Origin: an uncultured Clostridia bacterium | GTDB lineage: Bacteria > Bacillota > Clostridia > Oscillospirales > CAG-272 | Direction: 5' to 3' | Assembly: GCA_947631765.1 (NCBI GenBank) | Contig: CANRMP010000005.1 | Span: forward strand, 62,001 to 126,000 | Length of the DNA stretch: 64,000 bases | The notes under the pieces: model-generated | Seen by the model: the letters and a program-made list of their open reading frames with translations, nothing else | Database searches by the model: none | Told to the model about the DNA's origin: nothing | Shown here: positions 1 through 64,000 of the stretch, in pieces | Position numbering within the stretch: the first letter of the stretch is position 1 | Layout: every line of letters begins with the position of its first letter | Translations under genes and position numbers: made by a program

Positions 1-424
1 TTTTTATACTGCTGCAACCCACCTTATAGCTTCCGAGCGACGCCGAAGAGCTGAGCTTGAAGGTTGCGGTGAACAAAACGATATTCTTTCCGGTTATTTC
101 CTCCGAGCTTTCAATTGTTATGGGATAAGGCAGTTTTGAGGTGCTTTTATCAAGGGTGAAGACCGCTCCCATGTCAAGAAGCCGTTCCGAAGGCTCAACG
201 CCTACAAGGGTGAGGTACTTCTGATCATGAGTAAGCCCGAGACTGAGCTTTGTAAATCCCGGATTTTTGCTCGCTCTGATCTCAACCGAAAATTCGCCGC
301 CGGCAACCGCCGTGGTATTGGTCTCCACGGAAATTTCCGCGCTTTCCGCAGCGTTTGCCGGAAATGCGGCAAAAAGCAGAAAGAGCATAACAGGCAGCAA
401 TATCAGAAATTTACCCTTCTTCAT
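1..424 (-). CDS. Secreted protein with cohesin-type domain (partial, truncated by left window edge)
   Basis: My minus-strand translation: MKKGKFLILLPVMLFLLFAAFPANAAESAEISVETNTTAVAGGEFSVEIRASKNPGFTKLSLGLTHDQKYLTLVGVEPSERLLDMGAVFTLDKSTSKLPYPITIESSEEITGKNIVLFTATFKLSSSASLGSYKV...; signal peptide plus cohesin-like pattern. Absent from the ORF track because it has no stop in the window. Confidence 0.65.
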   Translation of the reverse strand, partial: MKKGKFLILLPVMLFLLFAAFPANAAESAEISVETNTTAVAGGEFSVEIRASKNPGFTKLSLGLTHDQKYLTLVGVEPSERLLDMGAVFTLDKSTSKLPYPITIESSEEITGKNIVLFTATFKLSSSASLGSYKVGCSSIK

Positions 425-504
425 AATACAACCCTCAAAAACTCGTAATAAACTCGTCATAAAATCATTTTAACACAAGAAATATTGCTTGTCAAGCATA
501 AACA

Positions 505-1518
505 TCACATTTTTTCGGAATCTGACATTTTTGTATACCGCTCTAAGATATCGCAGAGGGTATCAACGTATTTTTTAACGACGTTTTCAGGAGATTTTAT
601 CTCAATTCTGCCACCGAACATGAAAACCCAAGAGAAAAAATTCGGGCTGAGCATAACCCTTACTCTGACGCTGAAGCGCTTTTCGTCCTCTTTGAAAAAA
701 GTCACCTGCTGTCCGAATTTATCAATAACCACGCCGGCAAGGCTGTTTTCGCAAACAAGAGTTACAAGCTCACTATCGCCTCCGTACATGCCGAACACCT
801 GACTGCTGTATTTTGCAAGGTCAAGACAAGCAATTTTGTCGTTTTCGTCCGCTTTTTCATTTGTGAGATACACCCTTCCGAGCTTATCCACCCGAAAATG
901 CTTGATATTGTCCGCCTCGGCGTCATATGCCACAAGATAGTAATTTTCCGAATCCCATATAAGCGCTATCGGCGTTGCGGTGTAATAATTTCCGCTATGA
1001 CGTGCAACCTTGACTTTATCTGCGCTCCATTCATAATATTTATATCTTATTCTCACCTTGCAGTATATTGCCTCGTGAATACGGTCGATATTTTCATATA
1101 TCTCGCGCCCGTAATCGCCGCCTCTGTCGGCGACATACACCTGTCTTTTAAGCTGTCCCGCCCTGTAGGTGCTTGTCAGAGTTCCGATTTTATCAATAAG
1201 CGCCCCGTTGTTTACTCCGGTTATAAAGCGCGCCGACTGAACGGCGTCAACCATAAGCTTGAGCTCCGCAAGATCAAAGGTACGTCCTGAAAGATAGTAG
1301 CCGTATCTTCCCTCTTTTTTCACGCAGACTATGTCATATCCGATACTTTTAAGATCCTCAATATCCTTATAAAGCGTCTGCCTGCTTGAGGAAACTCCGA
1401 GCGCGTCAAGCTTTTTTGATATTTCACGAATTGATATCGGATGCTCTTCATCGCTTGATTTTTCGAATATATCGATAAGATATACAAGTCTGAATTTATC
1501 GTTTCCGCCTTTTCCCAT
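505..1518 (-). CDS. WYL-domain transcriptional regulator (HTH + WYL)
   Basis: N-terminal HTH (HPISIREISKKLDALGVSSSRQTLYKDIEDL) and WYL-type region (VRIRYKYYEWSADK...YTATPIALIWDSENYYLVAYD). Confidence 0.85.
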   Translation of the reverse strand: MGKGGNDKFRLVYLIDIFEKSSDEEHPISIREISKKLDALGVSSSRQTLYKDIEDLKSIGYDIVCVKKEGRYGYYLSGRTFDLAELKLMVDAVQSARFITGVNNGALIDKIGTLTSTYRAGQLKRQVYVADRGGDYGREIYENIDRIHEAIYCKVRIRYKYYEWSADKVKVARHSGNYYTATPIALIWDSENYYLVAYDAEADNIKHFRVDKLGRVYLTNEKADENDKIACLDLAKYSSQVFGMYGGDSELVTLVCENSLAGVVIDKFGQQVTFFKEDEKRFSVRVRVMLSPNFFSWVFMFGGRIEIKSPENVVKKYVDTLCDILERYTKMSDSEKM

Positions 1519-1708
1519 ACAGCCTCACCGCTTTTTTAAGCATTTATACATTTAATATTCAAATCAAAACAGCAGATTTTTTAAAACAGGCAGCCCCGCC
1601 GAACTTTTTTGCGCTTTTGGCGCAAAGAACATTGCGGCAAGGCTGCTTTTTCGTTCTTTGATATTAACTAAGCTTTATTCTCCGCGACAAGGCGGAAGGT
1701 TCAAACGC

Positions 1709-3796
1709 TCACTGCTCTGTCTTGTAAAGCTGGAACTCGTAAAGTCTTACAGTACCGTTAGAGCCGTCGGCGTTATAAACCCTGATTAAAATATATCTTG
1801 CGCTCTGTGCGCCGACGTTGTAGGAGGCCTCGTTGGGAGCCGCCGAACCGCTTGCATAGCGCTGATAGTCAATCGACGTCCATGTTTTTGCGTCGTCCGA
1901 AATCAGTATCTCCCACTCTGCCATGTTGCCGAAGTTCGGCTCCTTCGTCTTTGCGTTAAAGATTGTATAAGTGTCAAAGCTCTTTACCGAACCGAGATCG
2001 ATTATTGCCCAGTACTGTGTGCCGTCAAGGCAATATGACGGGTCGGTAGCGCTCGAGCAGCACCATTTTGTCGCGGCGTTGCCGTCAATAAGCTTTTCGG
2101 GGCTTTCAACCGCGTTGACCTGTCCTGACGAAGAGTGAATTGTCGCGCCCGAGCAGATATTGTCGCCTGTCTTTACCACGCTGTCAAGCTTTTGGGCGGT
2201 ATGGCTACCGTGCTGAGGATCTGTAACCATAGGATAGTCGGGGTTGGGAGCGTCTTTGAGATTTTCGGTAATGAAATTATCCTCATATTCTCCAAAGCCG
2301 ACAAACGCCCATGTTCCCTTTTTCAATTCGTCAACATAGTGGAGTCTGAGCTCTTCGCAGTTCTTGTATCCGGTAATACGTTCAAACACGCCGTCAAAAT
2401 CCGGATCCTGTCCGATATTGTCGGTCTTTATCGTTCCGTTCTTGATACCGAAGTTGATGCTGTCGATAAGACCGTACTCCAAGGTGCCGTCCTCTTTCAT
2501 TTTTGTGGGGTACTTTGCGTCCATGTATGCAAAGAACCACTTGTTGTTGCCGTAAGGCTCGTATCCCCAATCCTGCAAGGAGGTATCGCTTGCCTTATAG
2601 ACCTGAACAAATCTCTTATCCGACCAGTGGAAATATCTGAATCCGCCGTAGTTTGCCATGTTTTCCACCCACCAGTGACCGTCTCCGTATGAGAAGCCGC
2701 CGTATTGCTGTACCGAGTGGGTTATTTCATGTGAGAAGAAGCCGAGGTCTCTGGGGTTGGAGTTTGCATAGTCCACCGAAACAACCACCATGGTGCCTTG
2801 GGAATAAGCCACGCCGTCATAGGATTTATCAGCCTTAAAGGTGATTTCCTTAGGCTCAGAGCCTGTTCCCCATCTTGCGTAAATTCTCGCATAGGAATTA
2901 TAGAAAAGATCCGTGAGGTTTACCATGTACGCCGGATCTCTGATAAGATCCCAGTCGCCCGTGAAGCAAAGATGATATGTACGCTGTGAAAATTCGCTTT
3001 CGCTGATTTTTATCGGAATGGATTTTACAAGGGTGCCGCCGTCGGAGAAGAGATTAATGTAATAATCGCCCGCCGCAACAAACGGAATAGACAGCTTTAT
3101 CGAGCCGGTATACGTGCCGTCCTTGCCGGAGGTGAGTATATCCGTATGTTCAATAATGCTGACCTCGCTTCCCTCTTCCCTTGAGATATTCGCCCTAAAG
3201 GTTGCGGGAATATTTGCCGTGAACGGAACCGCCATGAAATATCCCGACTGTCCGTCAACCGAAGTATACTCGGGCACTACTCGAAGATCAATCTGCTGAA
3301 AGTAAAAGTAGACAGTCTTTCTTTCGGTGTTCTCATAGAAAAAGCCGAGGATGTTGCCCATTTTCTCCACCTGAGAGGGAGTCTTCATTGTGCGGGCGGG
3401 CTCGCCGTTCTCTTCGGTGTAAAGATAATAGGTCACATTCCTTCCCGGGTACTTTTCTTCTGCCGCCTTTAAAAGCGCGCCGCCGCTTCCCGTAAAGTCG
3501 TATACGCTGTAATCGATTCCCGAGTTAACGCTCCACCCCTCTTCGGTGGTGAGCGCGGTATAACCGTTCTTTGTGACCGTTTCGGAAGCCTTTCCTGCGC
3601 TTACCTCGGTAAGTGCGTCAAGGTTCTTCTGAAAAGGAAGGTCGGGAATTGTTGCATCCGGCACATCGTGAGTACGATCAAGCGTTGTAGTGGTGGCAGT
3701 CCCCTCATCGCCCTTATCGTCACTCTTACAGCCCGCAAAAAGCAACGTGCTCAGTACAAGAGCTGCCAAAGCAACCGCAAATAATATTTTTTTCAT
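1709..3796 (-). CDS. Lipoprotein with basic-secretory-protein (BSP) type metallopeptidase domain and C-terminal F5/8-type (discoidin) domain
   Basis: Lipobox LLFAGCKSD; zinc-peptidase-like HEITHSVQQY...WWVENMANYGGFRY as in BSP peptidases; C-terminal ESPEKLIDGNAATKWCCSS...WAIIDLGSVKSFDTYTIFNA typical of discoidin domains. Confidence 0.75.
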   Translation of the reverse strand: MKKILFAVALAALVLSTLLFAGCKSDDKGDEGTATTTTLDRTHDVPDATIPDLPFQKNLDALTEVSAGKASETVTKNGYTALTTEEGWSVNSGIDYSVYDFTGSGGALLKAAEEKYPGRNVTYYLYTEENGEPARTMKTPSQVEKMGNILGFFYENTERKTVYFYFQQIDLRVVPEYTSVDGQSGYFMAVPFTANIPATFRANISREEGSEVSIIEHTDILTSGKDGTYTGSIKLSIPFVAAGDYYINLFSDGGTLVKSIPIKISESEFSQRTYHLCFTGDWDLIRDPAYMVNLTDLFYNSYARIYARWGTGSEPKEITFKADKSYDGVAYSQGTMVVVSVDYANSNPRDLGFFSHEITHSVQQYGGFSYGDGHWWVENMANYGGFRYFHWSDKRFVQVYKASDTSLQDWGYEPYGNNKWFFAYMDAKYPTKMKEDGTLEYGLIDSINFGIKNGTIKTDNIGQDPDFDGVFERITGYKNCEELRLHYVDELKKGTWAFVGFGEYEDNFITENLKDAPNPDYPMVTDPQHGSHTAQKLDSVVKTGDNICSGATIHSSSGQVNAVESPEKLIDGNAATKWCCSSATDPSYCLDGTQYWAIIDLGSVKSFDTYTIFNAKTKEPNFGNMAEWEILISDDAKTWTSIDYQRYASGSAAPNEASYNVGAQSARYILIRVYNADGSNGTVRLYEFQLYKTEQ

Positions 3797-4108
3797 AGTT
3801 TTTTCCTTTCTTAAAAGCCGAGCTTTATGTGTATACGGCTATTCTATCATAAAACAAATTATTTTTCAACCTTATACTTGTATATCTTTTAAATATTTTT
3901 GTTTCCGTGCCAATGATTTTTGCCCGACTTGCCATAATCAGACAAGCGCGCATATCGGCACACTGCAAAAAAATCGGCGTAAATTCGGCAAAAAATCCCC
4001 GCAAAGTGGCTGAAATAATTTTGACTTTTGCTTGGCGGTTTTAAACTTATTTTGTCCGCGAAGCGGACGCCTTTCGACCTATTCACTTTTCACTTTACCT
4101 ATTACTTT

Positions 4109-4148
4109 CCAAAAATCGGCGAGCACACTTGGTGCTTGCCGATTTTTG
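4109..4148. terminator. Hairpin immediately downstream of tRNA-Thr (minus-strand transcript)
   Basis: ccaaaaatcggcgagcac-acttggt-gcttgccgatttttgg; near-perfect inverted repeat overlapping the tRNA 3' CCA. Confidence 0.6.
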
Positions 4149-4222
4149 GAGCTGGAGATGGGATTCGAACCCACGACCTGCTGATTACGAATCAGCTGCG
4201 CTACCGGCTGTGCCACTCCAGC
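4147..4222 (-). tRNA. tRNA-Thr (anticodon CGT), CCA encoded
   Basis: Minus: GCTGGAGTGGCACAGCCGGTAGCGCAGCTGATTCGTAATCAGCAGGTCGTGGGTTCGAATCCCATCTCCAGCTCCA; acceptor GCTGGAG/CTCCAGC, anticodon arm GCTGA-TTCGTAA-TCAGC, T-loop TTCGAAT. Confidence 0.95.
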
Positions 4223-4377
4223 GTGACATATTATGAAGCTTAGGTATTATAACACATTATTTTTTAAATGTCAATATTTTTTTGAATAAGCATTGAAAAA
4301 TGCCCCGTGATGTGATAACATTATTTTGTAAGTCACTGGGAAAAGGAAAAAACGCATATAAAAAAGGACTTTATAAC

Positions 4378-5283
4378 ATGAAGCTCACCGATATCGGCAC
4401 AATAAAGGAACTGCTTGGAGAGGAGGATACCTCTTTTAAAAAGAAGTTCGGTCAGAATTTTTTAATAAACGAGTCTGTTGTGCGGCGTATTGCCCTTGAA
4501 TGTCTGCCAAACGGAGCAGAAAGCGGCAAAAAATGCGGAATTCTCGAAATAGGACCGGGGATAGGAACGCTTACTGCAAAGCTGTGCAAGGCTGCAAAAT
4601 GTGTGGTGTGCGTTGAAATTGATAGCACGCTTATTCCCCTTCTTAACAGAACTCTTGCCGAGTTTGACAATGTAAAAATAATAAGCGGCGATATAATGAA
4701 GCTTGACCTTATGAGTCTTATAAAGGAAAGCTTTTTTGACTGCGAATATGTTGCCGTTGCCGCAAATCTTCCTTACTATATAACAACCCCTGTGATTATG
4801 AAGCTTCTTGAAGCGGAGCTGCCGCTGAGTTCAATAACGGTCATGGTGCAGAAGGAGGTGGCAGACAGGCTTTGCAGCGACAGCGCAGACCGTACCTACG
4901 GAGCAGTCACCGCTTCGGTATCATTCTATGCGCAAGTCAGAAAGCTGTTTAACGTCGGCGCGGGAAATTTTATACCTGCCCCGAAGGTCGACTCGGCTGT
5001 AATTCGCTTTGACCTTTATAAAAATCCGCCCTTTTTCGTTAGTGACAAAGCACTTTTTTTCAAGGTTATAAAGGCGGCTTTTGCCCAGCGCAGAAAAACC
5101 CTTGTCAACGCCCTTTCCGGCGGCTTTTCCATATCAAAGGCCGACGCTGTAAGGCTTGTCAAAGAGTGCGGCTTTGATGAAATGATAAGAGGCGAAGCCC
5201 TCTCGCCCGCCGATTTTGCAAATATTGCAAACCGGCTTTCAGAGCTGCAAGCAGTCAAACAGAAAAACAATAAACTTTTGTAA
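4378..5283 (+). CDS. rsmA: 16S rRNA (adenine(1518)-N(6)/adenine(1519)-N(6))-dimethyltransferase
   Basis: KKKFGQNFLINESVVRRI, EIGPGIGTLTAKL, AANLPYYITTPVIMKLL. Start trimmed to MKLTDIGTIKEL. Confidence 0.95.
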   Translation: MKLTDIGTIKELLGEEDTSFKKKFGQNFLINESVVRRIALECLPNGAESGKKCGILEIGPGIGTLTAKLCKAAKCVVCVEIDSTLIPLLNRTLAEFDNVKIISGDIMKLDLMSLIKESFFDCEYVAVAANLPYYITTPVIMKLLEAELPLSSITVMVQKEVADRLCSDSADRTYGAVTASVSFYAQVRKLFNVGAGNFIPAPKVDSAVIRFDLYKNPPFFVSDKALFFKVIKAAFAQRRKTLVNALSGGFSISKADAVRLVKECGFDEMIRGEALSPADFANIANRLSELQAVKQKNNKLL

Positions 5284-5301
5284 AAAAATATTTTTTTACA
5301 G

Positions 5302-5330
5302 TTGAAATCATCCCCCGAGTGTGGTATAAT
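5302..5330 (+). promoter_or_regulatory. Sigma-A type promoter upstream of the 5433 gene
   Basis: TTGAAA-17 nt-TATAAT. Confidence 0.7.
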
Positions 5331-5432
5331 GTTTGCAAGAAGTCATCAAACTTAAAAGACGACGCCGCGTACAGCTTCGGCGTTTTTTCACTTGCTTTGG
5401 CACACGTTTTCTTTCAGTCACGGAGAAATCAC

Positions 5433-6071
5433 ATGAAAAAGATTTATATCGCTTTTTTACAGACGCAATTTAAAACGGGAAAAACCATCCGTTTGCTCAC
5501 GCATAACAGATACAATCATGTCTGTATTTCTTTATATCCTTCGACAAAAGAGATGTATTCATACGCCAGATACAACTATCACGAGCCTTTTATGGCGGGA
5601 TTCGGTATAGAATACACCGACAGATATTATGAAGCGCCGGAGATGTCGGGAATCAAAATGTGCGAGTATACCGTTGACGACGACCATTACGAGAGGATAA
5701 AGGAAGCGATAAGCTACTATATGCAAAACATCGAAAAAACAAGGTATAATTTTTTCGACGTTCTGATGTATCCTTTTCAAAAGCACATTAACATTATGCT
5801 CACACACACCTGTATCAGCTTTGTGCTTGAGCTGCTTGAAAGAAACGACGTACATACGATAGGTCAGCTTGAAAAATCCATTCCGGAAAGCGATGTCATT
5901 TTCGAAGGCAGGCTTGACGAGTTCGAAAACTTTTCTCCCTCGCGCTCTGTGGTCGATTTCTATGAAAAGCGCAGTCGCCGCGCGGTTTTCGGAGGCTCGG
6001 TGCTGGTGCTCGGCGGGCTGTGTGCAAGCGTTTTTCGGGAGATAATGGTGACCGTGGTGGAGAACCTTTAG
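5433..6071 (+). CDS. Conserved hypothetical, possibly permuted NlpC/P60 (YiiX-like) cysteine-peptidase fold
   Basis: MKKIYIAFLQTQFKTGKTIRLLTHNRYNHVCISL...; conserved-looking His (NRYNHVCISL) followed later by Cys (THTCISFVLELL) in permuted order; C-terminal hydrophobic segment. Confidence 0.45.
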   Translation: MKKIYIAFLQTQFKTGKTIRLLTHNRYNHVCISLYPSTKEMYSYARYNYHEPFMAGFGIEYTDRYYEAPEMSGIKMCEYTVDDDHYERIKEAISYYMQNIEKTRYNFFDVLMYPFQKHINIMLTHTCISFVLELLERNDVHTIGQLEKSIPESDVIFEGRLDEFENFSPSRSVVDFYEKRSRRAVFGGSVLVLGGLCASVFREIMVTVVENL

Positions 6072-6165
6072 CCGTAGCTTTCGGCAAATTCAAACAAAGC
6101 GATATTTCATAAAAACGCAAGCGCTTTAATTTATCACATCACACTTTTTTAATTTATTAACGTCT

Positions 6166-6675
6166 ATGAGCAAAACAAAAATCATATTAATAAGAATCGC
6201 GCTCTCCGTGATTCTTTTTTCAAACCTTGTATTTATATCCTATCAATCGACAAACAGCGCCGAGGAGTCCGACGGGATGAGCACAAAGGTCACCGAGGTA
6301 ATACTTACGGCGACCGTTTCCGACTTTAAGGAAAAGAGCGAGCCCGAACAGAAAAAGATGATAGACGATACCAACGGTATTGTCAGAGAATGTGCGCACA
6401 CCGCAGAATTTGTTCCTGTCGGCATTACTTTTTTCGGACTGCTTATTACCTTTAAAAAAGCACTGCAAAAAAAGCTCACTGCGCGCCGATTTTATCCTTC
6501 ATGCGCCCTTTGCACCTGTCTTTTCGGTCTTTTGTACGCCGTGTTCGACGAATCTCATCAGATTTTTGTGCCGGAGCGGGAGCGTGACAGGATAAGGCGG
6601 TACACGCCCGCCGGCGGGATTGTCGACCGCGCGCCGAAATTCGACCGCAGACTCGCGTACAGCCTAAAAGAGTAA
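6166..6675 (+). pseudogene. VanZ-like membrane protein, probably frameshifted at the C-terminus
   Basis: VanZ-like N-terminus (FISYQSTNSAEESD...VRECAHTAEFVPVGI) and FGLLYAVFDESHQIFVP; the next expected motif (GRSGxVxDVLIDT) is partly in the +1-shifted frame (RSGSVTG) and the final TM helix is missing. Confidence 0.5.
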
Positions 6676-6727
6676 GCACTCTCTCAAAGCGCCGCAAAAT
6701 AGGACAATTCGAACAATTTAATTTTTT

Positions 6728-6762
6728 GTCTGCCGCATTTGACCCTGCGGCAGACATTTTTA
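6728..6762. terminator. Intrinsic terminator
   Basis: gtctgccgca-tttgaccc-tgcggcagac followed by attttt. Confidence 0.75.
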
Positions 6763-6802
6763 ATTTTAGAGCTCTCTCAAAAGCCCTTTTGCCGACTATT
6801 CC

Positions 6803-6830
6803 TTGACATTCTTTAAAAAAGTGCTATAAT
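6803..6830 (+). promoter_or_regulatory. Sigma-A type promoter for plsC
   Basis: TTGACA-16 nt-TATAAT, ~110 nt upstream of the start codon. Confidence 0.8.
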
Positions 6831-6938
6831 TACATTGTCGCCGCCTGCAATACAGACGCGGCGAATATTATAAGTTGGCATTTTTGCCGATATTTCTTTT
6901 TCAGATCAAAATCAACAAACGCCTTTTTCGGAGGACAA

Positions 6939-7688
6939 ATGAAGCGGATAGTAACGATTATTTTGAAAAATATAGTAAGAGTGCCGGGGGTATATTTAAA
7001 GTTTCACCGCTTTGCAGCGCATCCCGAGCGGTACAGCGATGAGGAAAAATACCGATATGTGCAAAAAATATTCGGATACGCCATAAAAAGCGGAAATATA
7101 CATCTTGCGGCATACGGGCAGGAAAACATTCCTGAAACGGGCGAGTTTTTGATTTATGCAAATCATCAGGGATATCTTGACGTGGCGATGGTCTGCTACT
7201 CTTGCAAAAGACCGGCGGGCGTTCTGCTTGCAAAGGAGTTTTACGATATTCCGGTATTAAAGCAGATGATAGACAGCACCCATTCCCTTGCAATAGACCG
7301 CTCTGATTTAAGACAGTCAATGCAGGTTATGCAGGATATTTCAAAGGGGCTGGAATGCGGAAGAAGCTACGCCATTTTTCCGGAAGGAAGGGTGAGCCGC
7401 GGCTCGGAGCTTTCAAATTTTCATGCAGGCAGCTTTAAATGCGCCGTAAAATCAAGGTGTACGATTATTCCCGCAGCGCTTATCGACACGTACAAGGCTA
7501 CCGAGGAAAAGGGCAGCAGACCCATAAACGCCGAGGTACATTTTCTCCCGCCCATTAAATACAAAGAATATGAAAATCTCTCCTCAATAGAGCTTGCACA
7601 GCTTGTAAAGGAAAGAATTGAGGAAAAAGTAAAGTACGAAACGGCTCAAAAAAGAGGGCGGGAGAAAAACGCTTGCGGCAAAAAATAA
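6939..7688 (+). CDS. plsC: 1-acyl-sn-glycerol-3-phosphate acyltransferase
   Basis: Acyltransferase block NHQGYLDVAM (HX4D) and FPEGRVSRG. Confidence 0.88.
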   Translation: MKRIVTIILKNIVRVPGVYLKFHRFAAHPERYSDEEKYRYVQKIFGYAIKSGNIHLAAYGQENIPETGEFLIYANHQGYLDVAMVCYSCKRPAGVLLAKEFYDIPVLKQMIDSTHSLAIDRSDLRQSMQVMQDISKGLECGRSYAIFPEGRVSRGSELSNFHAGSFKCAVKSRCTIIPAALIDTYKATEEKGSRPINAEVHFLPPIKYKEYENLSSIELAQLVKERIEEKVKYETAQKRGREKNACGKK

Positions 7689-7726
7689 CCGTTCCTGATT
7701 TTCGGCATTAATTTTTGCCGCTTATA

Positions 7727-7755
7727 TTGACAAAATAATTGTAATAGTGTAAAAT
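7727..7755 (+). promoter_or_regulatory. Sigma-A type promoter
   Basis: TTGACA-17 nt-TAAAAT upstream of the SGNH hydrolase gene. Confidence 0.75.
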
Positions 7756-7816
7756 TGAATCAGAGTCGGCAGGGCGCCGACAGTTGTATTTATCGTATTT
7801 ATCGGAGGGTCGATTC

Positions 7817-8596
7817 ATGAACAAAAGAAAAAACGCATTGATACTCAAAATAGCGGCTTTTTGTCTTGCCATTCTCACTATTCTTCCCTTTATTGTTTCC
7901 TGCTCGGGCGACAAGCCCGCAGATGTCACCTCGGAATCCGTAACAGAGGAAGAGAAAGCTCCCGAAGAACCAAAAGAATATTCACTTGAGGGAAAAACGC
8001 TCTTTTTCCTTGGCTCCTCGGTCACATACGGCTCCGCCAACAACGGCGTGTCGTTTGTTGAGATGATCGCAAAAAACAACAACTGCACCTGCGTAAAAGA
8101 AGCCGTTTCGGGAACCACGCTCGTAAACAGCGGCAACGACTCGGGCAGCTATGTTGCAAGACTTGTCAGAAAAGCCAAATTCCAAAAGAAAGTCGACCAT
8201 TTTATCTGCCAGCTTTCAACTAACGACGCAACTCAGAACAAGCCGCTCGGTAAAGTAAGCGACTCGAAAAATATGGACGATTTTGACGTAACGACAATAA
8301 TCGGCGCAATGGAGTACATCATTGCCTTTGCCAAAGACAAATGGAACTGCCACGTAAGCTTTTATACGGGAACCAAGTTTGACAACGCCCTTTATCAGAA
8401 GATGGTTGACGCTCTGTACGACCTTAAGGAAAAATGGGATATCGGCATTATTGACCTTTGGAACGACGAAGAGATGAACGCAGTCAGCGACCGCGACTAT
8501 CGCCTGTATATGTCCGACCCCATACATCCCACCGGAAAAGGATATTCCGAATGGTGGACTCCCAAGTTCGAGGCGTTTTTAAAGCAGTATGAGTGA
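7817..8596 (+). CDS. SGNH/GDSL hydrolase family lipoprotein
   Basis: Lipobox FIVSCSGD; block I FFLGSSVTYGS, QLSTNDATQNK, DPIHPTGKGY. Start trimmed to the ATG after GGAGGG. Confidence 0.85.
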   Translation: MNKRKNALILKIAAFCLAILTILPFIVSCSGDKPADVTSESVTEEEKAPEEPKEYSLEGKTLFFLGSSVTYGSANNGVSFVEMIAKNNNCTCVKEAVSGTTLVNSGNDSGSYVARLVRKAKFQKKVDHFICQLSTNDATQNKPLGKVSDSKNMDDFDVTTIIGAMEYIIAFAKDKWNCHVSFYTGTKFDNALYQKMVDALYDLKEKWDIGIIDLWNDEEMNAVSDRDYRLYMSDPIHPTGKGYSEWWTPKFEAFLKQYE

Positions 8597-8637
8597 CAAT
8601 TACCGTCACCGTGATATTTTCTTTATATAATTTGAAA

Positions 8638-8667
8638 AGCGGGATACGTTTTCGGGCGTATCCCGCT
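8638..8667. terminator. Intrinsic terminator
   Basis: agcgggatacg-ttttcggg-cgtatcccgct hairpin. Confidence 0.7.
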
Positions 8668-8893
8668 CTTCACTTTTAAACGCATAAAGCGCAAATATCA
8701 AATTTTATAAATCATTTTCAAAATTTTCTGCTTTCAGATATTGCAGGAATAAATTTCTTGCAAAAAAGTACAGATTTTTTTCAAAAAGCCCTTGAAATAT
8801 CGTTCGAATTATGGTAAATTTGTATTATACGATATCATTGCAATAAAGAGCTCATTTTAAAATATCGGCAAAAAAGAAAGGCGGCTTATCGGT

Positions 8894-9733
8894 ATGGCGG
8901 AAGAAAAGCAATACTATTATGACGATTATGATATGAAGTCCATAACTGCGCTTCACACCGTATCCTCGGGCTTTGATATGCCTGTACGGCATTTGCACAG
9001 CCAATATGAATTTTTGTACGTGAGAAAAGGAAGCGTTTGCGTCGAAAGCAATGCGGATTCCCTTCAGGTGGAATTTCCCTGTCTTATCATTCACAAGCCC
9101 TTTTCCCTGCACCGCGCCAACGCGTCAAAGGATCAGGTGTACGACAGGTACGTCGTGATGTGCACAAAAGAACAGCTTGACAAGATAAGCGGACTTGTGC
9201 CGAGGCTTCCCGCTATAGACTCCAAAAGTCTGACGGTTATTAAAGTAACCCGCGAGATTGATTTCCTGCTTATCGAGTATTTCACAAAAATTCAAGCCTA
9301 CTGCGCCTCGGGTATGGACAATCTTGCCCTCATATTCCTTTCGCTTCTTCTTGCCACGATCACCGAATATACCGATTGCGATAAGCTAATACCCACCAAA
9401 TCGGAGGGATATATCAGCGAGGTGGTAAATTACATAGGTCAAAAATACTCCGAAAAGCTGAGTATCGACGCCATTGCGGACAAATTCTTTGTAAGCCGGT
9501 CAAAGCTTATAGCCGATTTTAAAAAGCATATAAGCGTGTCGATAAAGCAGTATATTATGCTTATTCGCGTGTTCAACGCACAGCGTTATCTCCAAGGCGG
9601 CAAGTCGATTTCAGAAACCGCGCTTCTTTGCGGCTTCTATGACGAAAGCCACTTTGTGGGCACATTCCATTCGCTCACGGGCATAACTCCGAAGAAATTC
9701 ATAAAGAGCCTCAAATCCACCGGCGAAAAATAA
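8894..9733 (+). CDS. AraC-family transcriptional regulator with N-terminal cupin
   Basis: Cupin-like HLHSQYEFLYVRKGSV; C-terminal dual HTH (LSIDAIADKFFVSRSKLIADFKKH...SISETALLCGFYDESHFVGTFHSLTGITPKKF). Confidence 0.9.
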   Translation: MAEEKQYYYDDYDMKSITALHTVSSGFDMPVRHLHSQYEFLYVRKGSVCVESNADSLQVEFPCLIIHKPFSLHRANASKDQVYDRYVVMCTKEQLDKISGLVPRLPAIDSKSLTVIKVTREIDFLLIEYFTKIQAYCASGMDNLALIFLSLLLATITEYTDCDKLIPTKSEGYISEVVNYIGQKYSEKLSIDAIADKFFVSRSKLIADFKKHISVSIKQYIMLIRVFNAQRYLQGGKSISETALLCGFYDESHFVGTFHSLTGITPKKFIKSLKSTGEK

Positions 9734-9739
9734 ATCACC

Positions 9740-9773
9740 AAAAAGGGCGACCGAAAGCACGGCTGCCCTTTTT
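9740..9773. terminator. Intrinsic terminator
   Basis: aaaaagggc...gcccttttt inverted repeat. Confidence 0.65.
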
Positions 9774-10009
9774 CGCTGTGTGGCAATATTTCATATCTTG
9801 CCGCATATCACCCGAAAAAGGAGGCGGCATTTGCACCATTTTCACATAAATTTGCAAAAGTATATGACAAAAAACAAGAATATTTTGATATAATTATACT
9901 TGTAAAACACCCTCAAAAGCGCTTTTACGCAGTCGCAAAAGGGACTGCGACTTGCAAAATACCGCTTGCTTTTTACAATAAGCCGACTTAATATTACGGG
10001 TATGTAACT

Positions 10010-12472
10010 ATGATAAAAAAACGACCGTTTATATCTGTCTTTTCCCTGCTGCTTGTCCTCTCCTTTCTTTTTTCCTGCGCGTCAGGCAAAGGCGGCGGAG
10101 AAATTTTAAAAACAGATAAAGACGACAAAGAAGATAAGGAGCAAACCACTCTGACCACGCCGCAAGAAACCAAGCCTTCGACAGATAAAACCGAGGGCGC
10201 CCGCCATCCCGCGGCAGCGCCGAGAGAGGTGCCCGATTATATTAAAAATCTCTCCTCTTTTTCCGAGATAACCGGAAGCAATTATGTCCCGATTTCCTAT
10301 AACGCAAGGCAAAAAGCGTATGTTGAGGGATATACCGGAGCTTACGATAATATCGGGCGGATTCGTCTTGACAAAGGCAGTATGCGCTACAGCAGGGCAA
10401 ATCTGCTTATGAAAAATCTCTCAATAAATATTGACAGCGTCTCGGCGTTTTATATTTCCTCGCCCGAGCTTGAGGTCAATATCTTTATTGACGGGCAGAA
10501 CACTCTCTCCTCAAACAGCGCCGTGACCCTTAACAACAACAGCGGAATGAACGAGAGCACCATGAACTATAATTTGTGCTCGACCCTCCGTATTATGGGA
10601 GTGGAGGGCAAAAGCTCCGACGTGCTCTCGCTTGTCAGCTCCTCTTCGCGCTCCTCGGTCGCAGGTAGAATTGTCGTCAACAACTGCACGCTCGACCTTT
10701 CGGGAGCGGAGCTGACCTCTTACGGCAACATATGCATTGAAAGCGGAGGAAAGGTCATTTTTCCCGACGGCTCTGTGATATCCCTTTCAGGCGAGCTTGA
10801 CTACGGCGTTTATTTTTCCTGCGACTATGCTAAAAGACAAATTAAGGTATACTGCTCCGACGAAAACAAAAAAATCGATATCGATATCGGTTACAGCACA
10901 GGAAAAAACATTGTACTTTCCGGAAAGAGCGGCGAAATATCCCTTGATATGCCGACCCCCGGCGCCGCACTGTCCATGGACGACGATTTTCATATGCTGA
11001 GCGTTTTGCTTGGCGGCAACGAAATATCCCCTTTATTTGCGGACGGAAGCTATATTTTTTACTTGCCAAAGGGCGCAGACCTTGACAATATCAGCCTTGT
11101 TTGCCGCATGGGCGAGGGCTACAGGCTCAGTATCGGCGACAATATTTATGACAGCCCGGGAGAAATAAAACTCAAGATTTCCGAGGGCGAAGGTCTTGAG
11201 GCAACCTTTTTTGACCCGGTGGGCATGAGTTACACCCAAAGCTATAGATTCATCCTTTCTTCGACAAACGTTTTGTACCTTCAAATTGACGAAAGCAAAG
11301 GCACAATAAGCCAAATGAACACAGATCGCGCTCACGGCACCTACTGCTACGGCAGTCTTTCATACGCGGCGGTTGAATCTGCAAACAGCTTTGAGAGCTT
11401 CTTTTCGATAAGAGGCAGGGGCAACGCCACCTGGGACGACGAGAAAAAGGGGTATGCCATAAAGCTTTACAATTCCGACCTTTACGAAGAGAAGAACAAG
11501 GTCGATATTTCGGGCATGGGCAGGTCTTCAAGCTGGGTGCTTGTCGCAAACCACAGGGACAGAACGCTGATAAGAAACGCACTGGCGTACACTCTTGCAA
11601 AAGAGCTCGGCATGGCGAGCGCCGTCGATTACGTATTTGTCGACCTTTATATGAACGGCAGATATCTCGGGCTTTATATGCTTGTTGAAAAGGCGGAAAG
11701 CGGCGAAAACAAGGTGGAAATCGAAGAAGCTGCAGAAGACAATTTGAGCGGCGGATATCTGCTTGAATTTGACAACTACGACGATACGCCGCAAATAAGG
11801 CTTAAAATCACCGGAGCGCGCGTCACGGTTAATTCTCCGGGCAATCTTAAAAGCTACAAGGCTATCGAGGCGCTCTTAAACGAGGCAAACGCCGCCATAC
11901 AAAGCAGCGACGGGTACAACCGAGCGACAAATAAATACTGGTACGACTATATAGATATTAATTCCTTTGCCGCCCTTTGGATGGTAAAAGAGTATACCAT
12001 GGATTTTGACGCCACGGTAAATTTCAGATTTTACTATGACCCGTCCGACAATAAATTTCACGGCGGACCGGCGTGGGATTTTGACAACTCCATGGCAAGA
12101 ACGAACGGCGTTTACGCCGACCCCTATTTTGCTCTTATCGAATCGGGAGACAGAAATCGTTCCTCGTGGCTTACACAGCTTATGAAATTCGATATGTTCA
12201 GAGACGCTATTGTAAGCCTTTACAACGATCACTCAGACCTCTTTACCACCGAAAGCGACTCTTCAATATACTCCCTTGCCATAAGGCTTAAAGCCGAGCT
12301 TGAGACCTCAATAAACCAAAATTTCGAAAGGTGGAGCTCGCAGCTTGGCTACAACAGCTGGAACATGCCCGACGAGGCGACTTATGAGGGGCACTTTAAA
12401 ATCCTCACCGATTTTCTAATAGAGAGAAATAATTATTGGAGTGAATATATCCCGTCCCTTAGCAGGTATTGA
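10010..12472 (+). CDS. CotH kinase family lipoprotein
   Basis: Lipobox FLFSCASG; IRGRGNATWDDEKKGYAIKL, GRSSSWVLVANHRDRTLIRNALAYTLAKELGM, GRYLGLYMLVEKAE, GGYLLEFDNYD, WDFDNSM. Confidence 0.88.
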   Translation: MIKKRPFISVFSLLLVLSFLFSCASGKGGGEILKTDKDDKEDKEQTTLTTPQETKPSTDKTEGARHPAAAPREVPDYIKNLSSFSEITGSNYVPISYNARQKAYVEGYTGAYDNIGRIRLDKGSMRYSRANLLMKNLSINIDSVSAFYISSPELEVNIFIDGQNTLSSNSAVTLNNNSGMNESTMNYNLCSTLRIMGVEGKSSDVLSLVSSSSRSSVAGRIVVNNCTLDLSGAELTSYGNICIESGGKVIFPDGSVISLSGELDYGVYFSCDYAKRQIKVYCSDENKKIDIDIGYSTGKNIVLSGKSGEISLDMPTPGAALSMDDDFHMLSVLLGGNEISPLFADGSYIFYLPKGADLDNISLVCRMGEGYRLSIGDNIYDSPGEIKLKISEGEGLEATFFDPVGMSYTQSYRFILSSTNVLYLQIDESKGTISQMNTDRAHGTYCYGSLSYAAVESANSFESFFSIRGRGNATWDDEKKGYAIKLYNSDLYEEKNKVDISGMGRSSSWVLVANHRDRTLIRNALAYTLAKELGMASAVDYVFVDLYMNGRYLGLYMLVEKAESGENKVEIEEAAEDNLSGGYLLEFDNYDDTPQIRLKITGARVTVNSPGNLKSYKAIEALLNEANAAIQSSDGYNRATNKYWYDYIDINSFAALWMVKEYTMDFDATVNFRFYYDPSDNKFHGGPAWDFDNSMARTNGVYADPYFALIESGDRNRSSWLTQLMKFDMFRDAIVSLYNDHSDLFTTESDSSIYSLAIRLKAELETSINQNFERWSSQLGYNSWNMPDEATYEGHFKILTDFLIERNNYWSEYIPSLSRY

Positions 12473-12503
12473 TATCGGCAAAGGATATTAAATTTATCAA
12501 AGC

Positions 12504-12535
12504 GGGGGTCTTGCGCCGCAAGACCCCCACTTGTT
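12504..12535. terminator. Intrinsic terminator (convergent between cotH-like and mazF-like genes)
   Basis: gggggtcttgcg/cgcaagaccccc then acttgttttta. Confidence 0.75.
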
Positions 12536-12568
12536 TTTATTATAATAAAAGTCGCACCTTGTAAGGCT

Positions 12569-13024
12569 TTAGGCAAGAATTTGAGGATTGTCCCCTTCGG
12601 TAAAGCGCAAATCTGCCGCATATGCCGGCTCTTCTTGCTCCTCCCCTTGAGCTTGGGGCGCTGCGGCAAGCCCGAAGCTGATGGTTATGGCGTCATTGAC
12701 CTGCTTCATCAGCCTTTCATCCAAATGACCCATTTTTTCCTTCAGCCGTTTTTTATCAAGTGTTCTTATCTGTTCAAGAAGTATAACGCTGTCCTTGGCA
12801 AGACCGAAGGTTTGAAGATCCGAGGTGTCGTTTCTGCACACGTCAATATGCGTCGGCAGCTTGTTCTTTGAAAGCCTGCTTGTAATTGCCGCGGCTATTA
12901 CCGTCGGACTGTATTTATTGCCCACGTCATTTTGAACTATAAGTACCGGACGCAGTCCTCCCTGCTCAGAGCCGATAACGGGGGACAAATCTGCATAAAA
13001 TATATCACCGCGTCTTATATTCAT
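12569..13024 (-). CDS. PemK/MazF-family endoribonuclease toxin
   Basis: [61 protein letters not shown]; Gly/Ala/acidic C-terminal extension. Confidence 0.9.
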
Positions 13025-13235
13025 TTTATTTTGACCATACCTTTCTTTAATTTGCCGTTTGCAGTCGTTTGTACCGACTGCTTTTTTTCAGGCAATCCTG
13101 TTTTCTGTATCTATTTTTTCCACCATACCTCAAAGTTAAACACGGATTTTTGTGTTTTTAATAAATACCGGCTTACTCTATTCTATGCCGCCCCTCCAAA
13201 AGTTCTACAAATTTGTAAAAATGCGCGGCAATCTG

Positions 13236-13264
13236 TTGACAGAACGGAATTTTTGGTATAGAAT
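13236..13264 (+). promoter_or_regulatory. Sigma-A type promoter for htpG
   Basis: TTGACA-17 nt-TAGAAT. Confidence 0.65.
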
Positions 13265-13363
13265 ATACTCAGTATATCTTAATAATATAGATATATGCCG
13301 TCTGCTTTTTTGCGCGGCATTTTGGGAAAACAGTTTAAGACTTAAGTCTTTGGGAGAATTTTT

Positions 13364-15247
13364 ATGAGCGAAACAAATGAAATTAAAAAAGGCGGAATAT
13401 CCGTTCAAACGGAAAATATTTTTCCGGTAATAAAGAAATGGCTTTACAGCGAAAAAGAAATATTTTTAAGAGAAATTGTTTCAAACGCCTGCGACGCGGT
13501 GACAAAGCTTCGCCGACTTGCCGGGCTCGGACAGTTTGACGACACAAACGAAGAATTTGCCGTCAGAATCACGCTTGACGAGGATGAAAATACCCTCACG
13601 GTTTCGGATAACGGTATCGGAATGAACGAAGAGGAAATTGAAAATTACCTCGGACGTATCGCAATTTCGGGAGCGGCGGATTTTATTAAAAAGTATGAAA
13701 ACGAAAACGGCGGCGAGGGAATAATCGGTCACTTCGGACTCGGCTTTTACTCGGCGTTCATGGTCTCCGACAAGGTCGAGGTCATCTCCCGTTCCTTTGA
13801 CGGTTCGGCAACATCCCGCTTTGTCTGCCTTGAAAACGGCGAGTACACTCTTGAAAGAGCCGAAAGCGAAAGAGAGCGCGGCACCGACGTTATAATGCAC
13901 CTGTCGGGCGAAGGCGAAGAATACCTTAAAAAAGGCAAAATACGCGAGATACTTAATAAGTACTGCGCCTTTATGCCGACTCCCATTTATTTTGACGACG
14001 GAGAAAAAGAAGAAGAAAAGGACAAAAAAGAGAGCGACAAGAAGGACGGGAACGTCACGGAAGAGAAAAAAGAGGAGCCGATAAACGACACAAGTCCCCT
14101 TTGGCTTAAAAACCCCTCGGACTGCACAGACGAAGAATATATCGCGTTTTATCACAAGGTATTTTCCGATTTCAGAGATCCGATGTTCTGGATTCACATA
14201 AACGCGGACTACCCTCTGAATTTCAAGGGAATACTTTACTTTCCGCCGATAAGACCTGAATTTGAAAATCTTGAAGGACAGGTAAAGCTGTACTACAATC
14301 AGGTTTTTGTCGCGGATAACATAAAAGAGGTCATACCCGAATATCTGCTGATGCTCAGAGGCGTGCTTGACTGCCCCGAGCTTCCGCTCAACGTCTCGCG
14401 TTCGTACCTGCAAAGCAATTCGTACGTCACAAAGGTCAGCGCCCATATAATCAAGAAGGTGGCTGACAAGCTTAACTCGCTCTTCAACACACAGCGCGAA
14501 AAATACGAGGGCTTTTGGGATAACATTAAGATATTCGTCGAGTACGGATGTCTGAGGGATCAAAAATTCTTTGACAGAGTTAAAGGCTCCCTGCTTCTTG
14601 CCACATGCGGCAAGAAAAAGGTTACTGCCGCAGAATACCTTGAGGGGGCAAAGGAAACGCACGAGGGAAAAATATATTACGCCACGGATAAGGTCTCCCA
14701 GGCTCAGTATATTTCGATGTTTGAGAACAAGGCTATAGAAGTTGTGCTTATGAACGGTCCGATAGACATGCAGTTTATGTCGCTTATCGAGAACGATCTC
14801 AAAGTGAAATTCCTGCGGGTTGACGCCGACCTTGCCGACGCGCTCAAAGGAGACGGGGAGACCTTCCAAAGCAAAAAGCTTGAGGAGCTTTTCAAAAAGG
14901 TGAGCGGAAACGATAAGCTGACCGTAAAATTCGAGCCGCTTGCAAACGAAAACGTACCCGCCATTCTCAACATACCCGAGGAAATGCGCAGATATGAGGA
15001 CATGATGAGATACTATTCCACTGAAGGGGATGATGTGGCGTCATTTTCAATGACGAGCGCCACTCTGATTCTCAACACCGCTTGCCCTCTTGTCAAAAAG
15101 CTTGACGAAATAGAGGAAAACGACAAGAAAGAGCACGTTGCCTCTCAGATATGGTCACTTTCACTGCTGGCTCAAAGACAGCTTACCGCAAGCGAGCTCT
15201 GCGCCTTTCTTGATATGAGCTATAAGACCCTTAGCGACCTGCTCTGA
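13364..15247 (+). CDS. htpG: Molecular chaperone HtpG (Hsp90)
   Basis: YSEKEIFLREIVSNACDAVTKL, VSDNGIGMNEEEI, GHFGLGFYSAFMV, LNVSRSYLQ. Confidence 0.97.
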   Translation: MSETNEIKKGGISVQTENIFPVIKKWLYSEKEIFLREIVSNACDAVTKLRRLAGLGQFDDTNEEFAVRITLDEDENTLTVSDNGIGMNEEEIENYLGRIAISGAADFIKKYENENGGEGIIGHFGLGFYSAFMVSDKVEVISRSFDGSATSRFVCLENGEYTLERAESERERGTDVIMHLSGEGEEYLKKGKIREILNKYCAFMPTPIYFDDGEKEEEKDKKESDKKDGNVTEEKKEEPINDTSPLWLKNPSDCTDEEYIAFYHKVFSDFRDPMFWIHINADYPLNFKGILYFPPIRPEFENLEGQVKLYYNQVFVADNIKEVIPEYLLMLRGVLDCPELPLNVSRSYLQSNSYVTKVSAHIIKKVADKLNSLFNTQREKYEGFWDNIKIFVEYGCLRDQKFFDRVKGSLLLATCGKKKVTAAEYLEGAKETHEGKIYYATDKVSQAQYISMFENKAIEVVLMNGPIDMQFMSLIENDLKVKFLRVDADLADALKGDGETFQSKKLEELFKKVSGNDKLTVKFEPLANENVPAILNIPEEMRRYEDMMRYYSTEGDDVASFSMTSATLILNTACPLVKKLDEIEENDKKEHVASQIWSLSLLAQRQLTASELCAFLDMSYKTLSDLL

Positions 15248-15250
15248 CAG

Positions 15251-16192
15251 GTGCGGCAAAGCACAAACAGCGCCATGGACGAGCTTTTCGAACAATCTCA
15301 AATTCAGGATATAATTTTTGAAAACCTGAGGCAAAACGGCGTACAGCTTATAAACACATTAAAAAAGCGCCGCCTTTACATCGGAGACCTTGCAAAGCTT
15401 ATTGTCAGCGGCGAGGAAAACACTCCGGTAAATCTTATTTCCGAAAACACGGTGGAAAAATACAACCTGCTTGGCGACGAGACCGGAATCAATACCAAGG
15501 TGGACGAGGCAGACCTGTTTTACAAGGGCGTAATACAGCTGCTTGACGCGCAGAACATCGCCTCGCTTTGCAGAAATATAGCGTCAAGGCTTGACCAAAG
15601 CTCACTCTTTGTGCCCAAAATCAACGAAGCCTCAAGGGTGTGCTATTTCAGAAACCGCTTTAGCGACCTTGCCTACCTTGCCTTTTCGAAATATCTGCCC
15701 GAGGCTACCGTAGATTACACCTATGATTATGAATCGGCGTGCGAGGGAGTATACAACGGAAAGTACGACTACTGTATCATTCCGCTCTCCGGCTTTGCGG
15801 ACGGGCTTATGACAAGGTTTATAGGACTGCTTGAAAAATACGAGCTGCGCATTGTTCTTTCCTGCGATATCCCGATACGTGAGGACGAGCATATGACCTT
15901 TTGCCTGCTTTCGGGCAGTGAGGTTTACTTTGAAGGGGCAAAGCATATGGCGCTTACCGTACTTTGCCGGGACTCATACCCGCTTTGGAAATTTCTCTGC
16001 ATAGCGGAGCTTCTTGGCGCAAAATGCACCGAATGTACCTCCCTACCGGTAAGAATTTACTCCGAAAAATCATATTTTACCCTGTTTGATCTTGAGAAGT
16101 GCGACAAGGCGGCGTTTTGGGTTTATCTACAGCTTTCGCTTCCCGCCTATATTCTTGACGGAGTATACAAGGAGATACACCAAACAACATAG
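15251..16192 (+). CDS. Hypothetical protein with prephenate-dehydratase-like (periplasmic-binding fold) domain
   Basis: NRFSDLAYLAFSKYLPEATVDYTYDYESACEGVYNGKYDYCIIPLSGFADGLMTRFIGLLEKYELRIV resembles PDT domains; 3 nt after the htpG stop (GTG 15251, or ATG 15275). Confidence 0.55.
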   Translation: MRQSTNSAMDELFEQSQIQDIIFENLRQNGVQLINTLKKRRLYIGDLAKLIVSGEENTPVNLISENTVEKYNLLGDETGINTKVDEADLFYKGVIQLLDAQNIASLCRNIASRLDQSSLFVPKINEASRVCYFRNRFSDLAYLAFSKYLPEATVDYTYDYESACEGVYNGKYDYCIIPLSGFADGLMTRFIGLLEKYELRIVLSCDIPIREDEHMTFCLLSGSEVYFEGAKHMALTVLCRDSYPLWKFLCIAELLGAKCTECTSLPVRIYSEKSYFTLFDLEKCDKAAFWVYLQLSLPAYILDGVYKEIHQTT

Positions 16193-16231
16193 AAAAACAT
16201 ATTATTCCCATTGAAAGGATAGGACGATAAA

Positions 16232-16495
16232 ATGAAAACATATTCATACGTTACAAAAGGAACTTGTTCACGTGAGATTTTAATAACAATTGAGGAAGAT
16301 GAAAACATAATAAGCGCCGTAAAATTTGTGGGCGGATGCAACGGCAACACTCAGGGAATCGGTGCACTCGTCGCCGGAATGAATATTGACGACGCTATTT
16401 CAAGACTTTCGGGCATCGATTGCAACGGAAAAGGAACCTCCTGCCCCGACCAGCTTGCCAAGGCTCTCACTCAGATTAAGAGCGGCATTGCGTGA
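16232..16495 (+). CDS. TSCPD domain-containing protein (TIGR03905-like)
   Basis: VKFVGGCNGNTQGIGALVAGM...CNGKGTSCPDQLAKALTQI. Confidence 0.85.
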   Translation: MKTYSYVTKGTCSREILITIEEDENIISAVKFVGGCNGNTQGIGALVAGMNIDDAISRLSGIDCNGKGTSCPDQLAKALTQIKSGIA

Positions 16496-16530
16496 ACGCC
16501 CGAAAAACGATATCCGGAGGCTTTTTACAA

Positions 16531-18252
16531 ATGGATTACATGAAAGAATATAAGCGCTGGCTTGAGTGTGACAAGGTGGACAGCGCCACCAAAGACGAGC
16601 TTGCGGCAATTTCCGAAAATAAAGACGAGATAGAATACCGCTTTCTCAGATATCTCGAATTCGGCACCGGCGGGCTTCGCGGGACAATGAACGCGGGCAC
16701 TAACGCCATGAATGTTTACACCGTCGCCCACGCCACTCAAGGACTTGCAAATCTTATAATTACAGAAAAGGGTGAAGAGCGCGGCGTTGTCATTGCAAGA
16801 GACAGCAGAAACAACAGCGAGCTTTTTTCAAAGGTTGCGGCAGAGGTGCTTGCCGCAAACGGTATAAAAGTCATCTTTTTCGAATCGCTTCGCCCCACGC
16901 CCGTGCTTTCCTTTAGCATAAGACTTTTAAAATGCATTGCGGGAATAAATATCACCGCCTCCCACAATCCCAAGGAGTACAACGGCTATAAGGTCTACTG
17001 GGAGGACGGCGCACAGCTCTCTCTTGACAAAGCGGAAACGGTATCCTCTTTTATTGCAAAAACCGACATATTCGACGGAGTAAAGCGTAAAGATTTCAAT
17101 ACCGCGGTAAAGGACGGTACAATAACTATTGTAGGTCCCGAAATAGACGACAAATATATAGAAAACGTGACGGCGCAAAGGGTTGATAAAAATATAATAC
17201 CCGAGGTGGCTGATAATCTTTCCATAGTCTATACACCATTTCACGGCTCGGGATACCGCCTTGTTCCCGAGGTCTTGCGGCTCTGCGGCGTAAAGCATCT
17301 GTTTCCCGTATGGCAACAGATGGTAATAGACGGCGACTTTCCCACCGTAAGCTCGCCTAACCCCGAATATCCGGAAGGATATGCGCTTGCAATACAGCTT
17401 GCAGACAAGGTGGGGGGCGATCTTATAATTGCAACCGACCCCGACGCCGACCGATGCGGAGTTATGGCAAAGGACAATGACGGAAAATTTGTTCCTTTAA
17501 CGGGAAACCAGTGCGGCGCTTTACTGCTTGACTATATTTTAACGGCATACGAAAATACAAATACCATGCCAAAGGACCCGTACGCGGTCAAAACCATTGT
17601 CACAACCGAGCTTGCCACAAAGATATGCAATGCGCACGGCGTTGACATTTACAATGTGCTGACCGGCTTTAAATTCATCGGAGAGGTGATAAAGAACCAT
17701 GACGATTTGGGAGTCGGGCACTATCTCTTCGGCTTTGAGGAGTCTTACGGCTATCTTAAAGGCACCTATTCAAGAGACAAGGACTCGGTTGTCGCCGCGA
17801 TGCTTATAACCGAGATGACCGCATATTACAAGAAAATGGGCATGACAATTTATCAGGCGCTGATTGCCATGTACGAAAAGTACGGCTACTATGCGGAAAG
17901 TACGGTAAACGTTACTTACAAAGGACTTGAAGGTGCAATTAAAATGAAAGAGCTCATGGCGTCGATAAGAGACAATCCGCCTGTTGAAATTGCGGGAAAC
18001 AGGGTCATTGAGGTTCGTGATTACCTTCATGAAAGCGTCGAAAACAAAATAACCGGCGAAAAATCCAAAACCGGACTGCCCGTTTCGGACGTGCTGTATT
18101 TTGTAACAGAGGGCAACAACGTTGTGGTTATAAGACCGAGCGGAACCGAGCCTAAAATCAAGCTGTATCTTTTGGTCAACGGCAAGGATAAAGAAGGCTG
18201 CAACATTACACTTGCAAGGTTTAAAACCGCCGTCGAAGGCTGGACAAAATAA
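16531..18252 (+). CDS. Phospho-sugar mutase (phosphoglucomutase/phosphomannomutase family)
   Basis: FGTGGLRGTMNAGTNAMN, ITASHNPKEYNGYKVYWEDGAQ, ATDPDADRCG, FEESYGYL, RPSGTEPKIKLYL. Start trimmed to MDYMKEYKRW after GGAGG. Confidence 0.95.
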   Translation: MDYMKEYKRWLECDKVDSATKDELAAISENKDEIEYRFLRYLEFGTGGLRGTMNAGTNAMNVYTVAHATQGLANLIITEKGEERGVVIARDSRNNSELFSKVAAEVLAANGIKVIFFESLRPTPVLSFSIRLLKCIAGINITASHNPKEYNGYKVYWEDGAQLSLDKAETVSSFIAKTDIFDGVKRKDFNTAVKDGTITIVGPEIDDKYIENVTAQRVDKNIIPEVADNLSIVYTPFHGSGYRLVPEVLRLCGVKHLFPVWQQMVIDGDFPTVSSPNPEYPEGYALAIQLADKVGGDLIIATDPDADRCGVMAKDNDGKFVPLTGNQCGALLLDYILTAYENTNTMPKDPYAVKTIVTTELATKICNAHGVDIYNVLTGFKFIGEVIKNHDDLGVGHYLFGFEESYGYLKGTYSRDKDSVVAAMLITEMTAYYKKMGMTIYQALIAMYEKYGYYAESTVNVTYKGLEGAIKMKELMASIRDNPPVEIAGNRVIEVRDYLHESVENKITGEKSKTGLPVSDVLYFVTEGNNVVVIRPSGTEPKIKLYLLVNGKDKEGCNITLARFKTAVEGWTK

Positions 18253-18264
18253 CATAAATAAAAA

Positions 18265-18296
18265 GCTGTTTTTTGCCCGCAAGGGCAAAAAACAGC
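18265..18296. terminator. Intrinsic terminator
   Basis: gctgttttttgccc-gcaa-gggcaaaaaacagc. Confidence 0.75.
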
Positions 18297-18309
18297 AAAG
18301 ATAAGAGAG

Positions 18310-18336
18310 TTTTGCCGCAAAGCGGCAAAAAAAGAT
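18310..18336. terminator. Second hairpin of convergent terminator region
   Basis: ttttgccgc-aaa-gcggcaaaa. Confidence 0.55.
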
Positions 18337-18339
18337 TTT

Positions 18340-18912
18340 TTATCTTTTCTTTTTCTTCTTTTGCACAGAAAAGCCGAATTTTCCGAGCCGTTTTCCGAGC
18401 GTATAATAATCGCCGTGAGAATAGGCGATAAGCTCCGCCTTTTCAAGGGCTAACTTGCCGTCCCCTCTCACAAGCTCTTCTTGCACGTTTACCGCAACAA
18501 TGTCGGCAAGAAACATGTCGTGAGAGCCGAGCTCGATTATATCGCTTACCCTGCACTCAATGGAAACCGGACTTTGGGCAATAAGCGGCGCGCTGACAAC
18601 GCTTCCCTTTTCGGGCGTAAGGCTACAGGCTTTAAACTTGTCAACCTCCCGTCCCGAGCGCACTCCGCAAAAGTCGGCAGACCTTGCAAGGTCCATGTTT
18701 GTGAGATTTATGACAAATTCCCGACTGTTTTTTATTATGTCATAGGAATATCTGCTTTTTCTCACCGAAATATAGGTTTTTGCGGGCTTTGTACAGGTTA
18801 TTCCTGTCCACGCCACCGTCATTATATTCGCTTTTTCAAGCGTGCCGCAGCTTACCATAACACAGGGCACGGGAGCAAGAAGCGCTCCTCCCTTCCACGT
18901 AATTTTACCCAT
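18340..18912 (-). CDS. Flavin reductase-like domain protein
   Basis: APVPCVMVSCGTLEKANIMTVAWTGITCTKPAKTYISVRKSRYSYDIIKNSREFVINL...HDMFLADIVAVNV. Confidence 0.85.
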   Translation of the reverse strand: MGKITWKGGALLAPVPCVMVSCGTLEKANIMTVAWTGITCTKPAKTYISVRKSRYSYDIIKNSREFVINLTNMDLARSADFCGVRSGREVDKFKACSLTPEKGSVVSAPLIAQSPVSIECRVSDIIELGSHDMFLADIVAVNVQEELVRGDGKLALEKAELIAYSHGDYYTLGKRLGKFGFSVQKKKKKR

Positions 18913-19080
18913 GATATTTTTCCTTACATATAAAAGTTATCATAAGTAAATGATATCACTGTATCGGTATAAAATCAATAGTTTACTTAAAAATACAGCC
19001 TTGTTTTTTGATATCACGGCTAAAATCTGTCTCTTCTGCCGACAATCGGCATAAAATAAATTCAAAGGAGAACAAAATTA

Positions 19081-19487
19081 TGGCAATCAAAATGAGAGCA
19101 GTTTATTTCGGAGACAAAAAGCTCCGCACGCTTGCAGAGGCAATAAGCGACGGCGCGGAAAAGAAAGCGGACACCATTCCACCCGCATATAACGTGGAAA
19201 AGGTGAGACTTCTTTTTGTATGCATCAAAGGCTCAAAGAACCTTTCCGACACCGTTATGAGATTTTTCACCGGTCTTGACAAATCCAGAGCGGACAACGT
19301 TGCTTTTATCGTTGAGGGCGCAGAAGGAAGCGCCGAAAAGGTGATAAACGCCGTTAAGGAGGCGGGACCCAACGTTATCGAAAACGTTCTTTACGTCAAG
19401 GGAGGACTGTTCGCCTCGGCAAGCGCCGATGAAATAGACAAGGCAAAAATCTGGGCGCGGGATGTCATTACGTCAATAACAGGCTGA
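19081..19487 (+). CDS. Flavodoxin-like hypothetical protein
   Basis: MAIKMRAVYFGDKKLRTLAEAISDGAEKKADTIPPAYNVEKVRLLFVCIKGSKN...; alternating beta/alpha pattern, no classical FMN-phosphate loop. Confidence 0.4.
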
Positions 19488-19534
19488 CTTTTACATAAAA
19501 AAGGAACTTACAGTCAAAGGAGCGAAAAGATTTC

Positions 19535-20242
19535 ATGAAGCAAAACAAGATAACAACAATCTCTTTGCTTGTTGCTCTGCTTTTTCCCATTGTAATTTCA
19601 TCACTTGCCGCTTTTGCCGCAAATGACGATACTTTGCCAAATGTAGAAGACAAGGCGGCAGAAATTACAGAGTCTTTATTAAGCGGCGCTCCGGACAGCT
19701 TAACCTCCTCGGGTATTGATGAATCCGCGACAACCTCCGAGGAGGACAATGACGCGCCTTTGAAAGAAACGACCTCAAAACAGGAAAGCGCCACCTTGCC
19801 CGAAACCGAAAGCACAACAGCCCCCGAGACTACAACTCCCGAGGTAACGACAACTCCCGAGGCAACGACGCCGCCCGAGGCAACGACAACGCCCGAAATT
19901 ACCACAACAACGCCGAAGGCTACTACCTCAACCACAACACAAAGACAGCCCGGACCTCAAAATGACCCGATAAAGGACGGCGAGGTGTCGCAAACTCCGC
20001 CGGTTCTCTCCCCTTCATTTCCGGTAACCGAGCAAGGTACAACCGCCTTCAATGGGAGTTCGACCGTTTCAAGCTCGAATACGACCTTAGCTGCTCCTTT
20101 GGAGGACGGCACGTCCCAATTAACGCAAATTCAAGATAATAATAATATTATATCGGGCGGGTTTGTCGCCGCATGTCTTGCGGTGTTCGGCTCAATGACT
20201 ATTATATCACTTCTCTTCTTTATAGCCGCCAAAAAAGGATGA
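19535..20242 (+). CDS. Secreted/membrane-anchored Thr/Pro/Glu-rich (mucin-like) protein
   Basis: N-terminal signal, TTPEVTTTPEATTPPEATTTPEITTTTPKATTSTTTQ stalk, C-terminal TM GGFVAACLAVFGSMTIISLLFFIAAKKG. Confidence 0.7.
   Translation: MKQNKITTISLLVALLFPIVISSLAAFAANDDTLPNVEDKAAEITESLLSGAPDSLTSSGIDESATTSEEDNDAPLKETTSKQESATLPETESTTAPETTTPEVTTTPEATTPPEATTTPEITTTTPKATTSTTTQRQPGPQNDPIKDGEVSQTPPVLSPSFPVTEQGTTAFNGSSTVSSSNTTLAAPLEDGTSQLTQIQDNNNIISGGFVAACLAVFGSMTIISLLFFIAAKKG
19833..19944 (+). repeat. Degenerate in-frame repeats encoding T-T-P-E-x-T stalk
   Basis: Repeated 'acaactcccgaggtaacg/acaactcccgaggcaacg/acgccgcccgaggcaacg' units. Confidence 0.7.
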
Positions 20243-20251
20243 CTTAATATT

Positions 20252-21442
20252 ATGGAGAAGCTTAGAATCACAATGTTCGGAGTGTTCTCGATCTCCTGCG
20301 GTGATATTGTCGTTTCCGAATCCGATAACCGCTCAAGAAAGGTATGGAATCTTATTAAATATCTTGTCGCCAACCGTGAAAGAAGGCTCACCTATGAAGA
20401 AATAGGCGAGGCTGTGGGAATACGGGAGAGTGCAAGCAGTGCTTCCGCGATAAAAACAATGCTGCACCGCGCAAGAAATACACTTATCTTTTCGAACTTT
20501 CCCGAAAGCCAAAACCTCATTGTGCAATCGGGCGGGCGCTGTTTTTGGAACACCGACATAGCTCAGACAATTGATGAAGACCTCTTTGTAAAATACATAA
20601 ATGATGCAAATCATGCTTCGCATGATACGGCGGGAAGTGAAATGAAGCTTGCCGCCTTGGGGCTGTATAAAGGGTATTATTTAAACAGAGCGCTTGATAC
20701 TATCCCGTGTGTTGCCGAGAAGATACAAGAATATCATATTATGGCAATAAGCGCCTTTGAAAGCGCCGCCGAATATATGCTTGCAGAAAAGCCCTGCGAC
20801 CTGCTTTATGATCTCAGCCTAAAAATGATGCAAATTGACCCGTATCAGGAAGCGTTTCATTATTATCTGCTAAAAACAAGCATTGAACTTGGCAAAAACG
20901 AGTTGGCGCTTGTCTATTATAACAGAGTTATCGAGCTGCTTGCAGACAGATTTAAGGTCGGACCTTCCGAACGGATAAAAGCGCTCTACCGCTGTATTAT
21001 AAGAGGCGGGTGCCCTGCCAAAGGCGATGTTGCATCAGTAAGAGACGAGCTTCTTTCAAACGCTCAAAATACGGCAAATTATTGCGACTATCACGCGTTT
21101 TTGCTTCTTTACCGTATGCTTTACGGCTCGGCGCCCGAGATAAAAAGCAGTATAAGGCTTGTACTTTTTTCGGTAGAGCCGAAAAGCGAAGCATCCGAGC
21201 CGGGCGAAATGCAGCTAAAGCGGGCGCATACCGAGCTTAAAGAAATAATCGGGCAAATTCTGCCCGAAGGTGATGCTTACACCGAGTACAGCGACACACA
21301 ATATATCGCTCTTGTCAATGTGTCCGGTGATTCGAAGCTTGACAAGCTGATAAGCGGTGTGCAAAGTGCATTTTGCGCGCTTGATAATATGCGCACTCTT
21401 TACCTTGATATCTCCCACACCGAGCTTTTTTTGACAAAGTAA
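20252..21442 (+). CDS. BTAD/SARP-like transcriptional regulator (winged helix + bacterial transcriptional activator domain)
   Basis: N-terminal winged HTH (RSRKVWNLIKYLVANRERRLTYEEIGEAVG...IKTMLHRARN) and BTAD-like TPR region (YDLSLKMMQIDPYQEAFHYYLLKTSIELGKNELALVYYNRVIELLADRFKVGPSERIKALYRCI). Confidence 0.8.
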   Translation: MEKLRITMFGVFSISCGDIVVSESDNRSRKVWNLIKYLVANRERRLTYEEIGEAVGIRESASSASAIKTMLHRARNTLIFSNFPESQNLIVQSGGRCFWNTDIAQTIDEDLFVKYINDANHASHDTAGSEMKLAALGLYKGYYLNRALDTIPCVAEKIQEYHIMAISAFESAAEYMLAEKPCDLLYDLSLKMMQIDPYQEAFHYYLLKTSIELGKNELALVYYNRVIELLADRFKVGPSERIKALYRCIIRGGCPAKGDVASVRDELLSNAQNTANYCDYHAFLLLYRMLYGSAPEIKSSIRLVLFSVEPKSEASEPGEMQLKRAHTELKEIIGQILPEGDAYTEYSDTQYIALVNVSGDSKLDKLISGVQSAFCALDNMRTLYLDISHTELFLTK

Positions 21443-21497
21443 AGACAGGATGGCTTTTCCTTTTGCCGCATAGGCTTTGCACCTTACAAAGCATTAA

Positions 21498-21550
21498 CTT
21501 GCCGCATTCTATTTGCGTTTTTTGCAAGCAGAATGCGGCAAGGCTTTTTA
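21498..21550. terminator. Bidirectional intrinsic terminator
   Basis: cttgccgcattct...agaatgcggcaag (13-bp stem) followed by gcttttta. Confidence 0.8.
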
Positions 21551-21552
21551 TT

Positions 21553-23634
21553 TTAATGATAAAAGAGTATATCTCCGTAAGTCGGGAAGGGCCAGTACTT
21601 GTTTGAAACTATGAGTTCAAGGCGGTCTGCGATGTTACGGAGCTTTTCCATTGCGGGAAGCGCCCTGTCTTTTATCAAAAACGCTCTTTCCTCGGCGCTT
21701 CCGTTGATATTTTTATAAATAAGCTCAAGCTCGTCGCAAGCCGGCAAAAGGGCGTCCGTAAGCTCGGATACCTTTGAAATAAGCTCGCTTTCAGCCTTTC
21801 CTATTTCCATTCCTATATTCTTTTTGGAGAGCGCAAGCTCGCTGAGCTCCTTGGCATATGACAGACATGCCGGAAGTATTTCCTTATGCGCCATGTCGAG
21901 CATTGTGAGCATTTCGATTTTGACAACATTGACGTATTCTTCAAGCATGATTTCCTGACGGGAGCGAATTTCCTTTTCGGTAAAGACCTTGTGCTTTGTA
22001 TAAAGTCTTATGTTTTTGGGAGCCGACATGTGTATCACTGCATCGGCGGTGGTGCAGAAATTGCAAAGTCCGCGTGAGGCGGCTTCCGCAACCCATTCAT
22101 CGGTGTACCCGTTGCCGTTAAAAATAATTCTCGAATGTTTTTTGAAGGTATCCTTTATAAGCCTTCTTGCCGCCGCCTCAATATCTGTCTTTTTCTCAAG
22201 CTTTGAGCAAAAATCCGAAAGAGCGTCCGCCATTATAGTGTTTAGCACCACGTTGGCGTCAGATATGGACTGATTTGAGCCCACCATTCGAAACTCAAAC
22301 TTATTGCCTGTGAAGGCAAAGGGCGAGGTGCGGTTGCGGTCGGTAGTGTCCTTGACAAATTCCGGGATAACGTCAACGCCCACGTGCATAAGGTATTTTG
22401 CGGGTCCTGTATACTTTTTACCGCTGACTATCGCGTCGACAATCTCGGTAAGATCATCGCCGAGAAATACCGAAACTATTGCGGGAGGCGCCTCGTGCGC
22501 ACCCAGTCTGTGATCGTTTCCTGCGGACGCCACCGATATTCTCATAAGGTCCTGATATTCGTCCACCGCTTTTATAATTGCCGCAAGGAATAAGAGAAAC
22601 TGGGTATTGTTGTACGGGTCCTTCCCCGGCTTAAACAGGTTTTCACCCGTATTTGTGGAAAGCGCCCAGTTGTTGTGCTTTCCCGAGCCGTTTACCCACT
22701 CGAAGGGCTTTTCATGGAGCAAGCAGACAAGATTATGCCGCAGAGCGACCCTCTTCATTATCTCCATAATAAGCTGGTTCTGGTCTGTCGCCACATTTGT
22801 TGTCGTGAACACCGGCGCAAGCTCGTGCTGTGCGGGCGCCGCCTCATTGTGCTCGGTTGTGGCGTAAACGCCGAGCTGCCAAAGCTCTTTGTTGAGATCC
22901 GCCATAAAGGTTTTGACCTCGGGTCTTATCGAGGCAAAATACTGGTCGTCAAGCTCCTGCCCTTTCGGAGGCTTTGCCCCGAAAAGCGTTCTGCCTGTAT
23001 ATACCAGATCCTTTCTTTTGTCAAAAAGCTCCTTCGGTATAATAAAGTATTCCTGCTCCGCTCCGGTGGTCGCCTGAACTCTTGTCACATCCGTCTTTCC
23101 CAAAATATGAAGAAGTCTGACCGCTTGGGAAGAGAGCGCCTCAACCGAGCGCAAAAGGGGCGTTTTTTTGTCAAGCACCTCGCCGGTATAGGAACAGAAC
23201 GCAGTCGGAATACAGAGAGTATTGTCTTTGATAAACGCATATGAGGTGGGATCCCACGCGGTATAACCTCTTGCCTCAAAGGTGGCTCGAATACCGCCCG
23301 AGGGGAAAGAGGAAGCGTCCGGCTCGCCCTTTATAAGCGATTTTCCCGAAAATTGCTCAAGAACCGTACCGTCCGGCTGTATGTAAATAAAGGAGTCGTG
23401 CTTTTCAGCCGTAATGCCGGTAAGAGGCTGGAACCAGTGGGTGTAGTGCGTACACCCCTTTTCGAGCGCCCAATCCTTCATTGCGTTTGCCACAACGTTT
23501 GCAACTCCGAGATCAAGCTCCTTTCCCTGAGAAATCGTCATTTTAAGCGCCTTGTACGTATCTTTCGGAAGACGCTCCATCATCACGCTTTCGCTAAACA
23601 CCATACTGCCGAACAGTTTTGATATTGTACCCAT
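21553..23634 (-). CDS. glnN: Glutamine synthetase type III
   Basis: ~690 aa, [96 protein letters not shown]. Confidence 0.95.
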
Positions 23635-23957
23635 GTTTTTTGTTGCCTTTCTTTGTTTTTAATTTTGCTGTTCTCTTTTTTTGCGGGACGCCGCTCCCGC
23701 CGATAATATATTTGCCTTCAATTATCTAATACATTATACACATTTTCATCTTAATGTGCAATAGTTTTTTGCATTTTTTAAAATATATTTTAAAAAATGC
23801 GCTTTTTGCGGTTACATTTTAGGTTACATTTTAAATTTTGACTATTGAGGGGCGTAAAATCAGGCAAATATACAATACTTAAAAATATTTCAAACAAAGC
23901 GCAACTAAAAGACTTTATTTTCGTCTTTATGTATAGATGACAAATTTGGAGGCAAAT

Positions 23958-24320
23958 ATGAAAAAAATAACGCTCATCACCCTTGCATTTTGCATTTTTT
24001 TATTGTTTATTGTCGGATGTAATTCAAGCTCTTCGGGCAATAACTCAATCTTCGATTCCAAAACTCATACTCTCGTCATGAAAAATCCCGAATATCTGCA
24101 TGAAAAATTAAATGACGTCTACAAGACGGGAGAGACGGTTGTCGTCAGAATATCGATTATTCTTGACGTCGACTATACCTTTCTTGTCAACGGTCGGGAA
24201 ATCGAGAAGGACCCGTGGGAAGGCGGAGATAAGGTTCATGAGTATTGGCAGTTCAGCTTCATTATGCCCGACGAGGACGTTATCTGCGAGTTGGTACTAA
24301 GCGACGGTGTTTTAGGGTAA
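23958..24320 (+). CDS. Small lipoprotein of unknown function
   Basis: MKKITLITLAFCIFLLFIVGCNSSSS lipobox; GGAGG upstream of ATG. Confidence 0.65.
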   Translation: MKKITLITLAFCIFLLFIVGCNSSSSGNNSIFDSKTHTLVMKNPEYLHEKLNDVYKTGETVVVRISIILDVDYTFLVNGREIEKDPWEGGDKVHEYWQFSFIMPDEDVICELVLSDGVLG

Positions 24321-24418
24321 GAATATGTCGGCGTGAGCGCGTTTGCGGCGTATTTTGGCGCGTTTTACGGGAACGGTGACTTTTTGGCGGTATTTTTACT
24401 TATTTTAATCTTTTTTAC

Positions 24419-24447
24419 TTGCAATGGAGCCCGCTTTGTGGTAAAAT
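24419..24447 (+). promoter_or_regulatory. Sigma-A type promoter for prfC
   Basis: TTGCAA-17 nt-TAAAAT. Confidence 0.65.
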
Positions 24448-24496
24448 GTACATGACACACAAGAGAAAGGAAGCTATATAAAAGCGAAAACAGATC

Positions 24497-26089
24497 ATGT
24501 CGGATTTACAGCGGGAAATCTCCAAAAGGAGAACCTTTGCAATAATATCTCACCCGGACGCGGGAAAAACCACACTCACAGAAAAGCTGCTGCTCTACGG
24601 AGGCGCGATACAGTCTGCCGGCTCGGTTAAAGGAAAAGCCTCGGACAAGCACGCGGTTTCCGACTGGATGGAGCTTGAAAAGCAGAGGGGAATCTCAATA
24701 ACCTCATCGGTTATGCAGTTTTCCTATAACGGCTTTTGCATAAACATTCTTGACACGCCCGGGCACCAGGACTTTTCGGAGGACACATACCGCACGCTGA
24801 TGGCAGCCGACAGCGCCGTTATGGTGATAGACGCGGCAAAAGGCATCGAGCCTCAGACAAGAAAGCTCTTTAAGGTGTGCGCTATGCGCCATATCCCGAT
24901 TTTCACCTTCATAAACAAGCTTGACAGAGAGGCGCGCGATCCCTTCGACCTGCTCGACGAGCTTGAAAAGGAATTCGGAATCGGCACATATCCGATAAAT
25001 TGGCCTATTTCCTGCGGAATATCCTTTAAGGGTGTTTACGACCGCAAGGAGGAATGTATCCTCACCTTTGACAATTTCCACGGCGGGCGCAAAAAGCTTG
25101 AGGCGATAAAATGCTCCATAAGGGACAAGGAGACTCTCGACTCTCTTATCGGCGAAGAATTCAGAAAGGAGCTTTGCGAACAGATTGAACTGCTTGACGG
25201 CGCAAGCTATGATTTTGACATGGAAAAAATCAAAAAAGGCGAGCTGTCCCCCGTGTTCTTCGGTTCCGCACTCAACAATTTCGGCGTTGAAACCTTCCTC
25301 GATTACTTTTTGAAAATGACCTCTCCTCCTCTTCCCCACGCGACAGACGACGAAGTGGTAGACCCCTTTGAGGACGCCTTTTCAGCCTTTGTTTTCAAGG
25401 TTCAGGCAAATATGAACAAGGCACACAGAGACCGCATAGCCTTTATGCGCATCTGCTCGGGAAAATTCGAACGCCAAAAGGAGTATTTCCACGTTCAGGA
25501 GAACAAAATGATAAAGCTCTCCCAGCCCCAACAAATGATGGCTCAGGAAAGGGAAATTGTGGAGGAGGCGTACGCGGGAGACATAATAGGAGTATTTGAC
25601 CCCGGAATATTCTCCATAGGCGACACTGTATGCGATAAGAGCATGAAGGTGAAATTCCGCGGCATTCCCACCTTTGCGCCCGAGCATTTTGCCATAGTCG
25701 AGCAGATAGATTCTTTAAAGCGCAAGCAGTTCTCAAAGGGAATGAACCAGATAGCCGAGGAAGGCGCCATTCAGATATTCTTCTATCCCGGCGCCGGCAT
25801 GGAGCGGGTTGTGGTCGGAGTTGTGGGTATGCTTCAATTTGACGTGCTTGAATACCGCTTAAAGGACGAATACGGCGTAGGCTTTAGAAAAACTCTCCTT
25901 CCTCACCAGCATATACGCAGGGTAATAAGCACAAATAAGCCGATATCCGAGCTCACTCTTGCCACCGACACCATGTGGGTGCGCGACTTTAAAGAAAAGG
26001 ATCTGCTGATATTCCCAAGCGAGTGGAGCATAAAATGGGCGCTTGACAAGAATCCCGAGCTACGCCTTGCGGAGTTCAACGAAAACTGA
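24497..26089 (+). CDS. prfC: Peptide chain release factor 3
   Basis: RRTFAIISHPDAGKTTLTEKLLLYGGAIQSAGSVKGK...SDWMELEKQRGISITSSVMQF; DTPGHQDFSEDTYRTL. Confidence 0.97.
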   Translation: MSDLQREISKRRTFAIISHPDAGKTTLTEKLLLYGGAIQSAGSVKGKASDKHAVSDWMELEKQRGISITSSVMQFSYNGFCINILDTPGHQDFSEDTYRTLMAADSAVMVIDAAKGIEPQTRKLFKVCAMRHIPIFTFINKLDREARDPFDLLDELEKEFGIGTYPINWPISCGISFKGVYDRKEECILTFDNFHGGRKKLEAIKCSIRDKETLDSLIGEEFRKELCEQIELLDGASYDFDMEKIKKGELSPVFFGSALNNFGVETFLDYFLKMTSPPLPHATDDEVVDPFEDAFSAFVFKVQANMNKAHRDRIAFMRICSGKFERQKEYFHVQENKMIKLSQPQQMMAQEREIVEEAYAGDIIGVFDPGIFSIGDTVCDKSMKVKFRGIPTFAPEHFAIVEQIDSLKRKQFSKGMNQIAEEGAIQIFFYPGAGMERVVVGVVGMLQFDVLEYRLKDEYGVGFRKTLLPHQHIRRVISTNKPISELTLATDTMWVRDFKEKDLLIFPSEWSIKWALDKNPELRLAEFNEN

Positions 26090-26108
26090 TTTTGAAGGCT
26101 TTTGAAAT

Positions 26109-27353
26109 TTAATACACAAAGTTTCCCGGCAACGTGGTCTCGTGAGAGCTGTTTGCGGGGAGCTTTTTTATGCTCTTCACAGAAAGCGGAAAAATGGTTT
26201 TACTTCCAAACCTTATATTTATATCGTCCGCCGCATCGTCAAAAGCTCTCATTTTGTCAAGCATGGCATAATCGGTGAAAAGATCGGTCTGACAGGCTTG
26301 CCTGTCGCTTATAAGGTTTATGGCGGTTACGGTAAGCGCCCTTACGGGATGCTTCCATGTGTAAAAGCTCTCAAAAAGCCTGTATGCCGCCATAGCCAAA
26401 TCATGCGGGCTTCTTGTGCTGTTTTTTAGACCACATCTTCGGTTTTCATAGCACAGGGAATTGTCCCTTATGCTCAAAGAAACGCCGTTTGCAAGTAAAT
26501 TATGCGCTCGCAGTCTGTGACCTACATCCTGCGCCAGTTCAAGAAGCACACAGCGCACCTCATCCTTTTCGGTAAGGTCGACTTTACAGGTTATGCCGTG
26601 CCCCACGCTTTTCACCGGAAATTCAAAATCCTTGTCCATAACCGGCGCGCTGTCGCGACCGTTGGCGTAGTCCCAAAGAATATTCCCTTTTACGCCGAGT
26701 ATTTTTTCAAGCGTGCCTCGGCTGAGCCTTGCTATATCCCCGATAGTTACAATTCCGCAGCTTTTGAGCTTTTTATAGGTTGAGCGCCCCACAAAAAGCA
26801 GATCGCAGGCGGGCATATCCCACAGCTTGGTCTTAAAATCGGCTCGGCTTATAAGCGTTACCGCATCCGGCTTTTTTAAGTCCGAGCCGAGCTTTGCAAA
26901 GCTCTTGCAAAACGACACCCCGACGCTTACGGTAAGTCCCAATTCCCTTTTTACCCTGTTTCTTATATCGTTTGCAATAGACTCCCCGTCCCCGAAAATT
27001 CTTTCGCTTCCGGTCACGTCAAGCCAACATTCGTCAATGCCGAAGGGCTCGACCTTATCGGTATAGTCGTAATATATATTGCGCACAAGCCTTGAAAACT
27101 CCATATAGCTCTCATAATGAGGGTCGGCAATTATCAGCTCCGGGCAGAGCCTTTTCGCCTCGTTAAAGGGCATTCCCGTCTTTATACCCGCCCTTTTTGC
27201 CTTTTCGGATTTTGCAAGCACTATCCCGTGCCTGTCCTCTATGCTTCCGCATACCGCAAGCGCTTTGCCCGAATATTCCGGATTCAGCACGGTCTCGACA
27301 GAGGCGTAAAAGCTGTTGAGATCGCTGTGAAGTATTATTCTCTCTCTTTCCAT
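26109..27353 (-). CDS. dinB: DNA polymerase IV (Y-family)
   Basis: ILHSDLNSFYASVETVLNPEYSGKALAVCGS, EPFGIDECWLDVTGSERIFG, VSVGVSFCKSFAKLGSDLKKPD. Start trimmed to MERERIILHSDLN. Confidence 0.93.
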   Translation of the reverse strand: MERERIILHSDLNSFYASVETVLNPEYSGKALAVCGSIEDRHGIVLAKSEKAKRAGIKTGMPFNEAKRLCPELIIADPHYESYMEFSRLVRNIYYDYTDKVEPFGIDECWLDVTGSERIFGDGESIANDIRNRVKRELGLTVSVGVSFCKSFAKLGSDLKKPDAVTLISRADFKTKLWDMPACDLLFVGRSTYKKLKSCGIVTIGDIARLSRGTLEKILGVKGNILWDYANGRDSAPVMDKDFEFPVKSVGHGITCKVDLTEKDEVRCVLLELAQDVGHRLRAHNLLANGVSLSIRDNSLCYENRRCGLKNSTRSPHDLAMAAYRLFESFYTWKHPVRALTVTAINLISDRQACQTDLFTDYAMLDKMRAFDDAADDINIRFGSKTIFPLSVKSIKKLPANSSHETTLPGNFVY

Positions 27354-27373
27354 TTTAAGCTTATCCCAAAAAA

Positions 27374-27622
27374 TTATATTTCTATCACCGAAAACCATTT
27401 TCCGCTTGAGCTTTCGTAGTAAATTTCCTTTATTCTCCCCTCTATCACAACCGTGTATCTAAGCGGCGCAACAGAGGGCACGCCGGCGGGATGTATCTGC
27501 ATTATACCTATAATTCTTGTTATATCAAAACGCTCCCCGTCTTTAAACACCGCCTTCGGAATCACGTTTCCCTCCTGTCTCATAACTGCCAGCACGTCAA
27601 GCGGCACACGACGACTACCCAT
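27374..27622 (-). CDS. Small dinB-linked protein of unknown function (82 aa)
   Basis: MGSRRVPLDVLAVMRQEGNVIPKAVFKDGERFDITRIIGIMQIHPAGVPSVAPLRYTVVIEGRIKEIYYESSSGKWFSVIEI; ends 20 nt before the dinB start. Confidence 0.7.
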   Translation of the reverse strand: MGSRRVPLDVLAVMRQEGNVIPKAVFKDGERFDITRIIGIMQIHPAGVPSVAPLRYTVVIEGRIKEIYYESSSGKWFSVIEI

Positions 27623-27797
27623 AAAGTCTCCCTCTCATTCTGCCCGAAATACAACCGGAACTTTTTTTAATACCGTTTTATATACGGCATGTGCAGTCTG
27701 CGTTTATATTATAAAGCACGAACATTTGTTCGTCAATGCTTTTTGAAAAAGTTAATACAAAATCGTACAAAATAATACACTTTATTTTATATTGGTC

Positions 27798-27826
27798 TTG
27801 ACTAAAGCGCAAAAAAGGAATATAAT
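27798..27826 (+). promoter_or_regulatory. Sigma-A type promoter for pepC
   Basis: TTGACT-17 nt-TATAAT. Confidence 0.8.
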
Positions 27827-27864
27827 AAAGACAGAAAAAGGTTATTTTGAAAGGAAAAGATACC

Positions 27865-29199
27865 ATGAAAAATGCAACGCCGATAACAAAAGAAGCGCTG
27901 GAAAGCTACAGCGAAAGCTACCTGTGCGACCTTAAAAAGCAAGCCATGACGCACGTATTTTCAAAGGTTGCGCTAAACGACCTCGCCTTTGACCCCGTCG
28001 CCGCAAAGAAAATGCAGTTCAAGTTTTCAATCGACCACAAAACGATGTCCGCCACAAACCAAAAGGGCACCGGACGCTGTTGGCTCTTTGCCGCCACAAA
28101 TGTGCTTCGTGAGATCATTGCCAAGAAGAAAAACATAGACAATTTCGAGCTTTCTCAGTCCTACCTTGCATTCTGGGACAAATTCGAAAGAATTAATTAT
28201 TTTCTTGAAAGCGTGATTGACACCGCCTCCCTTCCCGACGGCGACAGAACGGTTGATTTTATAGTCGGGAGCGCCATAGGAGACGGCGGACAGTGGGATA
28301 TGTTCGTAAATATCGTCAACAAGTACGGAATCGTTCCCAAGGACGCCATGCCCGAAACCTTCCAGTCGTCCGCAACAGGCTCTCTCAATGACTACATAAA
28401 CAAGTATCTAAAGAAAAAGGCATATGAAATAAGACACGCCTATGCCGCAGGGGACCTTAAGAAAATCGAGGAAATAAAAAAAGAAGCGCTGAATTCCTGC
28501 TTCTCGTTTATGTGCGAATGTTACACCCTGCCGCCCAAAGAATTTGACTTTGAATATGTTACCAAGGACGGCAAATATCAGATAGAAAAGGGATATACCC
28601 CGCTCACCTTCCGCGATGAGATGATAGGCGATATGCTTGGTGACTACGTCAGCATTATTAACGCTCCCACAAAGGATAAGCCGTACAACAAAACCTACAC
28701 CGTGTCGTATCTCAACAACATAATAGGCGCTCCAAGCATAGTCTACCTTAACCTTGAAATCGAGGAGTTCAAGAGCATCGTCCTACAGCAGCTGAAGGAC
28801 GGCGAGCTTGTCTGGTTCGGCTCGGATTGCGGCAAATTCGGAGACGGCTCAAGGCGCGCTTGGGATGACAATCAGTACGACTATTCCCTGCTGACCGGTC
28901 TTGACTTCAAGATGACAAAGGAGCAAATGCTTGACTATCACGTCTCGCAGATGAATCACGCAATGGTCATAACCGGAGTAAATCTTGACGGTGACAAGCC
29001 TAACCGCTGGAAAATCGAAAATTCTTGGGGCAGTGACGGAGTCAACGGCGGCTATCATATGGCGTCAGACTCCTGGTTTGACCTGTACGTCTATCAGGCG
29101 GTTGTCCATAAAAAGTACCTTGGCGACAAGGTTAAGCTTCTTGAAGAAACGCCCACAGTTCTCCTGCCTTGGGACCCTATGGGCAGTCTTGCAGACTAA
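27865..29199 (+). CDS. pepC: Aminopeptidase C / bleomycin hydrolase family (C1B)
   Basis: NQKGTGRCWLFAATNVLRE, NHAMVITGVNLDGDKPNRWKIENSWGSDGVNGGY. Confidence 0.95.
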   Translation: MKNATPITKEALESYSESYLCDLKKQAMTHVFSKVALNDLAFDPVAAKKMQFKFSIDHKTMSATNQKGTGRCWLFAATNVLREIIAKKKNIDNFELSQSYLAFWDKFERINYFLESVIDTASLPDGDRTVDFIVGSAIGDGGQWDMFVNIVNKYGIVPKDAMPETFQSSATGSLNDYINKYLKKKAYEIRHAYAAGDLKKIEEIKKEALNSCFSFMCECYTLPPKEFDFEYVTKDGKYQIEKGYTPLTFRDEMIGDMLGDYVSIINAPTKDKPYNKTYTVSYLNNIIGAPSIVYLNLEIEEFKSIVLQQLKDGELVWFGSDCGKFGDGSRRAWDDNQYDYSLLTGLDFKMTKEQMLDYHVSQMNHAMVITGVNLDGDKPNRWKIENSWGSDGVNGGYHMASDSWFDLYVYQAVVHKKYLGDKVKLLEETPTVLLPWDPMGSLAD

Positions 29200-29240
29200 G
29201 TACGCATAAACGCGTGCGGCTTTGCCCGCTTTAATACTAA

Positions 29241-29287
29241 AAAACAGCTAAAACCCTTGAATAATCAAGGGTTTTAGCTGTTTTTTG
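29241..29287. terminator. Bidirectional intrinsic terminator
   Basis: Perfect 20-bp stem aaaacagctaaaacccttga-ataa-tcaagggttttagctgtttt. Confidence 0.9.
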
Positions 29288-29344
29288 GCAAAAGTCAAAT
29301 TGCTGCCGTTATTGCAGGTACATTTGAAATTGCGCTTTTATTTT

Positions 29345-31099
29345 TTATTTTACTATGCTGTTTATCTTTCTCTTTACATATGTGGTGTGGAGAAGCTCGT
29401 GAGCAAGATGGCTGCCCGGCTTTCCTAAATATTCTTTGTAAAGAGTCTGAATTTCTGGGTTCTCATGAGACTTTCTTATCTTCATGCCCTTGTCAAGCGT
29501 ATAGAGAGCCTTGGCGCGCTCTGCGCGAATATCAACATTATTTCTGATATTGGCGTGCACCTGAGGCTGTCCGCCGCCGTTAACGCATCCGCCGGGGCAT
29601 CCCATAATTTCAATAAAGTGATAGTCAGCCTCGCCGTTCTTGACCTTGGTGAGAAGCTCGCAGGCGTTCTTAAGTCCCGAAGCGACTGCCACCTTAACAT
29701 CCATACCGGCTACATTATATGTTGCCTCCTTGATACCCTCGGTTCCTCTGACCTCGGTGAAGTCCACACTCTCAAGCTCCTTGCCCGTAAGTGTTTCAAC
29801 TGCGGTACGAAGAGCGGCTTCCATAACTCCGCCCGTTGCGCCGAAAATAACTGCGGCGCCTGTCGACTCGCCGAGCGGGTGATCAAAGCCCTCATCGGGA
29901 AGGGTATTAAAGGTGATGCCGGCGCGCTTAATCATACGCGCAAGCTCTCTTGTGGTGAGTGAGTAGTCAACGTCGGGATATCCCGCGCCGTTCTCATCGT
30001 CTCTGCCTATCTCAAATTTCTTTGCGGTACAGGGCATGACGGACACCACGACGATATTTTTGGGGTCAAGTCCCATCTTCTTTGCAAAGTATGACTTTGT
30101 AATTGCTCCGAACATCTGAGCGGGAGACTTGCAGGAAGAGAGGTTCTCTGTCATTTCGGGGAAATAATGCTCGCAGTACTTAATCCAGCCGGGTGAGCAG
30201 GATGTGATCATCGGAAGCTTGCCGCCGTTCTTTACGCGCTCGACAAATTCGTTTGCCTCCTCCATAATGGTGAGGTCTGCGCCAAAGTCGGTGTCAAACA
30301 CCTTGTCAAAGCCGAGTCTGCGAAGGGCAGCCGCCATTTTGCCTTCAACGGGCGTACCCATAGGATATCCGAATTCCTCGCCGAGTGCGGCTCTTACCGC
30401 GGGAGCGGTCTGAACTACAACATACTTTTCGGGGTCGGCTATTGCCGCCTGTACGTCATTTATAGCTTCCTTTTCGTAAATTGCGCCGGTCGGGCAGACA
30501 GCAATGCACTGTCCGCAGCTTACGCATGAGGTCTCGCCGAGTCCGACCTCAAAGGCTGAGCACATCTGTGTTTTGAATCCGCGGTTATTTGCGCCTATAA
30601 CGCCGACTCCCTGTATGTTTTCACATACTGCCGAGCATCTGCGGCAGAGAATACACTTGCTGTTGTCTCTTATCATATGAACTGCGGAGTAGTCTATTGT
30701 GGTTTCAGTCTTTGCGCCGTCATAAACGCCGGCGTCCTCGATTCCGTATACCTTGCTCAGCTCCTGGAGCTCGCAGTTTCCGCTTCTCACGCAGGACAGG
30801 CAGGAACGGTTGTGGTTGGAAAGGAGCAGCTCAAGCGTTTTCTTTCTTGCGCTTACAACCCTTGGAGTATTTGTGAAAATCTCCATATCGGGCGCTATCG
30901 GATAAACGCAGGCAGCCACAAGCGAGCGAGCTCTTGCGACCTCGACAACGCACATACGGCACGCGCCTATTTCGTTTATGCCTTTGAGAAAACAGAGAGT
31001 GGGTATCTGAATTCCCGCAAGCTTACAAGCCTCAAGAATGGTTGAGCCTGCCGGCGCCTGTACGGGAACACCGTTTATTTTTATATTAACTAATTCCAT
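29345..31099 (-). CDS. hndD: NAD(P)-dependent [FeFe]-hydrogenase catalytic subunit (HndD/HydA-like)
   Basis: 2Fe-2S N-domain (GACRMCVVEV), 4Fe-4S motifs, H-cluster L1 TSCSPGW, L2 MPCTAKKFE, L3 EIMGCPGGCVNGGGQP. Confidence 0.95.
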   Translation of the reverse strand: MELVNIKINGVPVQAPAGSTILEACKLAGIQIPTLCFLKGINEIGACRMCVVEVARARSLVAACVYPIAPDMEIFTNTPRVVSARKKTLELLLSNHNRSCLSCVRSGNCELQELSKVYGIEDAGVYDGAKTETTIDYSAVHMIRDNSKCILCRRCSAVCENIQGVGVIGANNRGFKTQMCSAFEVGLGETSCVSCGQCIAVCPTGAIYEKEAINDVQAAIADPEKYVVVQTAPAVRAALGEEFGYPMGTPVEGKMAAALRRLGFDKVFDTDFGADLTIMEEANEFVERVKNGGKLPMITSCSPGWIKYCEHYFPEMTENLSSCKSPAQMFGAITKSYFAKKMGLDPKNIVVVSVMPCTAKKFEIGRDDENGAGYPDVDYSLTTRELARMIKRAGITFNTLPDEGFDHPLGESTGAAVIFGATGGVMEAALRTAVETLTGKELESVDFTEVRGTEGIKEATYNVAGMDVKVAVASGLKNACELLTKVKNGEADYHFIEIMGCPGGCVNGGGQPQVHANIRNNVDIRAERAKALYTLDKGMKIRKSHENPEIQTLYKEYLGKPGSHLAHELLHTTYVKRKINSIVK

Positions 31100-31116
31100 T
31101 TTACATTTCCCCCTGA

Positions 31117-32928
31117 TTACTGTTTAGAAATTGCTTTGAACTTGCAGTTGCTCATACATACGCCGCACTTCACGCACTTTGAGGTGTCGATGGTGACGGG
31201 AGCAAGCTTCTTGCCCGCAGGTACCTCGGGAAGACGGCTGATAGCGCCGACCGGGCAGTTCTTCATGCATATGCCGCAGCCGATACACTTGTCTGTGTCA
31301 ACCTTGTAGGAAAGCAGAGCCTTGCACACGCCTGCCACGCACTTTTTGTCGACAATGTGAGCCACATACTCGTCTCTGAAGAACTTGAGAGTTGAGAGAA
31401 CGGGATTGGGCGCCGTCTGACCGAGACCGCAAAGAGCGTTGTCCTTTATGTAGTAGCAAAGCTCTTCAAGTCTTGTAAGGTCGTCCATTGTTGCCTTGCC
31501 CTCTGTGATTTTATTGAGGATCTCGAGCATTCTGCGTATACCTATACGACAGGGAGTACACTTACCGCAGGACTCGTCAACGGTAAACTGAAGGAAGAAC
31601 TTTGCGATATCGACCATACAGTCGGTCTCGTCAAGCACTATCATACCGCCCGAACCCATCATACATCCGATAGCAGTCAGGTTGTCATAGTCGATTTCGA
31701 CGTCAAAGTGAGACGCGGGGATACATCCGCCCGAGGGTCCGCCGGTTTGAGCCGCCTTGAACTTCTTGCCGCCGGGAATACCGCCGCCGATTTCCTCAAC
31801 GACCTCACGAAGCGTGGTTCCCATAGGAACCTCCACAAGTCCGGTGTTCTTTATCTTGCCTCCGAGAGCAAATACCTTGGTTCCCGCGGAACGGGGAGTT
31901 CCCATGGATTTAAACCAGTCTGCACCCTTTAATATGATCTGGCAAACATTTGCCCATGTTTCGACATTGTTGATAATTGTGGGCTTGCCGAAAAGACCCT
32001 TGACCGCAGGAAAGGGAGGACGGGGTCTCGGCTCGCCTCTCTTACCTTCGATAGAGGTGAGAAGCGCCGTTTCCTCTCCGCAGACGAACGCGCCGGCCCC
32101 GAGACGGAGCTTGACGTCAAAATTAAATCCGGTTCCGAAAATATCGTTTCCGAGAAGTCCGTATTCGTGCGCCTGCCCAATGGCGATTTCAAGGCGCTTG
32201 ACGGCGATAGGATACTCCGCTCTTACATATATGTAGCCCTGGTCGGCGCCGATAGCGTATCCGGCAATTGCCATTGCCTCAAGCACTGCGTGCGGGTCGC
32301 CCTCAAGCACCGAACGGTCCATGAACGCGCCGGGGTCGCCCTCGTCGGCGTTACAGACGACGTACTTTTGTCCTGCCGGCTGAGCGGCTGCGAATTTCCA
32401 CTTGGTACCCGTGGGGAAGCCTCCGCCTCCTCTTCCGCGAAGTCCGGAAGCGGATATAACGTCGATAACCTCCTCTGGAGTCATCTCGGTAAGCACCTTG
32501 CCGAGCGCCTGATAACCGTCTGTTGCAATATATTCCTCGATGTTTTCAGGGTTGATAACTCCGCAGTTGCGCAGAGCGATTCTGTGCTGTTTTTTGTAGA
32601 ATGTGGTTTCTGCAAGGGATACGGGCTGAACATCCTTGCTTTCATCTTCCTTGTGAACAAGACGCTCAACGACGCGCCCCTTGAGAAGATGCTCGCTGAC
32701 AATCTCCTTCACGTCATCAAGAGTAACTCTTGAATAGAAGGTGCCCTCGGGATATATGATCATAATGGGACCGCTGGCGCAAAGTCCGAAGCATCCGGTC
32801 TGAACCATTTTGACCTCATCCGCAAGTCCTGCCGCCTCGATTTCCTTTTCCATTGCTTCGCGGATCTTTACACTTCCGGAGGAAGTACAACCGGTACCGC
32901 CGCAAATCAGTACATGTGTTCGAACCAT
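31117..32928 (-). CDS. hndC: NuoF-like FMN/NAD(H)-binding hydrogenase subunit (HndC/HydB-like)
   Basis: SGLRGRGGGGFPTGTKW, YVVCNADEGDPGAFMDRS, CGEETALLTSIEGKRGEPR, ESCGKCTPCRIG, two C-terminal 4Fe-4S motifs. Confidence 0.95.
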   Translation of the reverse strand: MVRTHVLICGGTGCTSSGSVKIREAMEKEIEAAGLADEVKMVQTGCFGLCASGPIMIIYPEGTFYSRVTLDDVKEIVSEHLLKGRVVERLVHKEDESKDVQPVSLAETTFYKKQHRIALRNCGVINPENIEEYIATDGYQALGKVLTEMTPEEVIDVISASGLRGRGGGGFPTGTKWKFAAAQPAGQKYVVCNADEGDPGAFMDRSVLEGDPHAVLEAMAIAGYAIGADQGYIYVRAEYPIAVKRLEIAIGQAHEYGLLGNDIFGTGFNFDVKLRLGAGAFVCGEETALLTSIEGKRGEPRPRPPFPAVKGLFGKPTIINNVETWANVCQIILKGADWFKSMGTPRSAGTKVFALGGKIKNTGLVEVPMGTTLREVVEEIGGGIPGGKKFKAAQTGGPSGGCIPASHFDVEIDYDNLTAIGCMMGSGGMIVLDETDCMVDIAKFFLQFTVDESCGKCTPCRIGIRRMLEILNKITEGKATMDDLTRLEELCYYIKDNALCGLGQTAPNPVLSTLKFFRDEYVAHIVDKKCVAGVCKALLSYKVDTDKCIGCGICMKNCPVGAISRLPEVPAGKKLAPVTIDTSKCVKCGVCMSNCKFKAISKQ

Positions 32929-32942
32929 TTAAAGTTTCCTCC

Positions 32943-33305
32943 TCAAATATTAATGGTGTATTCTGTTACAGGCTTGCCGCCCTTGATATGCTTTTCCATG
33001 ACCTCTTTTGCCTTTTCGGAGGTCATTTTAACATAAGTGACCTTTTCCTCGCCCGCCTTGTAGACTTCGACAACGGGTTCATATTGGCATATTCCTATGC
33101 ATCCTGTCTGCGTTACGGTAACCTCGCCTGTAAGTCCCGCGTTGTTGACCTCTTCGACAAAAGTGTTGAGGACCGGACGTGCTCCTGCGGCAATGCCGCA
33201 GGTTGCCATTCCGACGACAATCCTTATGTCGTTTGAACCTTCGCGCAGTGCAACTCTGCCTTTCATGCGGTCTCTTATTGCCGCAAGCTCTTCAAGTGTT
33301 TTCAT
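32943..33305 (-). CDS. hndB: Thioredoxin-like [2Fe-2S] ferredoxin subunit (HndB-like)
   Basis: IVVGMATCGIAAGARPVLNTFVEEVNN...TQTGCIGICQYEPVVEV. Confidence 0.9.
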   Translation of the reverse strand: MKTLEELAAIRDRMKGRVALREGSNDIRIVVGMATCGIAAGARPVLNTFVEEVNNAGLTGEVTVTQTGCIGICQYEPVVEVYKAGEEKVTYVKMTSEKAKEVMEKHIKGGKPVTEYTINI

Positions 33306-33372
33306 GTGGTTTGTTCTCCCTTCATGATATGTTTTGTTTTTTGTTTTATATTAAATTTTTATTTTGACAACT

Positions 33373-33921
33373 TTATTGCTGTTTATAGCCCTCTTCAAGA
33401 AAATCCCGAAGCCAAGCTATCACCTCGGGCGTGCCAAGAGGCAGGTCGCCGAGCATTTCGCGCATTTCTTTTGTGGAAAACTCCACTGTTTCTTTGTTTT
33501 TTATTTCGTGAGTGAAAATGTAGTCAACATTATCCGCACCCTGAACGAGCACGCACAGGGTCCCGACAATGTCACCAAGAGGAATATAATCTATGCTGTC
33601 CTTTCTAAAAAGCGCTCTGACAAAGGTACCGTGGTCCTCTCCTTTTCCCTCCTCCGTGGAGGTTATCTCAAGGCTTCCTCCGGTCTGCTCAGCCTCCATT
33701 TTGAGAAGCGGCAGTCCGAGCCCCACCTTTCGGGTAGTCCTTGTAGTTGTAAAAGGGTCGGTAACTCTCGAAAGAAATTCTTCGGACATTCCGCACCCGT
33801 CGTCCTTAACGGAAAATTCGAGAACAGAATCGTCCTCCTTAATGGAAATTTCAATGTTTTTTGCTCTTGCTTTTACCGAATTTTGAGCAATATCAAGAAT
33901 ATTCAGCGACAGTTCCTTCAT
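33373..33921 (-). CDS. HATPase_c domain protein (GHKL ATPase, no DHp/His box)
   Basis: MKELSLNILDIAQNSVKARAKNIEI...VKDDGCGMSEEFLSRVTDPFTTTRTTRKVGLGLPLLKMEAEQTGGSL. Confidence 0.88.
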   Translation of the reverse strand: MKELSLNILDIAQNSVKARAKNIEISIKEDDSVLEFSVKDDGCGMSEEFLSRVTDPFTTTRTTRKVGLGLPLLKMEAEQTGGSLEITSTEEGKGEDHGTFVRALFRKDSIDYIPLGDIVGTLCVLVQGADNVDYIFTHEIKNKETVEFSTKEMREMLGDLPLGTPEVIAWLRDFLEEGYKQQ

Positions 33922-34664
33922 TTTTTCGGCGTATCCTTTCCCGAAAGCTTTTCGATAAGCCTTTTTCTGATAAGAGCCGAGCTGTAAGGCTCGTCATCAA
34001 GCATGATAAAGTTCTCGGCTTCATTGATATCCCACAGATAGTGAGCGTCGGAATCGGTCAAAATCAGCTTATCTTCAAGCCCGTACAGCTTTGTATAGCT
34101 TTCGATATTCGAGCTTTTGTTAAACTCCACACAGGTGAAATTGCAGTCGGGCGGCACACAGCCGAGCGCCGATATAATGCCGTTTTCTTCCCTGTCGATA
34201 TGCGCGGGAAATACCGCCGCTTTGTATTCTCTTGCAAGCGATATCGCATCCTCCATACTAAGGTCGGAAGCGTTCAGCAGAAGATTTTCTTCAATCGCTG
34301 TCACCTCGTCGTTTGCATTCATGACAAGCTGGTCGCCGAATATCTCGCTTTTGTTTTTGTATAGTATCCTGTGCTTTTTGTATTCCCTGCCGAACGCCAT
34401 GGCATCTTCAAGGCTTTCAAAAAGACAGACAACATGAACGTCCTCGGCAGTGGTAAGCTCCATTCCGGCAATTGCGACAAGCCCGTATTTTTTGCACGCC
34501 TCAAAGAAGGCGGGGCAGTTGTCGGTGCTGTTGTGGTCGGTAAGCGCCACTATGTTAAGACCGTTAAGAGACGCCATGCCCGCTATGCTGTTTGGGGTCA
34601 TATCGTTGTCGGCGCACGGGGAAAGACAGGAATGGAGGTGCAGGTCATAATAATACTTGTTCAT
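33918..34664 (-). CDS. PHP-domain phosphoesterase
   Basis: YDLHLHSCLSPCADNDMTPNSIAGMASLNGLNIVALTDHNSTDN; start trimmed to MNKYYYDLHLHS. Confidence 0.9.
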   Translation of the reverse strand: MNKYYYDLHLHSCLSPCADNDMTPNSIAGMASLNGLNIVALTDHNSTDNCPAFFEACKKYGLVAIAGMELTTAEDVHVVCLFESLEDAMAFGREYKKHRILYKNKSEIFGDQLVMNANDEVTAIEENLLLNASDLSMEDAISLAREYKAAVFPAHIDREENGIISALGCVPPDCNFTCVEFNKSSNIESYTKLYGLEDKLILTDSDAHYLWDINEAENFIMLDDEPYSSALIRKRLIEKLSGKDTPKK

Positions 34665-34987
34665 ATGACCTTGCCAAGCTCGATGCAAAACTCATAAACA
34701 GGTTTACTTGTTCTAAACAGATTCACGGATTTTGCCCTTGCGGTATTTATGACCTCATCGGTAATCTCACTGTTTTCGCATATCACCACCGCAGACATTC
34801 CCACAAGAGTTGCCACAGCCACAACATTGACGTTTGTCATTATTGTGACAAGCACACAGCCCTCGGTGGCTCTGCCCATGACCCAGCTCAGCAGATCTCC
34901 CGCATATGCGCCCTCGATTTCAAGCTCAGGACAGGGCATTGACAAAACTTCAAGTCCCATAGTGTCTTTTAACTGCACAGCCGTCAT
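34661..34987 (-). CDS. DRTGG-domain protein (copy A)
   Basis: MTAVQLKDTMGLEVLSMPCPELEIEGAYAGDLLSWVMGRATEGCVLVTIMTNVNVVAVATLVGMSAVVICENSEITDEVINTA. Confidence 0.8.
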   Translation of the reverse strand: MTAVQLKDTMGLEVLSMPCPELEIEGAYAGDLLSWVMGRATEGCVLVTIMTNVNVVAVATLVGMSAVVICENSEITDEVINTARAKSVNLFRTSKPVYEFCIELGKVI

Positions 34988-34991
34988 AAAG

Positions 34992-36284
34992 TTACCGCCT
35001 TTCGTCATTTTCCTGAAGCTTTTTGTGCAGATTTTCAAGCTCCTCGCGCATGAATACCACACATTCGCCAAGGCTTGCTCTGCCTCGCACAACGTCAAGG
35101 GCAAAGCATCTGCAAGTGGGTGCGCCGCAGCCTCCGCAATCGATTCCGGGAAGCTTTTGGCGTATCTCCTCCATGTCGTGAAGCATCCTCATCGATTCCT
35201 CGCGGTCGGAGCTGAACGCCGATACCGATTCATAAGGAGCGTCACTATAGTCCGACATCACCGACTCGGGAATTGTATATCCGTCCTCGGGAGCCTTGTT
35301 TTGCGAAACGGGAAGATATCTTCGAAGCGAGCGTATGCGCGCCTTGGCTATGTAAGGATTGACAACCGTCATAACTCCGCCCACGCATCCGCCGGGGCAC
35401 GCGTTAAGCTCGACAAATTCAAGCTCGGGAAAGGACCCGTTGTCTATTTCCTCAAGCACTCTGTTGGCGTGCTCGATACCGTCGGCGGCAAGGTACTTTT
35501 CATTGAAAATCGCCGTGGCTTCTCCGCCCGCGCTTGCCCAGCTGAGCCCTATAAGCCCTGCCTTCGATACGGGAGCGGGACTTTCATCCTTGTTCATTAC
35601 GCCGAGCAGTTCAAAATATATATCCGACATTGAAACGACAAAATCCACGTTTGACTTGCCGTCGGTTTCGTTTTTCACATAGCTGACCTTTGCCGGACAG
35701 GGCGATATGAATACCGTGCAAATGTCCTCTCTTTTAAGCTCGGGATGCTTTTCGACAGCTTCCTTTATCGCTTCCTTTGCCGCTATTTCAATCGGCGGAA
35801 GAATCGGGAGAAGATTGTCTGCAAGAAACGGATATCTGAGCCTTATAAGCCTCACGATAACCGGACAGGCAGAGGATATAACCGGCCTTTGCACGTCGGG
35901 GCGCTTCATATACCTTCTGGTATAATCCGAAACTATTTCCGCCGCTCTTGCCACCTCGTATACCTGGTCAAAGCCGATGTCAAGAAGACCCTCGAGCACA
36001 TAATCGATATCTTCGAGATTGTCAAACTGTCCGTAAAGAGAAGGGGCAGGCAGCGCTATCTTCCATTTATCCTTCGGAATATCGGAAAGCTTGTCATACA
36101 CCGCTTTTTTAGCCTTGTGAGGACAAACACGGATGCACTCTCCGCAGTCGATACAACGCGTTGAATCGATTTTGGCGTGCTTGTTTCTTATTCTGATCGC
36201 CTCTGTAGGACAATGCTTCAGGCAGTGGGTACAGCCGTGGCATTTTTCCTCGTTAAGTGATACCGAATGCTTGTATGATGCCAC
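34992..36284 (-). CDS. [FeFe]-hydrogenase-like H-cluster protein with N-terminal 2x[4Fe-4S] and C-terminal FeS domain (putative sensory hydrogenase)
   Basis: CHGCTHCLKHCP, CIDCGECIRVCP; H-cluster-like L1 SSACPVIV, L2 SPCPAKVSYVK, L3 ELNACPGGCVGGV; C-terminal GIDCGGCGAPTCRCFALDVVRGRASLGEC. Confidence 0.88.
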   Translation of the reverse strand: MASYKHSVSLNEEKCHGCTHCLKHCPTEAIRIRNKHAKIDSTRCIDCGECIRVCPHKAKKAVYDKLSDIPKDKWKIALPAPSLYGQFDNLEDIDYVLEGLLDIGFDQVYEVARAAEIVSDYTRRYMKRPDVQRPVISSACPVIVRLIRLRYPFLADNLLPILPPIEIAAKEAIKEAVEKHPELKREDICTVFISPCPAKVSYVKNETDGKSNVDFVVSMSDIYFELLGVMNKDESPAPVSKAGLIGLSWASAGGEATAIFNEKYLAADGIEHANRVLEEIDNGSFPELEFVELNACPGGCVGGVMTVVNPYIAKARIRSLRRYLPVSQNKAPEDGYTIPESVMSDYSDAPYESVSAFSSDREESMRMLHDMEEIRQKLPGIDCGGCGAPTCRCFALDVVRGRASLGECVVFMREELENLHKKLQENDERR

Positions 36285-36321
36285 CCTTTGCTCCTTTCCA
36301 CCTTGTTTTACAGGTATGTTA

Positions 36322-36744
36322 TTATGTTTTAACGATCATGGTTATGGTCGTTCCCTTTCCGAGAACCGACTCGATTTTCATCTCGTCGGTATTCTTCTTC
36401 ATGTTGGGAAGTCCCATTCCGGCTCCGAAGCCGAGATTTCTTATCTTATCCGGCGCCGTGGAATATCCTTCGCTCATTGCAAGCTCTATGTCGGCAATTC
36501 CCGGACCGTTGTCTTCAAGGATCATCTCAACCCTGTCGGGATAGATATAAACCGTCGCTCTCCCGCCGCCCGCGTGAATCACCATGTTGATTTCTCCCTC
36601 ATACATGGCAATTGCGACGCGTCTTATGATATTCGGGTTGTATCCGAGAAGTCTGAGGTTCTTTTTTATCGATATGGAAGCCTCGCCGGCAGAGGTGAAG
36701 TTCTCGCCGTCCACTTCATATACGAATTTTACGGGACCCTCCAT
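36322..36744 (-). CDS. RsbW/RsbT-like HATPase (anti-sigma regulatory factor-type)
   Basis: NIIRRVAIAMYEGEINMVIHAGGG...EMILEDNGPGIADIELAMSEGYSTAPDKIRNLGFGAGMGLPNMKKNTDEMKIESVLGKGTTITM. Confidence 0.85.
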   Translation of the reverse strand: MEGPVKFVYEVDGENFTSAGEASISIKKNLRLLGYNPNIIRRVAIAMYEGEINMVIHAGGGRATVYIYPDRVEMILEDNGPGIADIELAMSEGYSTAPDKIRNLGFGAGMGLPNMKKNTDEMKIESVLGKGTTITMIVKT

Positions 36745-36747
36745 AGC

Positions 36748-37107
36748 TTACTCCTCTTCTTCTTTTTCGAGACTTACAAGTCCGTTTGAATACAAAATAC
36801 CGCAAGCCTCGTACATCCGCTTTTTGGTCGTCATGACCACTATGCCGCACTCTTTTGCAAGCTCAAGCATCGAGTCTGAGGGTATCTTGCTCCTTACAAA
36901 GACAATACAGCGCATATCCATCATTTCGGCAGTACGCACGACCTGAGGGTTCACAAGTCCGGTAAGAAGCACCGCCTGATTTTTGACGTATGCCAAAACG
37001 TCGCTCATCATATCGCTTCCGCAAGCGGACGATACCTCGTCCGAGAGCCTGTCTTCGCCCACGCACACCTTGGCGTCAAGCAGTTCGGCAACCTTGGAAA
37101 TTATCAT
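36748..37107 (-). CDS. DRTGG-domain protein (copy B)
   Basis: MIISKVAELLDAKVCVGEDRLSDEVSSACGSDMMSDVLAYVKNQAVLLTGLVNPQVVRTAEMMDMRCIVFVRSKIPSDSMLELAKECGIVVM. Confidence 0.8.
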   Translation of the reverse strand: MIISKVAELLDAKVCVGEDRLSDEVSSACGSDMMSDVLAYVKNQAVLLTGLVNPQVVRTAEMMDMRCIVFVRSKIPSDSMLELAKECGIVVMTTKKRMYEACGILYSNGLVSLEKEEEE

Positions 37108-37189
37108 GTACTCTGTGACCTTTCCCTTTCCGCTGTGGGTCCTCCCGCAGCCAAGCTTAATAACCTATGTACATTGACCTAAGAAACTA

Positions 37190-37684
37190 TCACGCCTGAT
37201 ATTTTGCAAGAATTTTCGGAACATCGTCGGCGGTTATTCTGCCGTAAACGTCATCGTTGACGAGCATTACCGGAGCAAGACCGCACGCGCCCACGCAGCG
37301 GCAGGAATCAAGCGAAAATACGCCGTCGCTTGTGCATTGTCCCTCGGAGATTTTGAGAGTCTCGGAAATTTTGTCGTATATCGACTGAGAACCCTTGACA
37401 TAGCAGGCTGTTCCAAGGCAAACCGAAACGCGGAATTTTCCCTTGGGATTCAAAGAGAACATTGCATAGAATGTTGAAACGCCGTATATCTTTTCAAGCG
37501 GTATTCCGGTTTCGTCCGATATTATGGTCTGAACTTCAACGGGAAGATATCCGTATATCTCCTGCGCCTTCTGCATGATAGGCATAAGAGCGCCGGGCTT
37601 ATCCTTCCACTCCGCTATCACCGAGAGAAGCTTCTGCTTCTGTTCTTCTGTACCTGTAAAGGGTACCGATGAAATTGTTGACAT
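37190..37684 (-). CDS. hndA: NuoE-like [2Fe-2S] hydrogenase subunit (HndA/HydC-like)
   Basis: KPGALMPIMQKAQEIYGYLPVEVQTIISDETGIPLEKIYGVSTFYAMFSLNPKGKFRVSVCLGTACYVKGSQ...VGACGLAPVMLVNDDVYG. Confidence 0.95.
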   Translation of the reverse strand: MSTISSVPFTGTEEQKQKLLSVIAEWKDKPGALMPIMQKAQEIYGYLPVEVQTIISDETGIPLEKIYGVSTFYAMFSLNPKGKFRVSVCLGTACYVKGSQSIYDKISETLKISEGQCTSDGVFSLDSCRCVGACGLAPVMLVNDDVYGRITADDVPKILAKYQA

Positions 37685-37756
37685 TTTGTCGTTCCTCCTG
37701 TTTTACTGTTGTATTATAGTCCCGCAGCATGCAGGACCGCATACTGAGTTGTTATA

Positions 37757-37785
37757 ATTTTATCACATTATCGTTCTTTTGTCAA
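37757..37785 (-). promoter_or_regulatory. Sigma-A type promoter for the hydrogenase operon
   Basis: Minus: TTGACA-17 nt-TAAAAT, ~70 nt upstream of hndA. Confidence 0.8.
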
Positions 37786-37883
37786 CCGTAATATAAAGGA
37801 TTTAATGCCTTTACAGCACAAAAAATATAGCCTTTTGAAAAAAAGGCTACAAAATTTTTTAAATTAATCGGGAACCTGGAGCC

Positions 37884-38117
37884 TCACTCTTCAATGAAGC
37901 TGTGAAATTCCCACCAGCAATCCTTTTCGCATTCAACGTAGATGTTGTCCCAAGCTACCTTTGCGTAAAGAACACCTAAAAAGCTTTTGGCGTTTATTCT
38001 CTTTGTGCCGCTTACGATGCTTACGCTTCCTTCGACTTTGGAGGCGGCTTTGACAAACTCATTTACCTTTGCAGCTGTGTCAAGATTTACTTTGTAAAGA
38101 TATTTTCCGGATACCAT
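37884..38117 (-). CDS. HPr-like protein lacking the active-site histidine
   Basis: MVSGKYLYKVNLDTAAKVNEFVKAASKVEGSVSIVSGTKRINAKSFLGVLYAKVAWDNIYVECEKD; HPr/Crh-like INAKSxxGVL Ser-46 region; AGGAGG upstream. Confidence 0.75.
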   Translation of the reverse strand: MVSGKYLYKVNLDTAAKVNEFVKAASKVEGSVSIVSGTKRINAKSFLGVLYAKVAWDNIYVECEKDCWWEFHSFIEE

Positions 38118-38185
38118 AATAATTACCTCCTATGGCGTAAAAAATCTTTTCTCATGCAAAGCTTTTCTTTATCTTTGCAGCCTGA

Positions 38186-38214
38186 ATTATAGCACCCCCA
38201 CACCCTTATGTCAA
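38186..38214 (-). promoter_or_regulatory. Consensus sigma-A promoter for HPr-like gene
   Basis: Minus: TTGACA-17 nt-TATAAT. Confidence 0.85.
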
Positions 38215-38256
38215 GGGTTTTTTAAAAGATTTTTTAAATTCTACCATTTGACACTT

Positions 38257-38288
38257 TTGCACAAAAATAGAGGCTTGTTTTTGTGCAA
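38257..38288. repeat. Inverted repeat TTGCACAAAAA-N10-TTTTTGTGCAA
   Basis: 11-bp perfect inverted repeat; further TTGTGCA-like half-sites nearby at ~38303-38370. Confidence 0.7.
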
Positions 38289-38407
38289 CATTCACAATAA
38301 ATTTTGCATAGTGCATAATCTGAGCCTCTGATATTTGTGCAGTTCGACGATATAAAAATAATCGTGCAAAATCGATATTAAAATGTACACGACAGCGGAA
38401 TTTCGCC

Positions 38408-39394
38408 TCACATAGAATACTTTTTCGTGTAATTTACAAGCTCGTCCACCGTGGTAAAGGCAATGGAGGTAACGGTGTCGGCACAGCCGTAATACAAGGC
38501 AACTCTTCCGCTTTCGGCGTCCGCAAGAGCGGCGCAGGGGAAGGTGACGTTGGGAACGTCCCCGTTTTGCTCATACGGCGCCTCGGGACCCAAAATGTAA
38601 TATCTTGTTCTGTATTTCACCTTTGAAGGGTCGTTTGTGTCAAGAAGGGCGCACCCCATGCGGTACACAAAGCCGTTGCAGGTGGTAATAACTCCGTGAT
38701 AGATAAGAAGCCAGCCCTCGTCGGTTTCGATAGGAACCGGACCCGCTCCTATTTTGGTGCACTGCCATGCGCTCTCCTCAAACGGTGTGGGCGACATGAC
38801 GTGGCGGTGTCTGCCCCAGAACGTAAGGTCGGGGCTTGAGCTTACGAAAATATCTCCGAAGGGAGTATGCCCGGTGTCGCTCGGTCTTGAGAGCATCATA
38901 TACATGCTGCCGATTTTTTTGGGAAAAAGCACTCCGTTTCGGTTGTACGGCAAAAAGGCGTTCTCAAGCTGATAGAATTTTTTAAAATCGAAGGTATAGC
39001 CGATACCTATTGTGGGACCGTGATAGCCGTTGCACCATGTGATATAGTACCTGTCCTCGATAAAGCAGACTCTCGGGTCATAGCGATACTGCAAGGCGGT
39101 GACCTCGGGGTCGCCCTCAAAAACAATCGGCGTTTCGGATATTTCCCAGTCAAGCCCGTTTTTTGAGAAGCCGACAAATATATTCATTCTTATCGCCTTG
39201 TCGTCACAGCGGAACACTCCGGCAAAGCCCCCGTTATAAGGGACGACCGCGCTGTTGAAAATACTGTTGCTTGAAAAATTAAGATGCCTTCCTATTATGG
39301 GATTTTTGCTGTATCTCCAAACCGGCTCGTTGCACCCCTTAGGCTTGTCCTCCCACGGAATATTCGAAAGCTTCTCTCCGATTATCTTTGCCAT
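38408..39394 (-). CDS. Glycoside hydrolase family 130 phosphorylase-like (beta-1,4-mannoside phosphorylase type)
   Basis: [101 protein letters not shown]. Confidence 0.9.
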
Positions 39395-39434
39395 ACCTTA
39401 CCTACCGTCCTTTAATTTCAAAATAATTTATTCA

Positions 39435-39458
39435 GGGCTGCCGCAAACGCGACAGCCC
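39435..39458 (-). terminator. Intrinsic terminator after tsf
   Basis: gggctgccgc-aaac-gcgacagccc hairpin. Confidence 0.55.
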
Positions 39459-39466
39459 CGCAAATA

Positions 39467-40402
39467 TTATTGGTTATTTACCATCTTGGAGATCTCGGCT
39501 GCGAAATCTTCTTCTCTCTTCTGTATTCCTTCGCCCTTCTCGAAAATGCTGAAGCTGTCAACCTTAACGGCGGCGCCGAGGGTTTTGGCAACGCTTTCGA
39601 TGTATTTGCCGACGTTCATTGAATCGTCCTTTACATAGGGCTGTTCAAGCAGGCAAACCTTCTCGTAGAAGAGCTTGTCAAGCTTACCGACAACAATCTT
39701 TTGAAGAATTGCATCCGGCTTTGTGGCGTTTTTCGGGTCGTTCTTTGCCGCGGCTATCTGAATTGCAAGCTCCTCGTCGACAGCGCTCTGAGGAACGTCG
39801 CTCTTTGCCACATATGTGGGAGGCGAGCCTGCCGCAATCTGGAGCGCAACATTCTTTGCCATTTCCGCAAAAGCGGGGGTTCCGACAACTGCCGGATCGG
39901 TTGTAAACTTAACTACAACGCCGGTGGTTCCCATTCCGTGAATGTACGTGGAGGTGACACCTTCCACAATTACAAAGCGGCGTATGCTTATCTTTTCGCC
40001 GATAACCGCGATTTTTTCGACCAGCGCATCCGAAACGCTCTGCTCTGTGCCGTCATAGGGGAGCGCCGTGAAAGCAGTCATATCGGCGGGTTTATTTGCA
40101 ACAAGAGTGCGAAGAAGTCCCTTGACGAACGCCTTGAAGCTCTCGTTCTTTGCGACAAAGTCCGTCTCGGTGTTGACCTCGAGCATGGCGGTGATTCCGT
40201 TTTCGGTCATGATATCGACAAGACCCTCGGCGGCGATTCTGCCTTCCTTCTTGGCGGCTGTGGCAAGTCCCTTTTCACGAAGGATTTTGACTGCCTTTTC
40301 AAAATCTCCCTCAGCCTCGACAAGCGCCTTTTTACAATCCATCATTCCAAGCCCGGTCTGCTGACGAAGAGCCTGAACGTCTTTTGCAGTTATATTTGCC
40401 AT
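39467..40402 (-). CDS. tsf: Elongation factor Ts
   Basis: MANITAKDVQALRQQTGLGMMDCKKALVEAEGDFEKAVKILREKGLATAAKKEGRIAAEG. Confidence 0.97.
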   Translation of the reverse strand: MANITAKDVQALRQQTGLGMMDCKKALVEAEGDFEKAVKILREKGLATAAKKEGRIAAEGLVDIMTENGITAMLEVNTETDFVAKNESFKAFVKGLLRTLVANKPADMTAFTALPYDGTEQSVSDALVEKIAVIGEKISIRRFVIVEGVTSTYIHGMGTTGVVVKFTTDPAVVGTPAFAEMAKNVALQIAAGSPPTYVAKSDVPQSAVDEELAIQIAAAKNDPKNATKPDAILQKIVVGKLDKLFYEKVCLLEQPYVKDDSMNVGKYIESVAKTLGAAVKVDSFSIFEKGEGIQKREEDFAAEISKMVNNQ

Positions 40403-40430
40403 TTTTAATTTCCTCCTCTGTTGCTTTCGC

Positions 40431-41204
40431 TTATTCCTGTTTGGCCGTTTCTTCGGGAGCGGCAGCCTCTTCGCTTACCTCTTCGGTGACAGCGGGTGCT
40501 TCCTCGTCTGCCGGAGCGTCAACGCCCTGTCTTCCCTCAATGACAGCGTCTGCAAGTGAGGATGAAATAAGCTTAATGGCGCGAATAGCGTCGTCGTTTC
40601 CGGGGATAACATAATCCGCGTCGTCAGGGTCGCAGTTCGTATCGACTATGGCGATAACCGGTATGCCGAGCTTCTTTGCTTCAAGCACGGCGTTTGCTTC
40701 CTTCTTGGGGTCGACGATGAAAATAGCGTCGGGGATTTTGTTCATTTCCTTGATTCCGCCGTAGTTCTTCTCAAGAGTTGTCATTTCCTTAACAAGGGCT
40801 GCCACCTCTTTCTTGGGCAGGAGATCAAAGGTTCCGTCCTGACTCATCGTCTCAAGGCTTATAAGTCTTGCAATCGACTTTTTAATGGTCTTGAAATTGG
40901 TGAGCATTCCGCCGGGCCATCTCTCGTTGACATAGTACATTCCGCATCTTTGCGACTCTTCCTTAATAGCCTCAGCCGCCTGCTTCTTTGTTCCGACAAA
41001 GAGAAGCGTGCCGTTGTTTTCGGAAAGCTCGCGGACGAACATATAAGCCTCTTCAAACTTCTTTACGGCCTTGTTGAGGTCTATGATGTAGATCCCGTTT
41101 CTCTCCGTGAAAATGTACTCCGCCATTTTAGGGTTCCATCTTCTTGTGTGATGCCCGAAATGCACACCGGCTTCAAGCATCTGCTTCATTGTGATTACCG
41201 ACAT
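40431..41204 (-). CDS. rpsB: 30S ribosomal protein S2
   Basis: [49 protein letters not shown]; start trimmed to MSVITMKQ. Confidence 0.97.
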
Positions 41205-41377
41205 TTTAAATCCTCCTTCGGTTTCTTCCACCATTCCCGTATAACCACCGCAAAATGCGGCACCGAAAGACGGGAATGTGTGAATTTGCGTTTATTTTTT
41301 TATTTCGCATGGGCAATTATATTACAGCCCCGACTTTTTTTCAATCGCCGAGGCTGATAATTTACAAATTGTTTACA

Positions 41378-41644
41378 TTAACGCGGCGCCGGTTTGTCGC
41401 CCCAATTTATTTTGGAGGCGTTCACAAGAATTATATCGTCGCCGATTCTTTCAACGTACTCCCACGCAATTTTCACATTGCCGCCCCTGACAAATCCCAT
41501 ACATTTTGAAGGACCGGGAATCAGCAGAGCGCATATGCGCCCGCTTATACAGTCTATTTCCGCGTCGCACACATATCCGAGCCGCTTGCCGTCGCAGATA
41601 TTTACGACCTCTTTGTCCTTTAAGTCATTGAAAGTGCACATCAT
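41378..41644 (-). CDS. YlmC/YmxH family sporulation-associated PRC-barrel protein
   Basis: FNDLKDKEVVNICDGKRLGYVCDAEIDCISGRICALLIPGPSKCMGFVRGGNVKIAWEYVERIGDDIILV. Confidence 0.88.
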   Translation of the reverse strand: MMCTFNDLKDKEVVNICDGKRLGYVCDAEIDCISGRICALLIPGPSKCMGFVRGGNVKIAWEYVERIGDDIILVNASKINWGDKPAPR

Positions 41645-41667
41645 AGCCTCACCCGCAAGCCCAAAGC

Positions 41668-43146
41668 TTAAAGTATTATGCAGATAAGCCCGCCGCTGCC
41701 CTCGTTTATTATCCTGCCAAGCGTTTCTCCGAGCTTTTCCCTGGCGTCCTCGGGCATATTCGAAAGCTTTGAATGTATCCCCTCGTTTACCAGCTCGTTG
41801 AGTGTTTTTCCGAAAAGATTGGTCGACCAGATTTTTGTGGGGTTCTCCTCAAACTCGTCAAGCAGAAACTTCACTAAATCCTCGCTCTGCTGTTCGGTTC
41901 CGACAACCGGGTTTATTTCGGTCTGTATTGTGGCTTTTATCATGTGAATGGACGGCGCGCTCGCTTTGAGTCTTACCCCGTAGCCGTTGCTGTGGCGGAC
42001 GATTTTCGGCTCCTCAAGGCGCATGTCGCTCTGATCCGGGACTACTATCCCATAACCCTTTTCGTCAACGTCGGCAAGCGCCGAGGCTATCTTGTCGTAC
42101 CTGTTCTTGACCTCTGTAAGCTCGCGGAACATCGAGATAAGCTTTTCCTCATCGCTTATGTCATATCCGGTAAGCTCGGAGAGGACCTTATAATACAGTC
42201 CGTTCTCAAGCCCCACTGTTATGTCGCATATCCCCTTGCCGAGGTCGATTTTATCCACCTTTGCAAGGTTTATATACTCGTTTTCGGTAAGCTCTCCTAT
42301 ATTCTTCTTTATCTGCCCCACCTTGCAAAGCTTTGAGGCGTATGCGAGTATACTGCCGGTAATCGAGGAAACGACGGGATGATTTGCCTCAAGGGCAAGA
42401 GTCCACTCGGGAAGATCGATTCTCAGCTCGCTTATCGGAAACTCGTGCAGTATCATTTCAAGGATTTGGCAAATGTCCTCTCTGTCAAGCTCAAGGCAGT
42501 TGACAAGCGCCACGGGAGCGCCGTATTTCTCCTCAAGCTCAAGGGCAAGCGCCTCGCTTTCCGGACTTTCGGGGTGCGCGCTGTTTAATATTATGGCAAA
42601 AGGTTTGTTTATCTCGGAAAGCTCCTTTGCAACCCTTTGCTCCGCCTCAAGATACTGCTCTCTCGGAATTTCGGTGATACTTCCGTCGGTTGTCACAAGT
42701 ACGCCTATGGTGCTGTGATCGGTTATGACCTTTCGCGTTCCGGTTTCGGCGGCTTCTCCGAAGGGCATGGGCTCCTCAGACCAGGGGGTATGTACCATGC
42801 GCGGCTTTCCGTCCTCTGTCTGACCGAGAGCGTCCGCCACCACATATCCCACACAGTCCACCATTTTTACCGAAAGCTCGGTGATATTGTCAAGCGAAAT
42901 TTTCACCGCCTCGTCCGGGATGAATTTCGGCTCGGTCGTCATCACCGTTTTCCCCGCCGCGGACTGAGGCATTTCGTCGTTTGCCCTTTCCCTGTCGTAT
43001 TCGTCCTTTATGTTGGGAAGCACAAGCGCTTCCATAAACCTTTTAATAAATGTAGACTTTCCGGTTCTCACCGGTCCCACAACGCCGATATATATATCGC
43101 CGCCCGTCCTTTCGGCGATGTCGCGGTATATTGACTGCTCTGCCAT
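41668..43146 (-). CDS. spoIVA: Stage IV sporulation protein A
   Basis: IYRDIAERTGGDIYIGVVGPVRTGKSTFIKRFMEALVLPNI...RANDEMPQSAAGKTVMTTEPKFIPDEAV. Confidence 0.97.
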   Translation of the reverse strand: MAEQSIYRDIAERTGGDIYIGVVGPVRTGKSTFIKRFMEALVLPNIKDEYDRERANDEMPQSAAGKTVMTTEPKFIPDEAVKISLDNITELSVKMVDCVGYVVADALGQTEDGKPRMVHTPWSEEPMPFGEAAETGTRKVITDHSTIGVLVTTDGSITEIPREQYLEAEQRVAKELSEINKPFAIILNSAHPESPESEALALELEEKYGAPVALVNCLELDREDICQILEMILHEFPISELRIDLPEWTLALEANHPVVSSITGSILAYASKLCKVGQIKKNIGELTENEYINLAKVDKIDLGKGICDITVGLENGLYYKVLSELTGYDISDEEKLISMFRELTEVKNRYDKIASALADVDEKGYGIVVPDQSDMRLEEPKIVRHSNGYGVRLKASAPSIHMIKATIQTEINPVVGTEQQSEDLVKFLLDEFEENPTKIWSTNLFGKTLNELVNEGIHSKLSNMPEDAREKLGETLGRIINEGSGGLICIIL

Positions 43147-43263
43147 AGACTTTCCTCCAGTATTGTAACGTTTTTATATCGCTACATTATACTTTGGGAA
43201 ATTTACTTTTAGAACACGCGGCAAGCTGTTTTTTGCGCCGAAAGAGAGAATTTCGGAAAAAAT

Positions 43264-43602
43264 CTACTGTTTGTAATACGTATTTTGATTTATAACAATG
43301 CTGTCCTTGTTATATTCAAAGGGAAAAGTGTCCGTCGCGTCGTTGTAATACAAGATTATCTTGTCGTCTTCGATTTTGTAGCTGCCCGTATTTTCGGAGG
43401 TCTTTACTCCGAGCATATAAACCGTGCAGACGACCTCTCCGTCCTTTGAAAATTCATATCTTACAAAGGAACCGATACCCGACTCGGTTTCGTATGTGCC
43501 TTCAAGGAAGGTGCCGCTCTTGGAGCATGAGGCAAAAAGACAGATTGCAGCAAAGAGAGCCGCCGCCAATATCGGTATAAGGCGCAAAGATTTTTTTAAC
43601 AT
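43264..43602 (-). CDS. Small lipoprotein of unknown function
   Basis: Lipobox ICLFASCSKSG; beta-rich remainder (GTYETESGIGSFVRYEFSKDGEVVCTVYML...). Confidence 0.7.
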   Translation of the reverse strand: MLKKSLRLIPILAAALFAAICLFASCSKSGTFLEGTYETESGIGSFVRYEFSKDGEVVCTVYMLGVKTSENTGSYKIEDDKIILYYNDATDTFPFEYNKDSIVINQNTYYKQ

Positions 43603-43864
43603 TTTAATATTTCTCCTTTTTTTCGCCTTTTATAGCCGTTGCCGACTTGATTTTATCGTATTATAGCATATTTTTACTTGAAAATCAAGCGTGCATTTAT
43701 TCCTTGGGTTAAGAAGTCAAATTTGCTCACACTGGACTTTTGTCATATTTTAAAATCCTTTACAGGCATTTTTTCATATACTTTTTACCTTAAATAAGTT
43801 ATAATCATAGTAGATAACTCGGAATGGCACTTTGCGCCTCCGAAAATACGAAAGGTGAAAAGCT

Positions 43865-44647
43865 ATGAAAAAAATTATTGCCATGCTGCTCCTCGCTTGC
43901 CTTGTGCTCTCATTTGCCGCATGCGGAGGCGACAGCGGTACCACCACAACAACAGCAAAAACCGCAAAATCGAGCGTCGCTACAAGAGACCCCGGCCCGA
44001 TTGATACCAACCCCGACGACGAACAGATAACCGACTTGTACATTGTCTACGGCTCGGCTGTAATTGACGGAGTCAAGGGCGACGAATGGGATAACGCCGT
44101 CGGCGTTACCCTTGACAAGCCTGTAAAAGACAACGCCGCTGCGGACACTGTTGTCACCGCGTACGCTATGTGGGATACAAACGGTCTGTATTTTCTCTTT
44201 GATATAGTCGACTCCACCATCTCACAGCAGGCAGCTCCCGGCGACTATAACAGTGACGGAATTTATCTCTATATTTCCGAAACAATGGATTACTCCGCAA
44301 CCTCCATGGGTTCATATACCAACGGAAACTATCAGATGGCGTTTATCAACGACGACCTCTCGATGGTTCCGAGAAACGGAGACAAGGACCTTATTGCAGA
44401 CGAGGATTATCAGCTGGTGTTCAATCAGCATGAAGGCGGACTCACTATCGAGTTCCACTATATGCCAAAGCACGTTGAGCTTAAAGACGGCATCCAGATG
44501 TTTATGGACTTCCAGTACAACGACTGCGCGAACGGCTCACGTCTCGGCTGTATCAAATGGTTTGACGATGAAGACGGTAACGGTAATATGCAAGACTTCG
44601 GTTTTGTAACCCTTCTCAAAGAGGGCGAAACAGCTCCGGTTGAATAA
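43865..44647 (+). CDS. Lipoprotein with CBM9-like carbohydrate-binding domain
   Basis: Lipobox LSFAACGGD; DGVKGDEWDNAVGVTLDKPV...TAYAMWDTNGLYFLFDIVDSTIS...YNSDGIYLYIS. Confidence 0.75.
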   Translation: MKKIIAMLLLACLVLSFAACGGDSGTTTTTAKTAKSSVATRDPGPIDTNPDDEQITDLYIVYGSAVIDGVKGDEWDNAVGVTLDKPVKDNAAADTVVTAYAMWDTNGLYFLFDIVDSTISQQAAPGDYNSDGIYLYISETMDYSATSMGSYTNGNYQMAFINDDLSMVPRNGDKDLIADEDYQLVFNQHEGGLTIEFHYMPKHVELKDGIQMFMDFQYNDCANGSRLGCIKWFDDEDGNGNMQDFGFVTLLKEGETAPVE

Positions 44648-44678
44648 GAGCGACATTTAAGTTAATTTAATAATTATT

Positions 44679-44720
44679 GAGCCGCCGCAGAGCAAATTTT
44701 GCGGCGGCTCAATTTTTTTT
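44679..44720. terminator. Intrinsic terminator
   Basis: tgagccgccgc...gcggcggctca followed by atttttttt. Confidence 0.9.
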
Positions 44721-44752
44721 GTTTAAAAATTCAGGTAGCCCCGCTTTGACGA

Positions 44753-44781
44753 TTGACAAATAAGCTTTAATGTGTTATTAT
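44753..44781 (+). promoter_or_regulatory. Sigma-A type promoter for corA
   Basis: TTGACA-17 nt-TATTAT; implies a ~180-nt 5' leader. Confidence 0.8.
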
Positions 44782-44844
44782 ATTAAAGGCGTGTGAGCGC
44801 CGGAATCTATCGGTTTAGTTTAAAAGAAAGGATCATCAAATTTT

Positions 44845-44910
44845 ATGGACCCTGCCCCCGGTATCGTTCGATTATCGAAATCAAATTCAAAAGAAAAACA
44901 AAACAGGTAG
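44845..44910 (+). CDS. Candidate corA leader peptide (21 aa)
   Basis: ATG GAC CCT GCC CCC GGT ATC GTT CGA TTA TCG AAA TCA AAT TCA AAA GAA AAA CAA AAC AGG TAG = MDPAPGIVRLSKSNSKEKQNR; AAAGGA ~12 nt upstream. Confidence 0.4.
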   Translation: MDPAPGIVRLSKSNSKEKQNR

Positions 44911-44914
44911 CTTT

Positions 44915-44935
44915 CCCCGCTTCTTTTTTGCGGGG
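44915..44935 (+). promoter_or_regulatory. Leader hairpin between uORF and corA
   Basis: ccccgc-ttctttttt-gcgggg begins 4 nt after the uORF stop codon. Confidence 0.5.
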
Positions 44936-44967
44936 TCTGATTGCCGCGCAGAAAGGAAGTATTGCAT

Positions 44968-45912
44968 ATGACAAAATTTTTTGTTTCCGAAGACGGAACG
45001 GTAAAGAGCGTCGACGCTCGTTGCCCCGGCTGTTGGATCTCAATGACAGCCCCAAACGATGATGAAATTAAGGCGGTCGCCGCAGACTGCGCCATTGAAC
45101 CCGACGCGCTGAAGGCGGCGCTCGATATTGACGAGCGCTCGCGTATCGAGGTCGATGACAATTACACAATGATTTTAACAAACATCCCCACCGTTGAAAC
45201 AGACAACGACAAGGAGCTTTACAGCACCATCCCTCTTGCGGTGATTATCACGCATGATACGGTAATAACGGTGTGCAGTGAAACAACGCCTCTTCTTCGC
45301 CCGTTCGAGGACGGAAAAATAAAGGATTTTCACACTCAGATGAAGTCTCGCTTCGTGCTTCAAATACTGTACCGCTCCGCCAGACTTTATCTTGAATATC
45401 TGCGTATTATCGACCGAAAGAGCGAGGAGGTCGAAAATAAGCTCCACCGCTCCACCAAAAACCACGAGCTTATCGAGCTGCTCAAGCTTGAAAAGAGCCT
45501 TGTATATTTCACCACCGCCCTTCGTTCAAACGAGTCGGTCATGGAAAAGCTTTTCAGAAGCGAAATAATAAAAAAATACCCCGAGGACTCCGAGCTGCTT
45601 GACGACGTGATTGTCGAGAACAAGCAGGCAATAGAAATGGCAAATATCTACAGTGGAATACTCAGCGGAACAATGGACGCCTTTGCCTCGGTCATTTCAA
45701 ATAACCTCAATATAGTAATGAAGGTGCTTGCGATTATCACAATTGTGCTTTCTATCCCGACCATGATATTCAGCGCCTACGGAATGAACGTCAATATTGC
45801 GGGCATGCCCTTTGCTCAAAGCCCCTACGGCTTTGCTATCATAATCGCCCTTTCACTGCTTATGAGCGCCCTTGTCATATTCCTATTTATCAAGCTTAAA
45901 ATGTTCAAATAA
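44968..45912 (+). CDS. corA: CorA-family Mg2+/divalent cation transporter
   Basis: TM region ending in YGMNV (FSAYGMNVNIAGMPFAQSPYGFAIIIALSLLMSALVIFLFIKLKMFK) and the typical N-terminal domain. Confidence 0.92.
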   Translation: MTKFFVSEDGTVKSVDARCPGCWISMTAPNDDEIKAVAADCAIEPDALKAALDIDERSRIEVDDNYTMILTNIPTVETDNDKELYSTIPLAVIITHDTVITVCSETTPLLRPFEDGKIKDFHTQMKSRFVLQILYRSARLYLEYLRIIDRKSEEVENKLHRSTKNHELIELLKLEKSLVYFTTALRSNESVMEKLFRSEIIKKYPEDSELLDDVIVENKQAIEMANIYSGILSGTMDAFASVISNNLNIVMKVLAIITIVLSIPTMIFSAYGMNVNIAGMPFAQSPYGFAIIIALSLLMSALVIFLFIKLKMFK

Positions 45913-45920
45913 TAAATATA

Positions 45921-45971
45921 ATCACTCGCACCAAAAAGGCGGTATGCCACATGTGTTGCGAGTGATTTTTG
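45921..45971 (+). terminator. Intrinsic terminator after corA
   Basis: atcactcgca...tgcgagtgat followed by ttttt. Confidence 0.65.
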
Positions 45972-46082
45972 CGTTTCGTACACTAAAGTGCGCATTTGTG
46001 CTCAAAATGCGCGCTTTTGCTTTGCAGAATGACCGTTGCAGACTGCTATACGGTACTCCGTGTATTCCCTTTTCTATCGGCA

Positions 46083-46132
46083 ATCCCCGAGGGAGGGTTC
46101 TCTCTTATGAAGCCTTCTCTCGGGGATTTTTC
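46083..46132. terminator. Terminator between convergent corA and SGNH hydrolase genes
   Basis: atccccgagggaggg...ccttctctcggggat followed by ttttt. Confidence 0.65.
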
Positions 46133-46144
46133 ATTATGCTGTTT

Positions 46145-47329
46145 TTATTTTTGGCGAACCTCTTCGATGACCTCTTCAAGCATTCTGCCCATTTCCTCAC
46201 CGATTATTGCGTATCCCTCGTTGTCGGGGTGCAGACCGTCGCCGAATCTTGCAACAGTCACTTCATTTTTGGTGAAGGTGTACATGTCGTAAAAGCCCAT
46301 GTCGTACCCCTTTGCCGAAAGGGCGGGTACAAGGGCGGCTTGAAGCTCTCTCACGTGCTCGCTTCCGAAGTTTTCGTTGCCGTTGTATACGGGACAGTTC
46401 ATTATTATGAACTTGATTTTTTCATTCTTTTTGTACATATTTTCGACGATCTGCGTGCATCCCTCGTTAAATGACTGGTCGTCGATCGCGTTCCAGCTTC
46501 TGTCTCTGTTTGAGTCGTTGGTGCCGAGCATTATGAGGGCGATATCAACGTTTTGGGCGTTTCTTATCGCGTTTTGATACTCTCTTGTTTTGTTGTAGGC
46601 GTCGTTAAGGTCGCCCCTCATGGTCTTTCCGCTGTTGCCGTAGTTTATGACGTAGCAGTCCTGCCACAGCACTCTCGAAAGCACGGAGGGCCAGGAAAGA
46701 AGCGTATTGTCCGAGGCGCCGACTCCGTATGTAATGCTGTCGCCTATACATGCAATGGTCGTAAGGCGGTGGGTTCCGTTAAGGGTGAAGCCCTCCTCAA
46801 AGTCAACGTTGGAATTTTCGGCGGCGCGCGCCTCAAGCTCTTCAAAAAGATAGTCAAGAGCGTGATACGTGTTGCCCACAGCGCCTCCGTTTATCGACAT
46901 ATTTCCGCCCGATACTTCGATTTCGTAACGATAAACCTTAACGTCGCTGTGTTTATTGCTGAGCTCCCGTCCGGTGTTTCCGATAAGTATTTCATGCTCT
47001 GTCGCCTCGGCGCGGTTTGAAACAACCTCGGGTGTGACTCCTATATATGAGTTTATCCTTGCGGCAAGCTCATTTGCAATAATTTTGTTGAAATTGTACT
47101 CGGTTTTAATAACGCCCGAGTTTGCAAGGCGCAATACGCTGTTTTCAGGCACGGCATATACTATCTTATATTCCGAAATGTCAACACCCGCTATTTTAAT
47201 TGAATCGACCTTTACGCCCTCTTCACTCTCGCCTCCCTCATTGGCGGGAGCCTTTGAGCAGGAAAAAAGCATGGTGACGGCGATAGTTAAAATCAGAAGG
47301 AAGCTGAGTATTCTTGTCGCGTTTTTCAT
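46145..47329 (-). CDS. SGNH/GDSL hydrolase lipoprotein with N-terminal accessory domain
   Basis: Lipobox MLFSCSKAP; IACIGDSITYGVGASD, NYGNSGKT, LIMLGTNDSNR, DGLHPDNEGY. Confidence 0.88.
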   Translation of the reverse strand: MKNATRILSFLLILTIAVTMLFSCSKAPANEGGESEEGVKVDSIKIAGVDISEYKIVYAVPENSVLRLANSGVIKTEYNFNKIIANELAARINSYIGVTPEVVSNRAEATEHEILIGNTGRELSNKHSDVKVYRYEIEVSGGNMSINGGAVGNTYHALDYLFEELEARAAENSNVDFEEGFTLNGTHRLTTIACIGDSITYGVGASDNTLLSWPSVLSRVLWQDCYVINYGNSGKTMRGDLNDAYNKTREYQNAIRNAQNVDIALIMLGTNDSNRDRSWNAIDDQSFNEGCTQIVENMYKKNEKIKFIIMNCPVYNGNENFGSEHVRELQAALVPALSAKGYDMGFYDMYTFTKNEVTVARFGDGLHPDNEGYAIIGEEMGRMLEEVIEEVRQK

Positions 47330-47498
47330 AGTCGGTTACTCTCCTTATCTTAAAAGAAAAAATAGTCAAATGTCTTTTTAGTCTTTTTATCATTATAGCA
47401 AATATAGGAGCCTTTGTAAAAAAGCAAAAAAGCATTTTGCGCTAATGGGCGCGGCATTTTTTATACCGATTTACCGCCTTGCGGCGCGGCTGTGCTTC

Positions 47499-47741
47499 TC
47501 ACTCTTTTCGCTGTCTGTAAACGTATATTATCGACTCGATTATCACCAAAAAACACCAAGCAAAGAGCATACCCTTTGTTATATTGTTATTTATAAACGC
47601 CATCGCGCGATTGAATTGGTCTGTCACAAGGAGCGTTAAGAAAACAAGCCCCATGGAAATATTTATATGCGGAAGTATCGCAAAAAGCAAATCGCCGATT
47701 TTTTTAAGTATTTTCAAGAAGAAGATACCTCCCCTATACAA
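47499..47741 (-). CDS. Small membrane protein, overlaps the NAGPA-family gene upstream
   Basis: Hydrophobic (IGDLLFAILPHINISMGLVFLTLLVT...MLFAWCFLVIIESIIYVY); overlaps the preceding gene by 28 nt. Confidence 0.5.
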   Translation of the reverse strand: MYRGGIFFLKILKKIGDLLFAILPHINISMGLVFLTLLVTDQFNRAMAFINNNITKGMLFAWCFLVIIESIIYVYRQRKE

Positions 47742-49363
47742 ATAATATCATAAAGCTTTCTTTGAGCGTCGCCCCTGTCCTCATCAACGCGAATCTCCGA
47801 ATCTTGGAAGAACGACTGAGCGCTGTCTCCGCCGTCCATGTTGTAAGCGGCAACGCTTCCGAACTCCTCGTGAAGTCTTGCAAGCTGTACCATTCTTACG
47901 CCCTGCGAATCGTCGCTTCGTCCGTCCACCACAATAAAGTTGTAATGCCCGGGCTCGTAATAGCCCATAGACGCACGCGGATGCCTTTGGTCGACAACGT
48001 TGTGGTCAAACGAAGCATTGCTGTACTTTTCTATTGCCTCTCCGTTGCCGTCAATAAGCGCGGGACCGAAATTCCATATCTGATAAGGGTGCTTAGCCTT
48101 AATGGCTTCCCTGTCATATTCCTGCGGGGTGACAGTTTCCATTGTGCCGTCATAATAGAGAATACATGCGTCGCTCTCGATACTCTCGGGCATTCTGATA
48201 TCCTTGCCGTTTCTGTTGCAGACAAGGCAGTGATTTTTATTTCCCATGTAGTCGCCGTTCATTGCGGCAATAACCTCGTCTCCTGTTAACTTTTCAGCGT
48301 CGGATATCAGCTTTTCGGTGTCCTTACGGCTTGAGGTTGTGTATGAGGTGAAGAGATTTTCAATATTGCGCACGTAAATATCGTATACGTAGTACTGAAC
48401 ATAATAGGTCTTGTTTGTACCTTCATAATACAGGTCGGTGTTGACCTCAAGTATGGATATAAATATATCGTGGCTTCGGTAAAGCGCGATAAATTTTCCG
48501 TCCTCATGGTCCTTTAGAGTAATGCCGTTATTTGCGGCGTATTCTCTTATTTCGCTGTCGTTTGTAAAGGTCAGTCTGTCGGAGCCTTCAATAAACATTT
48601 CGGGAAATGAGGCGCCAAAATCGCCCATATCGACGATAACAATGCCGCACATCGTGCACTTTCCGTCGCTTCCGACAATGTGGTCGATCACTGGCAAATA
48701 GTCGTCTTTTTTCTCGGTCTTGCAGACGCTGCACTCGTATAAGGTATACCCTTCCTCCTCACAGGTGGGTGAAACGGTCTGCTTTTTTACGTATTGGTGC
48801 TCGGCAAGCGGCGTTTCGCTTCCGTACCCCACAATCTCCTTGCAATCAAGGCAGTACCAATCGCCCGAATAGCCAGGCTCGGTGCAAGTCGTCTCTCTTT
48901 TGTTTATAAGCGTGAGATTTTCATGCTGTTTTGAAGGTATTTCACTACCTTTAGTTATAAGCTCGCCGCAGTCGTTGCAATAAAGGTCGCCGGTATAGCC
49001 CTTTTCCTCGTACGTTGCCTCATATGCTCCGCGCAGCTCGGTATTTTGATGTCCTGTGGGAGGCGTGCGGTCTTCTATTTTCTCCGCGCCGCACTTACAT
49101 ATGTATCTTGTATAGCCGCTCTCGGTGCAGCTTGGAGCGACTGTTCTGTCAAATACCCATTCATGAGTTACATGACCGATGTTTTCACCGTTCTTTTCAA
49201 AATTCAGCTGCATTTGGTCGTCATCTGCGTACTTGCCGAGTCCCCAAAGCATTCTGACGTGATGAAAATAACTGAATGTGCAGAGTATTATACCACTTAA
49301 CAGTATATCCGCTATAACAAGAACAAACCATGGATATTTTTTCTTTTTTTCTGTGGGATCCAT
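47714..49363 (-). CDS. Membrane-anchored phosphodiester glycosidase (NAGPA-type) with extracytoplasmic Cys-rich repeats
   Basis: N-terminal TM; ~4 repeats of (T/S)xCxExGYxxxxxCxxC; C-terminal NAGPA-like PYQIWNFGPALIDGNGEAI...HPRASMGYYEPGHYNFIVVDGRSDDSQGVRMVQLARLHEEFGSVAAYNMDGGDSAQSFF. Confidence 0.85.
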   Translation of the reverse strand: MDPTEKKKKYPWFVLVIADILLSGIILCTFSYFHHVRMLWGLGKYADDDQMQLNFEKNGENIGHVTHEWVFDRTVAPSCTESGYTRYICKCGAEKIEDRTPPTGHQNTELRGAYEATYEEKGYTGDLYCNDCGELITKGSEIPSKQHENLTLINKRETTCTEPGYSGDWYCLDCKEIVGYGSETPLAEHQYVKKQTVSPTCEEEGYTLYECSVCKTEKKDDYLPVIDHIVGSDGKCTMCGIVIVDMGDFGASFPEMFIEGSDRLTFTNDSEIREYAANNGITLKDHEDGKFIALYRSHDIFISILEVNTDLYYEGTNKTYYVQYYVYDIYVRNIENLFTSYTTSSRKDTEKLISDAEKLTGDEVIAAMNGDYMGNKNHCLVCNRNGKDIRMPESIESDACILYYDGTMETVTPQEYDREAIKAKHPYQIWNFGPALIDGNGEAIEKYSNASFDHNVVDQRHPRASMGYYEPGHYNFIVVDGRSDDSQGVRMVQLARLHEEFGSVAAYNMDGGDSAQSFFQDSEIRVDEDRGDAQRKLYDIICIGEVSSS

Positions 49364-49479
49364 ATTTAGTGCCTCTGAAAACTGTCTTACCTTGCGGTAT
49401 AGCGAAATTATAGCATTATATTTATCGCATTTTAATTAAATTTAGTAAAAAATTTGTTAAATGTATTGTTTTCGGACAG

Positions 49480-50769
49480 TCAAAGGCTGTACATTTCACT
49501 AATGTCGGTTATGCCCTCCAAAACGTATTCGCGGCACACCTTTGTAAGCTCGGTCATACCGTTGTTTACGGCAATCTCGCGTATTTCGGCGCTTCTCTTG
49601 CCGCCTACAATCGCTTTTCTTATATCTTCATCCAGATACATTATTTCGTGTACCGCTATTCTGCCGTAATAGCCCGAATTGTCGCAGTACTCACAGCCCT
49701 TAGGCTTGTAAATAATGCGTGAAAGGTTATCGGCGCTGTCAATACCCAGCGCCGCCGCTTCCCGCTCGCCTATTTGCACTCTTTCCTTGCATTTGGGACA
49801 CAGACGCTTGACAAGCCTTTGAGATATTACCGATATCAGCGAGTCAGCCACAAGATAAGGCTTGACGCCCATATCCAAAAGTCTTGTTATCGCGCCGGGC
49901 GCGTCGTTTGTATGCAGAGTACTGAAAACAAGATGCCCGGTAATGGCAGCCCTTGCCGCCATCGTGGCAGTCTCCTCATCTCTTATTTCGCCGATCATTA
50001 TAACGTTGGGATCTTGGCGCAGAATGGCTCGCAGCGCCGTTGCAAAGGTGAAATCTATCTTGGGGTTTATCTGCGCCTGATTTATTCCTTCTATAATGTA
50101 TTCAACGGGGTCCTCGACAGTGACGGTATTTATGCTGCTGCGGTTTATCTCGCTTAAAAACGAATAAAGAGTCGTTGACTTGCCGCAACCGGTAGGTCCG
50201 GTAAGCAGTACCATGCCGTTATGCGCGGATAAAATTTTGTCGACTATGGCGTTGTTCTTTTTGTTAAAGCCTATCTCGTTTCGGTGCATTTTCAGGGTGT
50301 TTTTATTCAAAATCCTTGCGACTATCTTCTCTCCGTGCACTGTCGGAAAGGTAGATATTCTGATATCGTATTCTGTTTCCCCGACGCCTGCGTTCATATG
50401 ACCGTCCTGAGGTATGCGCTTTTCGGCAATGTCCATTTGCGACATTATCTTAATTCTCGAAACAAGCTCCGCATGAGTGGAAGGCGGCAGAAAGCGCGCC
50501 TCTCTGAGGTCTCCGTCTATTCTGTATCTTACAATTACCGCGTTTTTTGAGGGCTCAATGTGTATGTCATCCGCTCTTTGCTTTATAGCTTCACTGATTA
50601 TATCGTCAACAATCCTTACTATCGGAGAATTATATATTTCATTATCCGAAGCGCTTGCCGCATCCTTTTTGACCTTTTTGCCGTCTTTTCCCTCGCTCTT
50701 ATCAAAAGCTTCGGCATCACTGTCGGCAACGTCCTCGGGTATCGACTCCTTATACCTTAAAAAGCCCAA
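49480..50769 (-). CDS. Type II secretion/type IV pilus assembly ATPase (GspE/PilB family)
   Basis: GMVLLTGPTGCGKSTTLYSFL, TVEDPVEYIIEGINQAQINPKIDFTFATALRAILRQDPNVIMIGEIRDEETA, CPKCKERV...CEYCDNSGYYGR. Confidence 0.93.
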   Translation of the reverse strand: MGFLRYKESIPEDVADSDAEAFDKSEGKDGKKVKKDAASASDNEIYNSPIVRIVDDIISEAIKQRADDIHIEPSKNAVIVRYRIDGDLREARFLPPSTHAELVSRIKIMSQMDIAEKRIPQDGHMNAGVGETEYDIRISTFPTVHGEKIVARILNKNTLKMHRNEIGFNKKNNAIVDKILSAHNGMVLLTGPTGCGKSTTLYSFLSEINRSSINTVTVEDPVEYIIEGINQAQINPKIDFTFATALRAILRQDPNVIMIGEIRDEETATMAARAAITGHLVFSTLHTNDAPGAITRLLDMGVKPYLVADSLISVISQRLVKRLCPKCKERVQIGEREAAALGIDSADNLSRIIYKPKGCEYCDNSGYYGRIAVHEIMYLDEDIRKAIVGGKRSAEIREIAVNNGMTELTKVCREYVLEGITDISEMYSL

Positions 50770-50812
50770 AATGCGCCCTCTCTTTCATAACAATAAAGCT
50801 TCATTGCCGTTT

Positions 50813-52045
50813 TTACATACTGCCCATAATTCCTACTATCGGCATATAAACCGCAACAAAGACCAGCGCGACAAATGAACCGATAATAACAAACAGGACA
50901 GGCTGTAATAAAGACAAAAAGCGTTCTACTTTGTTTTCTATCTCAGAATCGAGAAAATCGCAGACAGTTAAAAGCGATACGTCAATATTGCCGCTTTTCT
51001 CGCCGACCGAAAGCATCTGAATAAGCACTTTCGGAAAGAGCTTTGTGTTCTTTAAAGCCGTATACATGCTCTCTCCGCTCTCAAGCTCTCTTGAAGCCCT
51101 GCGTATCTTTTTCTCCGCGTATTTGTTGCAGGTAAGCGGCGCCACAATATCAAAAGCGTCAAGTATTTCGTTACCGCTTTTAAGCAAAATTCCCATTCCT
51201 CTTGCAAAGCGAAGCGCTATTACGCTTTGAAGAATATTTCCGACAAACGGAAGCTTTATACTTATCATATCAATATAATAGCGCGCCTTAGGAGTGTGCC
51301 AAAGAATATAAAAAATAAGTATCAAAGCCGCCAAGACGGCAATGATAATTAAAGCGTTTTGCCTTATTAAGCGGCATATTTCAAAAATAAGAAGGGTCAC
51401 AAACGGAGGGTCTGTTATTCCCATTTGACTAAACGATTCTTCAAACACGGGAACCACAAATACGACCATAATCGAAAAAAGCGCCGCCATAAAGCAAAGC
51501 AAGAAGATAGGATATGTAACGGCAAGGGCAAGCTTTTTTCGGTGCTTTTGGTCATGCTCATAATAAAGTGCCGCGTCGGAAAGCACCTCTGCAAGTACTC
51601 CGCCGGCAACGCCCGCTCTTACCATGCCGACAAAATAAGTCGGGAAAACCTTCGGATGCCTTGAAAACGCATCCGCAAGGTCAACTCCCTTCAGAACGTC
51701 GGAATATACCTTGTAAATCGCATTTTTTAACGCCTTTGAGCAGGGCTGTTCGCCAAGCGTCACAAGACATGCGGGTATGGGAACGCTCGCTTTTGTCATA
51801 ACCGCAAACTGCCTGCAAAAGAGCGCAAATTCACGGCTGCTGACCAAAGCCGCCCCGAATTTTTTTCGTTTTTTCGGATTTTTCGGATTTTTCGGACTTT
51901 GCAGATTTTGCAGATTTTGCCGATTCAGAGAGTAAGAACTATCAAGCAGAAAGTCTTTTTCCGAATCTTTCTCATATTTCGCCGTTGTCTTATCACGCGC
52001 CATTTCGTGTCTTAAACCCCGCGCCGCGTCTTTGATTTTTTTCAT
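50813..52045 (-). CDS. Type II secretion system F-family protein (GspF/PilC)
   Basis: FCRQFAVMTKASVPIPACLVTLGEQ, FPTYFVGMVRAGVAGGVLAEVL, RFARGMGILLKSGNEILDAFDI. Confidence 0.9.
   Translation of the reverse strand: MKKIKDAARGLRHEMARDKTTAKYEKDSEKDFLLDSSYSLNRQNLQNLQSPKNPKNPKKRKKFGAALVSSREFALFCRQFAVMTKASVPIPACLVTLGEQPCSKALKNAIYKVYSDVLKGVDLADAFSRHPKVFPTYFVGMVRAGVAGGVLAEVLSDAALYYEHDQKHRKKLALAVTYPIFLLCFMAALFSIMVVFVVPVFEESFSQMGITDPPFVTLLIFEICRLIRQNALIIIAVLAALILIFYILWHTPKARYYIDMISIKLPFVGNILQSVIALRFARGMGILLKSGNEILDAFDIVAPLTCNKYAEKKIRRASRELESGESMYTALKNTKLFPKVLIQMLSVGEKSGNIDVSLLTVCDFLDSEIENKVERFLSLLQPVLFVIIGSFVALVFVAVYMPIVGIMGSM
51858..51925. repeat. 9-bp tandem-type repeat tract in the gspF/pilC 5' coding region
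   Basis: ttttttcgga/tttttcgga/tttttcgga/ctttgcaga/ttttgcaga/ttttgccga; encodes QNLQNLQSPKNPKNPKKRKK. Confidence 0.7.
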
Positions 52046-52236
52046 AAGATAACATATCTTTACCCGACAAGACCCTCGGCAAAAGCTTTTCTCCCTCTAT
52101 GATTTTCCGTAAAATCTATTATAATATAAAATTCGATAAAATGCAACGTTTTTTGAGCATGTTTTTTGAATTTTATTGTAAAGTTACAATTGATGTGAAA
52201 CTTAAAATAAAAATTATAAAATTCGGTCGGTGCAGC

Positions 52237-53511
52237 TTACTTTTCGGGTGTGACTTCCTTTAACGTATATGAAATTGTATCGGAATTATAAATTCCCTCG
52301 AAAACTGCGGTTTTTTCGGTATAATTTATTATTCCGTCCCGGCACCAGACGGCTTCGAGCTCTTCTCCTGCTCTTAGCAGCTCGGGGGAGAAGCTTTCCC
52401 CGACGAAGGCGGGGAGCATTTTAAAGAGCAAGTCAGCGCATCCGAGCGTTTTTGAATAGCATGTGAGATTCGAGCCTGCCGCCTTACAGAGTCCGTCCTT
52501 TTCGTCAAGGTACGGGAACCGAAGCTCGCCGTCCTCCCTTTCGTAATAATAGGCGTCGTCCGCCTCTCCGAGCGAGAAGGTGTGAAGGGACACTGCGCTC
52601 ATTGGTCCCTGATATTGCAGAACCGCCGGGCAGAGCGCCTTTTTTTCGACTCTGTCAAACAGGTTGAGCGAATAGGTGATATTTCTTTTATCAAGGTTGC
52701 GGCAGTATCCGTCGCAGCTGGAAATTGCTCCTTTTGTAAAGCCCTCTTCTTGCATTATCTTTGCGAAATAGTCGACAATAAAGGCGTTTTTCATCCACTG
52801 GAAATCGATGAATTTAAATCCGTCCTCGTCCTTTTCTTTAGCGTAGTCAAGGTAGTCCTGTGCAACCTTGAGCCTTACCTGATTGTCCCCTAAAAATTCA
52901 ATCTCTATTTTTTCCTCGTTCCCCGCATATTCGAGAATTTCGCGGAAGGTTTCCTCAACCTCGGGGCTTACGAAGGGGTCGCAATATATTGTTTCCTCGT
53001 CGGATCTGCAAAAAAACAGGGTTCGATAATAGCTGTAAATCGGCGCAAGGTAGAGGCTTCTCCCGCCTTCCCGCGTGATTTTGCTTAGAGCCTCATAGAG
53101 CACAGGGTCGACGGTTGTCACCTCATTCGGGTGGCGATTCAGGTATGCGACGTTTATCACTCCCTGAAAGGTTTCCCTTTCATGAAACAGCCGATACGCC
53201 TTCACCGCGGCATTTTCATAAAGCGCCGCAACCTTTCGGTACTCTTCCTTTCCCGAGAGCTCTCCCTCTCCGAACTGATATAGGAAGGTGAACTCGTCAC
53301 TGCAATTTTCTGTTGTCTTCGGGTCAAGCTCCACTCTCTGCCATCCCGACTTATCCGACGACATGTGCGTACATGCATATGCTATAGCTGATATTGCTAT
53401 TATGAGAAATACCGCAAACAGCACCACTCGCAATACAAAATGCTTTTGCTCGACCTCTATAGTTTCCACCGGCGTTATGTGGGGGCCGGAACCCCTTGAC
53501 TTTTTACTCAT
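52237..53511 (-). CDS. Membrane-anchored hypothetical protein, possibly a divergent ApbE-like (FAD:protein FMN transferase) fold
   Basis: N-terminal TM (VLRVVLFAVFLIIAISAIAYA); VDPVLYEALSKITREGGRSLYLAPIYSYYRTLF and KFIDFQWMKNAFIVDYFAKIMQEEGFTKGAISSCDGY resemble ApbE spacing. Confidence 0.5.
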   Translation of the reverse strand: MSKKSRGSGPHITPVETIEVEQKHFVLRVVLFAVFLIIAISAIAYACTHMSSDKSGWQRVELDPKTTENCSDEFTFLYQFGEGELSGKEEYRKVAALYENAAVKAYRLFHERETFQGVINVAYLNRHPNEVTTVDPVLYEALSKITREGGRSLYLAPIYSYYRTLFFCRSDEETIYCDPFVSPEVEETFREILEYAGNEEKIEIEFLGDNQVRLKVAQDYLDYAKEKDEDGFKFIDFQWMKNAFIVDYFAKIMQEEGFTKGAISSCDGYCRNLDKRNITYSLNLFDRVEKKALCPAVLQYQGPMSAVSLHTFSLGEADDAYYYEREDGELRFPYLDEKDGLCKAAGSNLTCYSKTLGCADLLFKMLPAFVGESFSPELLRAGEELEAVWCRDGIINYTEKTAVFEGIYNSDTISYTLKEVTPEK

Positions 53512-53810
53512 ATCACTCGAAAAGGGGATGTGCCAAAGGACAACCCCAAAAATTTTTATGTTTTTTTTGAAGCTCCGCCTTAGAAAAACCATGTTTTTAC
53601 AAGCCGGAGCTTTTTTGGATGTGCGGCGCGGTTTGATGTCCGAAAGAAAAGAGCGCGCCCTTGCGCTTGGCTTTTGGGTATGTAAAAACGGCGAAAACCC
53701 CGAAAACTACGGTGCGCAAAATGAGCGCAAAGAACCGTGGCGACGGGGATTTTCAGCATTAAAATGCCGCCGGCGGAGGTTTTTTGTCCGCTCACGCGCG
53801 GCGGCAGATT

Positions 53811-55136
53811 TTACAGCAGAGAAAGCAACAGCAAAATCAGGAATATCCCGACAATTGCTCCGAGGGTACAAAGACCGGCAACAGCCCCCTTGAAGCAGGC
53901 TTTCGCGTTCCTTTTATGCCTGAATTTTTTGAAAATCAGTCCCGCGATGATTCCGAGCGGCGCCAAGAAAAACGAGGCGACGGAATACCACACGCTTCCC
54001 GTGTCGTGAAGCGGGATTTGCTCGAGCTCCTCGACCCGTACTGCCGTGGGCTCCTCTTTTCTCTCCTCGGCGTCGTACCTTGCCTTTTCCTCAGGTGTGA
54101 GAATCGTTACCGATTTCATCGGCTGATTGCTTTCACGTATTGCCTTATACTTTTCGATTTCCTCTTTGCTTCCGTAGACAAAATGGTTATGCCCGATATC
54201 GCAAAGCTCCGGCTCCTCCTTACTGTAGTCGTGCACCGACGGGTCGTAGGTAAAGAGCACCTTGTTCTTTTCAAGCTGCGGGTCAGGAATAGGAATAGCG
54301 GAAATCAGAGAGCGGGTATACGGGTGGAGAGGATAGTCAAACAGCTCCTCGGCATCTGCGACCTCGACGATATTTCCCTTATAGATAACTCCTATTCTGT
54401 CCGAAATAAAGCGGACAATCGACAAGTCGTGGGCAATAAAGAGGTAGGTGACTCCCCTTTCCCTTTGGAACTTATTGAGCAGATTAAGCACCTGTGCGCG
54501 AATCGATACGTCGAGCGCCGAAATAGGCTCGTCGGCAACGACAAGCTCCGGCTCCATGACCATGGCTCTTGCAAGTCCGATTCTCTGTCTCTGTCCTCCC
54601 GAGAACTCGTGCGGATATCTTGTCAGGTGCTCCGGCAGGAGTCCGACCTCCTCGATTATCTTTTCGACCTTCTTTACGCGGTCTGCCTCATTTTTAAAGA
54701 GGTGGAAGTTGTAAAGTCCTTCCGAAATGATATAATCGACAGTGGCTCTCTCATTGAGCGATGCGGCGGGGTCCTGGAAGACCATTTGAATATTTCTTAT
54801 GACCTCACGGTCAAGGGAATGCGGAATTTTTCCGGTGATTCTCACGCCTTTATAGAGAATTTCTCCGTTTGCACAGGGATTTACGCGTATGACTGCGCGC
54901 CCTATGGTGGTTTTTCCCGATCCGGATTCCCCGACAAGCGAGAAGGTTTCTCCCTTATAGATATCAAAGGAGGCGTTTTTTACCGCTCTGACTGCATTCT
55001 CTCCCTTTCCGAAGGTGATGTCGACGTTCTTTAAGGAGAGCAGGACTTCCTTCCCTTCGGCGTTGACCTGTCCGTGCTCCGGCAGGTGGGATGCGGTTGC
55101 CGACAGCGGCGTTTTGTTCTTTTTTTCTTTACTCAC
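53811..55136 (-). CDS. oppF: Oligopeptide ABC transporter ATP-binding protein (OppF-like) with C-terminal transmembrane extension
   Basis: [53 protein letters not shown]-terminal hydrophobic tail. GTG start at 55136 preceded by AAGGAGGGGAAGGCT. Confidence 0.9.
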
Positions 55137-56913
55137 AGCCTTCCCCTCCTTGAATGTTGAACGCATGAATCAGTTTTTCATGGATGTTGCGAATAATTTC
55201 CGGTCTCTCGACCTTCGGGGAGCGCGGGTCAAGGAGCCAGGTTTTCGCGTAGTGGGTATCGCTTACCCGAAACATCGGGGGCTCCTTCAAGGTGTCGATT
55301 TTCATGCAATAAGGATTACGGGGTGCGAACGGGTCCCCGATAATCTTATTATAGAGAGACGGCGGCGTTCCCGAAATGGAATAGAGCTTGGTATTTCTCT
55401 CTGCAAGCTGGGGCAGTGAGGAAAGGAGCGCCCAGGTATACGGGTGCCTTGAATCGTAGAATACGTCCTCGACGGTTCCGAGCTCAACTATTTGTCCCGC
55501 ATAGAGGACGGCGACTCGGTCTGCGATATTGGCGACGACTCCGAGGTCGTGGGTGATAAATACTATGGTATATCCGAAATCCTTCTGCAAATCCTTGATG
55601 AGCTTCAAAATCTGCGCCTGAATCGTGACGTCAAGCGCCGTTGTAGGCTCGTCGCAAATCAGGATCTTCGGCTGGCAGGAGAGTGCTATGGCAATAACGA
55701 TTCTCTGACGCATTCCTCCGGAATACTGGAAGGGATAGTCGTCAAAACGCACCTCGGCGTTGGGGATTCCGACCTTCCGCATAAGCTCAAGCGCGCGGGC
55801 GCGTGCCTCTGATTCCGAGCAGTTCTGATGCTTCAAAATTATTGAGGTGATCTGCTTCCCTATCGTCAAAATCGGGTTTAGAGAGGTCATGGGGTCTTGG
55901 AAGACGGTGGCGATTTTTGTTCCTCTTATCTGCATCCAGTCCTTGGAATACTTGATTTTTGCAAGGTTGAGAATGCAGGTTCCGTGCAGCACGGTGTCTG
56001 TTTCGTCAAGGTATTTGACCCTGAAAACGACGGTGTCGAAAACTTCGTTTCTCTTATTCTCGTTGTCAAGGTCGACCCCCATTTTCATGGCGTCCCGCAA
56101 AGCGTTTTCAAGCTTGTGAATAAATTTAAGACGCTTTCTCAGTCCGTATCGCCCTATTGAGAGATATACTTCCTTTGCAAGAACAGTATTTCTCTCCTTT
56201 TTCCCCTCGTCGGGCGCATCTGCGATTTCATTTTTGTAGCGTTCTAAAAGTGCTCCATGTTTTGCGGCGTACTCTTTGAGATATTCCTTGTCGGCAGACG
56301 CCGCTTTTTTGTGAGAAGCGGCGGTCGCCTTTTTCTCTTTGTCAAGGGCTTTAATCTGCTTGTCAAGCTCGTCGATTTGCGCCGACAGCTCCTTGAGCCT
56401 CGTTTTTTCGCGCGAGGGGTCTGCTGTCTGACGGGTATTGTAAGCTTCGGTACGACGGTAGAGCAGGTCGTCCCTCTTGGTCTCGAACTCCTTTGTTTCC
56501 TCATCGCTGAGCGAGAATTTTCTCTTTTTCTCGGCTTCAAGCTCGGTAATCTCACGCCATGTGGCGGCGCCCGGCTCAAGTCTTGCGTCGCGGTTGATTC
56601 TCTTTTCTATCGAGCGAAGGAGAAAACGGTCAAGGGCGCGGAGCGTGACCTTGGTATCTGCCAGCTCATCGTCGCTAAAGATTATTTTTCCCCCGTCGAT
56701 GCTTCCGTTTTCTTCAAGCATTCCGGCAAAGGTTTTTGTAAAGACGCTCTTTCCGGATCCCGATTCTCCGACTATTGCAATAGATTCGTTTTCGTAAATG
56801 TCAAGCGAAATTCCGCGTATTGCGGTCAGTTTTCTTCCACGGACGCTGAACCGAACGACAAGATCCTTGACTGATAGCAATACCTTGCGGTTTTCTTTCT
56901 TTTCGTTATCCAT
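55129..56913 (-). CDS. oppD: Oligopeptide ABC transporter ATP-binding protein (OppD-like) with ~225-aa insertion
   Basis: [67 protein letters not shown]; Lys/Glu-rich insert between Walker A and Q-loop. Confidence 0.92.
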
Positions 56914-56922
56914 GGCGGCCTC

Positions 56923-57918
56923 CTATCGGTGTGTTCTCGGGTCGGACGCGTCTCCGAGATTCTGTCCGACGACGTAGAGCACGACTGTGATAATTGCGGC
57001 AATGGCGGTCGGGCTCCAGAATTCAAATGCCCATGCGTGAACGGCAAGGTTGTTGCTCGCCTGTGAAATCATACGTCCGAGCGTGACGTCCTCTTGCAGT
57101 CCTATGCCCAAATAGGTAAAGAATACCTCGTACGAGATATAGGAGGGCAGCTCGGTTGCAAGAAGTGTGACAATAACTGAGGTCATGAAGGGGAGAATAT
57201 TGCGCATCGCTATGCGGAAGGTTGAGGTGCCAAGGCACCTTGAGGCGAGATTATACTCTCTGTCACGAATGATAATGACCTGCGTTCGTATGAAGTAGGC
57301 GATACCTATCCACCCAGTAATAGTCATAGCAAAGACCAGAGTCCAGAATGAACCGGTAAAGACCATGACCATAACCGAAATGACGAGAATATAGGGAACG
57401 TTTCCTATAATGTTGTTGACCTCGGTCATGATAATATCGACCTTCTTGGAAAAGCCCCAAATAGCGCCTATAATAACTCCTATTGTCATATTGATAGCGG
57501 CACAAATCAGCGCAAGGGAAATGGAAATTCTCGCTCCGTTCCAAACGGCGTCAAAGGTGGACTGTCCCTGCGCTCCCGTTCCGAGAAGCCATTTGAGCTT
57601 AAATCCGAGAGTCTCAACGGCAAGCTTTGGATTAAGGTGCGCGGTCGACTGCAAATTAGAGAGGTTCTCGAAAGCGTCGTATGGGAAAATCATCGGGTAG
57701 ATGTAGGCAAAGAGCACCACAACGGCGAGCAATGCAAGTATAACGATGTTGATTTTCTTTCTGAAAAAGACGCGGAAGACCGACTTCCAATAGGAATAGC
57801 GGGGAGCCGTGATTTTTTCCGCCTCCGCCTCGGAGTTGTCGCAGTGGGAGAAGAGCTCCTCCACGCTCATTCCGAGATCGGACAGGTCGGCAAGCTCTGT
57901 CTGATAATTCTGTTCCAT
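56923..57918 (-). CDS. oppC: Oligopeptide ABC transporter permease (OppC-like)
   Basis: N-terminal TM plus BPD_transp_1 pattern: EYNLASRCLGTSTFRIAMRNILPFMTSVIVTLLATELPSYISYEVFFTYLGIGLQ. Confidence 0.93.
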   Translation of the reverse strand: MEQNYQTELADLSDLGMSVEELFSHCDNSEAEAEKITAPRYSYWKSVFRVFFRKKINIVILALLAVVVLFAYIYPMIFPYDAFENLSNLQSTAHLNPKLAVETLGFKLKWLLGTGAQGQSTFDAVWNGARISISLALICAAINMTIGVIIGAIWGFSKKVDIIMTEVNNIIGNVPYILVISVMVMVFTGSFWTLVFAMTITGWIGIAYFIRTQVIIIRDREYNLASRCLGTSTFRIAMRNILPFMTSVIVTLLATELPSYISYEVFFTYLGIGLQEDVTLGRMISQASNNLAVHAWAFEFWSPTAIAAIITVVLYVVGQNLGDASDPRTHR

Positions 57919-57922
57919 GTTC

Positions 57923-59494
57923 TTACCTCGCTTTCTCCGTAAAGGAAATTCTCGGGTCGACGGCCGCCATCAGGATATCTCCCAAAATCAGCGACAAAAT
58001 CGACAGCACCGCATAGAATAGGGTGAGTCCGACGACGACTCCGTTGTCGTAGCTCTGAATTGCCTCGGTAAGGAGCAGACCTGCGCCGGGGACGGTATAA
58101 AGCCGCTCTGTAATAATGGCTCCGACAAGGGCTCCGAGGATGCTTCCCGGGATTCCGTGGACTATGGGAATGATGGCGTTTTTGAGAATGTGCTTTGTAA
58201 AGATTTCATACTCTGACAGACCTCCCGAGCGGGCGAACTTGACGTAATCCGCGTTCTCCTGGTCTATCATATAGCGCCTTATCCATTTCATCAGCGATGC
58301 GATGGAGGGCAGTGCCAGCGAGACGATAGGCAGGACGTACATCAGCAAATTCGGCATATCCGCCGTGAAGGTTTTGGGCAGTCCCAGCGAGCCTCCTATT
58401 TCCCTGAAGAAGAAAATATATGCAAGCGAGGGGACCGCAATTATAAATATAACGTAAACCGTACCGAGTCCGTCGATGAAGGTGTTCTTCTTTCTTGCCA
58501 TTAAGATTCCGAGCGGCACGCCGAGCAGATAAGCGGCAATGACCGAAATGATTCCTATGACAAAGGAGAACCCGGTGCGGGACATATTCGTTTTGAAATA
58601 ACTGACGTTGGTATAATCGTCATCAAAGCGCGCGGCGTTAATTGCCGTCGCGTCTTTTGAGTCCTTCACATAGGTTGCGGTGTGAAGGTTTCTCGGGCTT
58701 TCCTCTGTAAGCCCCGTCGCAAAGGTGACGGTTTTTTCGAGGTTCGGGTCCTGTCCCGCAAACATGGTATCGGTTATGGCGATGCCCTTGTTCACCGAAT
58801 AGGAGGTTCCGATATTGAACTTTAAGAGGTTCTGATGGATATAGGGAAAGCGGTCGTCAAAATAAAGCAGATAGCGATGCTCCGTTCCGTTTCCCATTAC
58901 TGCCGGGGCAAAAACCTTATTCCCCCCCCTATTGTATATGGGGTCAAAGAAGGTAAAGGTAATACCGGTGTCGGGCAGCTTTTCCCCGGTCGTTCTTTCC
59001 ACGTAATGAATATTGTCAATTTTAAAAACACCGGCAAAATAATTTATAAGCCGGGTATAAATCGGAATATCACGGGAGGCAAAGAGAATAGTCGCCTGCC
59101 CCGACGCAGTTTTGTCGCGGCGAATGACCTCATAGCCTCTCGATTCGTAGGTTTCGGTAAATTTTTTAACGTAAGTCGCGGTAACGGATGAATCGTCGCT
59201 GACTGTGGCTCCAAGCTGGGCAGCCTCGTCCCGCGTCTCCTTGGTGATTTCTCCCTCGTCAATGAGGGCATTTAGATATTCGCCGTAGCTTACATAATCA
59301 AGATAGCCGTATCTCTCCCATTGCTCGTACGTGTAGGTCACTTTCTGGTTCTCCTGCAGCTTTCGGTACTGCATGTCCGTCCGGAAAATGAGATCACGTT
59401 TCATGAGGGAGAAAATCAGTATCATGACAATGGTAACGACGATGACGACCGAAATCAGGCCGTGAAGAAGTCGTTTCAAAAGATATTTTACCAT
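57923..59494 (-). CDS. oppB: Oligopeptide ABC transporter permease (OppB-like) with large extracytoplasmic loop
   Basis: MVKYLLKRLLHGLISVVIVVTIVMILIFSLM; DYVKFARSGGLSEYEIFTKHILKNAIIPIVHGIPGSILGALVGAIITERLYTVPGAG. Confidence 0.93.
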   Translation of the reverse strand: MVKYLLKRLLHGLISVVIVVTIVMILIFSLMKRDLIFRTDMQYRKLQENQKVTYTYEQWERYGYLDYVSYGEYLNALIDEGEITKETRDEAAQLGATVSDDSSVTATYVKKFTETYESRGYEVIRRDKTASGQATILFASRDIPIYTRLINYFAGVFKIDNIHYVERTTGEKLPDTGITFTFFDPIYNRGGNKVFAPAVMGNGTEHRYLLYFDDRFPYIHQNLLKFNIGTSYSVNKGIAITDTMFAGQDPNLEKTVTFATGLTEESPRNLHTATYVKDSKDATAINAARFDDDYTNVSYFKTNMSRTGFSFVIGIISVIAAYLLGVPLGILMARKKNTFIDGLGTVYVIFIIAVPSLAYIFFFREIGGSLGLPKTFTADMPNLLMYVLPIVSLALPSIASLMKWIRRYMIDQENADYVKFARSGGLSEYEIFTKHILKNAIIPIVHGIPGSILGALVGAIITERLYTVPGAGLLLTEAIQSYDNGVVVGLTLFYAVLSILSLILGDILMAAVDPRISFTEKAR

Positions 59495-59654
59495 TTCATA
59501 CCACCATATTTAAGCACAGAGGAGGAAGAAGGCGAGCGCCGTTCTTCCTCCCTGATTGGATTATAAATCCGTCAAAACTGAATTTTGGCAGGACGTCCCC
59601 GTCTCAGGGACGGGTTAGATTTTCAAGGGCCTAAAACCTTTTTTCCTCAGAAAA

Positions 59655-61784
59655 TCAGTTTCCGATATCGAGACCGTAGCAGACCTTCATGTAGCCGTAA
59701 GGCATCATGGTGTCAAGGTATGTTGACGGGTCACCGTAGTCAGGTCCCCAACCGGAGTTCAGCTGGAGGTCATAGTTGGCCTCAGTAGGACTGGTATAAT
59801 CGTATGTCGCGTATGTCAGGTCATCCTGAGATGCTTCAACGAGGTTGATGCGAATACGTCCGCCGGTCGCTTTTTCAATGGAGCTCTTGAGGATCTGAGC
59901 CTGTGAAGAAGAAACCGCACCGTCGTTTGTGTACGGGAAGTCGATGGTAACCGGCAGAGTGTCGGTTATTGTCAGTCCTTCCTTGGTGAGCTCTTCGACT
60001 GCCTTATCCATGTACTCCTTAGCCTTTTCGGGATTGTACCATCCGTCGTAGCCGGCAGAGCTTCCGAGACCGCCGTCTGCCTTAGGATCGTATGCTGTGA
60101 TCGGGGATCCGTCAGCGTCGATCTGAGCCTGGACAATCACGCCGAAATCGGTGCCCTTCTTGAAGGTCTTGTCGGTTCCGTTGATGGAAATTGTAACATC
60201 CTCGGGCATGGTAACAAAGTTACCGGGTGTATAGGTGTTAACCATAGAAACGTATTTGAGCTCCTCGCCGACAGCTGCCTGCATGTAGCTTGCGCGGTCG
60301 AATGCGAAGATAAGAGCCAGACGGAAGTTGGTGTTGAGCATAGCCCACTGGGTCTTGTTCTTCATTCCTTCTGTCTTGGTGGAAACAACCTTAGTAGAAT
60401 CGTTGTAGTTCGCAAATGAACGACGATGGAGGTTAAGGAAGCCCGGGAAGGTGGTAGCGTTTGTGCTGGACACATACGCGTATGTATCAAACTTGTTTTC
60501 TTCCTTTGCCTTAGCAACAGCTGCCGAGTTGAGTCCGGCGCCGTCGGTGAGACCCTGCGAGAAGAGGTCGTAGGACGCGGTAGCGTTCGACTGAGTGTCA
60601 ACCCATCTCATATTGATGGTATTGACTGTAGTGGAATCCTTATCCCAGTAGCTTTCGTTTTTCTTGAAGGTGATAATGTTCTTTGCAGTGCAGGTCTCGA
60701 TGATATAGGGTCCGCAGTAAGCGATGTTGTCCTTATCGCTTCCGTATGTACCGGAGGTAGGCTCCGAGCCGCCGAGCACGCCGCCCTTGGACTCAAAGTA
60801 ACCCTTGTTCAGAGGAGCGAAGGGAGAGTAAGCGATCATCGTTTCAAAATACGGGATCACCTCTGCAAGTGTGTAAACGACCGTGTAGTCGTCGGTGGCT
60901 TTAACTCCGACCTTTGAGAAGTCCTGGTCTCCGCCGAGATAGCCGTCAACACCGGCGATAACGCCGTTAACTAACTGTTCAAGTCCGCCCTTCATATCGA
61001 GCATATGCTGGAATCCGGTAACGAAGTCCTCTGCCTTGAGTTCTCCGATTTCCGCTCCTGTGGAGTCCACCCACTTCACGCCCTTGCGAAGAGTGAAGGT
61101 GTATGTGAGTCCGTCGTCCGAAACTTCCATCTTTTCGGCAAGCGCCGGCTGGAGGAGGTTGTCTCCGTTGTACTCCATCAGTCCGTCATAGGTCTGAACG
61201 AGGACGTCGGAGTCGACCGCCTTGGAGGTGGAGAGAACGTCAAAAGTTCCGGGGTCGGTTGTGTATGCGAGGGAATAGCTGTCCTGAAGCTTGTAGCCCT
61301 TGCTTTCAAGGAGCGCTTTCGCCTTCTCGGGGTAGGTTCCGGTGCCCTTGTTCGCCGCGTAGAGCGCTTTCAGTTCGTCCCGGTCTGCCGGCTTGATCGG
61401 GTCGGTGCAGACGAGGATCTTGTGGTAACGGGAGCTGTCAGAGCCCCATGAAACGGATGCGACGGTGTAAGGCACCACCTTTGAAATCGCATAGTTTCCA
61501 CCCTGTGCCTGAAGCGGAACAAGCACGCCCGCCTCAAGAAGTTTGGCTTCCGCAACTGCCATCAGAGCATAACGCTCCGAGATGGTCTTGGCCTGAAGGG
61601 CCTTCTGGTATGCCGCGTTGAATTCTGAGAACACTTGGTCCCATATTTCCTGGTCGGTTCCGAGTGTCGGTGCGGCTACTTCTTCATCGTACACCGGGTC
61701 GTTTTTCTTTTTGCATCCGGCAAATACTACAACTATCATTGCCGCTACAAGTAACAGACTCAGTGCCTTTGTCATTTTCTTCAT
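59655..61784 (-). CDS. oppA: Oligopeptide ABC transporter substrate-binding lipoprotein (SBP_bac_5), apparently circularly permuted
   Basis: Lipobox VVFAGCKKK; canonical SBP start motif (LAYTTDPGTFDVLSTSKAVDSDVLVQTYDGLMEY...PALAEKMEVSDDGLTYTFTLRKGVKW) only from aa ~168. Confidence 0.9.
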   Translation of the reverse strand: MKKMTKALSLLLVAAMIVVVFAGCKKKNDPVYDEEVAAPTLGTDQEIWDQVFSEFNAAYQKALQAKTISERYALMAVAEAKLLEAGVLVPLQAQGGNYAISKVVPYTVASVSWGSDSSRYHKILVCTDPIKPADRDELKALYAANKGTGTYPEKAKALLESKGYKLQDSYSLAYTTDPGTFDVLSTSKAVDSDVLVQTYDGLMEYNGDNLLQPALAEKMEVSDDGLTYTFTLRKGVKWVDSTGAEIGELKAEDFVTGFQHMLDMKGGLEQLVNGVIAGVDGYLGGDQDFSKVGVKATDDYTVVYTLAEVIPYFETMIAYSPFAPLNKGYFESKGGVLGGSEPTSGTYGSDKDNIAYCGPYIIETCTAKNIITFKKNESYWDKDSTTVNTINMRWVDTQSNATASYDLFSQGLTDGAGLNSAAVAKAKEENKFDTYAYVSSTNATTFPGFLNLHRRSFANYNDSTKVVSTKTEGMKNKTQWAMLNTNFRLALIFAFDRASYMQAAVGEELKYVSMVNTYTPGNFVTMPEDVTISINGTDKTFKKGTDFGVIVQAQIDADGSPITAYDPKADGGLGSSAGYDGWYNPEKAKEYMDKAVEELTKEGLTITDTLPVTIDFPYTNDGAVSSSQAQILKSSIEKATGGRIRINLVEASQDDLTYATYDYTSPTEANYDLQLNSGWGPDYGDPSTYLDTMMPYGYMKVCYGLDIGN

Positions 61785-61820
61785 GAAAAATGACCTCCTT
61801 TTTTTATTAGGTACTTGATA

Positions 61821-61846
61821 AAAACAAAACAGAGCAGGGCTCCTGC
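61821..61846 (-). terminator. Attenuator-like hairpin in the oppA leader
   Basis: Minus: GCAGG-AGC-CCTGC followed by TCTGTTTTGTTTTT, just upstream of the oppA RBS. Confidence 0.5.
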
Positions 61847-62071
61847 CTTCTTTGCATAGAAAAAATGCAAAAAGGAGTCGACCTCACAGCTTTCCCGCGT
61901 CTTGCCGCCTCCCGACTTTTCCCTGTCCTGCGCGCTCCTCCCCTTCAAGAACCAACCACGGGTTCTTCTCCTTGATGCGGGGAAAACACCGTTTGATATT
62001 TGGTCAAATCAGAGACATTGCACGCCGCGCGTTCTGCGCTATTTGGTTTTTTCAACTGCCGATTTGCGTTT

Positions 62072-62100
62072 ATTATATCACCTCACACCGTTTTTGTCAA
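62072..62100 (-). promoter_or_regulatory. Consensus sigma-A promoter for the opp operon
   Basis: Minus: TTGACA-17 nt-TATAAT; ~280 nt upstream of oppA start. Confidence 0.88.
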
Positions 62101-62406
62101 TATAATTTCCGCATTTTTTGCTTGGATGTCGCATTTTTTTGTTTTCAAACCTCTTTTCCGACTCTCCACGGGGTGAAAAACGCCGCCTTTTTCGACGACA
62201 AGGTCAATTTCTCTCATCTTGCCGTCCCGACAATAATTCGGATCGACCTTGCTTTTGCCGTACGCATAATGGCGCACAGTCCATTTTAAATATCAAAAGG
62301 TGCAAATACAAAGTACACTTTATTTTAGCACCGATTTTTACCAAGCGGCAAAGCGACAAAGCTTTTTCGAACAGTGTAGTATAGTATAATTGAAAATTAA
62401 AAAGTG

Positions 62407-62458
62407 ATTGAGCTCTTACGTAATCGGTAACAAACCGTACCTTATGTAAAGAGCTCAA
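62407..62458 (-). terminator. Terminator-like hairpin after feoB/cysteine-rich gene
   Basis: Minus: TTGAGCTCTTTACATAAGGTACGGTTTGTTACCGATTACGTAAGAGCTCAA, then CACTTTTTAATTTT. Confidence 0.65.
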
Positions 62459-62497
62459 CCGCTGTTTTAGGAGTATATCGCAAAAAGCTGTATTATT

Positions 62498-62671
62498 TCA
62501 CTTATTCTTGTGACACTGTTTTTGCATGGCGCAGCCGCTGCATCCGCACGAGCAGGAAGAGCGTCCTTTGCGCCTGTTTGATATCAGTCTGACTGTTATA
62601 AGTATAACTACTGCAAGAATAAGTGCGGCAACGGCAACAGTTCCGATATTAGCCGCAAGCCATGAAAACAT
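62498..62671 (-). CDS. FeoB-associated Cys-rich membrane protein (57 aa)
   Basis: My translation: MFSWLAANIGTVAVAALILAVVILITVRLISNRRKGRSSCSCGCSGCAMQKQCHKNK; GGAGG upstream; directly downstream of feoB. Below the ORF-track length cutoff. Confidence 0.88.
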   Translation of the reverse strand: MFSWLAANIGTVAVAALILAVVILITVRLISNRRKGRSSCSCGCSGCAMQKQCHKNK

Positions 62672-62776
62672 TCTTATTTTCCTCCTTCTTCAAAGAAGCT
62701 TGCCTGCGTGTATGCGCAGCAAGCCTCGCATCATTGCGACCAACGGCAGCAATATCTTTGCGCGCTTGCGCGCATA

Positions 62777-64000
62777 TCATATCGCCAAAGGTGATGCTTC
62801 ATTTTTTATTTTTCTTTCTTTGCTCGGGCGAAAGAGCAGATACAGTGCGAAAACAACCACAAGCGCCGCCGCGATGATACCGATAATACTTACGTTTCCG
62901 GTAAACAGTCTTCCGAACTGGTTGATAACAAGCGCTACAAGATATGCGAACACGCATTGATAGCCTATTGCAAACCAAGTCCATTTTGCGCTGTTCATTT
63001 CGCGCTTTATCGCACCTATTGCCGCAAAGCAGGGTGCACAAAGCAGATTGAAGGCAAGGAAAGAGAGTCCGCTTACCGTTGTGAACGCCAAGGCGAGATT
63101 AGAGTAAACCGAACCGCCTTCGCCGTAAAGAATACTCATCGTTCCGACAATATTTTCCTTGGCTGCAAGCCCCGTGATAGAGGCGACGACAGACTGCCAG
63201 TTGCCCCATCCGAGAGGAATGAAGAGCCATGAAATCGCGTTTCCTATCATTGCCAAGATGCTTTTATTTATCTCGTCATCCGCGAGCATTCTGAAGCCGT
63301 CCTCGGTAAATCCGAAATAGGTCGTGAACCATACGAAAATCGTGGAAAGCAGAATTATTGTACCCGCCTTCTTTATAAAGCTCCAGCCGCGCTCCCACAT
63401 CGACCTTAAAACGTTTTTGACTGTCGGCATGTGATACGCCGGAAGCTCCATGACAAAGGGCGCGGGCTCTCCCGAGAACATTTTGGTTTTCTTGAGAATG
63501 ATGCCCGAGCAAATAATTGCCGCCATGCCCATAAAGTACGCGCCTGTAGCTATCCACGGAGAGTTTTTGAAAATTGCTCCGGCAATCATACCGATAAAGG
63601 GTATTTTTGCACTGCATGGGATAAATGTGGTTGTCATGACAGTCATGCGGCGGTCGCGCTCGTTTTCGATGGTACGCGACGCCATAATGCCGGGAACTCC
63701 GCAGCCCGTTCCGATAAGCACGGGTATAAACGATTTGCCCGAAAGACCGAACTTTCTGAAAATTCTGTCCATGACAAAGGCGATACGCGCCATATAGCCG
63801 CACGCCTCAAGAAAGGCAAGGAGAATAAACAGCACAAGCATTTGAGGCACAAAGCCGAGAACCGCGCCGACTCCGGCAATTATACCGTCAAGAATCAGCC
63901 CGCAGAGCCACTTTTCGCAATTAATGGCGTCAAGCCCCTTTTCAACAAGAACCGGAATACCGGGCACCCACACTCCGTAGCTTGCTGGGTCGGGCGCGCT
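62777..64000 (-). CDS. feoB: Ferrous iron transport protein B (C-terminal part; 5' end outside window)
   Basis: FVPQMLVLFILLAFLEACGYMARIAFVMDRIFRKFGLSGKSFIPVLIGTGCGVPGIMASRTIENERDRRMTVMTTTFIPCSAKIPFI. Confidence 0.95.
   Translation of the reverse strand, partial: SAPDPASYGVWVPGIPVLVEKGLDAINCEKWLCGLILDGIIAGVGAVLGFVPQMLVLFILLAFLEACGYMARIAFVMDRIFRKFGLSGKSFIPVLIGTGCGVPGIMASRTIENERDRRMTVMTTTFIPCSAKIPFIGMIAGAIFKNSPWIATGAYFMGMAAIICSGIILKKTKMFSGEPAPFVMELPAYHMPTVKNVLRSMWERGWSFIKKAGTIILLSTIFVWFTTYFGFTEDGFRMLADDEINKSILAMIGNAISWLFIPLGWGNWQSVVASITGLAAKENIVGTMSILYGEGGSVYSNLALAFTTVSGLSFLAFNLLCAPCFAAIGAIKREMNSAKWTWFAIGYQCVFAYLVALVINQFGRLFTGNVSIIGIIAAALVVVFALYLLFRPSKERKIKNEASPLAI

Follow-up and report, generated by a model that had tools for sequence, protein, structure and literature searches.

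The window, that is, the whole 64,000-nucleotide stretch of DNA that we analysed from a gut bacterium, encodes on its minus strand a 709-aa lipoprotein that is circularly permuted, as comparison of its sequence with canonical relatives confirmed. This protein very probably takes the OppA/AmiA role in an oligopeptide ABC importer of the Ami/Opp type, as a naturally permuted receptor whose moved segment most likely sits in its usual place. By sequence, the ~110 residues that end the canonical chain (the end of Domain III, the third piece of Domain I and the terminal helix region) lie behind the lipobox, joined to the old mature N-terminus, and the chain stops where that block begins in the canonical order. 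The gene and its parts are as follows.

59655..61784, minus strand: oppA-like gene for the permuted SBP_bac_5 lipoprotein, 709 aa, ATG start (ORF, Pfam PF00496, permutation matches)
61794..61799 (about), minus strand: Shine-Dalgarno AGGAGG, 5' of the ATG (read in the sequence)
61713..61784, minus strand: signal peptide and lipobox FAGC, aa 1-24, Cys24 (sequence)
61653..61712, minus strand: variable tether from Cys24 to the displaced segment, aa 25-44 (homologue comparison)
61503..61652, minus strand: displaced canonical C-terminal segment, Domain III / lobe 2 part, aa 45-94 (AliD alignment, domain limits of PMC11192437)
61395..61502, minus strand: displaced segment, part from the third piece of Domain I, aa 95-130 (AliD alignment)
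61287..61394, minus strand: former C-terminal helix region fused to the former N-terminus, aa 131-166 (AF2 helices, homologue identity)
59658..61286, minus strand: core, from the former mature N-terminus through Domains I-II-III, aa 167-709 (profile and PDB matches)
59739..59750, minus strand: W679-G-P-D682, counterpart of AliD W498/D501 and AliB W500/D503 (alignment)

The new C-terminus of the core reads ...GYMKVCYGLDIGN. Pfam recognised the core as SBP_bac_5 (PF00496; 172.3 bits against a gathering cut-off of 32.4, E 2e-50), matching aa 211-693 to positions 2-360 of 368, and left aa 1-164 unrecognised. PF00496 does not demand the canonical order beyond its 368 positions, and the permuted protein is thus a variant within SBP_bac_5. 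By phmmer it is the sole protein of its kind in its genome. The assembly holds two SBP_bac_5 proteins; the other (L105, G000:C18:25755-26861) is canonical in order and distant, far from the Ami type.

Searches of the PDB with phmmer placed aa 167-692 on chain residues 11-492 of AliC and aa 41-111 on chain residues 508-580. The order was swapped likewise against AmiA, AliD and AliB, with E-values from 1e-69 to 1e-75 across the four Ami/Ali proteins: in each, aa ~167-693 covered the chain up to about residue 490-500, and residues beyond ~505 were matched by a stretch inside aa 41-141. The initial annotation had placed the displaced segment at aa 48-127 and the canonical start at about aa 168, limits that these matches showed to be correct to a few residues; the residues it quoted are present in the ORF. 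Its reference relatives were less well chosen, as the nearest proteins are oligopeptide-binding proteins of the Ami/Ali group, and not DppA or the OppA of E. coli.

Matches of the segment to single solved sequences were weak (c-Evalues 6e-8 to 3e-5), and we therefore made a profile from canonical proteins. This HMM (model length 601) was built from 18 canonical proteins and zero permuted sequences. It matched aa 163-695 to model positions 15-477 with 374 bits and aa 37-145 to positions 482-592 with 46.8 bits, which bears out the proposed resemblance of aa ~48-127 to the C-terminal segment of SBPs. Together, the two swapped blocks tile positions 15-592 of the model. When the first block was moved to the end, the alignment became one collinear match over positions 20-591 with 427.5-427.9 bits, and when the moved block was shuffled (200 versions) the rotated score dropped to 371 +/- 1.3 bits (maximum 378). 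Rotation also raised the score above that of the native order for 57 of the 58 permuted records, a set with a few loci in duplicate. This showed that the first part of the protein is homologous to the last part of its relatives and vice versa, with full coverage on rotation.

The oppA-like gene is the first of an oppABCDF operon, whose remaining genes are listed here together with the coding region that runs past the window end.

57923..59494, minus strand: oppB permease, 523 aa, with a long N-terminal extracytoplasmic part like AmiC (PF00528 only over aa 325-517)
56923..57918, minus strand: oppC permease (PF00528 and PF12911)
55129..56913, minus strand: oppD ATPase (PF00005 and PF08352; NF043079 709.7 bits, cut-off 740)
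53811..55166, minus strand: oppF ATPase (PF00005 and PF08352; best NCBIfam match NF043078)
62777-64000, minus strand: C-terminal part of a FeoB-type ferrous iron transporter

Because oppB, oppC, oppD and oppF follow on the same strand, we take the oppA-like gene to encode the receptor in an importer of oligopeptides. Both ATPases look long: in OppD (594 aa) a large insert separates the two halves of the ATPase domain, and OppF (451 aa) is extended at its C-terminus, where the added part closes with hydrophobic stretches. In NCBIfam, OppC, OppD and OppF each matched best to the model of an Opp protein from the minimal cell (MMSYN1), and all three scores stayed under the cut-off. We also considered Mycoplasma-type OppA as a permuted relative and rejected it: the core falls on the early part of NF043077 and the moved segment on positions 783-861 of 896 (weak, E 0.01), which makes the Mycoplasma-type protein canonical in order.

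Homologues were collected from about 1,700 genomes that were searched and one collection scan; those with usable cores comprise 65 distinct permuted proteins and 27 canonical ones. The initial annotation had asked how widespread the arrangement is in Clostridia; within the window's class, group-coded families with permuted forms number at least nine (f1, f13, f14, f16, f17, f23, f26, f39 and f52), and permuted forms also occur in a Bacilli order that we reached via an 'uncultured Bacilli' MAG (L023; L113-L125). Wherever the locus has enough flank, oppBCDF follows the permuted gene, with oppB adjoining it. Across the permuted homologues, mean identity was 47-50% in the displaced segment, 47% in the junction (aa 131-166) and 50.5% in the core, against 17% in the tether from the Cys to the segment, which is 20-92 aa long. 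W113, G114, D116 and R119 of the displaced segment are invariant or nearly so, and the counterparts of W679 and D682 are invariant in 49 permuted homologues. The C-termini, copies cut by contig ends aside, fall 1-4 residues from one common position. No genome with a permuted and a canonical copy together was seen among these 65 permuted and 27 canonical homologues, and the fetched ORFs included no intermediate with the segment at both ends. In one genome (G1376) the permuted gene is apparently split over two contig ends, C37 1-1776 (L021) and C34 6-323 (L112); the C34 fragment, which lies at the contig end, probably represents the N-terminal block that L021 lacks.

Canonical sisters of the permuted proteins were found close by. 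Three homologues from the window's own family (L056, L057 and L059) are canonical, as are L126, L130 and L131 from the Bacilli order; L127, from the same order, has a canonical-like start and is cut by a contig end before the C-terminal segment. In BLASTP, canonical L130 matched permuted L128 in swapped order, with 49% identity over 561 aa (E 0) and 60% over 123 aa (E 5e-42), and after rotation with 52.5% over 669 aa. Canonical L126 likewise matched the window protein in swapped order, with 38.6% identity over 547 aa and 27% over 136 aa (E 6e-11). The L128/L130 pair also resolves the junction: L130 ends ...AVTDEYNAGK and L128 reads ...AVTAAYEAGK-SATPDTTPDK-DGWISLANA..., of which the DGWISLANA part corresponds to a stretch near the N-terminus of L130. 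In L128, both old termini are thus linked through about ten residues. The circularly permuted reading is accordingly supported by rotation of the HMM, by dozens of homologues with the same arrangement and by these canonical sisters.

A tree of 50 cores required at least two topology changes. Canonical L130 grouped with permuted L128/L129 at 100/100, a single change sufficed in 0 of 200 bootstrap trees, and a tree with all permuted copies forced into one clade was rejected (delta lnL 252, p-AU 3.4e-7). The AU test therefore indicates two or more changes of chain order at one and the same position, with the second change read from a three-protein clade in a core tree with long branches. One permutation event could instead account for all cases if the scattered tree position of L128/L129 were an artefact. 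The cut site is identical in both groups, and our earlier tree, which lacked the Bacilli sample, had all permuted copies on one side of a branch with support 84, as a single event would have it. Addition of the Bacilli order overturned this one-origin picture, and given the AU result and the bootstrap trees we consider a single event unlikely. At least two changes at one site thus appear in the tree, and they may be either two gains, or one gain and a reversal in L130.

We then compared the protein with the known structures. AF2 gave a pLDDT of 33 from the single sequence, and of 69.3 with pTM 0.62 from a 7-row alignment. Foldseek aligned the core of this model to AliD, AliB and AmiA (query-length TM 0.56-0.61, E ~1e-28); it preserves chain order, so that the moved segment could not be aligned in this way. 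The domains were instead assigned by alignment with AliD, in which Domain III spans residues 297-582, Domain I consists of the pieces 29-63, 191-296 and 583-617, and the C-terminal helix spans 622-652 (PMC11192437). AliD residue numbers equal the chain index + 25, W498/D501 being chain W473/D476. The boundary between Domains III and I fell at aa ~94/95, so that aa 45-94 count as lobe 2 and aa 95-130 as Domain I of lobe 1, followed by the old terminal helix region at aa 131-166. In this last stretch, which is now internal, AF2 predicted two helices (132-145 and 151-161), possible counterparts of the extra C-terminal helix alpha-19 of Ami/Ali proteins. Within the moved segment, W113 and S118, beside G114 and D116, take the alignment positions of I603 and N608 in the AliD pocket, and the segment should therefore be needed for the putative binding site. 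In the core, W679/D682 align with AliD W498/D501; this Trp/Asp pair binds the peptide N-terminus in AliD, as do W500/D503 in AliB (PMC11192437).

Three other explanations of the swapped order were weighed. An assembly error or a single broken gene would make it a biologically meaningless local rearrangement in one MAG, and the genome is indeed a 21-contig assembly and the named homologue records are MAGs as well. The same order nevertheless recurs with intact ORFs in 65 distinct sequences from many independent assemblies, with cut site and operon context conserved, and this leaves an artefact a practically negligible chance. Alternatively, a C-terminally truncated SBP might have been fused to a foreign N-terminal domain that lies outside the fold, with another polypeptide completing the clamp. 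This would suit a region of 164 residues that Pfam does not see and whose position in three dimensions is read from sequence. The canonical-only profile, however, identifies the segment as a homologue of the C-terminus of SBPs; it is conserved like the core, carries the residues aligned with the AliD pocket, and stands at opposite ends in L128 and L130 at 60% identity, all of which makes a fusion extremely improbable.

The moved segment might also complete a neighbouring molecule, giving a domain-swapped dimer in place of a permuted monomer. AliC, the closest solved relative, does crystallise domain-swapped, but it exchanges whole lobes at residues 290-294 and not the C-terminal segment (PMC11192437). 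Moreover, the junction at aa 131-166 is core-like in conservation and has two predicted helices, as would be expected for a fixed intramolecular connection, and complementation between molecules is therefore very unlikely. We thus favour the permuted monomer, in which the segment most likely folds in its usual place. The two-lobed clamp and the peptide-amine site at W679/D682 would then be retained, and peptides would be passed to OppBC as usual.

The closest solved sequences, Streptococcus pneumoniae AmiA, AliB, AliC and AliD, share the peptide-amine W/D pair and belong to the same type of transporter, with two permeases and two ATPases, including a large AmiC-like permease (the 523-aa OppB in the window). 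Their chains run Domain I-II-I-III-I followed by the C-terminal helix (PMC11192437), whereas the window protein has the last part of that chain at its front, the helix region in its interior and the lipid anchor ahead of an element of lobe 2. OppA and DppA (PF00496) belong to the same Pfam family over the core and to the same fold class, but have the canonical order and about 16-22% identity in Foldseek matches. A naturally permuted, lipid-tethered SBP of an ABC importer with homologues in Gram-positive bacteria is known from Treponema pallidum, in the glucose-binding lipoprotein TpMglB-2 (Tp0684), whose authors proposed a permuted subclass (cluster Bc) and suggested a link to tethering (PMC4990184). 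TpMglB-2 binds sugar and belongs to Type I / cluster B, with the first three strands of its N-lobe near the C-terminus (PMC4990184); the window protein, in contrast, belongs to the SBP_bac_5 peptide family and has its C-terminal segment moved to the N-terminus. It lacks the Type I / cluster B sugar-binding fold, and its sequence and fold matches are of the SBP_bac_5 type, with peptide-binding proteins leading. Our search of the open-access literature, with subscription papers outside its scope, found no report of a permuted SBP of the peptide family. The window protein extends the class of permuted solute-binding proteins from the sugar family to the peptide family.

The permutation probably arose by tandem duplication of oppA followed by trimming, which is the route proposed earliest and a standard one (PMC3320104). 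The initial annotation had assumed that both termini lie in the same lobe. This did not hold for the new N-terminus, which by the AliD alignment lies outside the lobe of the old termini, since the cut is in Domain III (lobe 2). With the old termini fused and the new N-terminus in lobe 2, the lipid anchor has probably shifted from lobe 1 to lobe 2. According to a predicted Ami complex, ECD2 of AmiC touches lobe 1 only and AmiD touches lobe 2 (PMC11192437), so that, speculatively, a receptor anchored by the other lobe could dock differently on the permease; as the tether is flexible and 20-92 residues long, it may dampen such an effect. We offer only tentatively, as a possibility that is more doubtful than probable, that the chain order toggles at one fixed site because relocating the tether from lobe 1 to lobe 2 alters this docking. 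If true, recurrent permutation would be an adaptive way of re-aiming a tethered receptor.

Most known cases of natural circular permutation are ancient and set apart proteins that are distant from each other. In the present case, permuted and canonical forms at about 50% identity, from the same family and the same kind of operon, provide natural matched pairs, in which the effects of permutation on folding, tethering and transport can be addressed. Annotation tools would call such proteins ordinary OppA and leave about 165 residues unexplained. The small Bacilli lineage in which L128/L129 are permuted and L130/L131 canonical, with L128/L129 about 50% identical to L130, is, together with L126/L127, the best place to determine the direction and number of the permutation events.
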